From the NCBI GenBank assembly GCA_001940855.1, contig MSGS01000066.1, positions 1-64,000 on the forward strand: DNA of 64,000 nt, in the 5' to 3' direction. The translations under genes were made by a program, and so were the position numbers. Under the pieces are notes generated by a model. It was not told where the DNA came from, did no database searches, and saw nothing but the letters and a program-made list of their open reading frames with translations. The stretch is from Christensenellaceae bacterium Phil1. Lineage in GTDB: Bacteria > Bacillota > Clostridia > Christensenellales > CAG-138. Shown in pieces: positions 1 through 64,000 of the stretch (its first letter is position 1; every line of letters starts with the position of its first letter).

Positions 1-24
1 AGCCGCACCACTTTCGGCACTTCG

Positions 25-131
25 TGCCACTTTCCCCGCTTGCGGGGACAGCTTTTGGGTTGGTGGTTGCACAAACCAAAAGGCTCCCCGGACGGGGAGC
101 TGGCACGGCGTTAGCCGTGACTGAGGGGTTG
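25..131. repeat. Dispersed intergenic repeat, family A, copy 1
   Basis: The block TGCCACTTTCCCCGC, GGCTCCCCGG, GGGGAGCTGGCACGGCG, TTAGCCGTGACTGAGGGGTTG recurs almost unchanged at 48512-48615. It contains nested short palindromes (CCCCGC/GCGGGG, CTCCCCG/CGGGGAG, CACGGC/GCCGTG), so the RNA would fold into several hairpins. It has no coding capacity. It resembles small non-autonomous palindromic elements often seen between genes in gut Clostridia genomes; that comparison is from memory. Confidence 0.75.
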
Positions 132-184
132 ACGGAAAAATGAGCAGCCCCGATGCAACCCCTCCGTCAATTCGCTATCGCTCA

Positions 185-295
185 TTGCCACCTCCCCTTT
201 CAGGGCAGGCTTTTGGGCGGTGATTGCACAGCACCAAAAGGCTCCCTCACTGAGGGAGCTGTCAAACCGAAGGTTTGACTGAGGGAGTTCGTCCA
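185..295. repeat. Dispersed intergenic repeat, family B, copy 1
   Basis: The core GGCTCCCTCACTGAGGGAGCTG is a palindrome, followed by a second stem TCAAACC/GGTTTGA and the closing CTGAGGGAG. Variants of the same layout (GAGGGAGCTG, variable hairpin, CTGAGGGAG) occur at 48292-48355 and, more degenerate, at 48063-48130 and 48404-48437. The variable middle hairpin between constant arms is the signature of the family. Confidence 0.7.
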
Positions 296-342
296 CCAGC
301 CAACGGACTTTCCCCCCACAATTTTATTCATAGCAGGTACAC

Positions 343-1704
343 ATGAAAGCAGACGTTCTTGTTGCAGAAATAGGCTCCACCACAACGCTTATCAATGCGT
401 TTTGCGGCATAAGGAGCGGCGAACCGAAGTTCATCGGCCAGGGGCAGGCGCCAACCAGCGTGCTGGAAGGCGACGTGCGCATTGGCCTGAACGGCGCCAT
501 AGAGGACCTTAAAGCCAACCTTGGCGCGGATAAAATAGAATACGGCGAAATGCTTGCCACGTCCAGCGCGGCGGGCGGGCTGAGAATGTGCGTACACGGC
601 CTTGTGTATGATATGACCGTTAAGGCTGCCGAAGCCGCGGCGCTTGGCGCGGGCGCGATAGTTACCATGGCCACGGCGGGCAAGCTGAGCGAATATGATA
701 TAGAGGATCTTAAAGAAGCAAAGCCGAACCTTATACTGCTTGCGGGCGGAACGGATTACGGCGAAAAGGAAACCGCGCTTTTCAACGCCCGAATGATAGC
801 AGCAAGCGGTGTTAAGGCGCCGGTAATATACGCCGGCAACGTGCAGAATAAGCGCGCCGTGGAGGATATTTTCCAAAAAGCGGGCATAAGCTGCACCGTT
901 ACGGAAAACGTATACCCAAAGCTTGACAAGCTGAACATTGAACCCGCGCGAAAGATAATCCATCAGGTGTTTGAGGAGCATATTATAAAGGCGCCGGGCA
1001 TGGAGCATATACGCGACATGGTGACGGGTCACATAATGCCAACCCCGGGCGCGGTGATGGAGGCCGTGCAGCTTGCCTATAACGAAATAGGCGACGTTGT
1101 GGCCGTGGACATAGGCGGCGCGACCACGGACGTGCACTCCGTTACCGGCGGCAGCGAGGAAATAGGCATTCTGCTCACCACGCCCGAACCCTTCGCAAAG
1201 CGCACGGTGGAAGGCGACCTTGGGCTTTATGTAAACGCGAAAAACCTTGTTGAGCGCATTGGCGCGGATGCGCTGAGCGCGGAGCTTGGCATAGATATGG
1301 ATGCGGTGATGGCGAACTATCTGCCCATACCGAAGAGCGCGGAGCAGTTTAAGCTGACGGAGCGGCTCTGTAAGGAGGCGGGGCTTGTGGCGCTTGAGCG
1401 CCACGCGGGCGCCCTCAGATACGTTTATACGCCGAGCGGACGCCGTACCGTGGCGGAGGGCAAGGACCTGACCGCCGTGCGGACAATAATAGGCACGGGC
1501 GGTGCGCTGACAAGGCTGCCGCACAGGGAGCAGCTCCTGCGCGCGCTGGCGGACTGCAACGCAACGGGCATGATGCTTTACCCCAAGCCCGGCAAGCTAA
1601 GGACGCTGTTTGACGACGATTATATTATGGCGTCGCTCGGCGTGCTGAGCAGGCATTATCCTGATGCGGCGCTGGCGCTGCTGAAGCATTCGCTGGGCAT
1701 ATAA
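343..1704 (+). CDS. glmL: GlmL/MutL-family ATPase (adenosylcobalamin mutase accessory protein)
   Basis: This 453-residue protein belongs to the GlmL (MutL) family, actin/Hsp70-fold ATPases encoded beside carbon-skeleton and aminomutases such as glutamate mutase and ornithine aminomutase, where they are thought to act as reactivating or assembly partners. Visible motifs are an N-terminal phosphate-loop-like GSTTTLINAF (residues ~11-20), DIGGATTDVHS (~250) and GTGGALTRLP (~385), the usual actin-fold layout. The length is normal. Start ATG 343 has a weak AGCAGG upstream. The ornithine racemase gene follows 12 bp later, so its partner is more likely ornithine aminomutase (OraSE, perhaps upstream of the window) than glutamate mutase; that is inference. 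Upstream repeats separate it from whatever precedes. Confidence 0.85.
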   Translation: MKADVLVAEIGSTTTLINAFCGIRSGEPKFIGQGQAPTSVLEGDVRIGLNGAIEDLKANLGADKIEYGEMLATSSAAGGLRMCVHGLVYDMTVKAAEAAALGAGAIVTMATAGKLSEYDIEDLKEAKPNLILLAGGTDYGEKETALFNARMIAASGVKAPVIYAGNVQNKRAVEDIFQKAGISCTVTENVYPKLDKLNIEPARKIIHQVFEEHIIKAPGMEHIRDMVTGHIMPTPGAVMEAVQLAYNEIGDVVAVDIGGATTDVHSVTGGSEEIGILLTTPEPFAKRTVEGDLGLYVNAKNLVERIGADALSAELGIDMDAVMANYLPIPKSAEQFKLTERLCKEAGLVALERHAGALRYVYTPSGRRTVAEGKDLTAVRTIIGTGGALTRLPHREQLLRALADCNATGMMLYPKPGKLRTLFDDDYIMASLGVLSRHYPDAALALLKHSLGI

Positions 1705-1716
1705 GGAGAGGCCGCC

Positions 1717-2784
1717 ATGTACCCACGCATAGTTGTTGACACGAAAAAGCTGAAGCATAATATGGACGCGCTGATAGCCATGGGCCATGAGCAGGGGATA
1801 AGCATTGGCCTTGTGAGCAAATGCGTATGCGCGGACGCGCCCATAATAGAACTGATGAACCAAACGGAGGCGGACTTCATTGCGGATTCCCGCCTGCTGA
1901 ATTTGAAGAACATAAAGACCAAAAAGCCGAAGTATCTTCTGCGCATTGCGCAGGCGTGCGAGGCCGCGGACGTTGTTGCATACAGCGACATAAGCCAGCA
2001 GAGCGAGCTTTCCACCGTTAAGCTGATTGCGGAGGAAGCCGCGCGGCTGAATAAGCGGCACAGAATAGTTCTGATGGTGGATATGGGCGATTTGCGCGAA
2101 GGGGTATTCTATAAAAACCGCGAGGAGCTATTGCGCATTGCCAACGCCGTTAAGGAGGCGGAAATGCTGGAGCTGTTCGGCATAGGTGTGAACCTTACCT
2201 GCTTCGGCGGCATAATACCGGACGAGAACAACCTGGGCGGGCTTGTTGAAACGGCGAAGTGGCTGCGGAGCGAAACGGGGCTTGGCATACCGTTTGTATC
2301 CGGCGGCAATTCAAGCAGCCTTATAATGCTTAAGGAAGGCCGCATGCCCAAGGGCATAACCAACCTTAGAATTGGTGAAGGGTACCTGCTTGGCAACGAA
2401 ACGGTCACCGGCAGCGTTATGGAAGGGCTTTACGGCGACGCGTTCACGCTGGAGGCGAGCATTGCGGAGCTGAAGCGCAAACCCTCCAAGCCCATAGGCA
2501 AAAGCGGCATGAACGCATTCGGCGAAAGCGTTGAGTTTGAAAACAGGGGAGAGATGCTGCGCGCAATACTTGCCATAGGCCGGCAGGATGCGGACATAGG
2601 CGGCCTGACCCCGCTTGACGAAGGGGCGGAGATACTGGGCGCAAGCTCGGATCACCTTATTGTGAACCTTACGGAAGCAAAAGGCAGCTTTGCCGTGGGC
2701 GATGTGCTGCGCTTCGGCGTGAACTACGGCGCACTGCTGAATGTATATTCGAGTGTATACGTAGACAAAATATACATTTATTGA
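1717..2784 (+). CDS. orr: Ornithine racemase, PLP-dependent (alanine racemase fold III)
   Basis: The 355-residue protein is an alanine-racemase-family PLP enzyme close to ornithine racemase of the clostridial oxidative/reductive ornithine pathway, which converts L-ornithine to D-ornithine for the aminomutase. The N-terminus [15 protein letters not shown], a PLP-lysine segment [10 protein letters not shown], the [10 protein letters not shown] segment and VSGGNSSSL near residue 200 fit this subgroup rather than cell-wall alanine racemase. AAGGAGAG lies 8 bases before ATG 1717. It is separated by only 12 bp from the GlmL-type gene, so they are probably cotranscribed. The 3' end overlaps a good promoter for the next gene. 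Confidence 0.85.
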
Positions 2785-2790
2785 TATAAT
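2762..2790 (+). promoter_or_regulatory. Promoter for the ornithine carbamoyltransferase gene
   Basis: TAGACA (2762-2767), 17 bases, then TATAAT (2785-2790) match the sigma-A consensus at 11 of 12 positions. The -35 lies inside the last codons of orr and the -10 begins directly after its TGA stop. An interrupted GTATA/TATAC palindrome just upstream (about 2745-2760) could be an operator, but it is not a convincing ArgR box. Confidence 0.7.
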
Positions 2791-2821
2791 CAGAGCAAAT
2801 AAGCAACAAAGGAGAGAGAGT

Positions 2822-3814
2822 ATGCCTGTTAATCTTAAAGGACGTTCGTTTTTAACACTGAAGGACTTTTCAAGCGAGGAGATAAGATATCTGCTTGACC
2901 TGGCGCATGACCTGAAGGCAAAGAAGCGCGCCGGAATAAAGGGCAGCCTGCTTGAAGGGCGCAACATAGTGCTGCTGTTTGAAAAAACCTCCACCCGCAC
3001 GCGCTGCGCGTTTGAGGTTGCCGCGTATGACGAGGGCGCAAACTGCACATTCCTTTCAAACAGCCAAATGGGCAAAAAGGAATCGCTTGAGGATACGGCG
3101 AAGGTGCTGGGCCGCTTCTATGACGGCATTGAGTTCCGCGGCTTTAAGCAGAGCGATGTTGAAATGCTTGCCAAATACAGCGGCGTTCCCGTATGGAACG
3201 GCCTTACGGATCTTTATCACCCCACGCAGATATTGGCCGACCTTTTGACCATAGAGGAGCATGTGCATAAGCCGCTGAACAAGGTTAAGTTCGTATACGC
3301 GGGCGATGCGCGCAACAACATGGGCAATTCCCTTATGATAGGCGCGGCAAAGATGGGCATGGACTTCGTTGGCCTTGCGCCGAAGGAGCTTTTCCCGAGC
3401 AAGGAGCTTGTGGACGAGATGAAGGAGGTCGCAAAGACCACCGGCGCTACCATAACGCTTACCGAAAACATAGACGACGTGAAGGGCGCGGACGTTATAT
3501 ATACCGACGTTTGGGTATCCATGGGCGAAGAGGACCAGTTTGCCGAGCGCATAAAGCTGCTTGAGCCCTACCGCGTGAATGCGGAGATGATGGCCAAAAC
3601 CGGCAATCCGGACTGCATATTCCTGCATTGCCTGCCCAGCTTCCATGATCTTGAAACCGTTGTGGGCCGCGACATACACGAAAAGTTCGGCCTTACGGAA
3701 ATGGAAGTGAGCGACGAGGTGTTCCGTTCCCCCGCCTCCAAGGTGTTTGACGAGGCGGAGAACCGCATGCACACCATAAAGGCCGTAATGGTAGCCACAA
3801 TAGGCAGACAGTAA
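2822..3814 (+). CDS. argF: Ornithine carbamoyltransferase
   Basis: The 330-residue enzyme interconverts ornithine plus carbamoyl phosphate and citrulline. The carbamoyl-phosphate motif STRTR (residues ~57-61), the HPTQ segment (residues ~137-140) and the ornithine-side HCLP motif (residues ~268-271) are all present, and the length is standard. A strong AAAGGAGAG precedes ATG 2822. It follows orr by 37 bp but has its own promoter. Sequence alone cannot separate an anabolic ArgF from a catabolic ArcB; the neighbouring ornithine racemase and a carbamate kinase gene 6 kb downstream favour a role in arginine/ornithine catabolism. A strong terminator closes the unit. Confidence 0.93.
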
Positions 3815-3837
3815 ACAAAACAGAATAGATCTTGCTG

Positions 3838-3868
3838 AAAAACGGGCCATAGCATCGGCCCGTTTTTT
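3838..3868. terminator. Bidirectional intrinsic terminator
   Basis: AAAAACGGGCC, an 8-base loop, then GGCCCGTTTTTT form an 11-bp stem with a T-run on the plus strand and a matching A-run upstream. It sits between two convergent genes, so it can serve both. Confidence 0.9.
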
Positions 3869-3881
3869 GTGCTGAGGAAAA

Positions 3882-4415
3882 TTAAAGTGCCGTGCCTTTT
3901 TTAGGCACGAAAAGCTGCGCCATGTCGGCGCGCTCAAGCTTTAGCAGCCTTATTTTTTTGTCAATGCCCCCGGCGTACCCGGTAAGGCTGCCGTTTGCGC
4001 CCACTACGCGGTGGCAGGGGATGATGACGGAAATTTCGTTATGCCCCACTGCGCCGCCAACGGCCTGCGCGGACATATTGGCAAGCCCCCGCTTTGCGGC
4101 AAGCTGCCGCGCAATATCGCCATAGGTAACGGTTTGGCCGTAGGGAATTTTCAAAAGAATTTCCCATACGCTTTGGCGGAACGCGGAGCCTGTTGGGTGC
4201 AGCGGCGGCAGAAAGTCCGGCTCTTTTCCGGTAAAATAAATATCCAGCCAACGCTTGGCCTCGGTAAGGGCGGGCGTGTTCTGCTCAATACGCTCCGCAC
4301 TCAAATCGCGGGCAAAGTATTTCTGCCCATCGAACCAAAGACCCCTAAGGCCGGTTTCATCCGCGGCAAGCAATATTCCGCCCAAGGGCGAATCGTAATG
4401 CTGAGTGAATATTAT
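3882..4415 (-). CDS. ogt: Methylated-DNA--protein-cysteine methyltransferase (Ogt type), probable AUA start
   Basis: Suicide DNA-repair enzyme that moves the alkyl group from O6-alkylguanine to its own cysteine. The active-site PCHRVVG motif lies in IIPCHRVVGANG, followed by GYAGG, both typical of Ogt/MGMT. The ORF track starts at a TTG (4385), but that begins inside the conserved N-terminal strand and has no ribosome site. Upstream in frame the peptide reads FTQHYDSPLGG, which matches the family start, and an AAGGAGG (4430-4424) stands 8 bases before an ATA codon at 4415-4413. There is no ATG, GTG or TTG in frame between. I therefore annotate an AUA start, giving 177 residues. A TATAAT at 4462-4457 on this strand could drive it. 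Confidence 0.85.
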   Translation of the reverse strand: MIFTQHYDSPLGGILLAADETGLRGLWFDGQKYFARDLSAERIEQNTPALTEAKRWLDIYFTGKEPDFLPPLHPTGSAFRQSVWEILLKIPYGQTVTYGDIARQLAAKRGLANMSAQAVGGAVGHNEISVIIPCHRVVGANGSLTGYAGGIDKKIRLLKLERADMAQLFVPKKGTAL

Positions 4416-4465
4416 GGCGTATACCTCCTTAATTTGCCGGATTATCAGCCAATGAAATTATAGTG

Positions 4466-4495
4466 TAAAAAGGAAGCGGCATAAGCCGCTTCCTT
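4466..4495 (-). terminator. Terminator of the groES-groEL operon
   Basis: AAGGAAGCGGC, loop of 4, GCCGCTTCCTT is an 11-bp stem; read on the minus strand it is followed by a T-rich run, directly downstream of groEL. The possible ogt -10 lies just beyond it. Confidence 0.85.
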
Positions 4496-4517
4496 AAAGG
4501 CTGTTTAAGCGTTTCTC

Positions 4518-6451
<1,934 letters not shown>

Positions 6452-6498
6452 GGTTCAATGCCTCCTTATGTTATATCGATTGATTACAATTTTAGCTG

Positions 6499-6525
6499 TT
6501 AGCACTCGACTTGGTTGAGTGCTAA
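6499..6525. promoter_or_regulatory. CIRCE operator (HrcA binding site)
   Basis: TTAGCACTC, 9 bases, GAGTGCTAA is a perfect match to the consensus inverted repeat bound by the heat-shock repressor HrcA. It lies between the groES promoter and the groES start codon, at the position where repression normally acts. hrcA itself is not in the window. Confidence 0.98.
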
Positions 6526-6537
6526 TCCACAATGGGT

Positions 6538-6566
6538 ATAATACCCCAATACCGCCGCCAATTCAA
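6538..6566 (-). promoter_or_regulatory. groES-groEL promoter
   Basis: On the minus strand TTGAAT (6566-6561), 17 bases, TATTAT (6543-6538). The start of transcription would fall at or just before the CIRCE box, matching the known arrangement for HrcA-controlled groE operons. Confidence 0.8.
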
Positions 6567-6675
6567 GGGCAATATTCATATTTCACAATTCCTTTCCATT
6601 TTTGCGAAAATGCTGCTTAAATGTTCGCATAAGGCATGATATACTATGAATAAATCCCCGAAAGGAGACATTATT

Positions 6676-7143
6676 ATGCACGGCTTTGACAAATGGGACG
6701 CGCGGTTCATGGAGCTGGCGCACACAATTGCGCAGTGGGCAAGCTGCTACCAGGAAAACAGGAAAATAGGCGCGGTTATAGTGAAGAACAAGCGCATATT
6801 GACCACGGGGTATAACGGCGCGCCCGCGGGCGTGAAAAGCTGCGTGGAGCGCGGCGAATGCATGCGGCGCAGGCTGAATATACCCTCCGGCACGCGGCAC
6901 GAGCTTTGCTATGCCATCCATGCCGAGCAGAACGCCATAATACAGGCCGCCAAGTTAGGCGTATCCATAGAGGGGGCAACGCTTTACTGCACGCACCAGC
7001 CCTGCGTTATATGCGCAAAGATGATAGTCAATTCCGGCATAAGCCGCGTTGTGTACGGCGAAGGGTATCCGGACGAATTTGCGATGCAGATGTTTGACAT
7101 GGCAGGCGTAAGGATAGAGCGGTATGAGGAGGAGCAGGATTAG
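6676..7143 (+). CDS. Deoxycytidylate (dCMP) deaminase, ComEB-like
   Basis: A 155-residue zinc deaminase converting dCMP to dUMP for dTTP synthesis. HAEQNAI supplies the zinc histidine and catalytic glutamate, and PCVICAK the two zinc cysteines. The extra CVERGECMRRR-type insert is usual for dCMP deaminases with allosteric dNTP control. The ORF track starts at 6646, but AAAGGAG (6661-6667) lies 8 bases before ATG 6676, which begins MHGFDKWD like the family. The gene after it starts 1 bp beyond the stop, so the two are coupled. Confidence 0.93.
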   Translation: MHGFDKWDARFMELAHTIAQWASCYQENRKIGAVIVKNKRILTTGYNGAPAGVKSCVERGECMRRRLNIPSGTRHELCYAIHAEQNAIIQAAKLGVSIEGATLYCTHQPCVICAKMIVNSGISRVVYGEGYPDEFAMQMFDMAGVRIERYEEEQD

Positions 7144-7144
7144 C

Positions 7145-7540
7145 ATGAAAAGCATAAAGCCGGGCCGCAGGCGCAGCCGGTATAATGCCGTTGGAGCGGT
7201 GATAGGCATAGTATTCGGCATAATATGGACAATAGCTGCCGCAAGCATGGGCGCGCCGTTCTTTTTTCCGCTGTTCGGGCTTGTGTTCATAGGCATGGGC
7301 GTATACAACGCCGTGTATAATTACAGAAACGCAACAAGCGAAAACCGATACAGCGAATTTGACATTACCGATGAAAATGAAGAACCGGACCCGCTAAACG
7401 AGCGCTACGGCGCGAGAAAGAGCGCGGACGGCGGCGGTGCGAATACCGTTCACGGCGGCGGGTTTTGCCCGTATTGCGGGGCAAAGGCGGAGGAAGGCTA
7501 TGAATACTGCCGCAGGTGCGGCAAAAAGCTGCCGGATTGA
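7145..7540 (+). CDS. Small membrane protein with C-terminal zinc ribbon
   Basis: The 131-residue protein has a basic N-terminus, two predicted membrane segments (about residues 15-35 and 38-57), an acidic linker and a C-terminal CPYCG-x9-CRRCG zinc ribbon. The role is unknown; such zinc-ribbon membrane proteins are common in Bacillota. The track start at 7124 overlaps the preceding gene; ATG 7145 follows a GAGGAGGAG site formed by the last codons of the deaminase gene, so translation is probably coupled. No terminator is seen before the FMN riboswitch promoter. Confidence 0.7.
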   Translation: MKSIKPGRRRSRYNAVGAVIGIVFGIIWTIAAASMGAPFFFPLFGLVFIGMGVYNAVYNYRNATSENRYSEFDITDENEEPDPLNERYGARKSADGGGANTVHGGGFCPYCGAKAEEGYEYCRRCGKKLPD

Positions 7541-7558
7541 TAATGCGGAAATTTACTG

Positions 7559-7587
7559 TTGCATAGTTAGTGCATATGGCATATAAT
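7559..7587 (+). promoter_or_regulatory. Promoter for the FMN riboswitch-ribU transcript
   Basis: TTGCAT (7559-7564), 17 bases, TATAAT (7582-7587). The predicted start (about 7594) coincides with the beginning of the riboswitch fold. Confidence 0.75.
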
Positions 7588-7591
7588 AAAG

Positions 7592-7724
7592 GCGCTTCGG
7601 GGTGTGGTGAAAGTCCATACCGGCGGTGATGCGGCATATGCCGACAAGCCCGCGAACCCGCGCTTTGCGGGCCGAGCCGGTGGGAATCCGGGGCCGACGG
7701 TTACAGTCCGGATGGTAGAAGCCG
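7592..7724 (+). ncRNA. FMN riboswitch (RFN element)
   Basis: The conserved blocks appear in order: a GGTGAAAGTCC-like segment, TACCGGCGGTGATGC, GCCCGCGA, GCCGGTGGGAATCCGG, GCCGACGGTTACAGTCCGGATG and closing GAAGC pairing with GCTTC at the 5' end. This is the FMN aptamer. It precedes ribU, and a terminator-like hairpin lies between the aptamer and the gene, so FMN should switch off riboflavin uptake by premature termination. Confidence 0.97.
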
Positions 7725-7747
7725 TTAATTTAACGCGTGTTTTATTG

Positions 7748-7775
7748 AATTCCCCAAAGCATGAGGAATTTTTTT
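7748..7775 (+). terminator. Expression-platform terminator of the FMN riboswitch
   Basis: AATTCC, an 11-base loop and GGAATT followed by TTTTT. The stem is short, but the position between aptamer and ribosome site fits a regulated terminator. Confidence 0.65.
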
Positions 7776-7794
7776 ATTTGGAGGAAAAAACCTT

Positions 7795-8367
7795 ATGCGT
7801 AACAAAAGAGTGGAAAAATTGGTCAAGCTGGCGCTGCTGTGCGCAATGTCGCTGGTGCTGATGTATGTTGTGCGTTTCCCGCTCATACCCACGCTGCCCT
7901 TTTTGGAATACGATATGGCGGACGTGCCCATATTGATAGGCGCGTTCATGTTCGGCCCGCTTGAGGGGCTTCTGCTCACGGCGGTCGTAAGCCTGCTTCA
8001 GGCGCTCACGGTATCCGCCGGGTCCGGCTGGGTAGGCTGCGCCATGCACTTTTTCGCAACGGGCGCGTTTGCCGTGGTCGCGGGCATAATATACCGCCGC
8101 CGCCACAATATGCGCGGCGCAATAGAGGGCCTGCTCGTAGGCTCCGCAACCATGATAGCCGTAATGGTGCCGCTGAATTATTTCCTCACGCCTATATTCG
8201 TAAGCGGGCAGAGCATGACCTATGCCGACGCGCAGGGCTATATATGGAGCGTAATGTGGAGCTTTGTGGCGTTTAACTCCGCCAAGGCCGCAATAAACTC
8301 GGTCGTAACATTCGTGGTGTATAAGCCGCTCTCAAGACTGTTCCATAAGGAGTTTGGAAGGAAGTAG
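7795..8367 (+). CDS. ribU: Riboflavin ECF transporter substrate-binding subunit RibU
   Basis: The 190-residue membrane protein is the S component of an energy-coupling-factor importer for riboflavin; it would work with the shared EcfA/A'/T module encoded elsewhere. It has about six hydrophobic segments, the EYDMADVPILIGAFMFGPLEG region characteristic of RibU, and its gene sits directly behind an FMN riboswitch, which settles the substrate. GGAGG lies 10 bases before ATG 7795. It appears to be a single-gene transcript, closed by a hairpin terminator. Confidence 0.95.
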   Translation: MRNKRVEKLVKLALLCAMSLVLMYVVRFPLIPTLPFLEYDMADVPILIGAFMFGPLEGLLLTAVVSLLQALTVSAGSGWVGCAMHFFATGAFAVVAGIIYRRRHNMRGAIEGLLVGSATMIAVMVPLNYFLTPIFVSGQSMTYADAQGYIWSVMWSFVAFNSAKAAINSVVTFVVYKPLSRLFHKEFGRK

Positions 8368-8446
8368 GGGGGCGCTAAGCCGAAAGGCGCCACCGCTTGC
8401 GAAGGAGCCTTTGGGTGCGTCTTACAAGCTCATACATATAAACAAT

Positions 8447-8465
8447 GGGGACGCACAGCGTCCCC
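8447..8465. terminator. Hairpin between convergent ribU and nagA
   Basis: GGGGACGC-ACA-GCGTCCCC is an 8-bp perfect stem between two convergent genes. T-tracts are only modest on either side, so the strength is uncertain. Confidence 0.6.
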
Positions 8466-8491
8466 AAATCTTTACAGTCTATTATTCTTAC

Positions 8492-9613
8492 CTATTCCCC
8501 CATATACACCTTTTCAAGCGTAAGGTCGCTGCCGCAGAGCAGCACGTCCGCACGGAGGCCTTCGGCTATCGCGCCGAGTTTGTTTTCAAGGCCGTATCTG
8601 CGCGCGGGGTTAAGCGTTGCCGCGGCGATTGCCTGCTCAAGCGGTATGCCCGATTCGTGTATGCGGCGCACGCCCTGAAACAGCGGCATTACGGAGCCCG
8701 CCAGCGTGTCCGTCCCGTCCACCGTGGCGCGGCCGTTCGCAAGGCGTATCTTCATGCCGTCCGGCGAAGGGTATACCCCTTCCGCCATGCCGCAGGCGGC
8801 TATTGAATCACTTATCAGTATTATGCGCTCAGGCCCCATCAGTTTGAACAGAGCCCGTATCATAGGCGGCTGAACGTGCAGCGCGTCGTCTATCAGCTCC
8901 GCCGTAACGTCATTGGTATCCGCTGCCGCGGCGATAGGCCCGGGCGCGCGGTGCAGCATGGGCTGCATGCAGTTGAAGGTGTGCGTAAGGTTGGAAAAGC
9001 CCGCCTCGAAAGCCTGCATGGCAACGTCGTACTCCGCGGCGCTGTGCGCGAAGGACACCAGCTTTTTGCCCTTCAGCTTTTTTGCAAGGTCTATCGCCCC
9101 GTCAAGCTCCGGCGCCATGCATACCGCGCGTATGCAGCCCTCCGCCGCGTCGTCAAGGCGGCGCAGCATCTCCCCGTCCGGCAGGTGCAGAAACTTAGGA
9201 TTATGCGCGCCGCGCTTTTCATATGAAAGGAACGGCCCTTCAAGATATACGCCAAGGCAGCGGCTTTCGCCCGCCGGCCTTTGCTTCGCGGCCCTTGCCG
9301 CGGCGCGGCAGCGAAGGGCAAGGCTTTCTTCATCCATTGCCATGGTGGCGAAAAGGAACGCCGTTGTGCCGCTCTGCGCAAGCGCCCTGCGTGCGGCGGC
9401 CGATGCGGCTTCATCCTCGGCAAAATATTCGCTTTGCAGCATGGCGTGCGTATGCGTGTCTATGCAGCCGGGCAAAAGCAGCTTCGCCCCGTCGTGCAGC
9501 GCGGCGTCCGCCATGTCAACGCGGTCTATATACCCATCCTTTATGCTTACGCTGCCGTAATGCAGCCGCGCGTCGGCCGCAAAATAATTCACCCCGTCAA
9601 AGCGCATATCCAT
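8492..9613 (-). CDS. nagA: N-acetylglucosamine-6-phosphate deacetylase
   Basis: A 373-residue amidohydrolase that removes acetate from GlcNAc-6-phosphate in amino-sugar catabolism and cell-wall recycling. Seen are the metal motif DTHTH, LEGPFLSYEKRGAHN (substrate loop), THTFNCMQPMLHR and the catalytic aspartate in ISDSIAACG. The track begins at ATG 9619, but the AAGGGG site is only 2 bases before it and 8 before the second ATG at 9613, so I prefer 9613. It lies 6-12 bp behind a cysteine-rich gene and is probably cotranscribed with it. nagB is not nearby. Confidence 0.93.
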   Translation of the reverse strand: MDMRFDGVNYFAADARLHYGSVSIKDGYIDRVDMADAALHDGAKLLLPGCIDTHTHAMLQSEYFAEDEAASAAARRALAQSGTTAFLFATMAMDEESLALRCRAAARAAKQRPAGESRCLGVYLEGPFLSYEKRGAHNPKFLHLPDGEMLRRLDDAAEGCIRAVCMAPELDGAIDLAKKLKGKKLVSFAHSAAEYDVAMQAFEAGFSNLTHTFNCMQPMLHRAPGPIAAAADTNDVTAELIDDALHVQPPMIRALFKLMGPERIILISDSIAACGMAEGVYPSPDGMKIRLANGRATVDGTDTLAGSVMPLFQGVRRIHESGIPLEQAIAAATLNPARRYGLENKLGAIAEGLRADVLLCGSDLTLEKVYMGE

Positions 9614-9625
9614 TGCCATCGCCCC

Positions 9626-9913
9626 TTATTTGCGCTTCGCAAGCTCCGATATCTTGGAAAAATTGTTCATTATATACATATAGCCGCCCTTGGAATGGGG
9701 TATAAGGCAGTTTGAACAATCCTTTACACCATTTTCGGTGTAAACAAAATTGCCGCCGCATTTATCGCCCAGCGCATACAGCGGGCAGTAGCAGAAAAGG
9801 CAGTTGAAGAACTCCTTATTCCCCTTTTCGTGGCAGGGGAAATACGGGCAGGCGGAATTCTGAAAATACGCATACGGCGCGCGCTCGTCAAATTCAAATT
9901 TTTTTTCTTCCAT
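9626..9913 (-). CDS. Cysteine-rich small-domain protein (zf-like)
   Basis: A 95-residue protein with eight cysteines arranged as CPYFPC, CLFCYCPLY, CGG and CSNC. This matches the cysteine-rich small domain family found alone or fused to cobalamin enzymes; metal binding is likely and the function is unknown. GGAGG precedes ATG 9913. It is the first gene of a two-gene unit with nagA and is driven from the divergent promoter region at 9947-10014. Confidence 0.8.
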   Translation of the reverse strand: MEEKKFEFDERAPYAYFQNSACPYFPCHEKGNKEFFNCLFCYCPLYALGDKCGGNFVYTENGVKDCSNCLIPHSKGGYMYIMNNFSKISELAKRK

Positions 9914-9946
9914 GGCAGTCGCCCTCCTTGGTTTTTGCTAATCAAA

Positions 9947-10014
9947 AAGATAACATTTGTTTGCCGCCGTGTCAACAAACCGTGTTGACAGACATCGCCG
10001 CGGGCGGCTATACT
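9947..10014. promoter_or_regulatory. Divergent promoters sharing a palindromic -35 region
   Basis: Plus strand: TTGACA (9985-9990), 18 bases, TATACT (10009-10014) toward arcC. Minus strand: TTGACA (9975-9970), 17 bases, TATCTT (9952-9947) toward the cysteine-rich gene and nagA. The two -35 boxes are the halves of an 8-bp perfect inverted repeat TGTCAACA-N5-TGTTGACA. A repressor bound there would block both directions, and RNA polymerases should compete. Confidence 0.8.
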
Positions 10015-10077
10015 ATATTTGTGCATTTAGCGCATTATGGCGCGCCATATTACCGATTTTTAAGGAGATAAGCCCCA

Positions 10078-11019
10078 GTGAAAAAGTTAGTTATGGCCCT
10101 TGGCGGCAACGCATTGCAGGAAGCCGGAAAACCCGCCACCGCGCAGGCTCAGCTTGAGGTGGTGGAAAAGACCAGTGAATACATAGCGGATATTGTTGAA
10201 CGCGGCTACGAAGTTATAGTTGCGCACGGCAACGGCCCGCAGGTGGGCAGAATAGTTATACAGAACGAGGTTGCAAGCGCATCCACCCCCGCCATGCCGT
10301 TCGATGTTTGCGGCGCAATGAGCCAGGGCATGATAGGCTATCATATTCAGCAGGGCCTTTCCAAAGTCCTGCGCCACAGGGGAATAAACAAAAACGTGGT
10401 CACGATTGTTACCCAGGTGGTGGTGGATAAGGACGACCCGAAGTTCAAGGCGCCGTCAAAGCCCATAGGCCCCTTCTATACGGAAGAAGAAGCCAAGGCC
10501 ATAGCCGCCGAAAAGGGCTATACAATGAAGGAGGACGCGGGCCGCGGCTGGCGCAGGGTTGTCGCATCGCCGCTGCCGGTTGAAATAGTTGAGCTGGACG
10601 CGGTGAAAACGCTTAACGACGCGGGCTTTGTGGTGGTCACCGTGGGCGGCGGCGGAATACCCGTTGTGCGCAACGATGCGGGCGATCTTGAAGGCGTTGC
10701 CGCGGTTATAGATAAGGACCTTGCCAGCGAAAAGCTTGCGCGGGACATGGACGCGGACGCGCTTGTTATATTGACGGCGGTTGAAAAGGTGAGTATAAAC
10801 TTCAAAAAGCCAGACCAGAAGGACCTTGACCGCATGAGCGCGGCGGAAGCTAAGCAATATATAAAGGAAGGTCACTTCGCCCCCGGCAGCATGCTGCCCA
10901 AGATAGAGGCCGCGCTTAACTTCGTTGAAAGCAAGCCGGGCCGCATAGCGATAATTACCAGCCTTGACAAGGCCGTGGACGCAATCGAGGGCCGCGCTGG
11001 CACCACCATAACAGAATAA
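10078..11019 (+). CDS. arcC: Carbamate kinase
   Basis: A 313-residue amino-acid-kinase-fold enzyme making ATP from carbamoyl phosphate and ADP, the energy-yielding last step of arginine/citrulline or purine-derived carbamoyl catabolism. Signatures: ALGGNAL at the N-terminus, HGNGPQVG (~49-56), a GGGGIPV nucleotide segment (~192-198) and DKDLASEKLA. GTG start with AAGGAG upstream. It pairs metabolically with the carbamoyltransferase at 2822 although the genes are 6 kb apart. A DUF1015 gene follows after 34 bp. Confidence 0.96.
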   Translation: MKKLVMALGGNALQEAGKPATAQAQLEVVEKTSEYIADIVERGYEVIVAHGNGPQVGRIVIQNEVASASTPAMPFDVCGAMSQGMIGYHIQQGLSKVLRHRGINKNVVTIVTQVVVDKDDPKFKAPSKPIGPFYTEEEAKAIAAEKGYTMKEDAGRGWRRVVASPLPVEIVELDAVKTLNDAGFVVVTVGGGGIPVVRNDAGDLEGVAAVIDKDLASEKLARDMDADALVILTAVEKVSINFKKPDQKDLDRMSAAEAKQYIKEGHFAPGSMLPKIEAALNFVESKPGRIAIITSLDKAVDAIEGRAGTTITE

Positions 11020-11053
11020 ATATTCACAATATAAATATCATCTGGAGGACAGC

Positions 11054-12400
11054 ATGAACAAATACGAAAACAGCGTTGGGGTGCTTATCCCCGAAATTCT
11101 GCTCCCTAAGGAAGGGACGGACATGACCAAGTGGGCCGTGGTAGCGTGCGACCAGTTCACATCCCAGCCCGATTATTGGCAGGAAACCGAAAGCATAGTG
11201 GGCGACGCTCCTTCCACGCTCAGGCTTATGCTGCCGGAAATGTACCTTGAAAAGCCGGACGAGGCCGAACGCATAGAGAAAATAAACGCCACGATGAAGA
11301 GCTATCTTGATACGGGCGTGCTTGAAAACATAGGCCGGGGCATAATGTATGTTGAGCGCCGCGCGGGCGCGAACGTGCGCCACGGCATAATGGTTGCGCT
11401 GGACCTTGAATGCTATGATTATTCCAAGGGCTCAACCACGCTTATACGCGCCACGGAGGGCACCATAGTTGAGCGTATACCGCCCCGCCTTCGCATAAGG
11501 AAGGATGCGCCTGTGGAGCTGCCGCACATACTGGTGCTTATAGACGACCCGGAGCGCACCGTGATAGAGCCCATAGGCGAAAGCGTGGGCGAAAGCGAAA
11601 AGCGCTACGACTTTGAGCTGATGCAGGGCGGCGGCCACATAAAGGGCTATTTCATAAAGGACGATGCCCGCATAGACCGCGCGCTGCGCGCGCTTGAGGC
11701 GCTGGCGAGCCCCGAGGTTTTCTCCGCCAAGTACGGTACAGACGCGCCAAGTCTCCTTTTCGCCATGGGAGACGGCAACCATTCCTTCGCCACGGCAAAG
11801 GCCAACTGGGAGCAGATAAAGAAAACCCTTTCGCCGGAGGAAGCGGCGAACCATCCCGCACGCTATGCGCTGGTGGAGCTTGAAAACGTGCACGATTCCG
11901 GCATAGAGTTCGAACCCATACACCGCGTTGTGTTCGGCGTGGATACCAAGAAGGCAATCGCATGGCTCAGCGCAAAGCTGAGCGAGCAGAACGGCGAAAC
12001 CGAAATGCACCTTTACGGCTCCAAGGCCGAGCGTGACGATGCCATGGCCGCAAACGCCTGTTCTAAGTGCCACTTGCTGCCCTTTATGATAAAGGAAGGC
12101 TACGGCTACTTTAAGGTGAGCGACCCCGCGGCGCAGCTTGAGGTAGGCACGCTGCAGAACGCGCTGGACATATTCATAAAGGAGACCGACGGCGCGACCA
12201 TAGACTATATCCATGGCGAGCAGGTTGTTGACGAGCTTGGCCGCAAGGATAATAACATAGGCTTCATACTGCCCAACATGGGCAAGAGCGCCTTCTTTAA
12301 GACCGTTATATTCGACGGCGCCCTTCCCCGCAAAACCTTCTCAATGGGCGAGGCGAACGAAAAGCGGTACTATCTTGAGTGCCGCAAGATTTCCAAATAA
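11054..12400 (+). CDS. DUF1015 family protein
   Basis: A 448-residue soluble protein of the DUF1015 family, whose biochemical role I do not know. The family signature is visible as DQFTSQPDYW near residue 40, FAMGDGNHSFATAK around residue 240 and an HGEQVV segment near the end. Full length. TGGAGGACAGC precedes the ATG. It lies 34 bp behind arcC with no terminator, so it is probably in the same transcript. Confidence 0.85.
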   Translation: MNKYENSVGVLIPEILLPKEGTDMTKWAVVACDQFTSQPDYWQETESIVGDAPSTLRLMLPEMYLEKPDEAERIEKINATMKSYLDTGVLENIGRGIMYVERRAGANVRHGIMVALDLECYDYSKGSTTLIRATEGTIVERIPPRLRIRKDAPVELPHILVLIDDPERTVIEPIGESVGESEKRYDFELMQGGGHIKGYFIKDDARIDRALRALEALASPEVFSAKYGTDAPSLLFAMGDGNHSFATAKANWEQIKKTLSPEEAANHPARYALVELENVHDSGIEFEPIHRVVFGVDTKKAIAWLSAKLSEQNGETEMHLYGSKAERDDAMAANACSKCHLLPFMIKEGYGYFKVSDPAAQLEVGTLQNALDIFIKETDGATIDYIHGEQVVDELGRKDNNIGFILPNMGKSAFFKTVIFDGALPRKTFSMGEANEKRYYLECRKISK

Positions 12401-12424
12401 TTTCCCGGAAAATAAAATCCACGG

Positions 12425-12453
12425 CGGGGGCGGCAGTATGCTGCGCGCCCCCG
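12425..12453 (+). terminator. GC-rich hairpin after the arcC-DUF1015 unit
   Basis: CGGGGGC-GGCAG...CTGC-GCCCCCG folds into a strong stem between two same-strand genes. No T-run follows directly, so it may be a weak terminator or an RNA-stabilising 3' end. Confidence 0.45.
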
Positions 12454-12475
12454 TTGGCTTATACTTAGCAACAGC

Positions 12476-13411
12476 ATGAATTCTTTAGCGGACAGCGTAT
12501 CGGCCGTTGTGCTGATACTTATGCTCATTGCCGTGGGCTACATAATGGGCAGAATAGGCCTGATGAAAAAGGAACACAAGAGCTTTGTCATAAAGCTGCT
12601 TGTGAATATTTCCGTTCCCTGCATGTGCATACACAATGTGTTTACGGATTTTTCCGTGGAGCTTATAAAAAGCGCGGGCGCGCTGCTGCTTACGCCCATG
12701 CTTTTCAACATTGCCATGATCCTTATAGCCCTTGCCGTTGCCAAGGCCATGAAAATAAGCCGTAAGCGCTTCGGCGGGTTTGTGGTAATGTGCGCCATGT
12801 CCAATTCGCTGTTCGTGGGGTATCCCGTATGCACGGAGCTTTTCGGCGCGGAGGGCACGCCGTATGTTATGTGCTTCTATATGATGAACACATTCTTTTT
12901 CTGGGCGATAGGCGCAACGATGATATACATGAGCGCGGGCGAAAGCAGGCTGAGCATTAAGGAAATAGGCAAAAAGCTTGCCTCCCCGCCGCTTATTTCG
13001 CTGCTTGCGGCGGTAGCGCTGCTGCTTATGGGCTTCAAGCTGCCGAGCCTTCTTGAAAGCTTCACCAAGTATATGGGCAATACGGTAACGCCGCTCGCGC
13101 TTATATACATCGGCTTATTGATATACGAAACGGGACTGAAGAATCTGAAGCCAGACGCGGGCATATTGGTCGTGAGCGGCATGCGGTTCATAATATCGCC
13201 GCTGATAATGCTTTTAATGTGCCGCATATTCAATATAGGCGGAATGGCGCAGAGCGTTTTTATGATAGAGGCGGCAATGCCCGTTATGACGCAGAGCGTG
13301 GTGGTTTCCGCCTACGCGGGCGCAGATGAAAAGTACAACGCATTGGGCATGGGCTTTACGTCAATACTTTGCCTTATAGCCGTGCCGGTGCTTATGCTGA
13401 TATTCGGCTGA
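12476..13411 (+). CDS. AEC family transporter (auxin efflux carrier fold)
   Basis: A 311-residue integral membrane protein with about ten hydrophobic helices and the AEC-family half-repeat layout; the N-terminal VGYIMGRIG and the KLLVNISVPCM segment containing the helix-break proline are typical. Family members export or exchange organic acids and related anions; the substrate here is not predictable. No good Shine-Dalgarno is seen, and a TATACT (12460-12465) ends 10 bases before the ATG, so the transcript may begin within a few bases of the start codon. Confidence 0.85.
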   Translation: MNSLADSVSAVVLILMLIAVGYIMGRIGLMKKEHKSFVIKLLVNISVPCMCIHNVFTDFSVELIKSAGALLLTPMLFNIAMILIALAVAKAMKISRKRFGGFVVMCAMSNSLFVGYPVCTELFGAEGTPYVMCFYMMNTFFFWAIGATMIYMSAGESRLSIKEIGKKLASPPLISLLAAVALLLMGFKLPSLLESFTKYMGNTVTPLALIYIGLLIYETGLKNLKPDAGILVVSGMRFIISPLIMLLMCRIFNIGGMAQSVFMIEAAMPVMTQSVVVSAYAGADEKYNALGMGFTSILCLIAVPVLMLIFG

Positions 13412-13431
13412 GCCGTTCAAGGGGGACTGAA

Positions 13432-14646
13432 ATGAGATCTAAATACGCCGTAAAGCCGCACATAAAGCCGGTTTACGATATGATTATGCTGCTGCTGAGG
13501 CCGTATCTTTGGCTGAAGTATCGCTTCCGCGTGCCGAAGAATGTTCCCGCGCTGCCCGATGGGCCGATAGTGCTGCTGGGCAGCCACACGGGAAATCTTG
13601 ATTTTCTTTTTGCACTGGCAACGCTCAGGCAAAAGCGGTTCCATGCCGTTGTTGCGGCGCACTTTTACCGCAACCGCCGCATAGCATGGTTACTGAGCCT
13701 GTTCCGCTGCATAAAAAAGGAGCAGTTCCGCGCGGACGTGGAGAGCATTGCCCGCATGAAGAACACGATAGAGATGGGCGAAAGCCTGCTGATATATCCT
13801 GAGGGAGAGGTGAACGGCACGGGCCGCACAGCCCCCTTCAGCGACAGCATAGCTAAGCTTGCAAAGCTGCTCAAGGCCCCGCTTTACGCCGCGCGCACGC
13901 ACGGCGGCTATTTCACCCGCCCCAAATGGAACCCGGTGCAGCGGCGCGGCAAGGTGGAAACGGAGATAGAGCTCATCGCCACGGCGGAGGAAGTGAAAAG
14001 CCTGAGCATGAATGAACTTTATGAACGGATAGAGCAAAAGCTGTTCGTGGACGATTACGCATGGCAAAAGCGGCGTATGATACCCTTCGGCGGCGAAAAC
14101 AGGGCCAAGGGGCTTCAGAACCTTCTATACCTTTGCCCCAAATGCGGCGGCGAATTAACAACCCGCACCGATGGGAACGACATATACTGCGCCGCCTGCG
14201 GCAACCGCGGCACGGTGGACGAATACGGCTTTCTGCATCCCGTGGGCGAAGGCAGCGTTATACCGGAAATGGTGCCGGACTGGGTTGAGCTTGAGCGGGA
14301 CGCGCTGCGCCGCGAGATAGCGCGGAAGGATTTTGCGCTCAGCGCGCCGTGCTATATTCAGTATCACCTTAACCCCAACACCACCGCGCATACGGACGTG
14401 GGCCGCGGCACGGCAACGCTTACGCATACGGAGCTGATATACGAGGGCACGGCGGAGGGCAAGCCGATACGCTATGCGTTTCCGCTTGAGGGGATATATA
14501 AGTTCCCGTTCAACATGGGCAATCAGTTCGATGTGCCCAACACCATCCGCACTATAAGCATAAGGCCGGAGAATAAGCAGATGAACGAAAAGTTCGTGCT
14601 TGCGCTGCCGCTTATACATGAATATATAAACAATAAAAATGCATGA
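13432..14646 (+). CDS. PlsC-like acyltransferase with zinc ribbon
   Basis: A 404-residue protein. Residues ~45-190 form a lysophosphatidate-type acyltransferase with HTGNLD (H-x4-D, His52/Asp57) and YPEGEVNGTGR. A CPKCG...CAACG zinc ribbon follows at about 240-265, then a C-terminal region I cannot assign. The track start at 13369 overlaps the transporter gene; ATG 13432 has AGGGGG 8 bases upstream and begins MRSKYAVKP. It is predicted to acylate lysophospholipid or a related glycerol lipid at the membrane; the zinc-ribbon addition is a variant of the family. Confidence 0.8.
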   Translation: MRSKYAVKPHIKPVYDMIMLLLRPYLWLKYRFRVPKNVPALPDGPIVLLGSHTGNLDFLFALATLRQKRFHAVVAAHFYRNRRIAWLLSLFRCIKKEQFRADVESIARMKNTIEMGESLLIYPEGEVNGTGRTAPFSDSIAKLAKLLKAPLYAARTHGGYFTRPKWNPVQRRGKVETEIELIATAEEVKSLSMNELYERIEQKLFVDDYAWQKRRMIPFGGENRAKGLQNLLYLCPKCGGELTTRTDGNDIYCAACGNRGTVDEYGFLHPVGEGSVIPEMVPDWVELERDALRREIARKDFALSAPCYIQYHLNPNTTAHTDVGRGTATLTHTELIYEGTAEGKPIRYAFPLEGIYKFPFNMGNQFDVPNTIRTISIRPENKQMNEKFVLALPLIHEYINNKNA

Positions 14647-14677
14647 AAATGCATAAAAATAATTCGCCGTACCCCCC

Positions 14678-14706
14678 TTGACACGGGCGTGCGGCGGTGC
14701 TACAAT
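14678..14706 (+). promoter_or_regulatory. Promoter of the T-box-trpXYZ operon
   Basis: TTGACA (14678-14683), 17 bases, TACAAT (14701-14706); 11 of 12 consensus positions. Transcription should begin near 14713, directly at the 5' end of the T-box leader. Confidence 0.88.
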
Positions 14707-14712
14707 GCACAA

Positions 14713-15016
14713 AACCGTTGAGGAAGAGTAAGTAAGCTTTGATTCTGTTCTTGCAGAGAGCCGCGGGCGGTGAAATCGCGGCAGAACATGGCAATGCCGA
14801 ATGGACTTCTGAGGGCGAGCGGAAAAGCGAAAGCCGAGTATGCAAGCCGGAGCAAAGGCTCTCCGTTACCAAAGGCCGGCGTATGAATGTACGCAATGAG
14901 AGGGCGCGTTTTTAATATATGCGCCAAGCCGGGTGGCACCGCAGGAATTTTTTTAGAAGAATTGCTCCTGTCCCAGCGATCGCAGTAAGTTGTGGTCGCT
15001 GCGGGCGGGAGTTTTA
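14713..15016 (+). ncRNA. T-box leader, tryptophan-specific
   Basis: The leader contains the stem I landmarks GGAAGAGTAAGTA and AGAGAGCCG, then GAA-TGG-ACTTCTGAG, where TGG (14802-14804) occupies the specifier position and reads tryptophan. The T-box proper, GCCGGGTGGCACCGCAGG (14927-14944), follows; its bulge UGGC would pair with an acceptor end GCCA, fitting the G discriminator base of bacterial tRNA-Trp. The terminator CTCC...CAGCGA / TCGCTG...GGGAG with TTTTAATTTT ends at about 15020. The CCGCAG of the T-box can also pair with CTGCGG of the terminator, giving the antiterminator switch. Uncharged tRNA-Trp should turn on the transporter. Confidence 0.95.
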
Positions 15017-15053
15017 ATTTTAAGTTTTTTTGACCCAAGGAGGTAGATGGACA

Positions 15054-15116
15054 ATGTTTCGCAAGGGAAGGCGATGGCGCGGCGCGCCGGCATCGCAAGC
15101 ATATTTTGACATTTGA
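15054..15116 (+). CDS. Possible 20-residue leader ORF between T-box and trpX
   Basis: A perfect AAGGAGG (15037-15043) stands 10 bases before ATG 15054, opening a 20-codon frame that begins MFRKGRRW and ends at TGA 15114-15116, 39 bases before trpX. It is basic and holds one tryptophan codon. It lies downstream of the T-box terminator, so it would be translated only when the operon is on. No homology is recognised; the Shine-Dalgarno is the sole evidence. Confidence 0.4.
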   Translation: MFRKGRRWRGAPASQAYFDI

Positions 15117-15155
15117 CCGAAAAACCAAACCCATTGACCAAGAAAGGATAAAACA

Positions 15156-16205
15156 ATGAAAAAGATATTTGCTTTTGTGCTCAGCATAATAATGGCCGCG
15201 GCGTGCATGGCCGCATGCTCCCCCTCAAACCCCGCCCCCGCGAACGATGCGGACGGCAAAACCGTAAAGGTCGGCATATGCAATTACGTTGACGATGCTT
15301 CCCTTAACCAGATTGTTGAAAACATTCAGGCCCGCCTTAAAGAGATAGGCGATGAAAAGGGCGTTGCGTTCGATGTATCCTACGACAACTGCAACGCGGA
15401 CGCGAACCTGCTTACGCAGATAATTTCAAACTTCATCGCGGACGATGTGGACATAATGATAGGCGTGGCGACGCCGGTTGCAATGGCTATGCAGGCCGCG
15501 ACAGAGGACAACGGCATTCCCGTGGTTTTCGCAGCCGTGTCCGACCCCGTGGGCGCGGGCCTTGTAGAATCAATGGAAGCGCCGGGCAGCAACGTTACCG
15601 GCACCTCGGATTATCTTGACACGGCGGCCGTTATGCAGCTCATCTCCGCCGCAGACCCGGACGTGAAGAACGTCGCCCTGCTTTACGACATTGGGCAGGA
15701 TTCCTCCACCGCCGCAATAGCCCACGCCAAGGAATATCTGGACGCCAACGGCATTGCCTACGGCGAATACACCGGCACCACCGTGGATGAGGTTACCCTT
15801 GCCGTGCAGGCGCTTATTGCGGACGGCGTGGACGCAGTGTTCACCCCCACGGATAACACCATAATGAAATCCGAGCTCAGCATATACGAAATGCTTCAGG
15901 AGGCGGGCATACCGCACTACACCGGTGCGGACTCCTTCGCACTCAACGGCGCGTTCTTAGGCTACGGCGTGGATTACGCGGCGCTGGGCGTTGAAACGGC
16001 AAACATGGCGGCAAGCATAGCGCTTGACGGCGCAAAGCCCGCGGACACGGCAGTTAAGACATTCGACAACGGCTGCGCCACCATAAACACCGAAACCTGC
16101 GAAAAGCTGGGCTTTAACTATAATGAAATATGCAAGGCGTTCGAGCCGTTCTGCACCAAGATACAGAGCATAGTTACGGCGGAAAGCTTTGACGAAGTGA
16201 AATAA
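15156..16205 (+). CDS. trpX: Tryptophan-type ABC transporter substrate-binding lipoprotein (TrpX)
   Basis: A 349-residue lipoprotein: signal peptide with lipobox MAAC (Cys at ~20), then the two-lobed periplasmic-binding fold of the ABC-substrate-binding family related to COG2984 (VKVGICNYVDDASLNQIVENI, VFAAVSDPVGAGLV, FTPTDNTIMKSE). Homologues in Bacillota are the TrpX proteins of T-box-regulated tryptophan importers. Specificity is inferred from the Trp T-box. A GAAAGGA site precedes the ATG. First cistron of trpXYZ. Confidence 0.9.
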   Translation: MKKIFAFVLSIIMAAACMAACSPSNPAPANDADGKTVKVGICNYVDDASLNQIVENIQARLKEIGDEKGVAFDVSYDNCNADANLLTQIISNFIADDVDIMIGVATPVAMAMQAATEDNGIPVVFAAVSDPVGAGLVESMEAPGSNVTGTSDYLDTAAVMQLISAADPDVKNVALLYDIGQDSSTAAIAHAKEYLDANGIAYGEYTGTTVDEVTLAVQALIADGVDAVFTPTDNTIMKSELSIYEMLQEAGIPHYTGADSFALNGAFLGYGVDYAALGVETANMAASIALDGAKPADTAVKTFDNGCATINTETCEKLGFNYNEICKAFEPFCTKIQSIVTAESFDEVK

Positions 16206-16234
16206 CGAATCCTTTAAGAAAGGCAAAGTGACAA

Positions 16235-17173
16235 ATGGGACTTGATCAGATATTGGCGCTGCTGCAAACGGCGCTTGAGCTGGGGCTTATATCCTCGCTT
16301 ACGGTGCTGGCGCTGTTTTTAAGCTATTCCATGCTTAACGTGTGCGATCTTTCCACGGACGGCTGCTTTACGCTGGGCGCCGTGGTGGGCGCGGCGGTGG
16401 CCATATCGGGACACCCGTATTTATCCATACCGGCGGCCATGCTTGCGGGCGTGGCTTCCGGCTTTATAACCGCCATACTGCAAACCAAAATGGGCGTGAA
16501 CAGCCTGCTTGCGGGCATAATAGTAAACACGGGGCTGTATTCCGTGAATATTGCCATAATGGGCGGATCGAGTATACTGAACATGAACAAGGCCGATACC
16601 GTGTTCACGGCAGTTAAGTCCGCGCTTGCAAGGATAAATATGAGCGAGCAATATAAGCTTGTCGTTGCCGCGGCGGCGGTGGTCATAATAGCGGTGCTGC
16701 TGGGGCTTTTCCTCAAAACGCGGCTTGGCCTTGCCATCCGCGCCACGGGGGACAATCCGGATATGGTGCGCTCCTCATCCATCAATCCCGTTTTCACGAC
16801 CATAATAGGCCTGTGCGTTGCCAATTCGTTCACGGCGCTTTCCGGCTGCCTGCTTGCGCAGGCGCAGAAGTCCGTGAATATAGACATCGGCGGCGGCATG
16901 GTGACCATAGCCCTTGCCTCTTTGTTGATAGGCAACGTATTCTTGGGCAAAAAGAAAATGCCGCTGAGGATAGCCGGCATGGTGCTGGGCGCGTTCGTGT
17001 TCCGCCTGGTGTATACAATAGCCCTGCGCTTCAATATGCCGGCGTTTATGCTCAAGCTTGTGTCGAGCGTAATAGTGGTTGCAGCCATATCCATACCGTA
17101 TATAAAGCAGCAGCTTCCGCTGATAAAGCGCAGGCTTGAAAGCCGCAAACGGGAGGGCAACGCCAATGCTTAA
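16235..17173 (+). CDS. trpY: ABC transporter permease (TrpY)
   Basis: A 312-residue membrane protein with eight or more hydrophobic helices of the branched-chain amino-acid/COG4120 permease type; LSYSMLNVCDLSTDG near the N-terminus and RATGDNPDMVRSSSIN (cytoplasmic coupling loop, ~165-180) are characteristic. It probably forms a homodimeric channel for the substrate delivered by TrpX. Starts 29 bp after trpX behind GAAAGG, and its end overlaps trpZ by 8 bases. Confidence 0.9.
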   Translation: MGLDQILALLQTALELGLISSLTVLALFLSYSMLNVCDLSTDGCFTLGAVVGAAVAISGHPYLSIPAAMLAGVASGFITAILQTKMGVNSLLAGIIVNTGLYSVNIAIMGGSSILNMNKADTVFTAVKSALARINMSEQYKLVVAAAAVVIIAVLLGLFLKTRLGLAIRATGDNPDMVRSSSINPVFTTIIGLCVANSFTALSGCLLAQAQKSVNIDIGGGMVTIALASLLIGNVFLGKKKMPLRIAGMVLGAFVFRLVYTIALRFNMPAFMLKLVSSVIVVAAISIPYIKQQLPLIKRRLESRKREGNANA

Positions 17174-17948
17174 AATAGACAACATTACAAAATCCTTTTC
17201 CGTCGGTACGGAAACGCGGCGCGCGCTTGACGGCGTGAGCCTGAATGTTAAAAAAGGCGACTTTATAACAATAATAGGCGCAAACGGCGCGGGGAAATCC
17301 ACCCTGTTCAACGCGATAGCCGGAAGCTTTATAACCGACAGCGGCACAATAAGCCTTGACGGGCGGGACATAACGCTTATGAGCGAATATAAGCGCGCGC
17401 ACAGCATAGGCAGGCTGTTTCAGGACCCCATGCGCGGCAGCGCGCCGGGCATGACCATTGAAGAAAACCTTGCCCTTGCCGCGGGCAGCGGAAAATGGCT
17501 CAGCCGTGTTTCTAAGCGGGACAGGGAGCTTTTCCGCGAAAAGGTATCCATGCTCGGCATGGGGCTTGAAGATAGGTTCGACCAAAGCGTGGGCGGCCTT
17601 TCCGGCGGACAAAGGCAGGCGCTTACGCTTATTATGGCAACCATAAACCCGCCAAAGCTCCTTTTGCTGGATGAGCATACGGCAGCGCTGGATCCGGGCG
17701 CGGCGGAAAAGATACTGCGCGTTACGGATTCGATAATACGCGAACATAACCTGACCTGCCTTATGATAACGCATAATATGCAGTCCGCATTGGAGCTGGG
17801 CAACCGCACCATAATGATGGACAAAGGCAAAATAGTTATGGATGTGTCCGGCGATGAGCGCGCGGCGCTTACGGTGAACGATCTTCTGCTAAGGTTTCGC
17901 GAAATATCGGGCAAGGCATTGGATAACGACAGGATGCTGCTTATATAA
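17166..17948 (+). CDS. trpZ: ABC transporter ATP-binding protein (TrpZ)
   Basis: A 260-residue ABC ATPase with Walker A GANGAGKST, signature LSGGQRQ, Walker B LLLLDEH and the switch histidine in MITHNM. It energises the TrpXY importer. The track start at 17136 is inside the permease gene; ATG 17166 begins MLKIDNITKSF, preceded by GAGGG, and overlaps the permease stop in the string ATGCTTAA, so translation is coupled. A strong terminator follows. Confidence 0.93.
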   Translation: MLKIDNITKSFSVGTETRRALDGVSLNVKKGDFITIIGANGAGKSTLFNAIAGSFITDSGTISLDGRDITLMSEYKRAHSIGRLFQDPMRGSAPGMTIEENLALAAGSGKWLSRVSKRDRELFREKVSMLGMGLEDRFDQSVGGLSGGQRQALTLIMATINPPKLLLLDEHTAALDPGAAEKILRVTDSIIREHNLTCLMITHNMQSALELGNRTIMMDKGKIVMDVSGDERAALTVNDLLLRFREISGKALDNDRMLLI

Positions 17949-17961
17949 CCCTATACAATAG

Positions 17962-17988
17962 AAAAGAGCGGTTGCGCGCCGCTCTTTT
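17962..17988. terminator. Bidirectional terminator after trpZ
   Basis: AAAAGAGCGG, a 7-base loop, CCGCTCTTTT then TT. It lies between trpZ and the convergent gene at 17989, whose stop codon abuts the stem. Confidence 0.9.
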
Positions 17989-18492
17989 TTATATACGTAT
18001 TATTCTGTAACTCGGCTTATAGGCTTGCCTGTATGCTTCGCTGTGGGAAACGGGCGGAAAGCCTGCCTTTTCATATTTGCCTAAATATTCGTCAAGCTCC
18101 GCCGTGCCGAAACCGAAGCGGCCTTCGGCGCACACTGCCTTCAGCGTATCCAGCTTCGCCTTAAAACCGGCCGTGCTGCCATGCACCCCGTTCGCCGCGG
18201 CGGCGAACGCCGCGTTCAGCCGCTCAAGCGGAAGCACGTTCGTATCCACCGCCGCAAGGTTCACCCTTGCTATGCCGCAGCCTATGTATTCATACAGCGG
18301 CATTGTCTCGTCATGAATAATCCGGGCGTATTCGGCCCTCAGCCTATCAAGCGCGGCGGCCTCGTTTTTTATCATGTGTCCGCTGCCGAATTCGCCATGG
18401 TATATCAGCTTCACGGCATCCGTGGGCCGCATAAGCGGATAGCGCGCCGCATGTGCGCACAGCACGCCGTAAAGTTCGTCCGTTTCAGCCAT
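17989..18492 (-). CDS. Conserved protein of unknown function
   Basis: A 167-residue soluble protein with no signal peptide or membrane segment. I recognise no named domain. Conserved-looking stretches are KLIYHGEFGSGHMI (~28-41), YEYIGCGIARVNL (~67-79) and a C-terminal FPPVSHSEAYRQAYKPSYR. Small invariant-looking His, Glu and Arg residues suggest an enzyme, but that is only an impression. GAAAGGAA precedes the ATG and a TTGTTG-17-TATAAT promoter lies around 18540-18568 on this strand. It stands alone, facing away from the hydrogenase cluster. Confidence 0.65.
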   Translation of the reverse strand: MAETDELYGVLCAHAARYPLMRPTDAVKLIYHGEFGSGHMIKNEAAALDRLRAEYARIIHDETMPLYEYIGCGIARVNLAAVDTNVLPLERLNAAFAAAANGVHGSTAGFKAKLDTLKAVCAEGRFGFGTAELDEYLGKYEKAGFPPVSHSEAYRQAYKPSYRIIRI

Positions 18493-18648
18493 TGCGCCTG
18501 TTCCTTTCAGCCTTATGAATACTCTGTTCGTATAATAGCATTATACCAGCCCCGATGCAAGCCAACAAACTTTATATCGCAGAGCAGAAAAGTTTTACAT
18601 GTTTAACCATTATAACTATAACAATATGCGGCTATAAGTTAGGTGTAA

Positions 18649-18678
18649 TTGACAAAGTATATAAGCATACCTTATAAT
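18649..18678 (+). promoter_or_regulatory. Promoter of the hydrogenase/phosphatase cluster
   Basis: TTGACA (18649-18654), 18 bases, TATAAT (18673-18678): a full 12-of-12 consensus with slightly long spacing. It would give a leader of about 45 bases. All four downstream genes run the same way with gaps of 0-19 bp. Confidence 0.85.
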
Positions 18679-18729
18679 TATTGTGTCGTATTTTGGCCGG
18701 GTGACGTGCCGGAAAAAAAGGAGATAAAA

Positions 18730-20238
18730 ATGGCCCTGTTATTCGATACCCATGTACAAAAAATGAAGTACAACGTGCTTAGGGAAGTTGCAAAGCTTGC
18801 CTACCGCGATGAGCTGACTCCGCAGAGAATAATGGAAATTGCCCCGCGAATAATTCCGGAAGGCAAGCCCATGTTCCGCTGCTGCATATATAAAGAGCGC
18901 GCCATTATAAACGAGCGCGTAAGCATGGCCCTTGGCGGGGAGGAGGACGGCACGGTAGTAGGCGTGCTGCCCATTGCGTGCGACGAATGCCCCGTTGACG
19001 GCATTCAGGTATCCAATGCCTGCCGCGGCTGCCTTGCGCACCGCTGCAAGGATAACTGCCCCAAGGACGCCATAAGCATAATTGACCACAAGGCTGTTAT
19101 AGACAAAGAAAAATGCATAGAATGCGGCAAGTGCCTGTCCGTTTGCCCTTATTCGGCAATAGTCAAGCACACGCGCCCCTGCGTAAATGCCTGCAAGCCG
19201 CAGGCCATACACATTGACCAAAACACAGAGAAGGCCGTTATAGACAAGGAAAAGTGCATTTCCTGCGGCGCGTGCGTGTATCAATGCCCGTTCGGCGCAA
19301 TAACCGATAAGTCCGACATAACAAAGGTAATATCCCTTATCCGCGATTCCAATTTGAACAGGGATTATCATGTTTATGCCGTGGTGGCCCCCAGCATGGC
19401 CAGCCAATATCCCAACGCCGTGCCGGAGCAGGTGGTTGCCGGCATAAAGGCGCTGGGCTTCCATGCGGTGGTTGAGGCCGCGTGGGGCGCGGATATGGTG
19501 GCGTGGCTTGAAGCGCAGGAGCTTGTTGAAAAAGGGTTCCTCACGTCCTCCTGCTGCCCGGCGTTCGTGAATTATATAAACCGCCATTTCCCATCGCTCA
19601 AGGAGCATGTGTCCCACAATCTTTCCCCCATGGCGCAGATGGCAAAATGGCTGCACGAAACGGACGAAAACTGCCACGTTGTATTCATCGGGCCCTGCAT
19701 AGCCAAAAAGGCCGAAACCAAGTATACCGACGCGGGCAGGTACGTTGACTATACCATAACGTTTGAAGAGATGCAGGCCATGTTCTCCGCCCGCGGAATA
19801 GACGTGACCACAATGCACAAGGCGGAGCTTGACAATGCATCCTTCTACGGGCGCATATTCGCCCGCTGCGGCGGATTGGCGGAGGCCGTGACCGAGGCGC
19901 TCAAGGAGCAGGGCGTGAGCGATGAGCAGTTCAAGCTCAATGCGGTATCCTGCAACGGCATTGCGGAATGCAAAACCGCCCTTTTCAAAAAGCAGAAGGG
20001 CATACTGAAGGAAAACTTTATTGAGGGCATGGCGTGCGTAAACGGCTGCATAGGCGGCCCGGCGTGCCTGAGCCACAGCTCCAAAAACTTCGCGCAGGTT
20101 GACGCATACGGCAAATCCTCAATGGAAAATACCATCGCGGACGCCATAAGGGTTATGCAGATACTCAACCCCGCCCTTGACGTGAAGGGCGACGGCGAGG
20201 TTGAAAAGGAAATAGAAGAAATAGAACATACAAAATAA
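18730..20238 (+). CDS. [FeFe]-hydrogenase, group-B-like, with multiple ferredoxin clusters
   Basis: A 502-residue protein. Cysteine-rich N-terminal half: CDECP...CRGCLAHRC, CIECGKCLSVCP, CVNAC and CISCGACVYQCP, giving several [4Fe-4S] clusters. The C-terminal half bears the three H-cluster motifs: TSSCCPAFVNY (L1), GPCIAKKAE (L2) and EGMACVNGCIGGP (L3). This motif set matches group B rather than the bifurcating or energy-conserving group A. It should evolve or oxidise H2 with ferredoxin; group B enzymes are little studied. ATG 18730 has AAAGGAG 6 bases upstream; the track start at 18649 lies in the promoter. Maturases HydEFG are not in the window. Confidence 0.85.
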   Translation: MALLFDTHVQKMKYNVLREVAKLAYRDELTPQRIMEIAPRIIPEGKPMFRCCIYKERAIINERVSMALGGEEDGTVVGVLPIACDECPVDGIQVSNACRGCLAHRCKDNCPKDAISIIDHKAVIDKEKCIECGKCLSVCPYSAIVKHTRPCVNACKPQAIHIDQNTEKAVIDKEKCISCGACVYQCPFGAITDKSDITKVISLIRDSNLNRDYHVYAVVAPSMASQYPNAVPEQVVAGIKALGFHAVVEAAWGADMVAWLEAQELVEKGFLTSSCCPAFVNYINRHFPSLKEHVSHNLSPMAQMAKWLHETDENCHVVFIGPCIAKKAETKYTDAGRYVDYTITFEEMQAMFSARGIDVTTMHKAELDNASFYGRIFARCGGLAEAVTEALKEQGVSDEQFKLNAVSCNGIAECKTALFKKQKGILKENFIEGMACVNGCIGGPACLSHSSKNFAQVDAYGKSSMENTIADAIRVMQILNPALDVKGDGEVEKEIEEIEHTK

Positions 20239-20257
20239 ATAAGCCGGAGGAACAGCG

Positions 20258-20506
20258 ATGATAACCGTATCCGTATGCATTGGCAGCGCATGCCATAAAA
20301 GAGGCTCCTACGCCATACTGAACCGCTTTAAGCAGCTTGTGCAGCAGCACGGCGCAGAGGACAAGGTGAACGTTGCGCCCGTGTTCTGCCTGGGCGAATG
20401 CGCAAACGGCGTATCCGTAAGGATAGACGATCAGCTTGTGCTTGGCATGTGCGAAGATAACGTGGACGCAACATGGGAGCAGCTTGTGCTGCCGCGCATA
20501 GGATAA
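20258..20506 (+). CDS. Thioredoxin-like [2Fe-2S] ferredoxin (NuoE/HydC type)
   Basis: An 82-residue stand-alone thioredoxin-like ferredoxin: CIGSAC-x~30-CLGECANG supplies four cysteines with the spacing of NuoE-type [2Fe-2S] domains. It probably carries electrons to or from one of the two flanking H-cluster proteins. CCGGAGGAA precedes the ATG; it lies 19 bp after the hydrogenase gene and 15 bp before the HydS-like gene. Similar small proteins accompany hydrogenase-linked signalling genes in other Clostridia and Thermotoga. Confidence 0.85.
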   Translation: MITVSVCIGSACHKRGSYAILNRFKQLVQQHGAEDKVNVAPVFCLGECANGVSVRIDDQLVLGMCEDNVDATWEQLVLPRIG

Positions 20507-20521
20507 GCGGGTAACACGGCA

Positions 20522-22195
20522 ATGGGTATACTTCAGTTTGAAAGCGTAAACTGCAAGGATTGCTGCAAATGCATAGGCGTATGCCCCGTTAAGGCGATAG
20601 AGGTCAAAAACCACCGCGCCATGATAGTTGAGCGGGACTGCATACTGTGCGGAAACTGCACGATAGCCTGCCCGCAGCATACAAAGCACGGCACTGATGA
20701 ATCCGCCTCTGTAAAGGAGCTTATACGCTCCGGCAGGAAGGTGATTGCAAGCGTTGCGCCTTCCTACGCTGCGTATTTTGACGGCTGCGGCTTTGAAGCG
20801 CTGCGCACCGCGCTGAAGGCATTAGGCTTTTATGATGCGCGGGAAACAGCCGAGGGCGCATATATAGTAAAAAGCGAATACGAAAAGCTTATTGCTAACG
20901 GCATAAAAAAGCCGGTGATATCATCCTGCTGCACAACGCTTAATCTTTATATTCAGAAGCATTATCCGGACGCGATAGGGCTGCTGGCCCCCGTGCTTAC
21001 GCCCATGCAGGCGCATGCGAGGGTGATACACCGCGATGAACCCGGCGCGGCGGTGGTTTTCATAGGTCCCTGCATATCCAAAAAGGCCGAGTGTGAGCAG
21101 GAAGAGAGCGAACTCGAATACGCAATAACGTTCGATGAATTGGACGACTGGCTTGGCGAAGCGAAGATAACCATTATGCCCGCAGCGGAGAGCGAGCAGC
21201 GGCTTTCGCGCTTTTTCCCCGTGTCCGGCGGCATACTGAAAACCATGACGCAGCAGAGCGGCGTGAACTACGTTGCCGTGGACGGGCCGGAAGGCTGCAT
21301 GGCTGCCGTTAAGGACGCGATGGCGGGCAAGCTTGACGGCTGCTTTATAGAGATGAGCTTTTGCCAGGGCTCCTGCGTAGGCGGGCCGGTTTTCCGCAAC
21401 GTTAACCGCTCCGCCGCGGCAAGCTACGTTAAAGTGGCGCACGATGCCGCGGGAGAGGCGGACTTTGACATTGCGCCCGCGCCGGACATGGAGGCGCACT
21501 TTAAGAACAGCCGCACATATTATATGCAGCCCACCGAAAAGCAGATAGCCGCCGTGTTCAAAAAAATGGGCAAGGAAGGGCCGGAGGATGAACTGAACTG
21601 CGGCATGTGCGGCTACGCATCCTGCCGCGATAAGGCCATTGCCGTAATAATGGGCCGCGCGGAAATAACCATGTGCATGCCGTATATGAAAAAGCGCGCG
21701 GAGTCATTCTCGGACAAAATACTCAGTATTACTCCGGACGCTATACTGGCCGTGGACATGGATCTTCGCGTGCAGCAGATAAACAACGCCGCGTGCGAAA
21801 TGTTCGGCGTGCAGCCAAGCGATATAGTGGGCCAAAGCGTGAGCGCGCTGGTGGATGAGTTCGACTTTGTTGACCTTATTTCAAGCGGGGAAGCCGCAAA
21901 GGAAAAGTTCACGTATTTGGCGGAATATAACCTTTATCTCAAGCAGTCGCTTTACTACGACGCTTCAAGCGGCATAGTTATATGCATAATGAAGAACATA
22001 ACCCGCGAAAAGCAGCGGCAGAATATGGTAATGCGGCACAAAACGCAGGTTGCCGGCATGGCGGACGACATTGTGGATAAGCAGCTTAGAATAGTGCACG
22101 AAATAGCGTCACTCCTTGGCGAATCTGCCGCGGAAACAAAGGTTGCCATATCCAAGCTGAAGGAAGCCGTTATGATGGAGAACGAGGAGCAGTAA
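20522..22195 (+). CDS. hydS: HydS-like H-cluster sensor with Fe-S and PAS domains (group C [FeFe] hydrogenase)
   Basis: 557 residues. Two [4Fe-4S] motifs (CKDCCKCIGVCP, CILCGNCTIACP) lead into an H-cluster domain with SSCCTTLNLY, GPCISKKAE and EMSFCQGSCVGGP; the cysteines of all three are kept although L1 lacks the usual proline. Next come a CGMCGYASC...C Fe-S domain (~360-395), a PAS domain (~400-500, ILAVDMDLRVQQIN) and a C-terminal helical segment. This architecture is that of proposed H2-sensing hydrogenases. There is no kinase domain; the PP2C phosphatase gene begins at the very next base, suggesting direct coupling. Regulatory role is inferred. Confidence 0.87.
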   Translation: MGILQFESVNCKDCCKCIGVCPVKAIEVKNHRAMIVERDCILCGNCTIACPQHTKHGTDESASVKELIRSGRKVIASVAPSYAAYFDGCGFEALRTALKALGFYDARETAEGAYIVKSEYEKLIANGIKKPVISSCCTTLNLYIQKHYPDAIGLLAPVLTPMQAHARVIHRDEPGAAVVFIGPCISKKAECEQEESELEYAITFDELDDWLGEAKITIMPAAESEQRLSRFFPVSGGILKTMTQQSGVNYVAVDGPEGCMAAVKDAMAGKLDGCFIEMSFCQGSCVGGPVFRNVNRSAAASYVKVAHDAAGEADFDIAPAPDMEAHFKNSRTYYMQPTEKQIAAVFKKMGKEGPEDELNCGMCGYASCRDKAIAVIMGRAEITMCMPYMKKRAESFSDKILSITPDAILAVDMDLRVQQINNAACEMFGVQPSDIVGQSVSALVDEFDFVDLISSGEAAKEKFTYLAEYNLYLKQSLYYDASSGIVICIMKNITREKQRQNMVMRHKTQVAGMADDIVDKQLRIVHEIASLLGESAAETKVAISKLKEAVMMENEEQ

Positions 22196-23356
22196 ATGGT
22201 CGATCTGTTCATAGAAAGCGGCCATGCCAGCATAAATAAGCACGATGAAACGCTATGCGGGGATTCGTATTCAATAAAGAAAAACGGGGAGCAGCTCGTT
22301 GCCGTGCTGAGCGACGGGCTTGGCAGCGGCGTTAAGGCGAACATACTTTCAACGCTGACCGCGAACATGCTTTCCACAATGATGCTGAACCGCCTGCCCA
22401 TTGACGAATGCATAGAAACCGTTGCAAGCACGCTGCCCATGTGCCGCGAAAGGAAGCTTGCGTATTCAACGTTCACTCTCGCCTGCTTTACGGATTCCAC
22501 CGTGCGCCTTGTGCAGTACGATAATCCGGACGCGGTGCTGCTGAGGAACGGCAAAAACTATGCCTACGACACAGGCATACACTTCATAGGCGAAAAGAAG
22601 ATATGCGAAAGCACTATAAGCCTTATGGAAAACGACATGCTGGTGCTGATGACGGACGGTATAACAAACGCCGGCATAGGCAAGCTTTCGCCGGGCGGCT
22701 GGAAGCGCGAGGAGGTAATAGAATTTCTTGAACGCTGGTACACGCCGGACATATCGCCCCAAAACCTGGCCGCAAGGCTGGTGGAGGCGGGGAACGTGCT
22801 GTGCATGGATTCAAACGACGACGATATGACCGCGCTTGTGTTCAAGGTGCGCCCGCGCCGGGCCATAAACGTTATGATAGGCCCGCCTGCCGACCCCAAG
22901 GACGACGCGCGCGTGCTGAAGCTTTTCTTTGCAAAAGAGGGCAGCCATATATGCTGCGGCGGCTCCACGGCGCATATGATAAGCCGCTATCTGAATAAGC
23001 CCATAATACCCGTGGAGGACAGCGGAACCGATAAGGTGCCCGCCATAGCCACCATAGACGGCATGGACTTGGTCACGGAGGGCATAATAACGCTTCAGCA
23101 GGTGGCGGACCTTGCGGAGCAGTACGTTTCCGACAACAGGCTGAGCATAACCATAAACAGCGGAAACGACGGCGTATCGCTGCTGTGCGCATATCTTTTT
23201 GAGCAGGCTACGGACATAAACTTCTTCTTCGGCAAGGCGGAAAACACCGCCAATGACGACCTTGACATAGGCATGGACGCGAAGGCGATAGTAATCAACC
23301 GCCTTATAAGCAGCCTTAGAGAGATGGGCAAAAACGTGAAAATAAGCCGCTGCTGA
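22196..23356 (+). CDS. SpoIIE-type PP2C serine/threonine phosphatase
   Basis: 386 residues. The first ~220 form a PP2C/SpoIIE fold with metal aspartates in CGDSYS, VLSDGLGSG, MTDGITNAG and DDMTALVFK. The remaining ~165 residues (from RRAINVMIGPP) are a separate domain I cannot name, containing CCGGSTAHMISRYL. The ATG follows the hydS-like stop directly, so expression is tightly coupled. It would dephosphorylate a serine/threonine-phosphorylated partner, for example an anti-anti-sigma factor, in response to the sensor; no such partner is encoded nearby. Confidence 0.85.
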   Translation: MVDLFIESGHASINKHDETLCGDSYSIKKNGEQLVAVLSDGLGSGVKANILSTLTANMLSTMMLNRLPIDECIETVASTLPMCRERKLAYSTFTLACFTDSTVRLVQYDNPDAVLLRNGKNYAYDTGIHFIGEKKICESTISLMENDMLVLMTDGITNAGIGKLSPGGWKREEVIEFLERWYTPDISPQNLAARLVEAGNVLCMDSNDDDMTALVFKVRPRRAINVMIGPPADPKDDARVLKLFFAKEGSHICCGGSTAHMISRYLNKPIIPVEDSGTDKVPAIATIDGMDLVTEGIITLQQVADLAEQYVSDNRLSITINSGNDGVSLLCAYLFEQATDINFFFGKAENTANDDLDIGMDAKAIVINRLISSLREMGKNVKISRC

Positions 23357-23368
23357 CGCGGTGATGTA

Positions 23369-23402
23369 AAAACGGCTCGGGAGGCTTTCCCCGGGCCGTT
23401 TT
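23369..23402 (+). terminator. Terminator of the hydrogenase/phosphatase cluster
   Basis: AAAACGGCTCGGG, 8-base loop, CCCGGGCCGTTTT, a 13-bp stem (one wobble) ending in a T-run, 12 bp after the phosphatase stop. The remaining 130 bases up to the next gene show nothing else. Confidence 0.9.
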
Positions 23403-23531
23403 ATGCCGTGCTGTAATTTAAGCGGGCCAATTAGAACCGATGGATTGAAGCTATGTTAACAGACCGTTCATGGCAGCGGGAGGAAGAATGAGGCAAAGCG
23501 GCGGAGCCCTTTTGCATTCCCGGAATAAGGG

Positions 23532-24731
23532 CTACTTCAAATAATTCCTTGGGTTATATGCCGTGCCGTTATGGCGCAGCTCGAAATGCAGCTTTGCCTT
23601 GGCGGCGTTGCCGCTGCTGCCGGCAAGGGCAATGGTATCGCCCTTGTTCACGGCGTCGCCAAGCGAAACCTTGACTTCGCCAAGATTTGCATAGCGCGTG
23701 AGGAAGCCGCCTTCGTGCGCAATTTCAACCACCAGTCCGTATCCGCCGCGCTCCATTACGCAAACCACCGTGCCCGCCTCGGCGGCGTAAACCTCGTCCC
23801 CCTCGGCCGCGGCAAAGTCCAGCCCAAGGTGCATTATACCCTTTAGCTGGCCGAAGTTTTCGGTTATCTCCCCACTTTTTGTCGGGCGGATGAAGCTCAG
23901 TTCGCCTGCATCCGGCCCTTTTGCGCCCTCGCGCTTGCCGGGCTCGGCGTGGCTGTCCGCCTTTATGGTGCCTTCGCGTATCAGCGCGTCTACACGCTTG
24001 CTTATTTCAAAAGTTTCGCTTTGGCTTTTGCCCTGTTGCACGCCGTTTATGTACTTCGTCGTCACCACGGTGCGGCTTTCGCCGTCAGTGCCGTAATTTG
24101 AAACCACGCGCGTGCCTTTTATAAGCGTATCGTCCTTTTCGGTGGCGGTCTCGTGGACCACTATCTCCGTGTGCCTTTCGCTAAGCGTGGTCTCAACCTC
24201 GATGGGCGTATCCTCGCCGGTGAGCAGGGCAAGCATAGCCTCGTAAGTCACGGTTTCCATGGCTGCTGCGTCCGCATTGTCCGCCGCGTCGATAAGCTCC
24301 ACGTCGTTGGTTATATACGAATCCATGTTGCCCGGCAGGTTTATTTGCAGCTCAAAGCCGGCAACGGCCTCGTCCAGCACCTCTTCGGCCGCCTCTCGGC
24401 TGGCAAGCACGCCTATGCATTTGCCGTCCACCATTATTGCCGTGGCAACGTACTGCGCATCGGGCGTGGCGGATGCGGCGGGGACAATCGCGCCAACGTT
24501 GGGCGTGGGCTCGGCCGTTGGGATAGCCGTTGGGGTTGGCGTGGGTGCAGCGGTTGGGGCGGGGGTAGGCTCCGCATACGGGTAGATTTCGGGCGCGCGC
24601 ACTATGCACGCCGCCGCAATGCCTATCGCCATCGCCGCCGCCGCGCCAAGGCTTATCCATTTGGCCGGGTTGTGCTTCTTCAGCACCCCGGGAACGTATT
24701 CTTCGTCAAAATCATGCATGTTCTTTTCCAT
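23532..24731 (-). CDS. Membrane-anchored M23-like (LytM) protein with G5-like domain, catalytic His lost
   Basis: 399 residues: short cytoplasmic N-terminus, one membrane helix (~25-45), a Pro/Thr-rich spacer of TPAPT type, a small domain around YVATAIMVDGKCIG, a G5-like domain (~170-240) and a C-terminal M23/LytM fold. The metal ligands HLGLD and the last histidine of KLHFEL remain, but the usual YAHL reads YANL and HLHFE reads KLHFE, so both catalytic histidines are replaced. It is therefore likely a non-enzymatic wall-binding or scaffold protein, as seen for some sporulation LytM proteins. Start ATG 24731 lies 7 bases after a TATAAT with no ribosome site, so the mRNA may be leaderless. Confidence 0.8.
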   Translation of the reverse strand: MEKNMHDFDEEYVPGVLKKHNPAKWISLGAAAAMAIGIAAACIVRAPEIYPYAEPTPAPTAAPTPTPTAIPTAEPTPNVGAIVPAASATPDAQYVATAIMVDGKCIGVLASREAAEEVLDEAVAGFELQINLPGNMDSYITNDVELIDAADNADAAAMETVTYEAMLALLTGEDTPIEVETTLSERHTEIVVHETATEKDDTLIKGTRVVSNYGTDGESRTVVTTKYINGVQQGKSQSETFEISKRVDALIREGTIKADSHAEPGKREGAKGPDAGELSFIRPTKSGEITENFGQLKGIMHLGLDFAAAEGDEVYAAEAGTVVCVMERGGYGLVVEIAHEGGFLTRYANLGEVKVSLGDAVNKGDTIALAGSSGNAAKAKLHFELRHNGTAYNPRNYLK

Positions 24732-24738
24732 ATAAAGC

Positions 24739-24796
24739 ATTATACCGCCAAAAAAGTCCCAAGGCGAGTGAAAATTTCGTGAATGCATAGTATAAT
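24739..24796. promoter_or_regulatory. Divergent promoters giving near-leaderless mRNAs
   Basis: Plus strand: GTGAAA (24768-24773), 17 bases, TATAAT (24791-24796), then only 6 bases to the ispE ATG at 24803. Minus strand: TATAAT (24744-24739), then 7 bases to the ATG at 24731. Neither gene has a Shine-Dalgarno. The minus-strand -35 is poor. Confidence 0.65.
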
Positions 24797-24802
24797 ATAA
24801 AA

Positions 24803-25651
24803 ATGATGAACGATTTTGCCGAAACAAGGGCCTTTGCAAAGGTCAATTTGACGCTGGACGTGCTGAAAAAACGCGCGGACGGCTACCATGAGCTTTCAAC
24901 CGTTATGCAGACGATAGATCTGTATGACGAGCTTTATGCGGACTTTTCGCATGAGGACATTGCCGTTACTGCGGATTTTGACCTGCCGGAGGGCAGCGTT
25001 GCCTACCGCGCGGCGCATGAATACGCGCGGCGCACGGGCTGCGGAGGGGCGCATATAAAAATATGCGCGCATATTCCCCAAATGGCGGGCCTTGGCGGCT
25101 CCAGCGCGGACGGCGCGGGGGTTTTAAGGCTGATGCAGCGGCGGTATAATGCCATGGGCGGAGCGGAGCTGTATTCGCTTGCGGCGGAGCTTGGCTCAGA
25201 CGTGCCGTTTTTGCTGCATGGGGCGACCGCGCTTTGCCGCGGGCGTGGCGAAAGGATAGAGCCGCTGCCGGATATCAATCTGTGCTACCTTATAGTAAAG
25301 CCCGCGGAGGGCATATCCACACGGCTGCTTTTTTCCGCGCTCACCCCTCCATATGATAAGGGCAGAAGCGAGCAGGCAGCGGCGGCAATTCGCGCTGGCG
25401 ATACGGATGCGCTTGCGGCGGCGGTATCGAACGGGCTTGCAAAGGCGGCCGAAAAGGAGCTTGGCAGCATAGCCGAAATAAAGCGGCGGCTTAAAAGTGC
25501 GGGCGCGCTTGCGGCGGAGATGAGCGGCAGCGGCAGCGCGTGCTTCGGCATATTTGAAACACTGGCGCAGGCGCAGCGGGCGGCAGAGACTTTCTGCGAT
25601 ATGGCCTTCTGCCATGCGTGCGCGGGCATTGGTAATACGGAACAAATGTGA
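24803..25651 (+). CDS. ispE: 4-diphosphocytidyl-2-C-methyl-D-erythritol kinase
   Basis: A 282-residue GHMP kinase phosphorylating CDP-methylerythritol in the MEP isoprenoid pathway. AFAKVNLTLDVLKKRADGYHEL at the start and the ATP loop PQMAGLGGSSADGAG (~92-106) identify it; the closing MSGSGSACFG motif is present. ATG 24803 is followed by another ATG at 24806; no ribosome site precedes either and a -10 box ends 6 bases upstream. Full length. It is followed 40 bp later by murC. Confidence 0.95.
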   Translation: MMNDFAETRAFAKVNLTLDVLKKRADGYHELSTVMQTIDLYDELYADFSHEDIAVTADFDLPEGSVAYRAAHEYARRTGCGGAHIKICAHIPQMAGLGGSSADGAGVLRLMQRRYNAMGGAELYSLAAELGSDVPFLLHGATALCRGRGERIEPLPDINLCYLIVKPAEGISTRLLFSALTPPYDKGRSEQAAAAIRAGDTDALAAAVSNGLAKAAEKELGSIAEIKRRLKSAGALAAEMSGSGSACFGIFETLAQAQRAAETFCDMAFCHACAGIGNTEQM

Positions 25652-25691
25652 TATAATAATTATTTAAGGAATCGGAAGGGAGAAAAGATAC

Positions 25692-27053
25692 ATGACCCAT
25701 ATAACCGAGCATAAAAGGATACACCTTATAGGCATAGGCGGCTGCTCCATGAGCGGCCTTGCAAGCATACTTAAAAACCGCGGCTACTACGTTCAGGGTT
25801 CGGACAGGGCGGAATCCCCGTTTACCGAAAGATTGAAGGAGCTGGGCGTTCCCGTATTCATAGGGCATGATGCGAAGAACATAGGCGATTGCGACCTTAT
25901 AATATTCTCCGCTGCAATAAAGAGCGATAACGTGGAGCGGGCGGAGGCCAAGCGCCGCGGCATACCGGAGCTTGAACGCAGTGAGGCGCTGGGCCAGCTT
26001 ACGGAAGGCTATGAAAGCGTTGTGGGCATAGCCGGCTGCCACGGCAAAACCACCATAACCAGCATGCTTGCGCTCATCTGCGAACAGGGCGGGCCGGACG
26101 CAACGGTGCATATAGGCGGCTTTGTGGATTTCCTGAACGGCGGGGTAAGGCTCGGCGCGCACGATATGTTCATAACAGAGGCATGCGAATACGTTGAAAG
26201 CTTCCTAACGCTGCGCCCAACAATAGCCCTTATAAACAATATTGACAACGATCACCTTGATTACTACGGCGATATGGAGCACATTGTTGCCGCGTTCAAA
26301 AAATTTGCCGCGCTGCTGCCAGAAAACGGCCTTTTGATAGGCAATACGGACGATTTCCGCGTGCGCGCGCTTATGGCGGAGCATACGGGGCGCAAGCTTA
26401 GCTACGGCATGAAGGATGCGGACTATACCCTCGCTAATATAACCTATGACGACAACGGCTGCCCCGGGTTTGATATCATGTTCCGCGGCGAAAAGCTTAT
26501 GCATATTCAGCTTAGGATACCGGGTGAACACAGCGTGATGAACGCAATTGCGGCTGCGGCGGTCGCGCGCGAGATCGGCGCGGATGATAAATGCATAGTT
26601 TCGGCGCTGAACGCGTTCCACAATACCCGCCGCCGCTTTGAATACTACGGCGAGCGCAACGGGGTGAAGTATTACCACGATTACGGCCACCATCCTTCGG
26701 AAATCGCCGCGACCATGAAGGCTGCAAGCAACGTTAAGCATAATAAGCTTTTCTGCGTTTTCCAGTGCAATTCATATACGCGGGCCAAAACGCTGTTCCT
26801 AAACGATGTAACCTGCTTCAATTTGGCGGACGAAACGCTGGTGCCGGATATTTACCCCGGGCGCGAGAAGGACAACGGTTCCGTACACGCGCGGGACATG
26901 GTCGCCGCCATAAACGCGGGCGGCGGGCATGCAACGTACCTTGGCACGTTTGAAAACATAAGGGATTATCTTGATTCCCACGCGAGCGCGGGCGACCTTG
27001 TTGTAACAATAGGCAGCGGAGACGTTTACATCCAAACGAAAAAGCTGCTTTGA
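25692..27053 (+). CDS. murC: UDP-N-acetylmuramate--L-alanine ligase
   Basis: A 453-residue Mur ligase adding L-alanine to UDP-MurNAc in peptidoglycan synthesis. Rossmann start HLIGIGGCSMSGLA, ATP loop GCHGKTTITSML, NIDNDHLDYYG, and the C-terminal YHDYGHHPSEIAAT (histidine motif) are all in order. GGGAG precedes the ATG. It is probably transcribed with ispE upstream and the membrane-protein gene 34 bp downstream. The other mur genes are not nearby. Confidence 0.96.
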   Translation: MTHITEHKRIHLIGIGGCSMSGLASILKNRGYYVQGSDRAESPFTERLKELGVPVFIGHDAKNIGDCDLIIFSAAIKSDNVERAEAKRRGIPELERSEALGQLTEGYESVVGIAGCHGKTTITSMLALICEQGGPDATVHIGGFVDFLNGGVRLGAHDMFITEACEYVESFLTLRPTIALINNIDNDHLDYYGDMEHIVAAFKKFAALLPENGLLIGNTDDFRVRALMAEHTGRKLSYGMKDADYTLANITYDDNGCPGFDIMFRGEKLMHIQLRIPGEHSVMNAIAAAAVAREIGADDKCIVSALNAFHNTRRRFEYYGERNGVKYYHDYGHHPSEIAATMKAASNVKHNKLFCVFQCNSYTRAKTLFLNDVTCFNLADETLVPDIYPGREKDNGSVHARDMVAAINAGGGHATYLGTFENIRDYLDSHASAGDLVVTIGSGDVYIQTKKLL

Positions 27054-27087
27054 GTTAAAATAAAGCAACACAAAGGAGGCATACCTG

Positions 27088-28260
27088 ATGAACAAAGATT
27101 ATCAACCCATCCCCATGCGTCCGCTTACCATGCGCGGCGTGTTCGGCATAACGTGGGCCGTTACCAAGCGCCACTTCTTCGCGGGCGTTATGTATACGCT
27201 CATATGGGTGCTTATAGCCGCGGCAGTATTGGCGCTGTGCGCGGCGCCGGCAGTAATCGGCATAGTTGCGAATAACGCGGGGCAGGAAGGCGGCGTTGCG
27301 GCGCTGGTGGCGCTCAGCGTAATACTTATGTTCGTTGCGGCTTTGGCGATATGGCTCGTGCTGGGGCCGATAATGAACGGCGGGCTTTATACGGAAATGT
27401 CCATGCGCATATACGGCCAAAGCTCCACCCTTTCTCAGCTTTTTAAGCGCACCGGCTACACGCTTAAACGGTATTTCACGCTTAACCTTTGCCAATACGT
27501 CGGCCGGCTTGTGGCGGGCATTGCCGTTTCGCTTATAAGCAGCGTGCTTACGGGCATAGTTACCGCGGGCGGCATGATGGGCGCAATAATGAGCGCTGCG
27601 CGCAAGGGGCTTTTTGACAGCGGCGCGGTGCAGGACATAAGCGAAGCGGCCTCGCTCGGCGCAGGATTCATAGCATCATTGATTATAATATGGCTGATAA
27701 ACATGGTGCTTGCCATATGCGCTACGGTGCCGCTTGCCTTCACCTATCCCGTTGCGGTGAACGAGGATAAAAAGAACTTCTCCGCGCTCGGCCGCGGGCT
27801 TAACCTTGCGTTCAAGCGTTACGGCAGGATACTCGGCGTGTCGCTCATAGTGGCGCTTGTGTTCATGCTGATAGCGCTTATAATTTCGGCAATATTCGGC
27901 GTTGTGCTGGGGATATGCCTTGCCGCGGGCAGCACGGCGGCGGTGGTGATATGCGCCGTGGTTATGGCGATAGCCATGCTGTTCCTTGCGGCGATTGAGA
28001 CTAACTATTCCGCCGCGCTTTACACCGTGCTTTACTACGACGCCTATACCCGCGAATTCCGCGATAACATGAACGACCCCGCGCCCAATGCCTACGTGCA
28101 CGATGCGCCCGTGCAGGCTCAGCCTTGCGATGCATCCGTCGCGCCCGAAGCGCAAAGCGAATCCGCGCCCGAAGCGCAGAACGAACCGGTAACTCCTGCG
28201 GAAGAGCCGGAGTTCGTTGAAAAGAGCGACTATAACGAAACGAATAACACACAGGAATAA
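27088..28260 (+). CDS. Multi-pass membrane protein of unknown function
   Basis: 390 residues with about six hydrophobic segments (near residues 25-55, 70-95, 140-170, 195-220, 250-275, 285-305) and a soluble acidic tail rich in Ala, Pro, Gln and Glu (near-repeats EAQSESAP, EAQNEPV). The layout resembles the glycerophosphodiester-phosphodiesterase membrane-domain type, but I cannot assign a function. AAAGGAGG precedes the ATG. It leads a tight group with the next two small genes (15 and 4 bp apart). Confidence 0.65.
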   Translation: MNKDYQPIPMRPLTMRGVFGITWAVTKRHFFAGVMYTLIWVLIAAAVLALCAAPAVIGIVANNAGQEGGVAALVALSVILMFVAALAIWLVLGPIMNGGLYTEMSMRIYGQSSTLSQLFKRTGYTLKRYFTLNLCQYVGRLVAGIAVSLISSVLTGIVTAGGMMGAIMSAARKGLFDSGAVQDISEAASLGAGFIASLIIIWLINMVLAICATVPLAFTYPVAVNEDKKNFSALGRGLNLAFKRYGRILGVSLIVALVFMLIALIISAIFGVVLGICLAAGSTAAVVICAVVMAIAMLFLAAIETNYSAALYTVLYYDAYTREFRDNMNDPAPNAYVHDAPVQAQPCDASVAPEAQSESAPEAQNEPVTPAEEPEFVEKSDYNETNNTQE

Positions 28261-28275
28261 AAGGAGAACCAGGAA

Positions 28276-28596
28276 ATGTACATCGATATAGACATAGACG
28301 CCATGAAGGCATATATACTCAATAAGTTCACCGTTGAGGGCGACTTTGAATTCCTTGAGGAGGGCGAGCTTGCCAAGATGGTTGACGACCTTATGGAGCT
28401 GGACAACGAATACATGGCCAAGAGCGGCGCGGACGAGGGCGCGGATTATGACGACGACGACGCATACGAACTGATATTCGCCGGAATGCAGAAGCGCTGG
28501 CCCAAATATAAGGAATTTGCAATGCGCCTGAGCGAGGATTATCTTGACTTTGCGGAGGAATACCTTGAATCCGTTGGCGCGATAGAATGGGAGTAA
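28276..28596 (+). CDS. Small acidic protein of unknown function
   Basis: 106 residues, very acidic (runs such as DYDDDDAYEL), no cysteine, no signal peptide. Ends EDYLDFAEEYLESVGAIEWE, probably helical. AAGGAG precedes the ATG. Sandwiched between the membrane-protein gene and the 77-residue gene, so it likely works with them. No family recognised. Confidence 0.6.
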   Translation: MYIDIDIDAMKAYILNKFTVEGDFEFLEEGELAKMVDDLMELDNEYMAKSGADEGADYDDDDAYELIFAGMQKRWPKYKEFAMRLSEDYLDFAEEYLESVGAIEWE

Positions 28597-28600
28597 GCGA

Positions 28601-28834
28601 ATGAAGATAGTAAACATAACCGAGCCCAACAAGTTCTTCAGCGCCGTTGCCGAGTGCCGCGGGCGCGTTGAACTTGTTACGGGGGAAGGGGACAGGCTTA
28701 ACCTGAAATCCACGCTGTGCCAATACATTGCGCTGACGCAGATGTTTCAGGACGGACAGATAGAGGGCGTTGAACTTTGCCTGTCCGACCCGGCGGATTT
28801 CAGCAGGCTGGATCCGTATATAGTGAAGGAATGA
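28601..28834 (+). CDS. Small HPr-like-fold candidate protein
   Basis: 77 residues. The alternating pattern with RVELVTGEGDRLNLKSTLCQYIALTQMF resembles small HPr-like proteins of Clostridia, in which a LVSGRYVVDAKSIMGIFSL-type motif follows a short helix; the phosphorylatable HPr histidine is absent. Function unknown. It starts 4 bp after the previous stop behind a GGGAG site formed by its 3' end. A perfect terminator closes the unit. Confidence 0.55.
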   Translation: MKIVNITEPNKFFSAVAECRGRVELVTGEGDRLNLKSTLCQYIALTQMFQDGQIEGVELCLSDPADFSRLDPYIVKE

Positions 28835-28840
28835 GCACGA

Positions 28841-28879
28841 AAAAGCCCTTCGCATGCTTTATTCATGCGAAGGGCTTTT
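28841..28879. terminator. Strong bidirectional terminator
   Basis: AAAAGCCCTTCGCATG, a 7-base loop, CATGCGAAGGGCTTTT: a perfect 16-bp stem flanked by A and T runs. It separates the GC-rich host genes from the AT-rich exonuclease gene that runs toward it. Confidence 0.95.
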
Positions 28880-28918
28880 GCTAAACTTGTAAGCGAAGAG
28901 AAAGTGTTTTGTTAAGAA

Positions 28919-30154
28919 TCAAATACCGATTCTATCTTTAGCAAGACACATAAACAGTTCTCCAGTCGCAAGAGCATCTGATAGTGCTCTGTGTGCAAAC
29001 ATGTTATCACGAATTTGGTAGTAATCACAAAGCGTTGTCAGTTTATAGTCTTCAACATCGTAATCACAGTCGTAATTAATGACATATTCATCGAAATCTT
29101 TATCCCATTTTAGTTTTGGCTTTTTCAATGTCTTCTTAGCAATTTCGCATGTATCATAATAGCGCCTTTTGTTAGCCGTGAAATCGTACCCGTACCGGTA
29201 TAAAAACTTCAAATCAAATGGAAGATTATGACCTACGATATTGGACTTGCCTACAAAAGCATTCAAGCTATCGATAATCTGCATGAATGCTGGCGCATCA
29301 GCTACCATATCGTCCGTAATATTATTAATAGCTGATGCTTTATCTGGGATATGTTTACCCGGATTTAATAAGGTATGGAATTTTTGGATTGGGACCCAAT
29401 TTTCAAACCTAATTGCTGCAACTTCTACTAAATTGTCTCTTGTGGGGCTTAACCCAGTTGTTTCTGTATCAATAACAACAAAATCACCAAGTCGTTCAAA
29501 GCATGTCTTCGCAGTAATACTACTATACCTTATAATTTCTTCCAACTCTGATGCTTCACGCTTATTGTGATTCGTGTTTGATTTCTCCACGTTGATTTCA
29601 GCAATGGCATCTATCTTTTGCTGGAACGCCGCGCTATTCTGTATGCTTTTTATTATATTATTCAAAAACCTCGCATGAGCATTTATTCTTTTATCAATAT
29701 CTGAAAAGATTTCATCTTTGGAGTATTCTTTTGAAATCGAATTAACGCGGACTTCAATGTCAAACGCTTCCAATCTCCCTATGCCATATTTTCTGGAAAA
29801 GTCATCACTATATGTAATGCTTTTAATCAGTTTGTCAAACAGTTTGTTTTCATACTGGGGATTATGAATCTCTGCTTTTAAGACCTCGCACTCATTTACT
29901 TTATCTCTTATTAGAGGAATAATACTTAACGCTTCAATTGGATTGTCATCAACTTCAATATCTTCTTGCAGTTTTTTTAAGCAGAATAACATATTTGAAT
30001 AATATGACTCAAATTCCTGTTCTTCTTTTTCGGCCTTCTCTCTTGCTTCTGCTGCTTCTTTTTCTCTTTCCTTTTGGGCACACTCGTTGCATCGCCCCAA
30101 TGCATCAACTTTTAAGAAGAGCCCACGCTTGCCGCAAATCAAACACTTTCCCAT
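28919..30154 (-). CDS. DnaQ-like (DEDDh) 3'-5' exonuclease with N-terminal zinc ribbon, AT-rich
   Basis: 411 residues: an N-terminal CLICGKRG...CNEC zinc ribbon, a Lys/Glu-rich coiled coil (~25-55), an alpha-helical middle, and a C-terminal exonuclease domain with DTETTG (Exo I), HNLPFDLKFL (Exo II) and HRALSDA (Exo III). It is predicted to degrade DNA or RNA ends; the zinc ribbon and coiled coil are unusual additions. The DNA is far more AT-rich than its neighbours and uses different codons, so it was probably acquired. GGAG lies 9 bases before ATG 30154; the track start at 30172 has no ribosome site. No partner gene is present. Confidence 0.85.
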   Translation of the reverse strand: MGKCLICGKRGLFLKVDALGRCNECAQKEREKEAAEAREKAEKEEQEFESYYSNMLFCLKKLQEDIEVDDNPIEALSIIPLIRDKVNECEVLKAEIHNPQYENKLFDKLIKSITYSDDFSRKYGIGRLEAFDIEVRVNSISKEYSKDEIFSDIDKRINAHARFLNNIIKSIQNSAAFQQKIDAIAEINVEKSNTNHNKREASELEEIIRYSSITAKTCFERLGDFVVIDTETTGLSPTRDNLVEVAAIRFENWVPIQKFHTLLNPGKHIPDKASAINNITDDMVADAPAFMQIIDSLNAFVGKSNIVGHNLPFDLKFLYRYGYDFTANKRRYYDTCEIAKKTLKKPKLKWDKDFDEYVINYDCDYDVEDYKLTTLCDYYQIRDNMFAHRALSDALATGELFMCLAKDRIGI

Positions 30155-30268
30155 TAGTTTACTCCATTCCACACTGATAAATATAGCCGGATTCGCAATG
30201 TCGAACCTTCAGTTTCGCCTGAATAAAGTATATCAAAAAAGCATAAAACAATCTACTGTTCATATCAT

Positions 30269-30297
30269 AAACGCCCAGCACTTTTAGCTGAGCGTTT
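30269..30297. terminator. Hairpin at the upstream edge of the AT-rich exonuclease gene
   Basis: AAACGC-C-CAGC, 7-base loop, GCTG-A-GCGTTT, with one mismatch. It could terminate transcription entering from the minus strand or mark the edge of the inserted DNA. The AT-rich stretch continues to about 30395, where host-like GC content resumes. Confidence 0.45.
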
Positions 30298-30404
30298 GTG
30301 ATATCAGCTATACTGTTCTATACGATTTTTACCGCCAACTCGTTCTTTTCGTCTATGGTAGAATATTATATTCAGCAGGATTTCACCGCTCTCGTTAGCC
30401 CGCA

Positions 30405-30656
30405 TTACCCCTGCAGGCCCCTTGCCTGGCGATCCATATCCTCAACGACTATGTCGTATATCTCGCCCAGGGAGGCGCAGTATTCCAGCACCTTCCACGG
30501 TTCGTTGGTATGGTAATGGATCTTTATCAGCGTTTCGTCGCCGACGGCAAGCAGGCAGTCGCCCTTAAAATTGGCGGTGAAATAGGCGTTTATTGCGTCC
30601 TCGTCGAGGCCGCTGCCTTCGATCAATAATTGCGTATCATATCTGTATTCAAGCAT
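30405..30656 (-). CDS. Stand-alone FakA/DAK2-type linker domain protein
   Basis: 83 residues, complete, starting MLEYRYDTQLLIEG behind AAAGGAG. GDCLLAVGDETLIKIHYHTNEPWKVLEYC aligns by eye with the middle domain of FakA (fatty-acid kinase, DAK2 family), where the HxHT histidines bind metal. The ATP-binding DAK2 domain and the C-terminal domain are absent. Short free-standing versions annotated as related to dihydroxyacetone kinase exist in Clostridia; their role is unknown. It is the last gene of the hydantoinase-mocA-guaD train, 41 bp after guaD. Confidence 0.75.
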   Translation of the reverse strand: MLEYRYDTQLLIEGSGLDEDAINAYFTANFKGDCLLAVGDETLIKIHYHTNEPWKVLEYCASLGEIYDIVVEDMDRQARGLQG

Positions 30657-30697
30657 GGTTTTAACTCCTTTCGCTTTTTGTGCTTTATATTATATCA

Positions 30698-31975
30698 TCA
30701 TTTGCGCCTGATTCCGCCGGAATAAACTGCAAAAATATCGTGAAGATCATCGGAATAAATCAGCCGCTCAAACCGCTCCGCAGCGTTAAGCGGTATTGCG
30801 GGGCCGTGGGAGGAATCGTCCAGCACTATGGCAAAAAGCTTTTCCCCCGCCGCAAAGCCGCGGCTAAGGCCGAAAAACTCCCGCGGACGGGCGGACGCAA
30901 GGCTGAATGCCTCGCCGACCTCAAGGAAGCGTTCCTCAGCCGCCCTGTCTGCATAATAATATCTTAGCTTGGACGCCCTTATCGCTGCGCAGGCAACATG
31001 GCGCATGCTCAGCTTGTCTCCGCCCGCAATGTCCGACCCAAGGCCGATTTTCAGGCCCTCCGCCATCATTCGCCTTACGGGCGCAATGCCGGAATATATA
31101 TTCGTATTGGAATTGGGGCAATGCGTAACCCATACTCCCGCCGCCTTCATGGCTGCGCGCTCGATTTCGTCGCTGTGTACGCAGTGCGCCATAACGGTAT
31201 TTTTGCCGAAAAGGCCGGCCTTTTCATAGGTTTGGTAATACCTTTCGCAGTCCGGACAAAGCGAGCGCACCATGGCTATCTCCTCAAAATTTTCGCTCAG
31301 ATGCGACTGCGCGCGGAGCCCGTATTCCACCCCGAGCGCGCCAAGCCCCGCCATCAGCTCATCCGTACAGCTTGGCGTGAAGCGCGGCGTTATTATGGGC
31401 CTTATGCCGCCGAAGCGGGAAAGCGCTTCCCCGATAAAGCGGCGTTCTTCGCTCAGCGCGCCCTCGGTTGTTTCGCGCAGCTCATCGGTGGTGTTCCTGT
31501 CCATGCTTATTTTGCCCACGAAGCCGTATACACCCGCGCGCTCAAGCTCTTCCATCAGCACAAGGCTTGCGTCCGTATGCACGGAGGAAAACGCGCATAC
31601 ATGCGTTGTGCCGCGCGCGATAAGCTCCCTTGCAAGCACGGAATAAACCTCCCGCGCGAAGCCGGTGTCCTTAAACATGGCCTCCGTGCGGAAGGTATAG
31701 TTATAAAGCCACTGCATAAGCGGCAGATCCATACCAAGCCCCAGCATTGGGTATTGCGGCGCATGAAGATGCATGTCGCAAAACGAGGTGGTTATTATCC
31801 TGCTGCCGAAGTCCTCTATGTTAGCGCTTTGGTATGCGGGCGGCAGCGCGTTTGCTTCAAACACGCCCTGTATAACGCCCGCTTCATCGGTTATTATAAC
31901 GCCGTTTTTGGTTATGGTTATTTTGTCGTTCGCATCCGCGGTGATTATGGTTCCCTTTATACCGCCGTAATTCAT
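30698..31975 (-). CDS. guaD: Guanine deaminase
   Basis: A 425-residue metal-dependent amidohydrolase converting guanine to xanthine plus ammonia. CDMHLHAPQY (metal histidines), TPRFTPSCTDELM, QSHLSENFEE, AHCVHSDEIE, HCPNSNTN and GSDIAGG all match guanine deaminase. Its ATG overlaps the mocA stop in ATGA, so it is translationally coupled. With mocA and the hydantoinase it forms a purine-catabolism-like operon; xanthine produced would go to a molybdenum hydroxylase encoded elsewhere. Confidence 0.92.
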   Translation of the reverse strand: MNYGGIKGTIITADANDKITITKNGVIITDEAGVIQGVFEANALPPAYQSANIEDFGSRIITTSFCDMHLHAPQYPMLGLGMDLPLMQWLYNYTFRTEAMFKDTGFAREVYSVLARELIARGTTHVCAFSSVHTDASLVLMEELERAGVYGFVGKISMDRNTTDELRETTEGALSEERRFIGEALSRFGGIRPIITPRFTPSCTDELMAGLGALGVEYGLRAQSHLSENFEEIAMVRSLCPDCERYYQTYEKAGLFGKNTVMAHCVHSDEIERAAMKAAGVWVTHCPNSNTNIYSGIAPVRRMMAEGLKIGLGSDIAGGDKLSMRHVACAAIRASKLRYYYADRAAEERFLEVGEAFSLASARPREFFGLSRGFAAGEKLFAIVLDDSSHGPAIPLNAAERFERLIYSDDLHDIFAVYSGGIRRK

Positions 31976-32556
31976 AGCCCGTTCTCCTTTTGAAGCATAA
32001 TGTAGTCCGAAGCCGTGTCTATGTCCATCAGCTCGGCCCCGTTTTCAAGCTGATACAGCATTATTCTTTCCTTATGCGCCGCCATTACCGCGCCGCCCCC
32101 GCGCTCGCCGTGTAGTGCCTTCAGTTCATCAAAAAACTCCCGCGGAAATATTACCGGGTTGCCCCTGCGCGCGCCGTGGCCCATGGCAACGATGCTGTTT
32201 GCGTTTTTTGCGAAGAAGTCCAACTCCCCCGCAACGCTTTCGCGCCCGAGCAGCGGCTGATCCGCCACCATGAAAATTATCCCGTCCGCGTCGCCGACGG
32301 CCTCCATGCCAAGGCGTATAGTGCGCGGCGGGCCATCCTCGGGCCTATCGTTGAGTACGGGTATAAAGCCGCGCGCTTCGGCGGCGGCAAGTATCTCCGC
32401 CCGTCCGGACACAACAGCCACCGCGCAAAGCTTATCCGCAGGCAGCGCGTCAAGCGCATATTCAAACATTGGCCGCGACGCAAACTCCTTTATAAGCTTG
32501 CATTCGCCAAACCGGCTCGACGCGCCCGCGGCCATGAGTACAGCGGCAATTTTCAT
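31972..32556 (-). CDS. mocA: MocA-like molybdenum cofactor cytidylyltransferase
   Basis: A 194-residue nucleotidyltransferase of the MobA/MocA group, which attaches CMP to molybdopterin for xanthine-dehydrogenase-type enzymes. LMAAGASSRFGECKLI is the nucleotide-binding start, with MVADQPLL the metal-binding segment. Overlaps of 4 bases (ATGA) join it to the hydantoinase gene before it and guaD after it. Its presence implies a molybdenum hydroxylase in the genome; none is in the window. Confidence 0.85.
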   Translation of the reverse strand: MKIAAVLMAAGASSRFGECKLIKEFASRPMFEYALDALPADKLCAVAVVSGRAEILAAAEARGFIPVLNDRPEDGPPRTIRLGMEAVGDADGIIFMVADQPLLGRESVAGELDFFAKNANSIVAMGHGARRGNPVIFPREFFDELKALHGERGGGAVMAAHKERIMLYQLENGAELMDIDTASDYIMLQKENGL

Positions 32557-33914
32557 CTCAGCTTGCCGTGCGCCCTGCGGCGGATGTAGCGGCCGCGGTT
32601 TTCCGCTATGAGTTCGCCGTTATATACAACAAGCTCGCCGTTTAGGAACACATGCTTCGCCCCGCCCTTCACTTCCATGCCGTTGAAGGGTGTGTTGTCG
32701 CAATTATGCTGGCCGTCCGTATCGGATATGGTGCGGCTTACGGAGCCATCCCATATTACCACGTCCGCCGCGCAGTCCTTGGCTATTCTGCCGCGGCCCG
32801 CCATGCCGAACAGGCTTGCCGCGTTGCCGCTCATAAGTGCGGAGAAGCGCTGCATATTCATGCGCCCCGCAAGCACGCCGTATGTATACATCAGCTCCCC
32901 GCGCCATCTTACGCCAGCGCCGCCGTTGGGTATTTTGGAAAAATCGCCTGCGGCAAGCTTCTGCGCCATTGTGAAGGAGCAATGGTCCGTGCCGATTGTG
33001 TCTATATCGCCGGAAGCGCATGCCGCCATGAGCGCCTTGTTATCGGCGGGCTTTCTGAGCGGCGGGCTCATTACGAACTTTGCCCCGTCCGCGTCAAGAT
33101 AGCGCTCGTCATCAAGGAAAAGATACTGCGGGCAGGTTTCAAGATAAACCTCCTGGCCGCGTTTGCGCGCGCGCAGAGCCTCTTCCAAACCTTCATGCGT
33201 GGAAAGATGCACAACGTAGGCAGGCGCCCCCGCAAGCTTAGCCAGGCGCATATACCGCGCCACGGCCTCGGCCTCTATATCGTTTGGGCGGGAAAGCGGA
33301 TGCCCCTCCGGCCCCAGTATGCCGCGCGCCTTCACTTCCTCCGTAATGCGCAGCAGCGTATCCCAGTTTTCGCAATGTACGCCTATCAGCGCGCCGTATT
33401 GCTTTGCCGCCTTCAGCGCGGCGTAAAGGCTGCCGTCGTCCACGCGCAGCGCGTCGTATACCATATACATCTTATATGATGTAACGCCCTCGCGGGTCAT
33501 GTCCGCCATTTCGGCCTCCGTCTGCTTATCCCAGCGGGCTATTGCCATATGGAACCCGTAATTGCAGTGCGCAATTTCAGCTTTCCGTTGCCATTGGACA
33601 AGCGCTTCGCTGAGCGTGCCGTCCCGCTCCTGCGTGGCGAAATCAAGTATGCTTGTTGTGCCGCCCAGTATTGCCGCGCGGGTGCCGGTATCAAAATTGT
33701 CCGCGGTCACGGCGGAGCCTGTGTTCAGGTCGAAATGGGTATGCGTGTCTATGAATCCGGGCAAAACGTAGCAGCCGGCGGCGTCTATCACCTCCAGGCC
33801 CGTTGCGTCCAGCCCATCGCCAATATATGTTATTTTGCCGTTCTTTATTATAAGGTCGGCCTCGTAGCAGCCGTTCTTATCGGCTATGCGTCCGTTTTTT
33901 ATAAGATAATCCAT
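32553..33914 (-). CDS. hydA: Dihydropyrimidinase/hydantoinase
   Basis: A 453-residue cyclic amidohydrolase. DTHTHFDL supplies the first metal histidines, TSYKMYMVYD the lysine normally carboxylated to bridge the two zincs, HCEN and HLSTHEG further histidines, and GTDHCSF the aspartate. It opens dihydropyrimidine, hydantoin or similar rings; homologues (HyuA/SsnA-type clusters) belong to anaerobic purine degradation. First gene of the coupled operon. GGAGGAGCAGCA precedes the ATG. Confidence 0.9.
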   Translation of the reverse strand: MDYLIKNGRIADKNGCYEADLIIKNGKITYIGDGLDATGLEVIDAAGCYVLPGFIDTHTHFDLNTGSAVTADNFDTGTRAAILGGTTSILDFATQERDGTLSEALVQWQRKAEIAHCNYGFHMAIARWDKQTEAEMADMTREGVTSYKMYMVYDALRVDDGSLYAALKAAKQYGALIGVHCENWDTLLRITEEVKARGILGPEGHPLSRPNDIEAEAVARYMRLAKLAGAPAYVVHLSTHEGLEEALRARKRGQEVYLETCPQYLFLDDERYLDADGAKFVMSPPLRKPADNKALMAACASGDIDTIGTDHCSFTMAQKLAAGDFSKIPNGGAGVRWRGELMYTYGVLAGRMNMQRFSALMSGNAASLFGMAGRGRIAKDCAADVVIWDGSVSRTISDTDGQHNCDNTPFNGMEVKGGAKHVFLNGELVVYNGELIAENRGRYIRRRAHGKLR

Positions 33915-34020
33915 TGCTGCTCCTCCTGCTCAATTTATTATAAGTAAGTGACAAGATATTCACATTTATAATTATATCCGGTTTTTTGGATTATAACAAT
34001 ACATAATGCGCGATTTATGG

Positions 34021-34026
34021 TATACT
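34021..34026 (+). promoter_or_regulatory. -10 box directly upstream of the SGNH gene
   Basis: TATACT ends 7 bases before ATG 34034 and no Shine-Dalgarno lies between, so the message would start at or within a base or two of the start codon. The -35 is unclear (AATACA at 17 bases). The 119-bp spacer to hydA is otherwise AT-rich and featureless. Confidence 0.5.
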
Positions 34027-34033
34027 GATACCC

Positions 34034-34666
34034 ATGAAAAACATTCTATGCTATGGCGATTCGAATACATGGGGCTATATCCCCGGCGGCAAGGGCCGCT
34101 ATGAGTACGCCGTGCGCTGGACAGGCGCCGCGCAGCGGCTGCTTGGCGACGGATACAGAATAATAGAAGAAGGGCTAAACGGCCGCACGACCGTTTTTGA
34201 CAGCCCCTTTGACGGGAGCGTGCTGAACGGCAAAAGCCATCTTATGTGCTGCCTTATGAGCCACGCGCCGCTGGATGCGGTTGTTATAATGCTGGGCACG
34301 AACGATTTGATGCATAGCCACACGGCTTGGGAAGCGAGCCGCGGCTGCATAACGCTTTCGCGCATGGTAATGAACGGTGCGCTGCACTTTAATGCGCATA
34401 CGCCGCGGCTGCTGCTCGTATCCCCCATACATATAGGCCGCGAAATAGCCGAGACGGACCAAAGCCCGCTGAGCGTTTCGGGCTATGAAGAATCGCTCAA
34501 ATTCGCCCCGCTTTATGAGCAGGCGGCGGCGCGAATAGGGATAGACTTTTTGGATGCGGCAAAGTATGCCGAGCCTTCGCCGGTTGATAACGAACACATG
34601 GACGCCGAAGGTCACGCCGCGCTTGCTGCGGCAATAGCGGACAAACTTAAAACAATGCTCGGTTAA
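34034..34666 (+). CDS. SGNH/GDSL hydrolase (arylesterase-like)
   Basis: 210 residues with GDSNTWGY (nucleophile serine), a LGTNDL block III asparagine and HMDAEGH block V (Asp/His), the complete catalytic set of SGNH esterases. No signal peptide, so cytosolic. It would hydrolyse small esters or deacetylate sugars. It probably shares its message with the serine hydrolase gene 51 bp downstream. The start codon has no ribosome site (see the -10 entry). Confidence 0.9.
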   Translation: MKNILCYGDSNTWGYIPGGKGRYEYAVRWTGAAQRLLGDGYRIIEEGLNGRTTVFDSPFDGSVLNGKSHLMCCLMSHAPLDAVVIMLGTNDLMHSHTAWEASRGCITLSRMVMNGALHFNAHTPRLLLVSPIHIGREIAETDQSPLSVSGYEESLKFAPLYEQAAARIGIDFLDAAKYAEPSPVDNEHMDAEGHAALAAAIADKLKTMLG

Positions 34667-34717
34667 GCGGGCGGCGATAATAAACCATTTATTTTACAGC
34701 AGGAGGAAAGAACACCA

Positions 34718-36187
34718 ATGAACTACGACCTGAAGGCGCTGGACAAGGCGCTTGACGCAAGGATAAAGGAGAAGAAGCTGCCCGGCGTGAGCTGCGCGAT
34801 ATACGGCCCCGACGGCGTTATATTTGAAAAAGGCTACGGCTTCGGCAACAATGAACACACCAAGCTGATTGACGAAAACACCATTTTCGGCATAGCCAGC
34901 ATGAGCAAGTCCACCTCCACTTTGGCGCTTGCAATACTGGAAGCCGAAGGCAAGTTCAGCTATGACGATCCCGTGACCAAGTACATTCCCTCCTTCCGCA
35001 TACCCGGCAACCCCACGGACACGGTGCTGGTAAGGCACCTTGCCATGCACACCGCCGGCATACCGCCCATGGAGCCGCTGGAATGGTCCATCGCCATGAA
35101 CAGCACCGATCGTTTCTCCGATGCGAGCGAGGAGACCGTTGGTAAGGACGTATACTCCGCCGCGGACGAAAGCGACAGCTGGGCGCTGCAGATGCGCCGC
35201 ACGTCCCCCAACCAGATGGACAAAATTGAGCAGGTTATAGATTACATTGCCAACTGCAAGTATAAGACCCTTGGCGCGGCGGGCGAATACATGAGCTATT
35301 CCAACGAAGGCTACGCCGTTATATCCTATATAGTTGACGCGGCAGCGGGCATGCCGCTTGAGCAGTTCCTTAACGAGCGCGTGTTCGGGCCCATAGGCAT
35401 GACGAGGACCGTGCTTGACATAGACGGCTCCGAAGCCAGGAAGATAGCTTCCGATGGCAACATAACCAGCCTTTTTGAAGAAGTAAACGGCCAGAGCGTT
35501 GCGGACGATTGTTGGAGCATACTGCCCCCGTTCCGCGCATGCGCCTGCGTAAAGAGCACCGCGCACGACATGGCGCGCTACTATAGCTGCCTTGGCAACG
35601 GCGGCGTGATAGACGGCGTGCAGGCCATCCCCGCGAAGGCGGTTGAAATAATGGTAGGCAACCGCTTCGGCGAAGAAGAGAAGCCCATCTATTGCTACGG
35701 CCTTTACAAGCGCACCAAGAACGGCCACGTTATATGCGAACACTCCGGCGGACTGCACGGCGTATCTACCCACGGCGGCTTCCTCAAGGGCGAAGGCTAC
35801 GGCTTTGCCGCGCTTTGCAACCAGGGCGACTGCGACACGGACGACCTGTGCTGGATGATGTACAACATGATGATGGGCGATCCCATAGAGAACAGCCACC
35901 GCTGGCTGCATCCCGTAGGATATGACTTCGGCGCACCCGAAACCATAGTCGGTTCCTATATCTGCCACGAAGGTATTCCTTCCACGCTGAAGGTATATAT
36001 AAATGATGATGGCAAGCTGATGGGCGAGACTGCCATGGGCCCGATGGACATGGTATACTGCGGCGAGACGTGGTTCCAGGGCCTCCGCAACGGCGACGTT
36101 GCCAACCGTATGCGCTTCTATATCCGCGACAACAAGGCCTGGTCCGTAATGGTAGGCAGCCGCGTATGGGAACGCATAGAGGAATAA
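34718..36187 (+). CDS. Serine beta-lactamase-fold hydrolase (class C-like)
   Basis: 489 residues; SMSK (residues ~66-69) is the S-x-x-K nucleophile pair, YSN (~193) the second motif and HSGG (~343) the third, so the active site is complete. No signal peptide is visible, which argues against a drug-defence or wall enzyme and for a cytosolic esterase or D-amino-peptidase. A C-terminal ~90-residue beta-rich region follows the catalytic domain. AGGAGG precedes the ATG. A clean terminator follows. Confidence 0.85.
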   Translation: MNYDLKALDKALDARIKEKKLPGVSCAIYGPDGVIFEKGYGFGNNEHTKLIDENTIFGIASMSKSTSTLALAILEAEGKFSYDDPVTKYIPSFRIPGNPTDTVLVRHLAMHTAGIPPMEPLEWSIAMNSTDRFSDASEETVGKDVYSAADESDSWALQMRRTSPNQMDKIEQVIDYIANCKYKTLGAAGEYMSYSNEGYAVISYIVDAAAGMPLEQFLNERVFGPIGMTRTVLDIDGSEARKIASDGNITSLFEEVNGQSVADDCWSILPPFRACACVKSTAHDMARYYSCLGNGGVIDGVQAIPAKAVEIMVGNRFGEEEKPIYCYGLYKRTKNGHVICEHSGGLHGVSTHGGFLKGEGYGFAALCNQGDCDTDDLCWMMYNMMMGDPIENSHRWLHPVGYDFGAPETIVGSYICHEGIPSTLKVYINDDGKLMGETAMGPMDMVYCGETWFQGLRNGDVANRMRFYIRDNKAWSVMVGSRVWERIEE

Positions 36188-36215
36188 AAGAACACCAAAG
36201 CAAGTTAAATAGCTT

Positions 36216-36246
36216 AAAAGCCGGAGGGTAATTCCTCCGGCTTTTT
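36216..36246 (+). terminator. Terminator after the beta-lactamase-fold gene
   Basis: AAAAGCCGGAGG, 6-base loop, CCTCCGGCTTTTT; a 12-bp perfect stem with T-run. Confidence 0.93.
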
Positions 36247-36249
36247 GGG

Positions 36250-36332
36250 CGGGAGCTGTCGCCGCAAGGCGGCTGAGGGGTTGACGAAAACAGGAGGGGC
36301 TGCGTTGCCCCTCCGAATTCTTCTTTTCGCCA
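36250..36332. repeat. Dispersed intergenic repeat, family A, short diverged copy
   Basis: GGGAGCTGTCGCCGC-AAGGCGGCTGAGGGGTTGACG keeps the constant arms (GGGAGCTG and CTGAGGGGTTGACG) of the copy at 25-131 around a different middle hairpin, then GGAGGGGC-GCCCCTCC forms a second stem. It lies between a terminator and a convergent gene. Confidence 0.6.
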
Positions 36333-36361
36333 ACCATGCGAACCAAAACGTTTCAATATGC

Positions 36362-37705
36362 CTACGCCTTTCCCTGCCCTGCATACATTGCATAAAACCT
36401 GCTTGTTCTTTGCCGATAGAGCATGAGCAGCCCGCGCGTGCTCAGCTCGGCAGCCATGGCTATCCACATGCCGAGCAGACCGAGCGGCTTTATCAGTATC
36501 AGCGCAAGGCCTATGCGCACCACCCACATCGTGGCAAGGTTTATGACGCTTGGCACAAGCGTATCGCCCGCGCCGCGCAGGGCGCCCGCGGCAACTATCG
36601 ACGCGCCGAAAAGCGGCTCGGCAAGCAGCTCTATCCTAAGCACCTGCGCGGAAAGCTCGCGCACGGCGGGATCGGGCGTGAGCATGGCGAACAGTAGCGG
36701 GCATATGAACATCATTATCAGCCCCAATACGCCCATTATGGTTGCGCCCATGCCAATGCATATGTTGCCATAGCGGCGGGCAAGCTCATCCTCGCCCGCG
36801 CCCACGCTGCGGCCTACGACCGTTGCGGCAGCGGAGCCTATTCCGTAGCCGGGCATGTAGCATAGCCCCTCCGCAGTTACGGCGAAGGAGTTTGCGGCTA
36901 TTGCAATTTCGCCAAGCGGAGCTATTATCATTGTGGTTATTACCATTGCCCCGCTTGTGGCAACCTCCTGAACCGCCACGGGCAGGCCGATCTTCAACGC
37001 CTTTTTAAGTATGGAAGAATCGAACCGGCTCTTGTCGGCCCTGTTCAATTTAAGGTGCTTATCCCTGCCGCAGCAGCACCACAGCATTACAAGGCATACC
37101 ACCGCGCAGGCAAGCGCCGTGCCTATGCCCGCGCCCAATACGCCGTATTTGGGAATGAAAATCGCATTGAACATAATGTCCAAAATGCACATTGCGGCCG
37201 TAAGTATGCTGGGCGTTACCATGTCCCCGCTGCACTGCAAAAACGATGAGGCGAGCGAATTGAGCTGCAAAAACGGCATCTCCAGCGCGAATACAAGGAA
37301 ATACAGCGATGCATCGCGGTGTATTGTTTCGCTGCCGCCAAGCCATACGGGCAGAGGATCGCTTATAACGGCGCCCAATGCGCACAGCAGGGCCGATATC
37401 AAAAGCGCGCTTATCAGGCCGTGCTTAACAACCGTGCGCGCGTCCTCGTCACGCTTTGCACCGATATGGTGCGCAACCTGCACGGAAAAACCGGCCGTTA
37501 TTGCATAGGTTATGCCGCTTAACAGCCAGGTGCTTGTGGAAACAAGGCCTATTGCCGCAGACGCATTCGCGCCGAGCGCGCCGACCATTGCGGAATCGAT
37601 ATACTGCATGGCTATGGTAGTTATCTGCGTTAGTATCGCCGGCAGGCTGAGCCGCCATACCAGGGATATCTGCGGGCGCAGCTCGCTCCAATCAATCCTT
37701 TTCAT
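36362..37705 (-). CDS. MATE family multidrug/metabolite exporter
   Basis: 447 residues, twelve hydrophobic helices in two similar halves, starting MKRIDWSELRPQISLVWRLSLPAILTQI, with MQYIDSAMVGALG (helix 2 signature) and the second-half equivalent. It uses a Na+ or H+ gradient to export cationic drugs or metabolites. GGGAG stands 5 bases before ATG 37705; the track start at TTG 37717 is less likely. It stands alone, convergent to the beta-lactamase-fold gene. Confidence 0.9.
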   Translation of the reverse strand: MKRIDWSELRPQISLVWRLSLPAILTQITTIAMQYIDSAMVGALGANASAAIGLVSTSTWLLSGITYAITAGFSVQVAHHIGAKRDEDARTVVKHGLISALLISALLCALGAVISDPLPVWLGGSETIHRDASLYFLVFALEMPFLQLNSLASSFLQCSGDMVTPSILTAAMCILDIMFNAIFIPKYGVLGAGIGTALACAVVCLVMLWCCCGRDKHLKLNRADKSRFDSSILKKALKIGLPVAVQEVATSGAMVITTMIIAPLGEIAIAANSFAVTAEGLCYMPGYGIGSAAATVVGRSVGAGEDELARRYGNICIGMGATIMGVLGLIMMFICPLLFAMLTPDPAVRELSAQVLRIELLAEPLFGASIVAAGALRGAGDTLVPSVINLATMWVVRIGLALILIKPLGLLGMWIAMAAELSTRGLLMLYRQRTSRFYAMYAGQGKA

Positions 37706-37863
37706 ATACTCTCCCAATGCAGACTAATGGTATCATCAGTTGACAAGGACAGGCAAGCCCAAAATGGCTGCTTAGGGGGCGCTCCCGTGTTCCTGTCGCA
37801 TGAATTACCCAAAGCTTATCACGATGCACAACGCCTTGTCAACAATGGTTAAATATAAACGAA

Positions 37864-37889
37864 AATACCCGGCCGCAAAGCCGGGTATT
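37864..37889 (-). terminator. Terminator of the lipoprotein/ABC-importer gene train
   Basis: AATACCCGGC, 6-base loop, GCCGGGTATT, followed on the minus strand by TTTTC, 29 bp beyond the last gene. The 158 bases from here to the MATE gene hold no other signal I can see. Confidence 0.85.
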
Positions 37890-37917
37890 CGCTGCCTTTA
37901 AGCTTTATTTGCTTTTG

Positions 37918-39318
37918 TTATTTGGTGAAGGTGCAGCCCGCGTCGAATTCGATGGTGCCCTTGTAGTTCTTTATTACGCCGGTAACGGTTATCACGTCGC
38001 CCACGGCAAGCTTATCCGCGCCCTCGCCCTTCATGCGGAAGCACTGTATGGCATAGTCGTTCAGGCCGCCCACAACTATGGTAACGGTTATGTTGCCGTA
38101 TTCCGCGCTGAAGGCGGTGTCTATGGAGGCGATGGAGCCGGTCAGGGTCTTGGTACCCATCAGCTGCGCGCCGTCCTCAAGGGCATAAGCGCGGGCGACT
38201 ATCTTTGCACTGCTCACGGTGTCGGCGGGGATAAGGGTGCAGCCCGCGTCGAACTCAATGGTGCCCTTGTAGTTCTTTATAATGCCGAACACTGCTATTT
38301 CGTCGCCGACGGCCAGCTTGTCAGCGCCTTCGCCGCTGAGGCGATAGCACTGTATGGGCTTATCCTCTATGCCGTCGCAAACCATGGTGACGGTCACGTT
38401 GTTGTACTCTGCGCTGAACGGGGTATCGATGGAGGTTATAACGCCCTTGAGCGCGGTGGCGTTGAGCATGGCGGCGCCTTCTTCAAGCGCGTAGGCGTTC
38501 TCAAGCAGCTTGGCCTGGTTGAGTATCTCGCCCTTGCCTATGTATGCACAGCCCGCGTCGAACTCGATGGTGCCCTTGTAGTTCTTTATGGTGCCTTCAA
38601 CGGTTATTTCGTCGCCAACGGCCAAGGCATCCGCGCCCTCGCCGGCAAGGCGGAAGCATTGCACGGGGTATTCCTCCATGCCCTTTACGGCCATGGTAAC
38701 GGTTATGTTGTTGTATTCGGCGCTGAACGGAGTGTCGATAGACACAACGGTGCCGAACAGTCGCTGGGTGCCTTCAAGCGCCGCGCCTTCTTCCAGCTCG
38801 TAGCCGGCGGAGACTATTTCGTCATAGCTGGCGGTGCCAAGATCGAATCCCTTGGGAACCATGTGGGCAAAGCTTTCGGAAACGGAAGCGCCGCTTTCGT
38901 CCGCTATGGTGGCGGTAAGGGTGTATTCGGAATCCTCGGCGCAGGCTTCGTTAACATCGATGGTGACCATCTTGTCCTCGCCCAGTTCGCCAACGACTAC
39001 GGCATCCTCAGCGCCGCCGGTGATTTCAACTGTCCACTGTATCTGATAGGATACGCCGTCAACCACGGCAAAACCAACTACCTGATAATCGGCGGGGGTC
39101 TTTACCGCGCTCTTTTTATACATCAGCTTTATGTAAGCCGCGGCGTTTTCAAGCGCCTGAGTGTTGTCAACAACGGGTTGGGCGCTGGGCTCAACGGTCT
39201 CTGCGGGTTCGTTGCCGGGCTCTGCCGTGGGGGCAGGCTCGTCCACGGGGGCGGAGCAGCCGGCAAACGCCGCTGCGAACAGCGCCAGCGCAATTATGTA
39301 TGCTACTATCCTTTTCAT
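37918..39318 (-). CDS. Lipoprotein with three tandem OB-like repeats
   Basis: 466 residues. Lipobox AFAGC, acidic Pro-rich spacer, a domain of ~120 residues, then three repeats of about 100 residues each (AFSAEYGNITVT / TPFSAEYNNVTVT, ...GEGADKLAVGD, IKNYKGTIEFDAGC). The repeats are near-identical in DNA too: a CAGCCCGCGTCGAA block recurs at roughly 37935, 38240 and 38550. The AVGDEITVEGTIKNYKG strand pattern suggests an OB fold like those in secreted nucleases. Extracellular, probably ligand-binding. It follows the SNase lipoprotein gene by 27 bp. Confidence 0.75.
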   Translation of the reverse strand: MKRIVAYIIALALFAAAFAGCSAPVDEPAPTAEPGNEPAETVEPSAQPVVDNTQALENAAAYIKLMYKKSAVKTPADYQVVGFAVVDGVSYQIQWTVEITGGAEDAVVVGELGEDKMVTIDVNEACAEDSEYTLTATIADESGASVSESFAHMVPKGFDLGTASYDEIVSAGYELEEGAALEGTQRLFGTVVSIDTPFSAEYNNITVTMAVKGMEEYPVQCFRLAGEGADALAVGDEITVEGTIKNYKGTIEFDAGCAYIGKGEILNQAKLLENAYALEEGAAMLNATALKGVITSIDTPFSAEYNNVTVTMVCDGIEDKPIQCYRLSGEGADKLAVGDEIAVFGIIKNYKGTIEFDAGCTLIPADTVSSAKIVARAYALEDGAQLMGTKTLTGSIASIDTAFSAEYGNITVTIVVGGLNDYAIQCFRMKGEGADKLAVGDVITVTGVIKNYKGTIEFDAGCTFTK

Positions 39319-39345
39319 GTTTTCTCCCTCTTTTCAGGTTTATTT

Positions 39346-40719
39346 TTAGTGTATGGAAATACCTTCCGCCGTGAATACGTGCAGCTGCGGCGCATTGTCA
39401 TACATGTCCACGGCTGCGCGCACGTCTATCGTTTTTCCGGAAAGGGTATTTGGGTCAAAAGCCTCGCCGTTTACTTTAAGCGGCTCAAGCCTTACCGTCA
39501 CTTCGGCATCGTCGGCGGTGCAACTAAGCGTTGCACAGCCGTTTTCGGCAACGTAAACGCTTTGCACCGTTAAACCGTCCATCTCAACGGTGGTGTTCAT
39601 GGCGATGTCGCTCAGCTTATATTCCGCCGCACCGGCTTCGGTTTCTATGCTCACCATGGCGGAAGCGAAATCATCCGCGCTTATGCTGACATAGCCTGCC
39701 GCGTTGCCCTCGCTCAGCTTTTGCAGATTATTCGGATCGTCCGGTTTCATCTGCCGGTAGCTTAGGCCGGATACCTGATAGCAGCCGCCCGCTTCATAAT
39801 ACTGAACGGTGCCCACTATCCGCGCCCGGTTGCCCACGGAAAGTATATCAAGCCCCGCGCCCGAAAGGCCGTAGCCATAATAGGCGCTTATGCCGTAATA
39901 CCTGTCCGTTTCCGCGTCATAATCCTCGATAAACACGCCGTTTCCGCTGTTTATGGTTATAACGCCCTCAAACGCTACCTTTTTGCCGTTATAGCTTTCT
40001 ATGCTGCATCTAAGCTCCTTCAGGGTAAGCTCAACAGCGTCCCCATAATAGAAGTCCGGATCTTTTTCGCCCGAATACAGGTTAAGCTTATTTGCCTTGG
40101 CCTGATTTATGGCCGCGGTGCAGGCTGAGCCATAGCGGTTGTTTGCCGAAGAATAGGCGCGGGCAAGGCCGTTTTGCAGCAGCTCTATATTAAGGTTGCG
40201 GTATTCGCCGGCCTTTTCGGCCTTATACCATACCCAAACAAGATATCTGCCGCCGGTGGAGTCGAAATCCCAATTCCCGTCGTCCGATTCTATCATTATG
40301 GAATGGGCACGGGACAGCTTTTCCTTTGTAAATTCGGACGCCGCCTTGCCGTATTCCTCTATTTTGCCGGTGGATTCCGGCGTATCTATGCCGATGAAGC
40401 GGGCCTTCAGCACGCCGGAGGGCATTATGCTTTCCGGCACGAGGAAATGCACGGTGTCGCCGTCCACGAACGACTTTACCGTAACCTCCTGCTTCGCTGT
40501 ATCCGCGCCCGAAGGCTTCACTGACGCGGCATAGTCAATGCTTTCGCTTGCCGCGGCAGCGGGCGAGGGCGCGGCTTCGGGCATACTGCTCACGGGGGGC
40601 GTTTGCGCGGCGTCCGTTTGCACGGGCGTGGGCAAAGCGTCCTTATCCTTTTGCGGCGTGCAGCCGAATATGCAAAGCGCCAGTATTATCAGCGCCAATG
40701 CCGGGGCAAGCTTTTTCAT
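39346..40719 (-). CDS. Lipoprotein nuclease: SNase (thermonuclease) plus OB-type domains
   Basis: 457 residues: lipobox IFGC, a Pro/Ala-rich spacer, a staphylococcal-nuclease domain (~75-220) with VDGDTVHF, ARFIGIDTPES (catalytic Arg and Glu) and GRYLVWVW (second Arg), and two C-terminal OB-like modules (VAFEGVITINSG... and LSGKTIDVRAAVDMYD). It would degrade extracellular nucleic acids at the cell surface, as YhcR-type nucleases do. Sits between the sugar importer and the OB-repeat lipoprotein. Confidence 0.87.
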   Translation of the reverse strand: MKKLAPALALIILALCIFGCTPQKDKDALPTPVQTDAAQTPPVSSMPEAAPSPAAAASESIDYAASVKPSGADTAKQEVTVKSFVDGDTVHFLVPESIMPSGVLKARFIGIDTPESTGKIEEYGKAASEFTKEKLSRAHSIMIESDDGNWDFDSTGGRYLVWVWYKAEKAGEYRNLNIELLQNGLARAYSSANNRYGSACTAAINQAKANKLNLYSGEKDPDFYYGDAVELTLKELRCSIESYNGKKVAFEGVITINSGNGVFIEDYDAETDRYYGISAYYGYGLSGAGLDILSVGNRARIVGTVQYYEAGGCYQVSGLSYRQMKPDDPNNLQKLSEGNAAGYVSISADDFASAMVSIETEAGAAEYKLSDIAMNTTVEMDGLTVQSVYVAENGCATLSCTADDAEVTVRLEPLKVNGEAFDPNTLSGKTIDVRAAVDMYDNAPQLHVFTAEGISIH

Positions 40720-40749
40720 AACGTTACTTCCTTAAAAACCGGGCTTATA

Positions 40750-42261
40750 TCAGCCGTTGTATTCACACTCGTCCACGGCCCCGGCAAAGGCAGCCTCTAT
40801 CATGGCGTCCACGTTGCCGCCGTCGTCCGCGGTAAGGCACTTGGTCAGCAGGGTACCGACCTGATCACGCGCGGTGGAGGAGCCGTTGAAGGCGGGGGAG
40901 GTGTAGTAATATTCTTCCTGCTCAAGGCAGACCTTGGCGCTGAGGGCGGAGATGTACTTGCCGCCGTCGGCCTGGGCGATGAAGGAAGCGTAGGCTTCGT
41001 TATCGGCAACGCTCTTGAGTACGGGAACATAACCGGAGGCCATGGAGAACTCGGCCTGGAAATCCACGCTGGTGGTCAGGAACTTGATGAACAGCCAGCT
41101 TGCCACGACCTCCTGCTCGTTTGCCTTTTTGAATATGCATACGCTGGGGCCCTGGGAAATGACCTTGTTGTTGCCGTTGCCAAGCTGCGGTATGGTGCTG
41201 ATGCCTACTTCAAAGGGATATTCGCCGTTTGCATCGGCCGCGGGACGCTGATGGGTTGCACCTGCGGAGGAGCCGATGGACATATAGCTCTTGACCTCAT
41301 CTGTGGAAGTGAACAGGCCGGAGGTATAGGCGCCGTAGAGCTTCTGGGTGGTCAGGTAGCCCTTCTGGTACCATTCGCGGAACATCTTTATGAAGCCGCG
41401 GTTGGTTTCGTTATTGAACAGATAATGGTCGCCGGAGGCGCTGGTATAATCGGAGCCGTACTGCTCGCACATGGTGATGAACCAGTTGCTCTCGCTGTCG
41501 TAACCAAGGGGAATGGAGTTGGGGTCGATTTCCTTTATCTTGGCGCAGGTAGCTTCCATCTCTTCCCAGGTGGTGGGGACGGTAAGGCCGTTGGCGTCAA
41601 AGAAGGTCTTGTTGTAGTAAAGTACCTCGGTGGACTTGGAGAACGGCATGGTGTACATGAGGCCGTCGCCAAACTGGGTACCTTCGGCATAGTAACCGGG
41701 GATGAAGTCCGCCTTCTGCTCGTCGGTCAGGCCGAGTATTTCGGTGGTGCCGTCCGCGCGGGTAACCTCGATCTGGCTATTGATAAGGCCGTCAAGCGTG
41801 GCAACAGCGCCGGCCAGATTGTAAAGCGCAACATGGTCGGGATAGCAATAGGCTATGTTGGGCTGGTTGCCAACGGTGATCTCGGTGCTTATCTGGTCGC
41901 GCACGTCGTCATAGCTGCCGATTTTTTCGCTGGTGATGTGGATATTGGGATAGAGCTTGTTGAACTCCTCGATGTAAAGGTTCAGCACATCGCTCAGGTT
42001 GGTGCCCATGGTGTGATAGAAGGTCAGGTTGACTTCGCTTCCGTCGTAACCGGCTTCGGGGACGGTGAAGTTGCCTTCGCTCACAGGCTCGGCCGTCTGC
42101 TGATCGTTGCCGGCAGGGGTACCGGCGTTGTCGGTAGTGGTGGGTTCGGCGGTCTGCTGATCGCCGGTGTTGGCGGGGGTGCTGTTGGTGCAGGCAGCCA
42201 GCATCAGCGCGCTGAATACCATAAGTACCGCCAACATGGTTGCCAGGATACGTTTTGTCAT
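40750..42261 (-). CDS. ABC importer substrate-binding lipoprotein (carbohydrate family 1)
   Basis: 503 residues with lipobox MLAAC, a low-complexity spacer and the family 1 solute-binding fold (INITSEKIGSYDDVRDQI-like strand, NIAYCYPDHVALYNLAG, WFITMCEQYGSDY). Closest in pattern to UgpB/MalE-type proteins for sugars or glycerol-phosphate derivatives. Unusually it is the last gene of the importer cluster. GGCAAGGAAAACA precedes the ATG. The substrate cannot be read from the sequence. Confidence 0.88.
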   Translation of the reverse strand: MTKRILATMLAVLMVFSALMLAACTNSTPANTGDQQTAEPTTTDNAGTPAGNDQQTAEPVSEGNFTVPEAGYDGSEVNLTFYHTMGTNLSDVLNLYIEEFNKLYPNIHITSEKIGSYDDVRDQISTEITVGNQPNIAYCYPDHVALYNLAGAVATLDGLINSQIEVTRADGTTEILGLTDEQKADFIPGYYAEGTQFGDGLMYTMPFSKSTEVLYYNKTFFDANGLTVPTTWEEMEATCAKIKEIDPNSIPLGYDSESNWFITMCEQYGSDYTSASGDHYLFNNETNRGFIKMFREWYQKGYLTTQKLYGAYTSGLFTSTDEVKSYMSIGSSAGATHQRPAADANGEYPFEVGISTIPQLGNGNNKVISQGPSVCIFKKANEQEVVASWLFIKFLTTSVDFQAEFSMASGYVPVLKSVADNEAYASFIAQADGGKYISALSAKVCLEQEEYYYTSPAFNGSSTARDQVGTLLTKCLTADDGGNVDAMIEAAFAGAVDECEYNG

Positions 42262-42304
42262 TTTTTGTTTTCCTTGCCTTTCTTTATGCTTAGCATAAAT
42301 TTAT

Positions 42305-43198
42305 TTAGCCTTTTATGCCGCTTCGGCTTACGCCCTTCATAATATATTTCCTGAGGAATATGAACACCAGGAACAGCGGCGCGGACACCAGTGCTACCGC
42401 CGCCATCTGCACGGGGTAGTTAACGTCCCCAGTGGTATCGGTGAATGCATTCCTAAGGCCGTTGGTTATGAGCCTGTGCGCATCGTCGTTGGCAACGAGG
42501 CGCGGCCATATATATGAATTCCAAGCGCCCATCATCTTGAGTATTGTTATAGAGATGAGCGTAGGCAGCGACAACGGTATCATTACCTTGCAAAGGTATT
42601 TGAAATCGCTTGTGCCGTCCACCTTAGCGGCAAGGTAGAGTTCGTTGGGTATCTGCAAAAAGTTTTGCCTGAGCAGATAAATATAGAACACGCTTACCAA
42701 AAAGGGGACTATAAGCACCGTGTATGTGTTCATCCAGCCAAGGTTGGTAACGGTGCTGTAATTGGTTATTGTAAAAAGCTCGCCAGGTATCATCATTGTC
42801 GCAAGCAGCGCGGAGAAAAGCAGGTTCTTTCCCTTAAACTCCAGCCTTGCAAACGCGAACGCGGACAGAATTGTTATAACAAGCGAAAGTATTGTGGATA
42901 CTATGCCCACATAGGCCGTATTGAAAAACAGCCGGCCCAGGCTTGCGGCGGTGAAGGCCTCCGCATAGTTTGACCACAGCACCTTCTGCGGCCAGAACGT
43001 GGGCACGCTTTGGCGGTATTCCTCAAGGCTTTTGAGAGATGAATTTATCATCCAGTAAAACGGGAACAGCACCACCAGCGCCATGAATATAAGGAACGCA
43101 TAGCAGAACGCCTTTGCAATTATGCCAACCGCCCTTGAGCGGGTGCGCTCGGCGGAAATATCCCGCTCATGCATTGTTTTTATCGTTTCTTTAGCCAT
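42305..43198 (-). CDS. ABC sugar permease, MalG/UgpE type
   Basis: 297 residues, six membrane helices, N-terminal LFPFYWMINSSLKS and the coupling motif YLAAKVDGTSDFKYLCKVMIPLSLP (EAA loop). Partner of the 43207 permease; together they form the channel for the binding protein encoded 43 bp downstream. Starts 8 bp after its partner gene. Confidence 0.92.
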   Translation of the reverse strand: MAKETIKTMHERDISAERTRSRAVGIIAKAFCYAFLIFMALVVLFPFYWMINSSLKSLEEYRQSVPTFWPQKVLWSNYAEAFTAASLGRLFFNTAYVGIVSTILSLVITILSAFAFARLEFKGKNLLFSALLATMMIPGELFTITNYSTVTNLGWMNTYTVLIVPFLVSVFYIYLLRQNFLQIPNELYLAAKVDGTSDFKYLCKVMIPLSLPTLISITILKMMGAWNSYIWPRLVANDDAHRLITNGLRNAFTDTTGDVNYPVQMAAVALVSAPLFLVFIFLRKYIMKGVSRSGIKG

Positions 43199-43206
43199 AT
43201 TTTACC

Positions 43207-44151
43207 TCAATAATGCACGCGCTTTTTGCTGACCTGAAGGTTGATTAGCGTTACCACCAGTATTATGCCGAAAAGTATCAGCGCGGCTGCGCTGGCGCGG
43301 CCCTGATTATTGGTGGATAAAGCGTCGTATATAAAGCCTACCATAGTGTTCAGCCTGCCTGCGGCGTCCGCAGGGCCCATAGCCTCGCCGAATATACCGA
43401 TTATGCTGGTGTATTCCTTAAAGCCGCCTATGAAGCCGGTTATCACAACATAGGCAAGCATGGGGGAAAGCAGAGGCACGGTTATGCGCGCGAATATGCG
43501 GCGGCGGGATGTGCCGTCCACCTTGGCGGCGTCGTAATACTGCTTATTGATGCTCTGCAGGCCGCCCAGCAGTATAAGTATTTTGAACGGCAGCGCGTTC
43601 CAAACGATGTATATTACCATAACGGTAATATTCGCCGCGTAGGAGGAGCCGTAGTTTATCCAGTTCACGGCCTTGCCGCCGAAGAATTCAATTATGTTGT
43701 TTATTATTCCGGCGGTAACGATTATTTCGTTATCCGTGCCGTAAAAGCTGCCGACAATATTGAACATTGCGGCAAACACCATGCCTATGGCGATGGAGTT
43801 GGTAACATAGGGCAGGAAAAATATGGTTTGCAGCGGCTTTTGCAGCCACTTTATTGAATTGAGGAACACCGCCACCAGCAGCGCCAGCAGGCTTGATATG
43901 GGCACGGTAAGCACGCACAGCAGCACCGTGTTTTTAAGGCAGCTTAAAAACTTTTGATACTTTATTACCTTAACGAAGTTGCCCACGCCGAATGCGAAGC
44001 TTTCGCCGCCGGCAACCTTCAGCCCGCTGTACCCTTCAAGAAAGGCCATGCGCACCGTGTTTATTATGGGCCACACCGTGAATACCAGCAATAGCACTAT
44101 CGCCGGGGCAAGGTACAGCCACGCCTTCCATTTTTGCTTGCCTTCTACCAT
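43207..44151 (-). CDS. ABC sugar permease, MalF/UgpA type
   Basis: 314 residues, six helices, with APAIVLLLVFTVWPIINT near the start and the EAA loop YYDAAKVDGTSRRRIFARITVPLLSP. Forms the heterodimeric channel with the permease at 42305. It begins 3 bp after the ATPase gene, so the two are coupled. Confidence 0.92.
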   Translation of the reverse strand: MVEGKQKWKAWLYLAPAIVLLLVFTVWPIINTVRMAFLEGYSGLKVAGGESFAFGVGNFVKVIKYQKFLSCLKNTVLLCVLTVPISSLLALLVAVFLNSIKWLQKPLQTIFFLPYVTNSIAIGMVFAAMFNIVGSFYGTDNEIIVTAGIINNIIEFFGGKAVNWINYGSSYAANITVMVIYIVWNALPFKILILLGGLQSINKQYYDAAKVDGTSRRRIFARITVPLLSPMLAYVVITGFIGGFKEYTSIIGIFGEAMGPADAAGRLNTMVGFIYDALSTNNQGRASAAALILFGIILVVTLINLQVSKKRVHY

Positions 44152-44154
44152 TTT

Positions 44155-45258
44155 TTATTTTACCTCGAAGCGTATGCGCTTTTCGCTTTCCTTGTCAAAG
44201 AGGAAAAGCTTATGCGGCTTTACGGAGAAACGCACGGTTTCCGCATCGTGATCCACGCCCGCGTCCGCATTGATTATGGAGCGGATGGTGGGGTTGAGCG
44301 AGGCGGGGTTGGAGGATACAACGCTCACGTCCCTGCCCATTACTTCAACGTTTATAAGCTTGCAGCCGAGCGGGCCGTTTTCGTCCAGGATAAAGCCTTC
44401 GGGGCGGATGCCGACGTAAACTTCGCCGTCGTTAACGCCGTTCACGCTGAGCACGGCTTCTTCGCCGATATATACCTTGCCGCCCTTTACGGAGCCGTTG
44501 AAAACGTTTATGGGCGGGGTGCCGAGGAACTTGGCAACGAACAGATTGTCCGGATCGTCATAAACGGCCTGCGGCTTGCCAATCTGCTGCACAACGCCCG
44601 CCTTCATGACCACTATAAAGTCGGATATGCTCATGGCCTCGTCCTGGTCATGGGTAACGAAAACGGTGGTTATCTTGGTTTCGCGCTGTATGCGGCGTAT
44701 TTCCTCGCGGGTTTGGAGCCTGAGCCTTGCGTCAAGGTTGGAGAGCGGCTCGTCAAGCAGCAGCACGCGCGGCATTTTGACCAGCGCGCGGGCTATTGCA
44801 ACGCGCTGCTGCTGGCCGCCGGAAAGCTCGCTGGGCTTGCGGTCCATCAGTTCGTCTATCTGCACAAGCTTTGCCGTTTCATAGGCGCGCTTGAGCATTT
44901 CTTCCTTGCTCAGCTTGTCCGCCCCCTTAAGATTTTGCAGCGGGAAAAGTATGTTCTGCTTAACGGTAAGGTGCGGATAAAGGGCATAGTTCTGGAACAC
45001 AAGACCAACGCCCCTGTTTTCCGGCGCAAGGCCGGTAACGTCGTCCTCGCCGAAGAATATCTGCCCCTTTGTGGGCTTCTGCAGGCCGCATATCATATAG
45101 AGCGTGGTGCTTTTGCCGCAGCCGGAAGGACCGAGCAGGCCTATCAGCTTCCCGTCGGGAATGGTAAAGCTGCAGTCGTTTACGGCTATTACCTCCTCGC
45201 CCGATTTCTTGTTGCGGCTGGGGAAAGCCTTGGTCACGTTGCGCAGTTCAACTTTCAT
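44155..45258 (-). CDS. ABC transporter ATPase, UgpC/MsmK type
   Basis: 367 residues: Walker A GPSGCGKST, signature LSGGQQQR, Walker B LLLDEP, switch DQDEAM and a C-terminal OB-like regulatory domain (VYVGIRPEGF). This subgroup powers sugar importers and often serves several of them. It lies 3 bp before the first permease gene. The order ATPase-permease-permease-binding protein is the reverse of the common arrangement. Confidence 0.93.
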   Translation of the reverse strand: MKVELRNVTKAFPSRNKKSGEEVIAVNDCSFTIPDGKLIGLLGPSGCGKSTTLYMICGLQKPTKGQIFFGEDDVTGLAPENRGVGLVFQNYALYPHLTVKQNILFPLQNLKGADKLSKEEMLKRAYETAKLVQIDELMDRKPSELSGGQQQRVAIARALVKMPRVLLLDEPLSNLDARLRLQTREEIRRIQRETKITTVFVTHDQDEAMSISDFIVVMKAGVVQQIGKPQAVYDDPDNLFVAKFLGTPPINVFNGSVKGGKVYIGEEAVLSVNGVNDGEVYVGIRPEGFILDENGPLGCKLINVEVMGRDVSVVSSNPASLNPTIRSIINADAGVDHDAETVRFSVKPHKLFLFDKESEKRIRFEVK

Positions 45259-45313
45259 CGTTTTCGTCCTCGATCCTTTTTAGTTTATTTTGTATATCTT
45301 GGTTTACCCTTGT

Positions 45314-46075
45314 TTATTGACCCCATCGTACGCTGTCCGCTTCGGCATATTCCCTGCGCCGCGCTTCGCGCTCCCGGGCGGAATCGAATATCATTTGACT
45401 TTCCATATCCACAACAACCGTTTGCGCCAATATATCATGTATTGCGGAATTGGTATGCGTGGCCGCGATAAGCACGATTTGCAGCAGCGCCAGCGCCGCA
45501 AGCATTATGAGCCCAACCGTGCCGAGACTGCCGAACAATATAAGGAATATTATCAGCAGCGGGGCCATTGTTTCGATTGTGTATTTGCCAAGCAGTGTGC
45601 GTATTAGCATGGCTATGGGCTTCACGCGCACGGAGTCGGTCCGCATTACGGCAAGGCCGAATATCTTTTTGCCAATGGTCTGCCCATTCTTCAGCCACAG
45701 TACGGGTATTGCGAACTCCAGCGCCATATACGCAAGCAATACCGAAAGCGACATTATTGCAAGCGAAAGCTGAATTATAATAGAAAACGCCCGGCTGACA
45801 TCGGCATCATCGTTAAGCTTTGCATATGCATCAGCATAACGGAGCCGATCCTCTTCACCGAGCGCAAGATATTCTTCATCCGAAATATTAAAATCAATGC
45901 CATACAGCTGTTCGTATTCCGTATAGTATCGCTGTAAATTATCGTTATAATTATCGTAACCGAACGCGGCGGAAAGCAAAAGCGCGAACCCGGTTGCGAG
46001 TACGCTTAGCAGAATAACGTCCAGCAGCCAGGCGGATGCGCGCTTTAGCATGCTTGCCTTCTGCAAATCGAACAT
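45314..46075 (-). CDS. RDD family membrane protein
   Basis: 253 residues with the RDD signature: RASAWLLDVILLS near the N-terminus and a KKIFGLAVMR motif before the last helices, plus three to four hydrophobic segments. Some RDD proteins exchange ions or anchor complexes; here function is open. The track start at 46195 lies upstream of the true start; ATG 46075 has GGAGGAAAG ahead. It is first in the gene train leading to the sugar importer 55 bp later. Confidence 0.8.
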   Translation of the reverse strand: MFDLQKASMLKRASAWLLDVILLSVLATGFALLLSAAFGYDNYNDNLQRYYTEYEQLYGIDFNISDEEYLALGEEDRLRYADAYAKLNDDADVSRAFSIIIQLSLAIMSLSVLLAYMALEFAIPVLWLKNGQTIGKKIFGLAVMRTDSVRVKPIAMLIRTLLGKYTIETMAPLLIIFLILFGSLGTVGLIMLAALALLQIVLIAATHTNSAIHDILAQTVVVDMESQMIFDSAREREARRREYAEADSVRWGQ

Positions 46076-46160
46076 GGGCTTTCCTCCGTTTCCGCGGCGA
46101 AATGCCGCCGCTTTCGTTAAAACAGGCGCAGCATATACATGAGCCGCGCAATCATACATA

Positions 46161-46189
46161 ATTGTACAATGTTTGATAAAAACATGCAA
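46161..46189 (-). promoter_or_regulatory. Promoter of the RDD/ABC-importer train
   Basis: On the minus strand TTGCAT (46189-46184), 17 bases, TACAAT (46166-46161). The leader of about 80 bases carries a CGGCG...CGCCG hairpin near 46097-46112 upstream of the ribosome site. Confidence 0.7.
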
Positions 46190-46231
46190 CAACATTTGCT
46201 TTCGCTTTTACTTATATCGCGCGCGGAGCTG

Positions 46232-46260
46232 TTGACTTATCGGTGGGGATAGGGTAATAT
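46232..46260 (+). promoter_or_regulatory. Promoter of the HAD hydrolase gene
   Basis: TTGACT (46232-46237), 17 bases, TAATAT (46255-46260), diverging from the RDD promoter. Confidence 0.7.
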
Positions 46261-46298
46261 GCAAGCTGCACTAATAATTCGGGACGGTGAAAACACCT

Positions 46299-47114
46299 AT
46301 GATAAAGTTGCTTATAAGCGACCTTGACGATACTTTATACGACTGGACGGGCTTTTTCGTGCCCGCATTTTACGCCATGGCGGACGAGATAGCCCGCATG
46401 ACCGGCATAGACGAAAAAAAGCTGCTGAATGAATACATGGCGGCGCATCAGCGGCTCGGCTCGGTTGAATACCCTTATGCAACGCTTGAACTGCCCAGCA
46501 TAAAGGCATACTATAACAATGCCCCGGCGGAGGAGCTGAAGGCCGCGCTGAGGCCCGCGTTCAACGTGTTCAATTCCGTCAGGGAAAGCCATCTGCACCT
46601 TTTGCCGGGCGTGGAGGAAATGCTGCGCGCGCTGACGGAAATGGGCGTGACGCTCATAGCCTATACGGAATCCTCCAAAGAAAACGGGTTTTACAGGCTT
46701 ATGAAGCTGGGGATAGAGCCGTATTTTAAGCATGTGTACACGTTTGAAAGCCAATTCAAGAGCGCATACGCCGTGAGCGAAAAGGTACGCACGGTGCAGA
46801 CCAAAAAGCCGGACGTTGCTGTAATTGGGCGCATATGCACGGGCGAGGGCTATGATAAGAGCGAAGTAATGTACCTTGGCGATAATCTTACGAAGGACAT
46901 GTACATGGCCAAAATGGCCGGCGTTACGGCAGTATGGATGCACAGGAAGTGCGAAAACGAAGATTATAAGAACAAGCTGCTTGCCATAACAAGCTGGACG
47001 GCGGCCGAATACGCGCGGGACGTGGAGCTGAGGCAATACATGCAGCAGCACGGCATAAGGCCGGATTATGAAATAAGCGATGCGCGGGAGCTGATAGCCA
47101 TTGCGGCTAAATGA
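46299..47114 (+). CDS. HAD-superfamily phosphatase
   Basis: 271 residues. DLDDTLYDWTG is motif I, the lysine region and MYLGDNLTKDMYMAK (motif IV) are present, and the cap is the alpha-helical type of nucleotidase-like HADs. It probably dephosphorylates a small metabolite in the cytosol. The track start at GTG 46287 is possible, but ATG 46299 begins the conserved IKLLISDLDD strand and has GGTGA upstream. Its last 8 bases overlap the convergent exonuclease gene. Confidence 0.85.
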   Translation: MIKLLISDLDDTLYDWTGFFVPAFYAMADEIARMTGIDEKKLLNEYMAAHQRLGSVEYPYATLELPSIKAYYNNAPAEELKAALRPAFNVFNSVRESHLHLLPGVEEMLRALTEMGVTLIAYTESSKENGFYRLMKLGIEPYFKHVYTFESQFKSAYAVSEKVRTVQTKKPDVAVIGRICTGEGYDKSEVMYLGDNLTKDMYMAKMAGVTAVWMHRKCENEDYKNKLLAITSWTAAEYARDVELRQYMQQHGIRPDYEISDARELIAIAAK

Positions 47115-47949
47115 TGCCGAGCGCCTTTAGCGCCTGAACCGATGTAAATTCGGGCATTATGAACTCAAGCTCTTCCGTTTCAAACGGCAATGCCGCGCCG
47201 CCTGTGAGCGTTATAAGCTGCCGGTTGAGCAGGAGCCTGTCTAAGTTTATCAATATTGATTCCCTCAGCGCGGGCTGCTTTATGCGGTTCGCGTTTTGCA
47301 TTATGCCGTCAAGCGAGCCGAATTCGTTTATCAGCCGCGCCGCTGTTTTTTGACCTACGCGGGGCACGCCGCGGATATTGTCCGATGCATCGCCGCAAAG
47401 GGCCTTCATGTCCGCGTATTTATCCGCACCTATGCCGAATTTTTCCCATATATATTCTTCGCCGCAAAGTGCGGTATTTTTTCCGCGGTATCTAAGCACG
47501 CTCACATTGGTGGAGATAAGCTGAAAATAGTCGCTGTCGAACGATGAAATGACTATGTCCGCATCATCCGTTCGGTTGAACACATATGCTGCCACGATGT
47601 CGTCCGTTTCGCAGTCGGTGGTTTCGGTATGCTTTATGCCCATGAAATCAAGCGCCAAGTATATGTCCGCCAACTGGGAAAACGGCGTGTCGTCCTCCGC
47701 CATTTGGCTGTAATCCACGCGGTTGGCCTTATACGCGGGGTCCAGCGCGGCGCGCGGGTTTTCATGCTCCCCATCGAACAGCACAACGGCGTGCGTGGGC
47801 CGCACCATGCGTATTATTTTCATAAGCGCGCCCACAAAGCCAATAGTTCCGTGCACGGGCCGTCCGCTTTTGCCCACTATGCGCGCGGGCATACCATAGA
47901 ACATTTGGAACAGCAGATTGCTCCCGTCAACAATAAGCAGCTTTTGCAT
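47107..47949 (-). CDS. 5'-3' exonuclease (Pol I N-domain/flap endonuclease family)
   Basis: 280 residues homologous to the 5'-nuclease domain of DNA polymerase I but free-standing. LLIVDGSNLLFQMFYG, CETDDIVAAYV, SFDSDYFQLIS and GDASDNIRGVPRVGQKTAARLI carry the metal-binding acidic residues and the helix-hairpin-helix. It would remove 5' flaps or RNA primers. Weak GGAG-like site before ATG 47949. Convergent overlap of 8 bases with the HAD gene. Confidence 0.9.
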   Translation of the reverse strand: MQKLLIVDGSNLLFQMFYGMPARIVGKSGRPVHGTIGFVGALMKIIRMVRPTHAVVLFDGEHENPRAALDPAYKANRVDYSQMAEDDTPFSQLADIYLALDFMGIKHTETTDCETDDIVAAYVFNRTDDADIVISSFDSDYFQLISTNVSVLRYRGKNTALCGEEYIWEKFGIGADKYADMKALCGDASDNIRGVPRVGQKTAARLINEFGSLDGIMQNANRIKQPALRESILINLDRLLLNRQLITLTGGAALPFETEELEFIMPEFTSVQALKALGII

Positions 47950-48062
47950 GGCGGACTCCTTGTGGTGATTTAGCTTTCAAATATATCATGAAAATGAGAT
48001 GAAGGCAATAATTTGCCTGCATATCGGCGCGGCAGCGCGGAATTACAAGGGAAAAGCTGATA

Positions 48063-48130
48063 AAATGCACCCAAAAGCCTCCCTGTCGAGGGAGGTGGAT
48101 GCGAGTGAAACGAGCAGCCGGAAGGAGTAA
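48063..48130. repeat. Dispersed repeat, family B-like, diverged copy
   Basis: AAAGCCTCCCTGTCGAGGGAGGTGGATGCGAGTG...GGAGTAAAAC. The CCTCCCT/AGGGAGG palindrome and GGAGTAAAAC end are shared with the copy at 48292. Confidence 0.5.
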
Positions 48131-48291
48131 AACAAACAAAAAGCACTGCAAACTATTTTATAATCTTTTTTGCCAGGGGGTCGGGGAAGATTTCGATTTC
48201 TCCCCTTAGGCCCCCTGGCGGCCCCCGTAACCCCATTGAAACGATCGCTCCGCGAAGGGGTACGACACTGTACGCCGTGCTTGTACTGTAC

Positions 48292-48355
48292 TAAAAGGCT
48301 CCCTCACTGATGGAGCTGGAAATTCGCCGTAATCGAATTTTCTGAGGGAGTAAAA
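48292..48355. repeat. Dispersed repeat, family B, copy 2
   Basis: AAAAGGCTCCCTCACTGATG, then GGAGCTG, a variable AAATTCG/CGAATTT hairpin, then CTGAGGGAGT. Same plan as the copy at 185-295 with one arm mutated. Confidence 0.7.
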
Positions 48356-48403
48356 CAAACAAATAGCCGCGAGCTTCTTTAGACTCCTTCCGTTTTTTGC
48401 TTC

Positions 48404-48437
48404 GCAAAAGCCACCTCCCTCTGAGATGGAGGCTTAT
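48404..48437. repeat. Dispersed repeat, family B, partial copy
   Basis: AAAAGCCACCTCCCTCTGAG, then ATGGAGGCTTA: an arm-to-arm CCTCC/GGAGG palindrome lacking the second half of the element. Confidence 0.45.
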
Positions 48438-48511
48438 TGTGAGAGTTCGTAAGGTGATGAAAACGGCACTTGGCAGCTTTAAGTCATTCCCCTTTCGTCA
48501 CGGCTTCGCCA

Positions 48512-48615
48512 TGCCACTTTCCCCGCACGCGGGGACAGCTTTTGGTTAATGGTAGCCCCCCCAAAGGCTCCCCGGCCGGGGAGCTGGCACGGCGTTAGCC
48601 GTGACTGAGGGGTTG
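48512..48615. repeat. Dispersed intergenic repeat, family A, copy 2
   Basis: Near-identical to 25-131 over both ends: TGCCACTTTCCCCGC, GCGGGGACAGCTTTTGG, GGCTCCCCGG, GGGGAGCTGGCACGGCG and GTGACTGAGGGGTTG; the middle differs by a few bases. Two copies 48 kb apart in one window show it is multicopy in the genome. Confidence 0.8.
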
Positions 48616-48679
48616 TAACAAGCAATGAGATGTGAGTTGCTTATTTTACTTCATCAAACATCATAGATTATCTGCACAC

Positions 48680-48711
48680 AAAAAACCCGGGACGGCGATT
48701 GCCGTCCCGGG
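48680..48711 (-). terminator. Terminator of the PFOR gene
   Basis: CCCGGGACGGC, 4-base loop, GCCGTCCCGGG, followed on the minus strand by TTTTTTG: 11-bp GC stem with T6, 18 bp after the stop codon. Confidence 0.95.
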
Positions 48712-48728
48712 CTGCGTTAATCAATGCA

Positions 48729-52385
<3,657 letters not shown>

Positions 52386-52394
52386 CTATGTATC

Positions 52395-52423
52395 ATTATA
52401 ATGTTTAAAATCCCTACTGTCAA
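52395..52423 (-). promoter_or_regulatory. Consensus promoter of the PFOR gene
   Basis: TTGACA (52423-52418), exactly 17 bases, TATAAT (52400-52395): a perfect sigma-A match, in keeping with very high expression. Confidence 0.93.
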
Positions 52424-52541
52424 TCGAAGAGCGGGGCTGCATGCCCCTTTTTATGCGCAATTTTTTATATGAAATTTATGTGCGGAAGCTTATGTGCGCG
52501 GGCGGCGAATGTGAAGTTTGCACAAATTCATAATTATGCCA

Positions 52542-52570
52542 TTGTAAAGTTTAATAAACCCGTGTATAAT
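52542..52570 (+). promoter_or_regulatory. Promoter of the RpiR regulator operon
   Basis: TTGTAA (52542-52547), 17 bases, TATAAT (52565-52570), giving a leader of about 105 bases. Confidence 0.75.
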
Positions 52571-52598
52571 ACAAATACCATGTAACATCGTGGGAATT

Positions 52599-52629
52599 GA
52601 AACCGCCGCTTGTATAGGAGGCGGGTTTT
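52599..52629 (+). terminator. Terminator-like hairpin in the rpiR leader
   Basis: AAACCGCC, 12-base loop, GGCGGGTTTT followed by ATG-rich DNA. It lies between promoter and gene, 55 bases before the start codon, so it may be an attenuator; no partner antiterminator is evident. Confidence 0.4.
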
Positions 52630-52683
52630 ATGTACTTAAAGTGTATAAATTTACTATAACATAGATGAAAAGGAGAGAAGAAA

Positions 52684-53493
52684 ATGCCCGCAAATAACAA
52701 GATACGCTCCGCGTATGTGACGCTGCCTTCGGCGGAGCGCAAGGTTGCAGACTTTATCCTGGACAATCCTGACCGCGCCATGCGCATGGTCATCAACGAA
52801 ATAGCCGAGGCTGCCGGCGTAAGCGTGCCGAGCGTTACCCGCCTTGCAAGGAGGCTTGGATACAAGGGCTTCCTTGATTTCCGCGTGGCGCTGGCGGGCG
52901 GAGCGGCCGCAAACGGCGCAACGCAGAAGCTTTCCCCCGTGAGCGACGAGGACAGCGACTCCACCGTTATAGACAAGCTGTGCGGATACAGCATAATGTC
53001 GCTTGAGGATACATATCATGCGCTGGATAAAGATGCGTTCTGCGCCGCAGCACAGAATATTGCCGGCAAAAAGCGCGTGTTCATATGCGGCGAATCGGAG
53101 CTGCTTGCAAAGGACATGGTGCACAGCTTCAACATGATGAACATGGAAGCCATCGCCCTTTGCGATGAGGTGAGCATGGGCATATACCGCACCCGCTTCA
53201 CAAAGGACGATGCGGTTATAGCCTTCTGCCGCAGTGGCCGCAATAAGGACATATTCGATGAAATAATCGCCGCCAAGGCCGCGGGAGCGACCACGGTGTA
53301 CCTGAGCAGCTATGCCGGAAATCAGGCCGCGCAAACATGCGACTATTTCTTCACCGCATCGCACATAGGCTCGGCCAAGGTGCCGTTCAGGCTTGAAAAT
53401 TCAATGTCCACAATAACGCTGAGCACGCTTTTGATAACGCTTGTGGCGCGCTTCCGCGGCATGAGCATATCGGGGAGCAAAAATAGAAAATGA
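52684..53493 (+). CDS. MurR/RpiR family transcriptional regulator
   Basis: 269 residues: N-terminal helix-turn-helix (EIAEAAGVSVPSVTRLARRLG, ~40-60) and a C-terminal sugar-phosphate-binding SIS domain (~115-250, GKKRVFICGESE, FCRSGRNKD). Such proteins sense sugar phosphates and control sugar or amino-sugar genes. AAAAGGAGAG precedes the ATG. The PHP gene overlaps its stop by 4 bases; its targets may lie beyond this pair. It diverges from the PFOR gene. Confidence 0.9.
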   Translation: MPANNKIRSAYVTLPSAERKVADFILDNPDRAMRMVINEIAEAAGVSVPSVTRLARRLGYKGFLDFRVALAGGAAANGATQKLSPVSDEDSDSTVIDKLCGYSIMSLEDTYHALDKDAFCAAAQNIAGKKRVFICGESELLAKDMVHSFNMMNMEAIALCDEVSMGIYRTRFTKDDAVIAFCRSGRNKDIFDEIIAAKAAGATTVYLSSYAGNQAAQTCDYFFTASHIGSAKVPFRLENSMSTITLSTLLITLVARFRGMSISGSKNRK

Positions 53494-54197
53494 GCATGGG
53501 AAGCTATTTGAGCGACCTGCATACGCATACCGATTTTTCGCACGGCAAGGGCTCGCCTGAGGATATAGTCCGTGCAGGGATACGCTGCGGGCTTAAACGT
53601 ATAGCCATAACGGAGCACGCGGGCGGGCACGTTTTTTCCGGCGTGCGCGGCGAAAAGCTGACGCGGCTTAGAAAGGAGACGGAGCGCCTTGCAAGCGTTT
53701 ACGCGCGGGATATAGAGGTCCTATTCGGCCTTGAATGCAACCTGACCGGCTTTGGCGAATGCGATGCGCCAAAGGACAGGAGCATGTTCGATGTGCTTCT
53801 GCTGGCGTATCACAAGGGCGTTGTGCCGCGGGACGGCTTTTTGCTGAAGCGCTCCATGGAGGCCGCAGGCTTGCACAAAAGCGAACCGGAGCTGACGGCG
53901 AAGGCGCTGCTTGCCGCGGCGGAAAAATACAAGATAGACATTTTTGCCCACCCGGGCGAATATGTGAAGTGCGATATCGGGACGCTTGCCCGCGGGGCGA
54001 AGGAGCTGGGCACGATGATAGAGATAAACTCCCGCCACGTAACCCTTTCGCCGGATGACATACGGCTGATAGCCAAAATAGGCGCGGTTATGCGCCCGGA
54101 CAGCGATGCGCACAGCCCCGAGCGCGTTGGCGAGCTTGGCCCCGCCATAGCCGCCGCAGCCGCCGCCGGAGTTGAACTGCCGGGGGACGGGCTGTAA
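53490..54197 (+). CDS. PHP-domain phosphoesterase
   Basis: 235 residues with the metal set of PHP enzymes: SDLHTHTDFSHG, TEHAGGH, HPGEY and RPDSDAHSP. Resembles histidinol-phosphatase-like phosphoesterases, but lacking a his operon its substrate is open. Start ATG overlaps the regulator stop (ATGA), so the pair is coupled; a second start at MGSYLS (53496) is possible. Confidence 0.87.
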   Translation: MSMGSYLSDLHTHTDFSHGKGSPEDIVRAGIRCGLKRIAITEHAGGHVFSGVRGEKLTRLRKETERLASVYARDIEVLFGLECNLTGFGECDAPKDRSMFDVLLLAYHKGVVPRDGFLLKRSMEAAGLHKSEPELTAKALLAAAEKYKIDIFAHPGEYVKCDIGTLARGAKELGTMIEINSRHVTLSPDDIRLIAKIGAVMRPDSDAHSPERVGELGPAIAAAAAAGVELPGDGL

Positions 54198-54237
54198 AAA
54201 ACGGATTTGAATAAAGCTGAAATGAAAAACCAACAAA

Positions 54238-54278
54238 GATCGGATGCTAAGCTTCTGCATCCGATTCTGCATCCGATC
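54238..54278. terminator. Palindrome between convergent PHP and lipoprotein genes
   Basis: GATCGGATGC pairs with GCATCCGATC across 21 bases; a second copy of CTGCATCCGAT inside gives an alternative shorter hairpin. No T-run; weak terminator at best. Confidence 0.4.
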
Positions 54279-55078
54279 TACTGTATCTGCTCAATTATCT
54301 GAGCATACTCTTCGGATTCAACGCTTATCACGCTGTTGTTGCGGGTAGGCATACCCGCCAGGCCGTTTGTCCTGAAAAACAAATATGTTTCACCTGATTG
54401 CAGACCCTGCGGGACGAGAATGTTGACGCTGCTCTCATCTATCGTGCCCTTGAGCACGTTGACTATTGATACGTTGGCAGTGCCGCCCGCATAGGGGGAG
54501 GAATACGTTACATCTTCTACCGTGGCGGTGAATATGGCTTCGCTTTCGGCTATCAGCTTGTCGTACGGCAATTCGTCTGTAACGGTCGGCACGGTATTTT
54601 CGCGCATGGACAATTTTGTTGCAGCGTCGATCAATTCATCTTCGCTCATGCCGGTCATACCGAACCTATCGGGCGCAATAACTTTGCCGGACTGTATTTC
54701 AAATATTGATTCGCGGTCAACGAACAGGGTGAGGGGCATGGGCCAAAATTCGGAGTCGTTCTGATAAAGGAACAGGCAGTACCTGCCACCCTCTTCCATC
54801 AGCCCTACTACTCCGTATATGCTTACGGAGTCCACATCCTGCCCGCATAAGACCTTAAGATCCTTTATGTGGAAAAAGCTGTGGAGGTCATCGGCTTGTT
54901 CCACGCTATCAACTGCACCGATGATGACGTTATCCGCATTTTCGGATAGCTGTTCAAGCGTGGTGTACTCGTAATCGTATTGGGGAACGGAAGGCGCAAG
55001 CCCCGGGTTGTTGTTTGCACATGCACTTATAATCGTGAGCAGCGTGCAAACGAGCAAAATCATCAATGATTTTTTCAT
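54278..55078 (-). CDS. Secreted lipoprotein with two similar domains
   Basis: 266 residues: signal peptide with lipobox ISAC, then two repeats of a roughly 110-residue domain opening LSENADNVIIGAVDSVE and IAESEAIFTATVEDVTY, each followed by a V-rich strand and a GxxYxxFL segment (GGRYCLFLY, GETYLFFR). This pattern recurs in secreted proteins of Clostridia; no function is known to me. Start ATG 55078 sits 9 bases after AGGAG; the track start 55084 is 3 bases after it. Confidence 0.75.
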   Translation of the reverse strand: MKKSLMILLVCTLLTIISACANNNPGLAPSVPQYDYEYTTLEQLSENADNVIIGAVDSVEQADDLHSFFHIKDLKVLCGQDVDSVSIYGVVGLMEEGGRYCLFLYQNDSEFWPMPLTLFVDRESIFEIQSGKVIAPDRFGMTGMSEDELIDAATKLSMRENTVPTVTDELPYDKLIAESEAIFTATVEDVTYSSPYAGGTANVSIVNVLKGTIDESSVNILVPQGLQSGETYLFFRTNGLAGMPTRNNSVISVESEEYAQIIEQIQ

Positions 55079-55327
55079 ACACATGTCTCCTCTCGGTTAA
55101 AATTGTGAGTCCAAAAACTGTTTCATGAGTTACTGTTAACAATGTATAATACTACCTAAGCCATAATACCACCTCCATATGACATTGAACACAAAAACCA
55201 GACGTCTCAACGATTACAACATAAGCAATTGCTTAATTATAAGATAACATAATTTACTATTAAAAAACAAGTTAAAACCTTATTAAAATAATTAAGAAGA
55301 TTAAAAACATATGTTGTAACATGCCTT
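55079..55327. other. AT-rich spacer, likely deletion or insertion scar
   Basis: From about 55135 the DNA is very AT-rich and has no ORF or clear promoter. It ends abruptly at about 55320, where GC-rich coding sequence for the tail of a hydrolase begins without its front half. Runs such as TTAAAATAATTAAGAAGATT are unlike the host. Confidence 0.6.
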
Positions 55328-55567
55328 GTGCCGGTGTGCGGCAGCGTGGATCCGCTCAGCTGTGCACTGCTTACAAAAATGCCCGTGTGGATATTCCATG
55401 GGGAGCTTGACCGCGGCATGGGCTTCAGCGTTATTCAGGCGCATGAAATGATAAACCGCTGCGGCGGCAGCAGCAAGCTGACCCTGCTCAGCGGGCAGGG
55501 CCATGAAATACGCTGGATATACCACAGCGACAGATTCGATATTATAAACTGGATGCTTGCTCAGTAA
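55328..55567 (+). pseudogene. 3' remnant of an alpha/beta hydrolase (dienelactone hydrolase/phospholipase type)
   Basis: The 79 codons encode only the last third of a hydrolase: KMPVWIFHGELD (acid-loop strand) and LSGQGHEIRW with the catalytic histidine, then IINWMLAQ. Family resemblance starts about 55320 (LVPVCGS) and stops there; the nucleophile elbow and first ~150 residues are missing. There is no ribosome site before the GTG. It is most simply a truncated gene, cut where the AT-rich spacer begins. Confidence 0.75.
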
Positions 55568-55577
55568 TTATACGGAT

Positions 55578-57155
55578 TTACGGCCGCCGTATTATCCGCC
55601 CGGCTTTAGCGCCGGTGAATACGGCGTTTTCCGCCGCTGTTTTTCCGCCGACTATAACATAATTAAGCCCTTCGCAGCGGGTGCGGAATGCGCCGTAATC
55701 TGCACGGTCTATAATCTTGTCCGCATCGAAAAGCACCATGTCCGCATCATAGCCCTTTACTATAAGCCCCTTGTCTTTAAGCCCATACACCTGCGCGGGC
55801 AGTGAGGTCATGCGCCGTATGGCTTCCGGCAGGGTGATATACTGCTTTTCGCGAACGTAGCGGCCGAGCACGCGCGGGAACGTGCCTATCGAACGCGGGT
55901 GGCAGCCGCCGCAACCGGGGTACCACATGCCGTCCGTGCCCACCATAGTGCGGCGGTATTGCATAACGCGCTTCAGATCGTCCTCGCTCATGGTATGGTA
56001 TATGCCGCCGGTGAGCAGCTTATCGTCGCGCAGAATATCGCATTGCAGCTCATATGGGTCAATGTTTAGCTCATCCGCTATGTCGTTGAGCATTCTGCCG
56101 TTGTATTCTGGGTGCGCGGGGGAGGAGCCTATCATGGTGTACTTAAAGCGCTCCTTGGGCGTTGACGTGCCGAGTATAAGCGGGCGCAGCTCGCTTCGTC
56201 CCTGCGCGGAGGACAGCATGGCAATAAGCTTATCCGTGCCGAGTGTGAACATATCGTCCGGAATGTTTGTGGAAAGGCCGGTGGCGGAGGCGGTATATGG
56301 ATATTGATCCGTAAAAACGTCGTAGCCTTCGGCGTTTATTTTTTGTATCAGTTCAAGCGTTTTGGCGGTTTTGCCCCAGTTTGCGCTGCCGCCGGTCGCC
56401 TTGTGGTGCGATATTACGCAGCGCACTCCGCTTGCGCGCACAACGCCGAGCATTTCTTCCACCGCTTCTATAAGCCCGCTGCTTTCCGAGCGCACATGCA
56501 CGGTCATAACGCCGCCGTTTTGCGCAACCACCTTGCAAAGCTCGCTCATTTCTTCCGCATCGCAATACGATCCCGGCGGATATATAAGCCCGAACGATAT
56601 GCCGAACGCTCCGCCGTCCATGGCCTGCTGAACAAGGGCTTTCATCTGCTCCATCTCATATGCCGTGGGCTTGCGGTTTTCAAAGCCCATTACCGCCGCG
56701 CGAATCATGCCGTGGCCAACAAGGAACGCCATGTTTGTGCCGAGCGGCTTATCAATATGGTCAAGATAGCCGCCGAACGTGAAGCGGTTTTCAACGGGGG
56801 ACGGCAGCGCGCCGCCCTTGAGGGAGCTTATTATGCGAAGGGCGTCATCTATATGCCGCGGCGAAACCGGGGCGGCGGAATCGCCGCACATGCCGGTTAT
56901 TTGTGTGGTTATGCCCTGCTCCACGGCGCAGATGCATTCGGGGTATTCTTCAACTATAACGTCCTGATGGCTGTGCGCGTCTATAAAGCCGGGCGCAAGC
57001 GTGAGCCCGGAGGCATCGATAACGCTTTCGGCTTGGGCATTTATTGCCTGCGCCATGGCTGCTATTTTGCCGCCCGATATGCCTATGTCGCTATGGAAGC
57101 CTTCCGCGCCCGTGCCGTCCAGCACATATGCGTTTTTTATCAGCAGATCATACAT
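55578..57155 (-). CDS. N-acyl-D-amino-acid deacylase (D-aminoacylase)
   Basis: A 525-residue amidohydrolase releasing D-amino acids from N-acyl-D-amino acids. LAPGFIDAHSHQD (metal histidines), GITTQITGMCGDSAAP with the metal cysteine of this family, and SHHKATGGSANWG are seen, and GTDGMWYPGCGGCHPRS matches the catalytic aspartate region. GGAGG lies 9 bases before ATG 57155. It is monocistronic, facing the hydrolase remnant. Last clearly host gene before the mobile element. Confidence 0.9.
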   Translation of the reverse strand: MYDLLIKNAYVLDGTGAEGFHSDIGISGGKIAAMAQAINAQAESVIDASGLTLAPGFIDAHSHQDVIVEEYPECICAVEQGITTQITGMCGDSAAPVSPRHIDDALRIISSLKGGALPSPVENRFTFGGYLDHIDKPLGTNMAFLVGHGMIRAAVMGFENRKPTAYEMEQMKALVQQAMDGGAFGISFGLIYPPGSYCDAEEMSELCKVVAQNGGVMTVHVRSESSGLIEAVEEMLGVVRASGVRCVISHHKATGGSANWGKTAKTLELIQKINAEGYDVFTDQYPYTASATGLSTNIPDDMFTLGTDKLIAMLSSAQGRSELRPLILGTSTPKERFKYTMIGSSPAHPEYNGRMLNDIADELNIDPYELQCDILRDDKLLTGGIYHTMSEDDLKRVMQYRRTMVGTDGMWYPGCGGCHPRSIGTFPRVLGRYVREKQYITLPEAIRRMTSLPAQVYGLKDKGLIVKGYDADMVLFDADKIIDRADYGAFRTRCEGLNYVIVGGKTAAENAVFTGAKAGRIIRRP

Positions 57156-57179
57156 TCTTCAGTTCCTCCGTTTCAGTTC

Positions 57180-57428
57180 ATGTCGGGCCGCTTTTCGGGC
57201 GCCATTCTGTATCCAACGCCCAGAGAAGCATCGGAAATGTTCCACAGCACAAATTCAGCTCAAAATCCTGCGTTTTGTGGGCTTTGGGTACATAGCTTAA
57301 AGACCTCGGACAAGGTGTTGAAGTACGGCGAAAATAACAGAGTGGACTTCTCCGAACATCCTACGGTAGTTAAGCGTGGCAGCGTTAGAACAATCAATAT
57401 TTACGCCGCTGTTCCCGATGTTGCATAG
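57180..57428 (+). pseudogene. Possible 82-codon ORF or gene remnant at the junction
   Basis: An open frame from ATG 57180 to TAG 57426 encodes MSGRFSGAILYPTPRE... and ends with a hydrophilic tail (GENNRVDFSEHPTVVKRG). It has no Shine-Dalgarno and no recognised family. The second half looks more like coding DNA than the first, so it may be the 3' end of a gene cut by insertion. Treat as tentative. Confidence 0.25.
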
Positions 57429-57445
57429 GACAAGCCTATCGCACA

Positions 57446-57475
57446 TTGGAATTTAACACCGACCTACGGTACAAT
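57446..57475 (+). promoter_or_regulatory. Promoter of the mobile-element par region
   Basis: TTGGAA (57446-57451), 18 bases, TACAAT (57470-57475), 23 bases before the first element gene. Confidence 0.6.
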
Positions 57476-57498
57476 ATAAACGCAAGGAGGTCGAGAGT

Positions 57499-57678
57499 AT
57501 GAAAGACAAAATCACTCATCTATATGTAGACAGTCACGAAAGGACGCTGATATTACATAGCCTTGTGGAGCTGAAAAATGCTCTCATACGGCAAGGCAGA
57601 TATACGGACTGCATTGACGAACTCATTTTCAAGGTAGCCAATGCGCCCGTCAAGAAAATGAAAATCGAATATGTCTAA
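57499..57678 (+). CDS. Small ORF upstream of parA (59 residues)
   Basis: ATG 57499 behind AAGGAGG; too short for the ORF track. The product begins MKDKITHLYV, contains RTLILHSLVELKNALIRQGRYTDCIDELI-type helical sequence and ends MKIEYV. Similar short proteins sit ahead of parA in other Clostridia conjugative elements, as I recall; function unknown, possibly regulatory. It is followed by 124 bases before parA. Confidence 0.7.
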   Translation: MKDKITHLYVDSHERTLILHSLVELKNALIRQGRYTDCIDELIFKVANAPVKKMKIEYV

Positions 57679-57802
57679 GTCAATTCAAGAGTGAGCCGCT
57701 TATTCTTTTCCATAAGAGTAAGCAGCTTTTTTGCGTTCTCTGTACGATTTACATAGCCGCCCTGACAAAGCGGCTAAATCTATGCGAAAGGAGGACGCAG
57801 CT

Positions 57803-58630
57803 ATGTCAAATTGCAAAGTGATTGCTCTGACCAACCAGAAAGGCGGTGTTGGCAAGACCACAACGGCAGTCAATCTGGGTGTGGGTCTGGCGAAGCAAGG
57901 AAAAAGAGTGCTGTTGATTGACGCCGATGCACAGGCAAATCTCACAATGGCTCTTGGTTACAGCCGACCAGACGATTTACCCATTACGCTATCCACAATC
58001 ATGCAGAACATCATAGACGATAAATCTTTTGATGTTTCGCAAGGGATTTTACCTCACAGCGAGGGCGTTGACCTGCTCCCGTCAAACATCGAGTTATCTG
58101 GCTTTGAAGTAAGGCTAATCAATGCGATGAGCCGTGAGCGTGTTTTGAAAACCTATGTAAATGAGGTTAAGAAAAACTACGATTATGTGCTTATCGACTG
58201 TATGCCGAGCTTGGGTATGATAACCATTAACGCATTGGCGGCGGCTGACAGCGTGGTTATCCCAACACAGCCCCACTATCTTTCTGCAAAAGGCTTAGAG
58301 CTGTTGCTTCGCTCCGTGTCAATGGTCAAGCGGCAAATCAATCCCAAACTCAGAATTGACGGTATCTTAATGACAATGGTTATGCCCCGCACCAACATTT
58401 CAAAAGAAATCACGGCGACGGTCAAGAACGCCTATGGTCAGAAAATCAAGGTGTTTGATACCGAGATACCTCATTCTATCCGTGCGGTGGAAGCAACCGC
58501 AGAGGGTAAAAGCATTTTCGCCTACGACAAAGGCGGCAAGGTTGCCGCAGCGTATGAACAGTTCTCAAAGGAGGTGGCAGAGCTTGGCGAGAAACAGAGA
58601 AACCAAAATCGAGCTGACCGCTTACGATGA
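57803..58630 (+). CDS. parA: ParA-family partition ATPase
   Basis: 275 residues with deviant Walker A KGGVGKTT (~13-20), DADAQANLT (A' motif) and VLIDCMPSLG (Walker B). It would segregate or maintain the excised element together with ParB. AAAGGAGG lies 8 bases before ATG 57803, so the longer track start is wrong. Codon use (ATC/ATT for Ile) differs from the host. The parB gene begins inside its last 47 bases. Confidence 0.93.
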   Translation: MSNCKVIALTNQKGGVGKTTTAVNLGVGLAKQGKRVLLIDADAQANLTMALGYSRPDDLPITLSTIMQNIIDDKSFDVSQGILPHSEGVDLLPSNIELSGFEVRLINAMSRERVLKTYVNEVKKNYDYVLIDCMPSLGMITINALAAADSVVIPTQPHYLSAKGLELLLRSVSMVKRQINPKLRIDGILMTMVMPRTNISKEITATVKNAYGQKIKVFDTEIPHSIRAVEATAEGKSIFAYDKGGKVAAAYEQFSKEVAELGEKQRNQNRADRLR

Positions 58631-59531
58631 CCTGTTCCAGACGGACGAAAGCCGTGCGGAAGCAGCTTTAAGCAAGATACGGGATATTCCCCTGTCGGAG
58701 ATTGACGAGTTTCCAGACCATCCGTTCAAGGTTTTAATGGACGAGGATATGGAACAGCTTGTCGAGAGCATTAAGCGCAACGGCGTAATGACCCCTGCTA
58801 CCGTGCGCTTAAAAGATGACGGGCGGTATGAGCTTATCAGCGGTCACAGACGAAAAAAGGCTTGTGAGCTTGCGGGGCTTGAAACCCTCAAATGCGAGGT
58901 CAAAGACCTTACCCGTGATGAAGCTATTATCATTATGGTGGAAAGCAATCTGCAAAGGTCTGTTATTCTGCCGAGTGAAAAAGCCTTTGCCTACAAAATG
59001 CGACTTGAAGCGATGAAGCGACAAGCAGGCAGACCCACGAAAGATAATTATTCCCCATTGGGTAATAATTCTGACTTTGCGACTTCAAGTGATGAACTTG
59101 CAGAAAAAGTAGGCGAAAGCAAAAATCAAATTTTCCGTTTTATCCGCTTGACCGAGCTTGTACCCGAAATTCTCCAAATGGTAGACGAACGGAAAATTGC
59201 TTTCCGTCCTGCGGTGGAGATTTCCTATCTTGCCGAGGGACTGCAGTACACCTTGCTTGAAGCGATGAGCTATAACGACGCTACTCCCTCGTTGGCGCAG
59301 GCTATCAAAATGAAAAAGTTTAGCCAAGACGGAAAACTGACGGATGAGGTTATCCAATCCATTATGGAGGAAGAAAAGCCAAACCAAAAGGAAAAGCCCG
59401 CTTTCCGTGATGAACGGATAACCAAGCTCATTCCGAAAACAGTTCCCAAAGGACAGGAAACGGATTTTGTTGTCAAGGCGTTGGAGTTTTACAACCGACA
59501 CCTGCAACGGAACAAAGCGCACGAAAGATAG
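58584..59531 (+). CDS. parB: ParB-family partition protein
   Basis: 315 residues: N-terminal ParB/Srx CTP-binding region with GRYELISGHRRKKACELAG, the ESNLQR..LPSEKAFAYKMRLEA linker, a helix-turn-helix (ELAEKVGESKNQIFRFIRLTELVP) and a C-terminal domain. Binds centromere-like sites and stimulates ParA. The start is TTG 58584, placed 9 bases after AAAGGAGG within parA; the track start has no ribosome site and reads parA in another frame. Translation is thus coupled to parA. Confidence 0.9.
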   Translation: MARNRETKIELTAYDDLFQTDESRAEAALSKIRDIPLSEIDEFPDHPFKVLMDEDMEQLVESIKRNGVMTPATVRLKDDGRYELISGHRRKKACELAGLETLKCEVKDLTRDEAIIIMVESNLQRSVILPSEKAFAYKMRLEAMKRQAGRPTKDNYSPLGNNSDFATSSDELAEKVGESKNQIFRFIRLTELVPEILQMVDERKIAFRPAVEISYLAEGLQYTLLEAMSYNDATPSLAQAIKMKKFSQDGKLTDEVIQSIMEEEKPNQKEKPAFRDERITKLIPKTVPKGQETDFVVKALEFYNRHLQRNKAHER

Positions 59532-59723
59532 CCGCACACCGAGGGCGAGGTCTGCCTGTTTGCGTGGATAGCCGCATTTTGCGCTTCCCCCTCTCCACAC
59601 CTCACCCCCTAACTACTGCCAAGACTATCCGAGAAAAGAATATCTGCAATATATCTCAAATCTGTTTGTACCTTTGAGGACTTCGGCTTTTTTTCATATA
59701 ATGAAGCCATAAAGGAGGTCGAG

Positions 59724-60398
59724 ATGATGAGAAAATCAATACTTGCAACGCTTCTTGTGCTGATAATGCTGCTTTGTGGCTGCTCCGATGTTTCAACAGC
59801 CCCCACACAGAATGACGAAACTGAGCTTGTGTCGGAAACCGAAGCTGCTGCCGAAGCCGAAAGCACAAAGAGCATTTATTTCTCGGAAAGTAACGAGAGC
59901 GAAGCTACAGAAACGAGTGCAGCGCTTGAAACTGTCGCAGAGGTAACGGAGCGTGAGCCTGTTCAGAGCGAAACGGTAAAGCAAACCGAGCCTGTCAAGC
60001 AGAGTGAAGCAGAAACACCTGCGACGAAACCCACTGCGGGAAATAATAATCCGCCGCCTGTGGAAATGCCGACGCAAACCGCTTCCGAAAACACAAAGAC
60101 AGCCTATGATTTTGAGTTTGATATGGAAGCGATAAAGGCGGATTGTATCGGTGTCGGGCAGTCAATGGGGCTTTGTTTGGATACCTCTCTCACTCCGAGC
60201 AATGCAAGCTGGTGGAATCCTGTAACGGCATCACGGAGCAATCAAGGCGAAGCCTTAAAGCAGAGCCTTGAAAGCTATATCAAGTTTCATACCGCTGAAA
60301 ATCTCAGCGCATACGGAATTGATGAAATCTCAGATTTTAATATCTGCTGCGAAGCAAAAGGAAACGGCGAATATTTGGTTTACTTCCTTTTTGCATAA
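59724..60398 (+). CDS. Mobile-element lipoprotein with Thr/Glu-rich stalk
   Basis: 224 residues: signal peptide with lipobox LLCGC, ~90 residues of Ser/Thr/Glu/Pro-rich stalk (ESEATETSA, SETVKQTEP), then a ~100-residue domain with SMGLCLDTSL, WWNPV and FNICCEAKGNGEYLVYFLF. Small lipoproteins of this kind occur at this position in related elements; role unknown, perhaps envelope-related. AAGGAGG lies 6 bases before ATG 59724 (9 before ATG 59727). Terminator follows. Confidence 0.75.
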   Translation: MMRKSILATLLVLIMLLCGCSDVSTAPTQNDETELVSETEAAAEAESTKSIYFSESNESEATETSAALETVAEVTEREPVQSETVKQTEPVKQSEAETPATKPTAGNNNPPPVEMPTQTASENTKTAYDFEFDMEAIKADCIGVGQSMGLCLDTSLTPSNASWWNPVTASRSNQGEALKQSLESYIKFHTAENLSAYGIDEISDFNICCEAKGNGEYLVYFLFA

Positions 60399-60413
60399 AC
60401 GGCAGCAAGGCTT

Positions 60414-60446
60414 ATCCCTCTGTTTCAAAAACAGGGGGATTTTTTA
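60414..60446 (+). terminator. Terminator between lipoprotein and adhesin genes
   Basis: ATCCCTCTGTTT, loop CAA, AAACAGGGGGAT then TTTTTT: a 12-bp stem with one T-G wobble. The adhesin gene begins 34 bases later and may be reached by read-through or its own promoter. Confidence 0.9.
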
Positions 60447-60480
60447 TACCCAAAATCAAGAAAGGACGGTTTAACAGTCT

Positions 60481-63400
60481 ATGAAAAACAAGTTTAAGAA
60501 GAACGGAAGGCGGCTTCTGGCGGCTATTCTCTGCCTTGTTATGGCGGTTATGGCATTGCCGATGTCCGCCTTTGCGTGGACAAGCGAGGAAGGCGTTAGC
60601 TGCACTTCCTCATTCGGGGACTACTATGTCGGCTCTGACGGAGGATACTATCGCAGCAAATCCTCTTATTCGTTCATCGTGTACGACAGCGACGGCAACA
60701 CTTCTGTAAGAACAATCAGCGCAGGCAACGCCAAGCGCAAATACCTGATGACTGACAGCAGCGGAACGCACCAAGTTTACTGCGTGGAGTCTGGTATTGA
60801 TTTTAATACGGGAAACAGTTATGTATCCAAGAATGGCAAAAACAGCTCCTATTTTCGCAAGCTGCCGACCGAAGCGCAGTTCGGCGTAATGATGGCTTTG
60901 ATGTACGGTTGGCACGAGGGAAAATCCTCGCCCGTTGCAGGCACGAACACAGGCGATTATGCGTTTGCGACCCAAACGATTATCTGGGAATATCAGCAGC
61001 AGCTCCGCACAAGCCCGTCCGACCTGCACAGCGCAAACGGCATTGATGCGGACACTTACCGCTATTCCCTAAAGGGCAGACCTGCCGAGAAGTGTTATGA
61101 CTGGATTTTGTCGCAGATGGCAAGTCACTACACCATTCCGAGCTTTGCCGCAAGAAATCAGAACAAGGCAGACACCTATACGCTCAAATATAATCCCGAC
61201 AAGCAGAATTACAGCTTGACCCTTACCGACACAAACAACACCCTCGCCAATCTAAGCCTTTCGGCAAGCGGCATTAAGGTGTCCAGAAGCGGAAATCAGT
61301 ACACCTTTACAAGCGACAAAATGATTACTTCGCCTATTACGGTATCCGCACAGAAAGCCGTTAGTCTGGATTGCGACGAAATGCTTATCTGGGGCTGCGT
61401 AGGCAAGCAAACAATGGTTTCAGGAGCTTCCGACCCTGTATATTTCTATTTTAAGATTGATACCGAAACCTACGGAACGGGTCTTATCAAAAAGACTTCT
61501 GAGGACGGTGTTGTATCTGGCATCAAATTCAATATTTCTGGCAACGGCGTAAATCAAACCGTCGTGACCAAAGCAGACGGCACGGTAGATATTTCTTTGA
61601 TGCCGGGGGTCTACACCGTCACAGAACAGCCGATTGACCGATATGAGCCGCAGAGCGTTCAGAGAATTACTATTGTAAGCGGTCACACCTCTACCGTGAC
61701 CTTCAGCAATACGCTGAAGCGTGGAAGTCTGGAGATTATCAAAAGCTCCGAGGACAATCTGGTGGAAGGAGTGAAATTCCATCTTTACGGCACATCTTTA
61801 AGCGGTCTGCCCGTTGATGAATACGCCGTGACCGACGAAAACGGCGTTGCAAAATTTGAAAATGTGCTTATCAGCGGCGCTGACCCTTACACCGTAGAGG
61901 AAATTGACACGGCGACACGCTATGTTATTCCCGCTTCTCAGACTGCGCCTATCGAATGGGAAAAGGTAACGAGCCGTAGCTTTACAAACATTCTCAAAAA
62001 ATTCAATGTGACCGTAACGAAATCCGATGCGGAGATGGGTACGGCACAGGGCGACGCTTCTCTTGCGGGTGCGGTCTACGGCATTTATAAAGGCGAAGAA
62101 CTCATTGACACCTACACGACCGATAAAAACGGTCAGTTTACGACGAAGTATTATGTGTGCGGCAACGATTGGACTGTCCGAGAAATCAGCCCGTCCGAGG
62201 GCTATCTGCTCGACAGAACAATCCACAAGGTAGGCGCAGAACCAGAGCTTTATACCGTGGAGTTTAATTCTACCGCAAATGATGTGACCGAGCAGGTCAT
62301 CAAGGGCAATATCGCCATTATCAAGCATACTGACAACGGCGAAACGCAGATTGAAACACCCGAAACAGGCGCAGCCTTTGAAGTGTTCCGCAAGGCGGCA
62401 GGCAACTTTGATGCCGCAAAGGAAACCGAGCGAGATATTCTCACTTGTGATGAAAACGGCTTTGCCCAGACAAAGGATATGCCTTACGGTATCTACACCG
62501 TCCGCCAGACCTCTGGTTGGGAGGGGCGTGAGCTGATGAAGCCCTTTGATGTGTTTATCAGCAAGGACGGTCAGACCTACCGCTATCTTATCAACAACGC
62601 AAACTTTGAAAGCTATATCAAGGTCGTGAAGAAAGATGCGGAAACGGGCAACACCATTCCGTATGCAGGCGCAGGCTTCCAGATTTACGACCCGAACGGA
62701 AACCTTGTGAAAATGACCTTCACCTATCCCGAAGTGACGACCATTGATACCTTTTATACCACAGCCGACGGCGAGCTTATTACGCCGCAGACCTTGGAAT
62801 ACGGCAAGGGCTATTCTCTGGTTGAGGTACAAGCGCCGTATGGCTATGTGCTGAACTCCGACCCTGTCTATTTTGATGTGATGCAGGAAAACTCCGAGAT
62901 TGACAGCGGCATTACCGTCATTGAGGTGGTACGCTCCAATGTGGCGCAGAAAGGCACGATTACCGTATCCAAATCGGGCGAAGTGTTCAGCTCCGTCAAT
63001 GAAGCAGGCGGCTTGTATCAGCCCGTCTATGCGGTGCGTGGGCTTGAGGGCGCAGTTTATGAGATTACCGCCGCCGAGGATATTCACACGCTGGACGGTA
63101 CGCTCAGAGCTTCTAAGGGCGAGGTTGTCGATACCGTTACCACAGGTGCAGACGGCACGGCGGTAAGCAAGGAACTCTATCTCGGCAAATACGAGGTCAA
63201 GGAAATCACAGCTCCGTTTGGAATGGTGCTGAACGAGGAAACTCACGCCGTTGAGCTTGTATATGCGGGTCAGAATGTCGCTGTTACTGAAACCGCCACT
63301 TCTTTCTATAACGAAAGGCAGCGTGTAGAAATCGACCTTATCAAGCGTCTTATGACGGACGAAGCCTACGGCATCGGCAAGAACGGCGAAATTTTTGATG

Positions 63401-64000
63401 TAACCTTTGGCTTGTACGCTGAAAAGGAACTGACGGCGGCAGACGGCACGGTTATCCCTGCTGACGGTCTGATTGAGATTATCTCTCTTGACGAGAATGG
63501 AAACGGCAAGGTCAAAACCGACCTGCCTATCGGGAGCTACTATGCAAAAGAGCTTGCGACCAATTCCGCATATATCTTGAACGGGCAGAAATATCCCGTC
63601 ACTTTCGAGTATGCGGGACAGGAAACGGCTACTGTTCACATCACAGCCAACGACGGCGAAGCCATTGAGAATGACATCATTTACGGCTCTGTAAGCGGTA
63701 AGAAATCCGACGAGGACGGCAACGCTCTCGGCGGTGCGGTTATCGGCATTTTCAAGACAGGCACAGAGAAATTCACAACCGAAAACGCCATCCAGACTAC
63801 CGTTACGGCTGCTGACGGCAGCTTTTCTTTTGAAAAAGTGCCGTATGGAACTTGGGTCATCCGTGAAATCGAAAGCCCGACAGGTTTTGTACTCTCCGAG
63901 GAAGAAATCACGGTCACAATCGGTGCGGTTGATGAAGTCGTGGAAATCGAGTTTGTCAATTACTTCATTAAGGGCAATATCGAATTGACTAAGGTCGATA
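60481..64000 (+). CDS. Giant Cna-B/SpaA surface adhesin with N-terminal thioester domain (partial, 3' end outside window)
   Basis: The frame stays open for 1173 codons and runs off the window; the ORF track omits it. Signal peptide ends PMSAFA (~32). Residues ~35-200 look like a thioester domain: Cys101 in QVYCVESG and Gln165 in ATQTIIWEY match the Cys...Gln pair that forms an internal thioester and can bond covalently to host proteins. Then come about nine Cna-B/SpaA-like modules (from ~330; KKTSEDGVVSGIKFNI, PGVYTVTEQP, ITAPFGMVLNEE, ESPTGFVLSEEE) of the type with Lys-Asn isopeptide bonds. An LPxTG sorting signal is expected past the end. GAAAGGA lies 16 bases before the ATG, rather far. 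Confidence 0.9.
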   Translation, partial: MKNKFKKNGRRLLAAILCLVMAVMALPMSAFAWTSEEGVSCTSSFGDYYVGSDGGYYRSKSSYSFIVYDSDGNTSVRTISAGNAKRKYLMTDSSGTHQVYCVESGIDFNTGNSYVSKNGKNSSYFRKLPTEAQFGVMMALMYGWHEGKSSPVAGTNTGDYAFATQTIIWEYQQQLRTSPSDLHSANGIDADTYRYSLKGRPAEKCYDWILSQMASHYTIPSFAARNQNKADTYTLKYNPDKQNYSLTLTDTNNTLANLSLSASGIKVSRSGNQYTFTSDKMITSPITVSAQKAVSLDCDEMLIWGCVGKQTMVSGASDPVYFYFKIDTETYGTGLIKKTSEDGVVSGIKFNISGNGVNQTVVTKADGTVDISLMPGVYTVTEQPIDRYEPQSVQRITIVSGHTSTVTFSNTLKRGSLEIIKSSEDNLVEGVKFHLYGTSLSGLPVDEYAVTDENGVAKFENVLISGADPYTVEEIDTATRYVIPASQTAPIEWEKVTSRSFTNILKKFNVTVTKSDAEMGTAQGDASLAGAVYGIYKGEELIDTYTTDKNGQFTTKYYVCGNDWTVREISPSEGYLLDRTIHKVGAEPELYTVEFNSTANDVTEQVIKGNIAIIKHTDNGETQIETPETGAAFEVFRKAAGNFDAAKETERDILTCDENGFAQTKDMPYGIYTVRQTSGWEGRELMKPFDVFISKDGQTYRYLINNANFESYIKVVKKDAETGNTIPYAGAGFQIYDPNGNLVKMTFTYPEVTTIDTFYTTADGELITPQTLEYGKGYSLVEVQAPYGYVLNSDPVYFDVMQENSEIDSGITVIEVVRSNVAQKGTITVSKSGEVFSSVNEAGGLYQPVYAVRGLEGAVYEITAAEDIHTLDGTLRASKGEVVDTVTTGADGTAVSKELYLGKYEVKEITAPFGMVLNEETHAVELVYAGQNVAVTETATSFYNERQRVEIDLIKRLMTDEAYGIGKNGEIFDVTFGLYAEKELTAADGTVIPADGLIEIISLDENGNGKVKTDLPIGSYYAKELATNSAYILNGQKYPVTFEYAGQETATVHITANDGEAIENDIIYGSVSGKKSDEDGNALGGAVIGIFKTGTEKFTTENAIQTTVTAADGSFSFEKVPYGTWVIREIESPTGFVLSEEEITVTIGAVDEVVEIEFVNYFIKGNIELTKVD

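Follow-up and report, generated by a model that had tools for sequence, protein, structure and literature searches.

Do four closely spaced genes in the genome of Christensenellaceae bacterium Phil1, encoding a catalytic [FeFe] hydrogenase, a small [2Fe-2S] protein, a sensory hydrogenase and a phosphatase, form one H2-responsive circuit, and through what output would it act? A preliminary description of the locus proposed a single circuit of both hydrogenases that ends in dephosphorylation by the phosphatase. The genes lie at positions 18730-23356 of the window, i.e. the whole 64,000-nucleotide stretch of DNA that was analysed, and the features discussed here are the following (basis of assignment in brackets):

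18649..18678, + strand: sigma-70-type promoter match, TTGACA-18-TATAAT, 12/12 (consensus match only)
18730..20238, + strand: group B [FeFe] hydrogenase gene (HfsD/HydA2-like), 502 aa (family models, TIGR04105 above cut-off, tree)
20258..20506, + strand: gene for a stand-alone thioredoxin-like [2Fe-2S] protein, 82 aa (PF01257)
20522..22195, + strand: HydS gene, stand-alone sensory group C [FeFe] hydrogenase, 557 aa (domain models, tree)
20738..21388, + strand: H-cluster domain of HydS, PF02906 (domain model, alignment)
21593..21682, + strand: C-terminal [4Fe-4S] domain of HydS, PF04060 (domain model, alignment)
21719..21904, + strand: PAS domain of HydS (domain model)
22073..22162, + strand: conserved C-terminal tail of HydS, KQxRxVxEIASLLGExxAETKxAxxxLK (alignment of relatives)
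22196..23356, + strand: HfsC-like SpoIIE-family PPM phosphatase gene, 386 aa (domain and structural models)
22847..23353, + strand: unclassified C-terminal domain of the phosphatase, about 165 aa (profile, model searches, alignment)
about 23370..23403, + strand: G+C-rich terminator-like hairpin followed by a T run, at the operon end (consensus only)

The four genes and their products

The genes are as tightly packed as first described, with intergenic gaps of 19, 15 and 0 bp, the phosphatase ATG starting at the base right after the HydS stop codon. For the group B hydrogenase we chose the ATG at 18730, preceded by GGAG; the longest frame begins with a TTG at 18649, inside the promoter. The promoter and terminator named in the preliminary description were both found, the former matching at 12 of 12 positions and the latter as a hairpin with a T run, but in the whole scan neither promoter-like nor terminator-like sites showed a clear excess over shuffles, so that no site except the perfect promoter match is notable. 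Upstream of the operon, at 15156-17948, are genes that, judged by sequence, encode an ABC importer (substrate-binding protein, permease and ATPase).

The first protein matches TIGR04105 (FeFe_hydrog_B1) with 541 bits, above the curated cut-off of 450, contains ferredoxin domains and carries the H-cluster motifs TSSCCPAF, GPCIAKK and EGMACVNGC. In a midpoint-rooted tree of 88 hydrogenase sequences taken from this genome and related ones, with groups labelled by architecture and the HydS references from T. maritima, R. albus and Thermoanaerobacterium left out, it falls within the group B clade of 25 rows (support 100), where row A_L048 is a long group B frame. The second protein corresponds to the second half of PF01257 (34.5 bits, cut-off 24.8). 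As the genome encodes HydF and HydG, the cell should be able to make H-clusters.

HydS comprises an H-cluster domain, a [4Fe-4S] domain and a PAS domain, and the domain models detect no kinase or output domain in it. The cysteines of the H-cluster (C137, C184, C281, C285) and of the C-terminal cluster (360, 363, 368, 385) are invariant across 47 HydS proteins, and the conserved tail is a candidate docking helix for the phosphatase. In the tree HydS joins kinase- and activator-fused forms in a group C branch (support 94) apart from groups A and B, while group D is separate (support 100). The assignments of the two hydrogenases to groups B and C thus stand, on the curated model and the tree. That the same sensory core is fused in other genomes to a histidine kinase or to a sigma-54 activator is what would be expected of a signal-input module. 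In two loci (L168:1916-4234 and L170:2606-5287) the sensory-type hydrogenase carries, in the same protein, a sigma-54 activator part (AAA+) and a helix-turn-helix domain for DNA binding, by architecture a putative direct H2-sensor transcription factor; the histidine kinase fusion is found in L172.

Loss of the proton-relay cysteine near the H-cluster is common in sensory group C enzymes but not universal, so it does not strictly define them. The position is a cysteine in 17% of sensory sequences (PMC10055695), and it is kept in the HydS of the window (C136), as well as in 37 of 47 relatives; HydS may therefore turn over H2 faster than assumed.

The fourth protein matches the SpoIIE model (PF07228, 69 bits) over residues 31-218, and the structure model of the full-length protein also matches SpoIIE. 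Its PPM metal residues (D23, D40, D154, D209, D210) are intact and invariant. The "PP2C phosphatase" starting at the next base is real, and is more exactly a PPM/PP2C family member of the SpoIIE branch.

Relation to known hydrogenase operons

All four kinds of genes recur, judging by annotation, in the hfsABCD operon of Thermoanaerobacterium, which encodes the HydS-like HfsB with a PAS domain, the serine phosphatase HfsC and the ferredoxin-linked hydrogenase HfsD, similar to HydA2 of R. albus (PMC5707799, PMC11837493). The published description of HfsA is that of a poorly alignable protein (PMC5707799, PMC11837493); we infer from its position that the [2Fe-2S] gene of the window is the counterpart of hfsA, since it occupies the HfsA place in the common Trx-HydS-SpoIIE-group B order. 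The genes of the window run D-A-B-C as opposed to A-B-C-D, and the cluster is an hfsABCD-type operon in permuted order. In Thermoanaerobacterium, deletion of hfsA or hfsB increases ethanol production and raises adhE transcripts two- to threefold, whereas deletion of hfsC or hfsD causes no such rise (PMC5707799).

In terms of the HydDB classification the locus resembles class C3, putatively phosphatase-linked, whose members "may sense H2 and regulate processes via serine/threonine phosphatases" (PMC5037454): a sensory-type hydrogenase lies beside a serine/threonine phosphatase gene, an assignment that we made by architecture, neighbourhood and tree. A PAS-containing sensory hydrogenase, a phosphatase and a ferredoxin-dependent hydrogenase are found together also in R. 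albus, in a co-regulated cluster of HydA2, HydS, phosphatase and alcohol dehydrogenase that is strongly down-regulated at low H2, and whose catalytic enzyme has been labelled group A1 (PMC6776011). In contrast to that cluster, the window has no alcohol dehydrogenase, which is present in the commonest order among its relatives. A circuit of this general kind has thus been already proposed (PMC5037454, PMC6776011, PMC5707799, PMC11837493).

We consider it probable that the locus works as an hfs-type operon, in which the group B enzyme produces H2 and HydS senses H2 or redox state and acts via the phosphatase to control fermentation; the H2 signal, the contact between the proteins, the direction of control and the substrate are the parts that we infer. 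The group B enzyme would make H2 from reduced ferredoxin, and HydS would be a slow sensory hydrogenase whose H-cluster responds to H2 or redox state, and from which the signal would travel through the C-terminal [4Fe-4S] domain, the PAS domain and the conserved tail until it reaches the SpoIIE-family phosphatase translated along with HydS. The phosphatase would act on a target protein, probably not a STAS anti-sigma antagonist, which in its dephosphorylated form would adjust how strongly fermentation enzymes, among them the neighbouring hydrogenase, are expressed or how active they are. To our knowledge, no group C enzyme has so far been shown to sense H2 in a cell. The sensory role of group C [FeFe] hydrogenases is termed putative (PMC8924675), and the sensor-phosphatase model is further weakened by the retention of C136 in HydS, by the ethanol phenotype that hfsD alone restores in T. 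thermosaccharolyticum (see below) and by the lack of any visible kinase or phosphatase substrate gene near the operon.

The sensor and the phosphatase as a unit

The survey of neighbourhoods covered 48 loci: that of the window, a paralogous one from the same genome, 45 from relatives in the family and order, and one from an Oscillospiraceae contig. HydS is directly upstream of the phosphatase in all 48, even where a contig end cuts HydS (L071), and in most of them the spacing of the two frames is -23 to +4 bp, so that they usually touch or share bases. The full order seen most often runs AdhE-like, APH-like, [2Fe-2S], HydS, phosphatase and group B hydrogenase, with the [2Fe-2S] protein present in 35 neighbourhoods. 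The hydrogenase-first order of the window recurs only in L046-L048 and is a minority rearrangement. Of the two results that the preliminary description named as refuting, class models placing both proteins outside groups B and C or a gene order that is not conserved, neither was obtained. The AdhE-like genes in many of the relatives' clusters were identified by sequence and by the R. albus precedent. An APH/choline-kinase-like gene lies between AdhE or Rex and HydS in L006 (5519-6262) and 13 relatives, with the catalytic HGD and DW motifs intact in most of them and degenerate in the copy of this genome. As an antagonist kinase this gene was rejected, as it is found in 14 of the 48 loci, is absent from the cluster of the window and is degenerate in the paralogous one.

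The pairing extends throughout the phylum. The C-terminal domain of the phosphatase has profile matches in 122 of 399 genomes, and HydS is directly upstream in 138 of the 145 matches that could be placed, 124 by coordinates, with three HydS candidates scored per genome, and 14 on inspection by hand of 19 of the 21 remaining loci. The other five inspected loci comprise an orphan phosphatase, a truncated gene (L154) and three stand-alone domains. Conversely, the phosphatase adjoins 124 of 129 stand-alone HydS matches. The orphan (L142:4587-5726) is a copy of the HydS-linked phosphatase whose LCGD and DGLGSG motifs are damaged, with HydS absent nearby. The stand-alone domains (L122:5623-6102, L123:5599-6075 and L157 near 6945; 156-159 aa) come from one genus and are located between two HydCBA operons. 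The sole match among contigs classed as viral (L159) is a HydA-HydS-phosphatase arrangement with a large serine recombinase next to it, and represents the host flank of a mobile element.

The catalytic hydrogenase, on the other hand, is exchangeable. It belongs to group B in 27 of the 48 loci and to the A3 type (HydCBA) in 11, and none is visible in 10; this genome has both kinds, group B in the window and HydS-phosphatase-HydC-HydB-HydA on contig C9. Mapped onto the tree of the phosphatases, the group B label requires 11 changes (8 forced by well-supported branches) and the A3 label 8 (7 forced), counts to which contig ends add noise. Across the 26 loci with group B neighbours, the correlation of pairwise divergence is 0.92 between HydS and the phosphatase and 0.57 between HydS and the group B hydrogenase; both values are uncorrected for shared phylogeny, but they are contrasted within one set of loci. 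The pairing, the co-divergence and the swapping of the catalytic partner together indicate that the unit is the nearly inseparable sensor-phosphatase pair. The obligate pairing is supported, and the single fixed circuit of catalytic and sensory hydrogenases, as first stated, is not.

The same data bear on a reading in which HydS acts directly on the group B hydrogenase or the pool of ferredoxin, serving either as an electron sink or as a subunit of an Fe-S complex with the [2Fe-2S] protein, leaving the phosphatase as a side branch. In T. thermosaccharolyticum lacking hfsABCD, hfsD alone restores high ethanol (PMC11837493), a phenotype that thus does not require the phosphatase; the retained proton-relay cysteine and the presence of the [2Fe-2S] protein alongside HydS in most loci point the same way. 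We regard this reading as unlikely, given that HydS co-diverges with the phosphatase and not with the group B enzyme, and that loci differ in their catalytic partner or show none in the vicinity.

The output and the C-terminal domain of the phosphatase

If signalling through the phosphatase is the main route, as we favour, the next question is what it acts on. The SpoIIE-family catalytic domain suggests canonical partner switching, in which a STAS anti-sigma antagonist would be dephosphorylated and a sigma factor set free, as by SpoIIE and RsbU; phosphatases of this family usually act on STAS proteins (PMC11418112). The enzyme of the window shares with SpoIIE and RsbU the catalytic fold and the metal residues, but it has no N-terminal sensor or membrane part, possesses a distinct C-terminal domain and lacks a dedicated STAS partner gene. 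The sole STAS protein and the sole RsbW-type protein above the cut-off in the genome are encoded next to each other and to a sigma factor, i.e. they are spoIIAA-spoIIAB-sigF, beyond which no dedicated STAS antagonist and anti-sigma partner was found in the genome. Among 60 genomes carrying the HydS-phosphatase pair, 44 have exactly one STAS match; in three drafts of 90-94% completeness there is either none (G035) or a single one inside a frame of about 550-560 aa, the size of a sulfate transporter (G011, G032). That spoIIAA-spoIIAB-sigF is the only such set here, and that some relatives with the pair, the three drafts just named, have no stand-alone STAS protein, argues against an output of the SpoIIE/RsbU type, and we judge partner switching improbable. 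Dephosphorylation as such remains a plausible, putative output.

Three eukaryote-type kinases are encoded in the genome, none of them close to the operon. The RsbW-like gene of some relatives was discarded as the missing kinase, as it belongs to a separate cluster with a group D-like hydrogenase and the window's genome has no second gene of this type. In those clusters (L160-L164), HydCBA is accompanied by genes for a [FeFe] hydrogenase resembling group D (427-439 aa), for an ATPase similar to RsbW and for DRTGG-type and PHP-type proteins (both named by sequence); group D has a kinase-like neighbour where group C3 has a phosphatase.

The C-terminal domain, the most original part of the preliminary description, has proved to be as unassigned as stated there. 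No domain model scores above the cut-off on residues ~220-386 of the phosphatase; comparison with NCBIfam gave no convincing match, and with Pfam weak ones below the cut-off, among them PrpR_N, which was not accepted as a homologue. Neither was 3trj, the sole PDB profile match (E=0.019). The motifs GPP, CGG[ST]T, GxDLVTEG and GxAxN are invariant or nearly so, and the domain is conserved and practically confined to hydrogenase loci. An AlphaFold2 model from a three-sequence alignment (mean pLDDT 78) exhibits an alpha/beta sandwich, whose best PDB matches are methylglyoxal synthases (E 0.003, TM about 0.4-0.5); this weak match is suggestive, but no proof, of a ligand-binding Rossmann-like fold. 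Most likely, the domain is a receiver or ligand-binding module.

The phosphatase might then answer mainly to a metabolite bound by this domain, with HydS as a modulator and H2 not the principal signal. The conserved motifs, the existence of the domain on its own beside hydrogenase operons and the Rossmann-like model agree with this, the methylglyoxal synthase-like fold being also used by carbamoyl phosphate synthetase for the control domain that binds IMP. Yet the structural matches are weak and there is no candidate ligand to name, and we find this reading rather unlikely compared with control by HydS, in which the domain would receive the sensor's signal or a ligand.

Two points remain as new, a hydrogenase-linked domain that is uncharacterised and an output that apparently does not involve STAS proteins. 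It is possible, although we hold it only tentatively, that the domain founds a new signal-receiver or ligand-binding family tied to [FeFe] hydrogenases, and that H2-sensing phosphatases work by means other than STAS partner switching; if so, they would represent a distinct route of bacterial phosphosignalling. The survey identifies two proteins as the conserved unit, speaks against STAS proteins as the default output and singles out one domain that is uncharacterised. H2 sensing and the switching of fermentation products in anaerobes bear on rumen methane, gut gas and biofuel strains.
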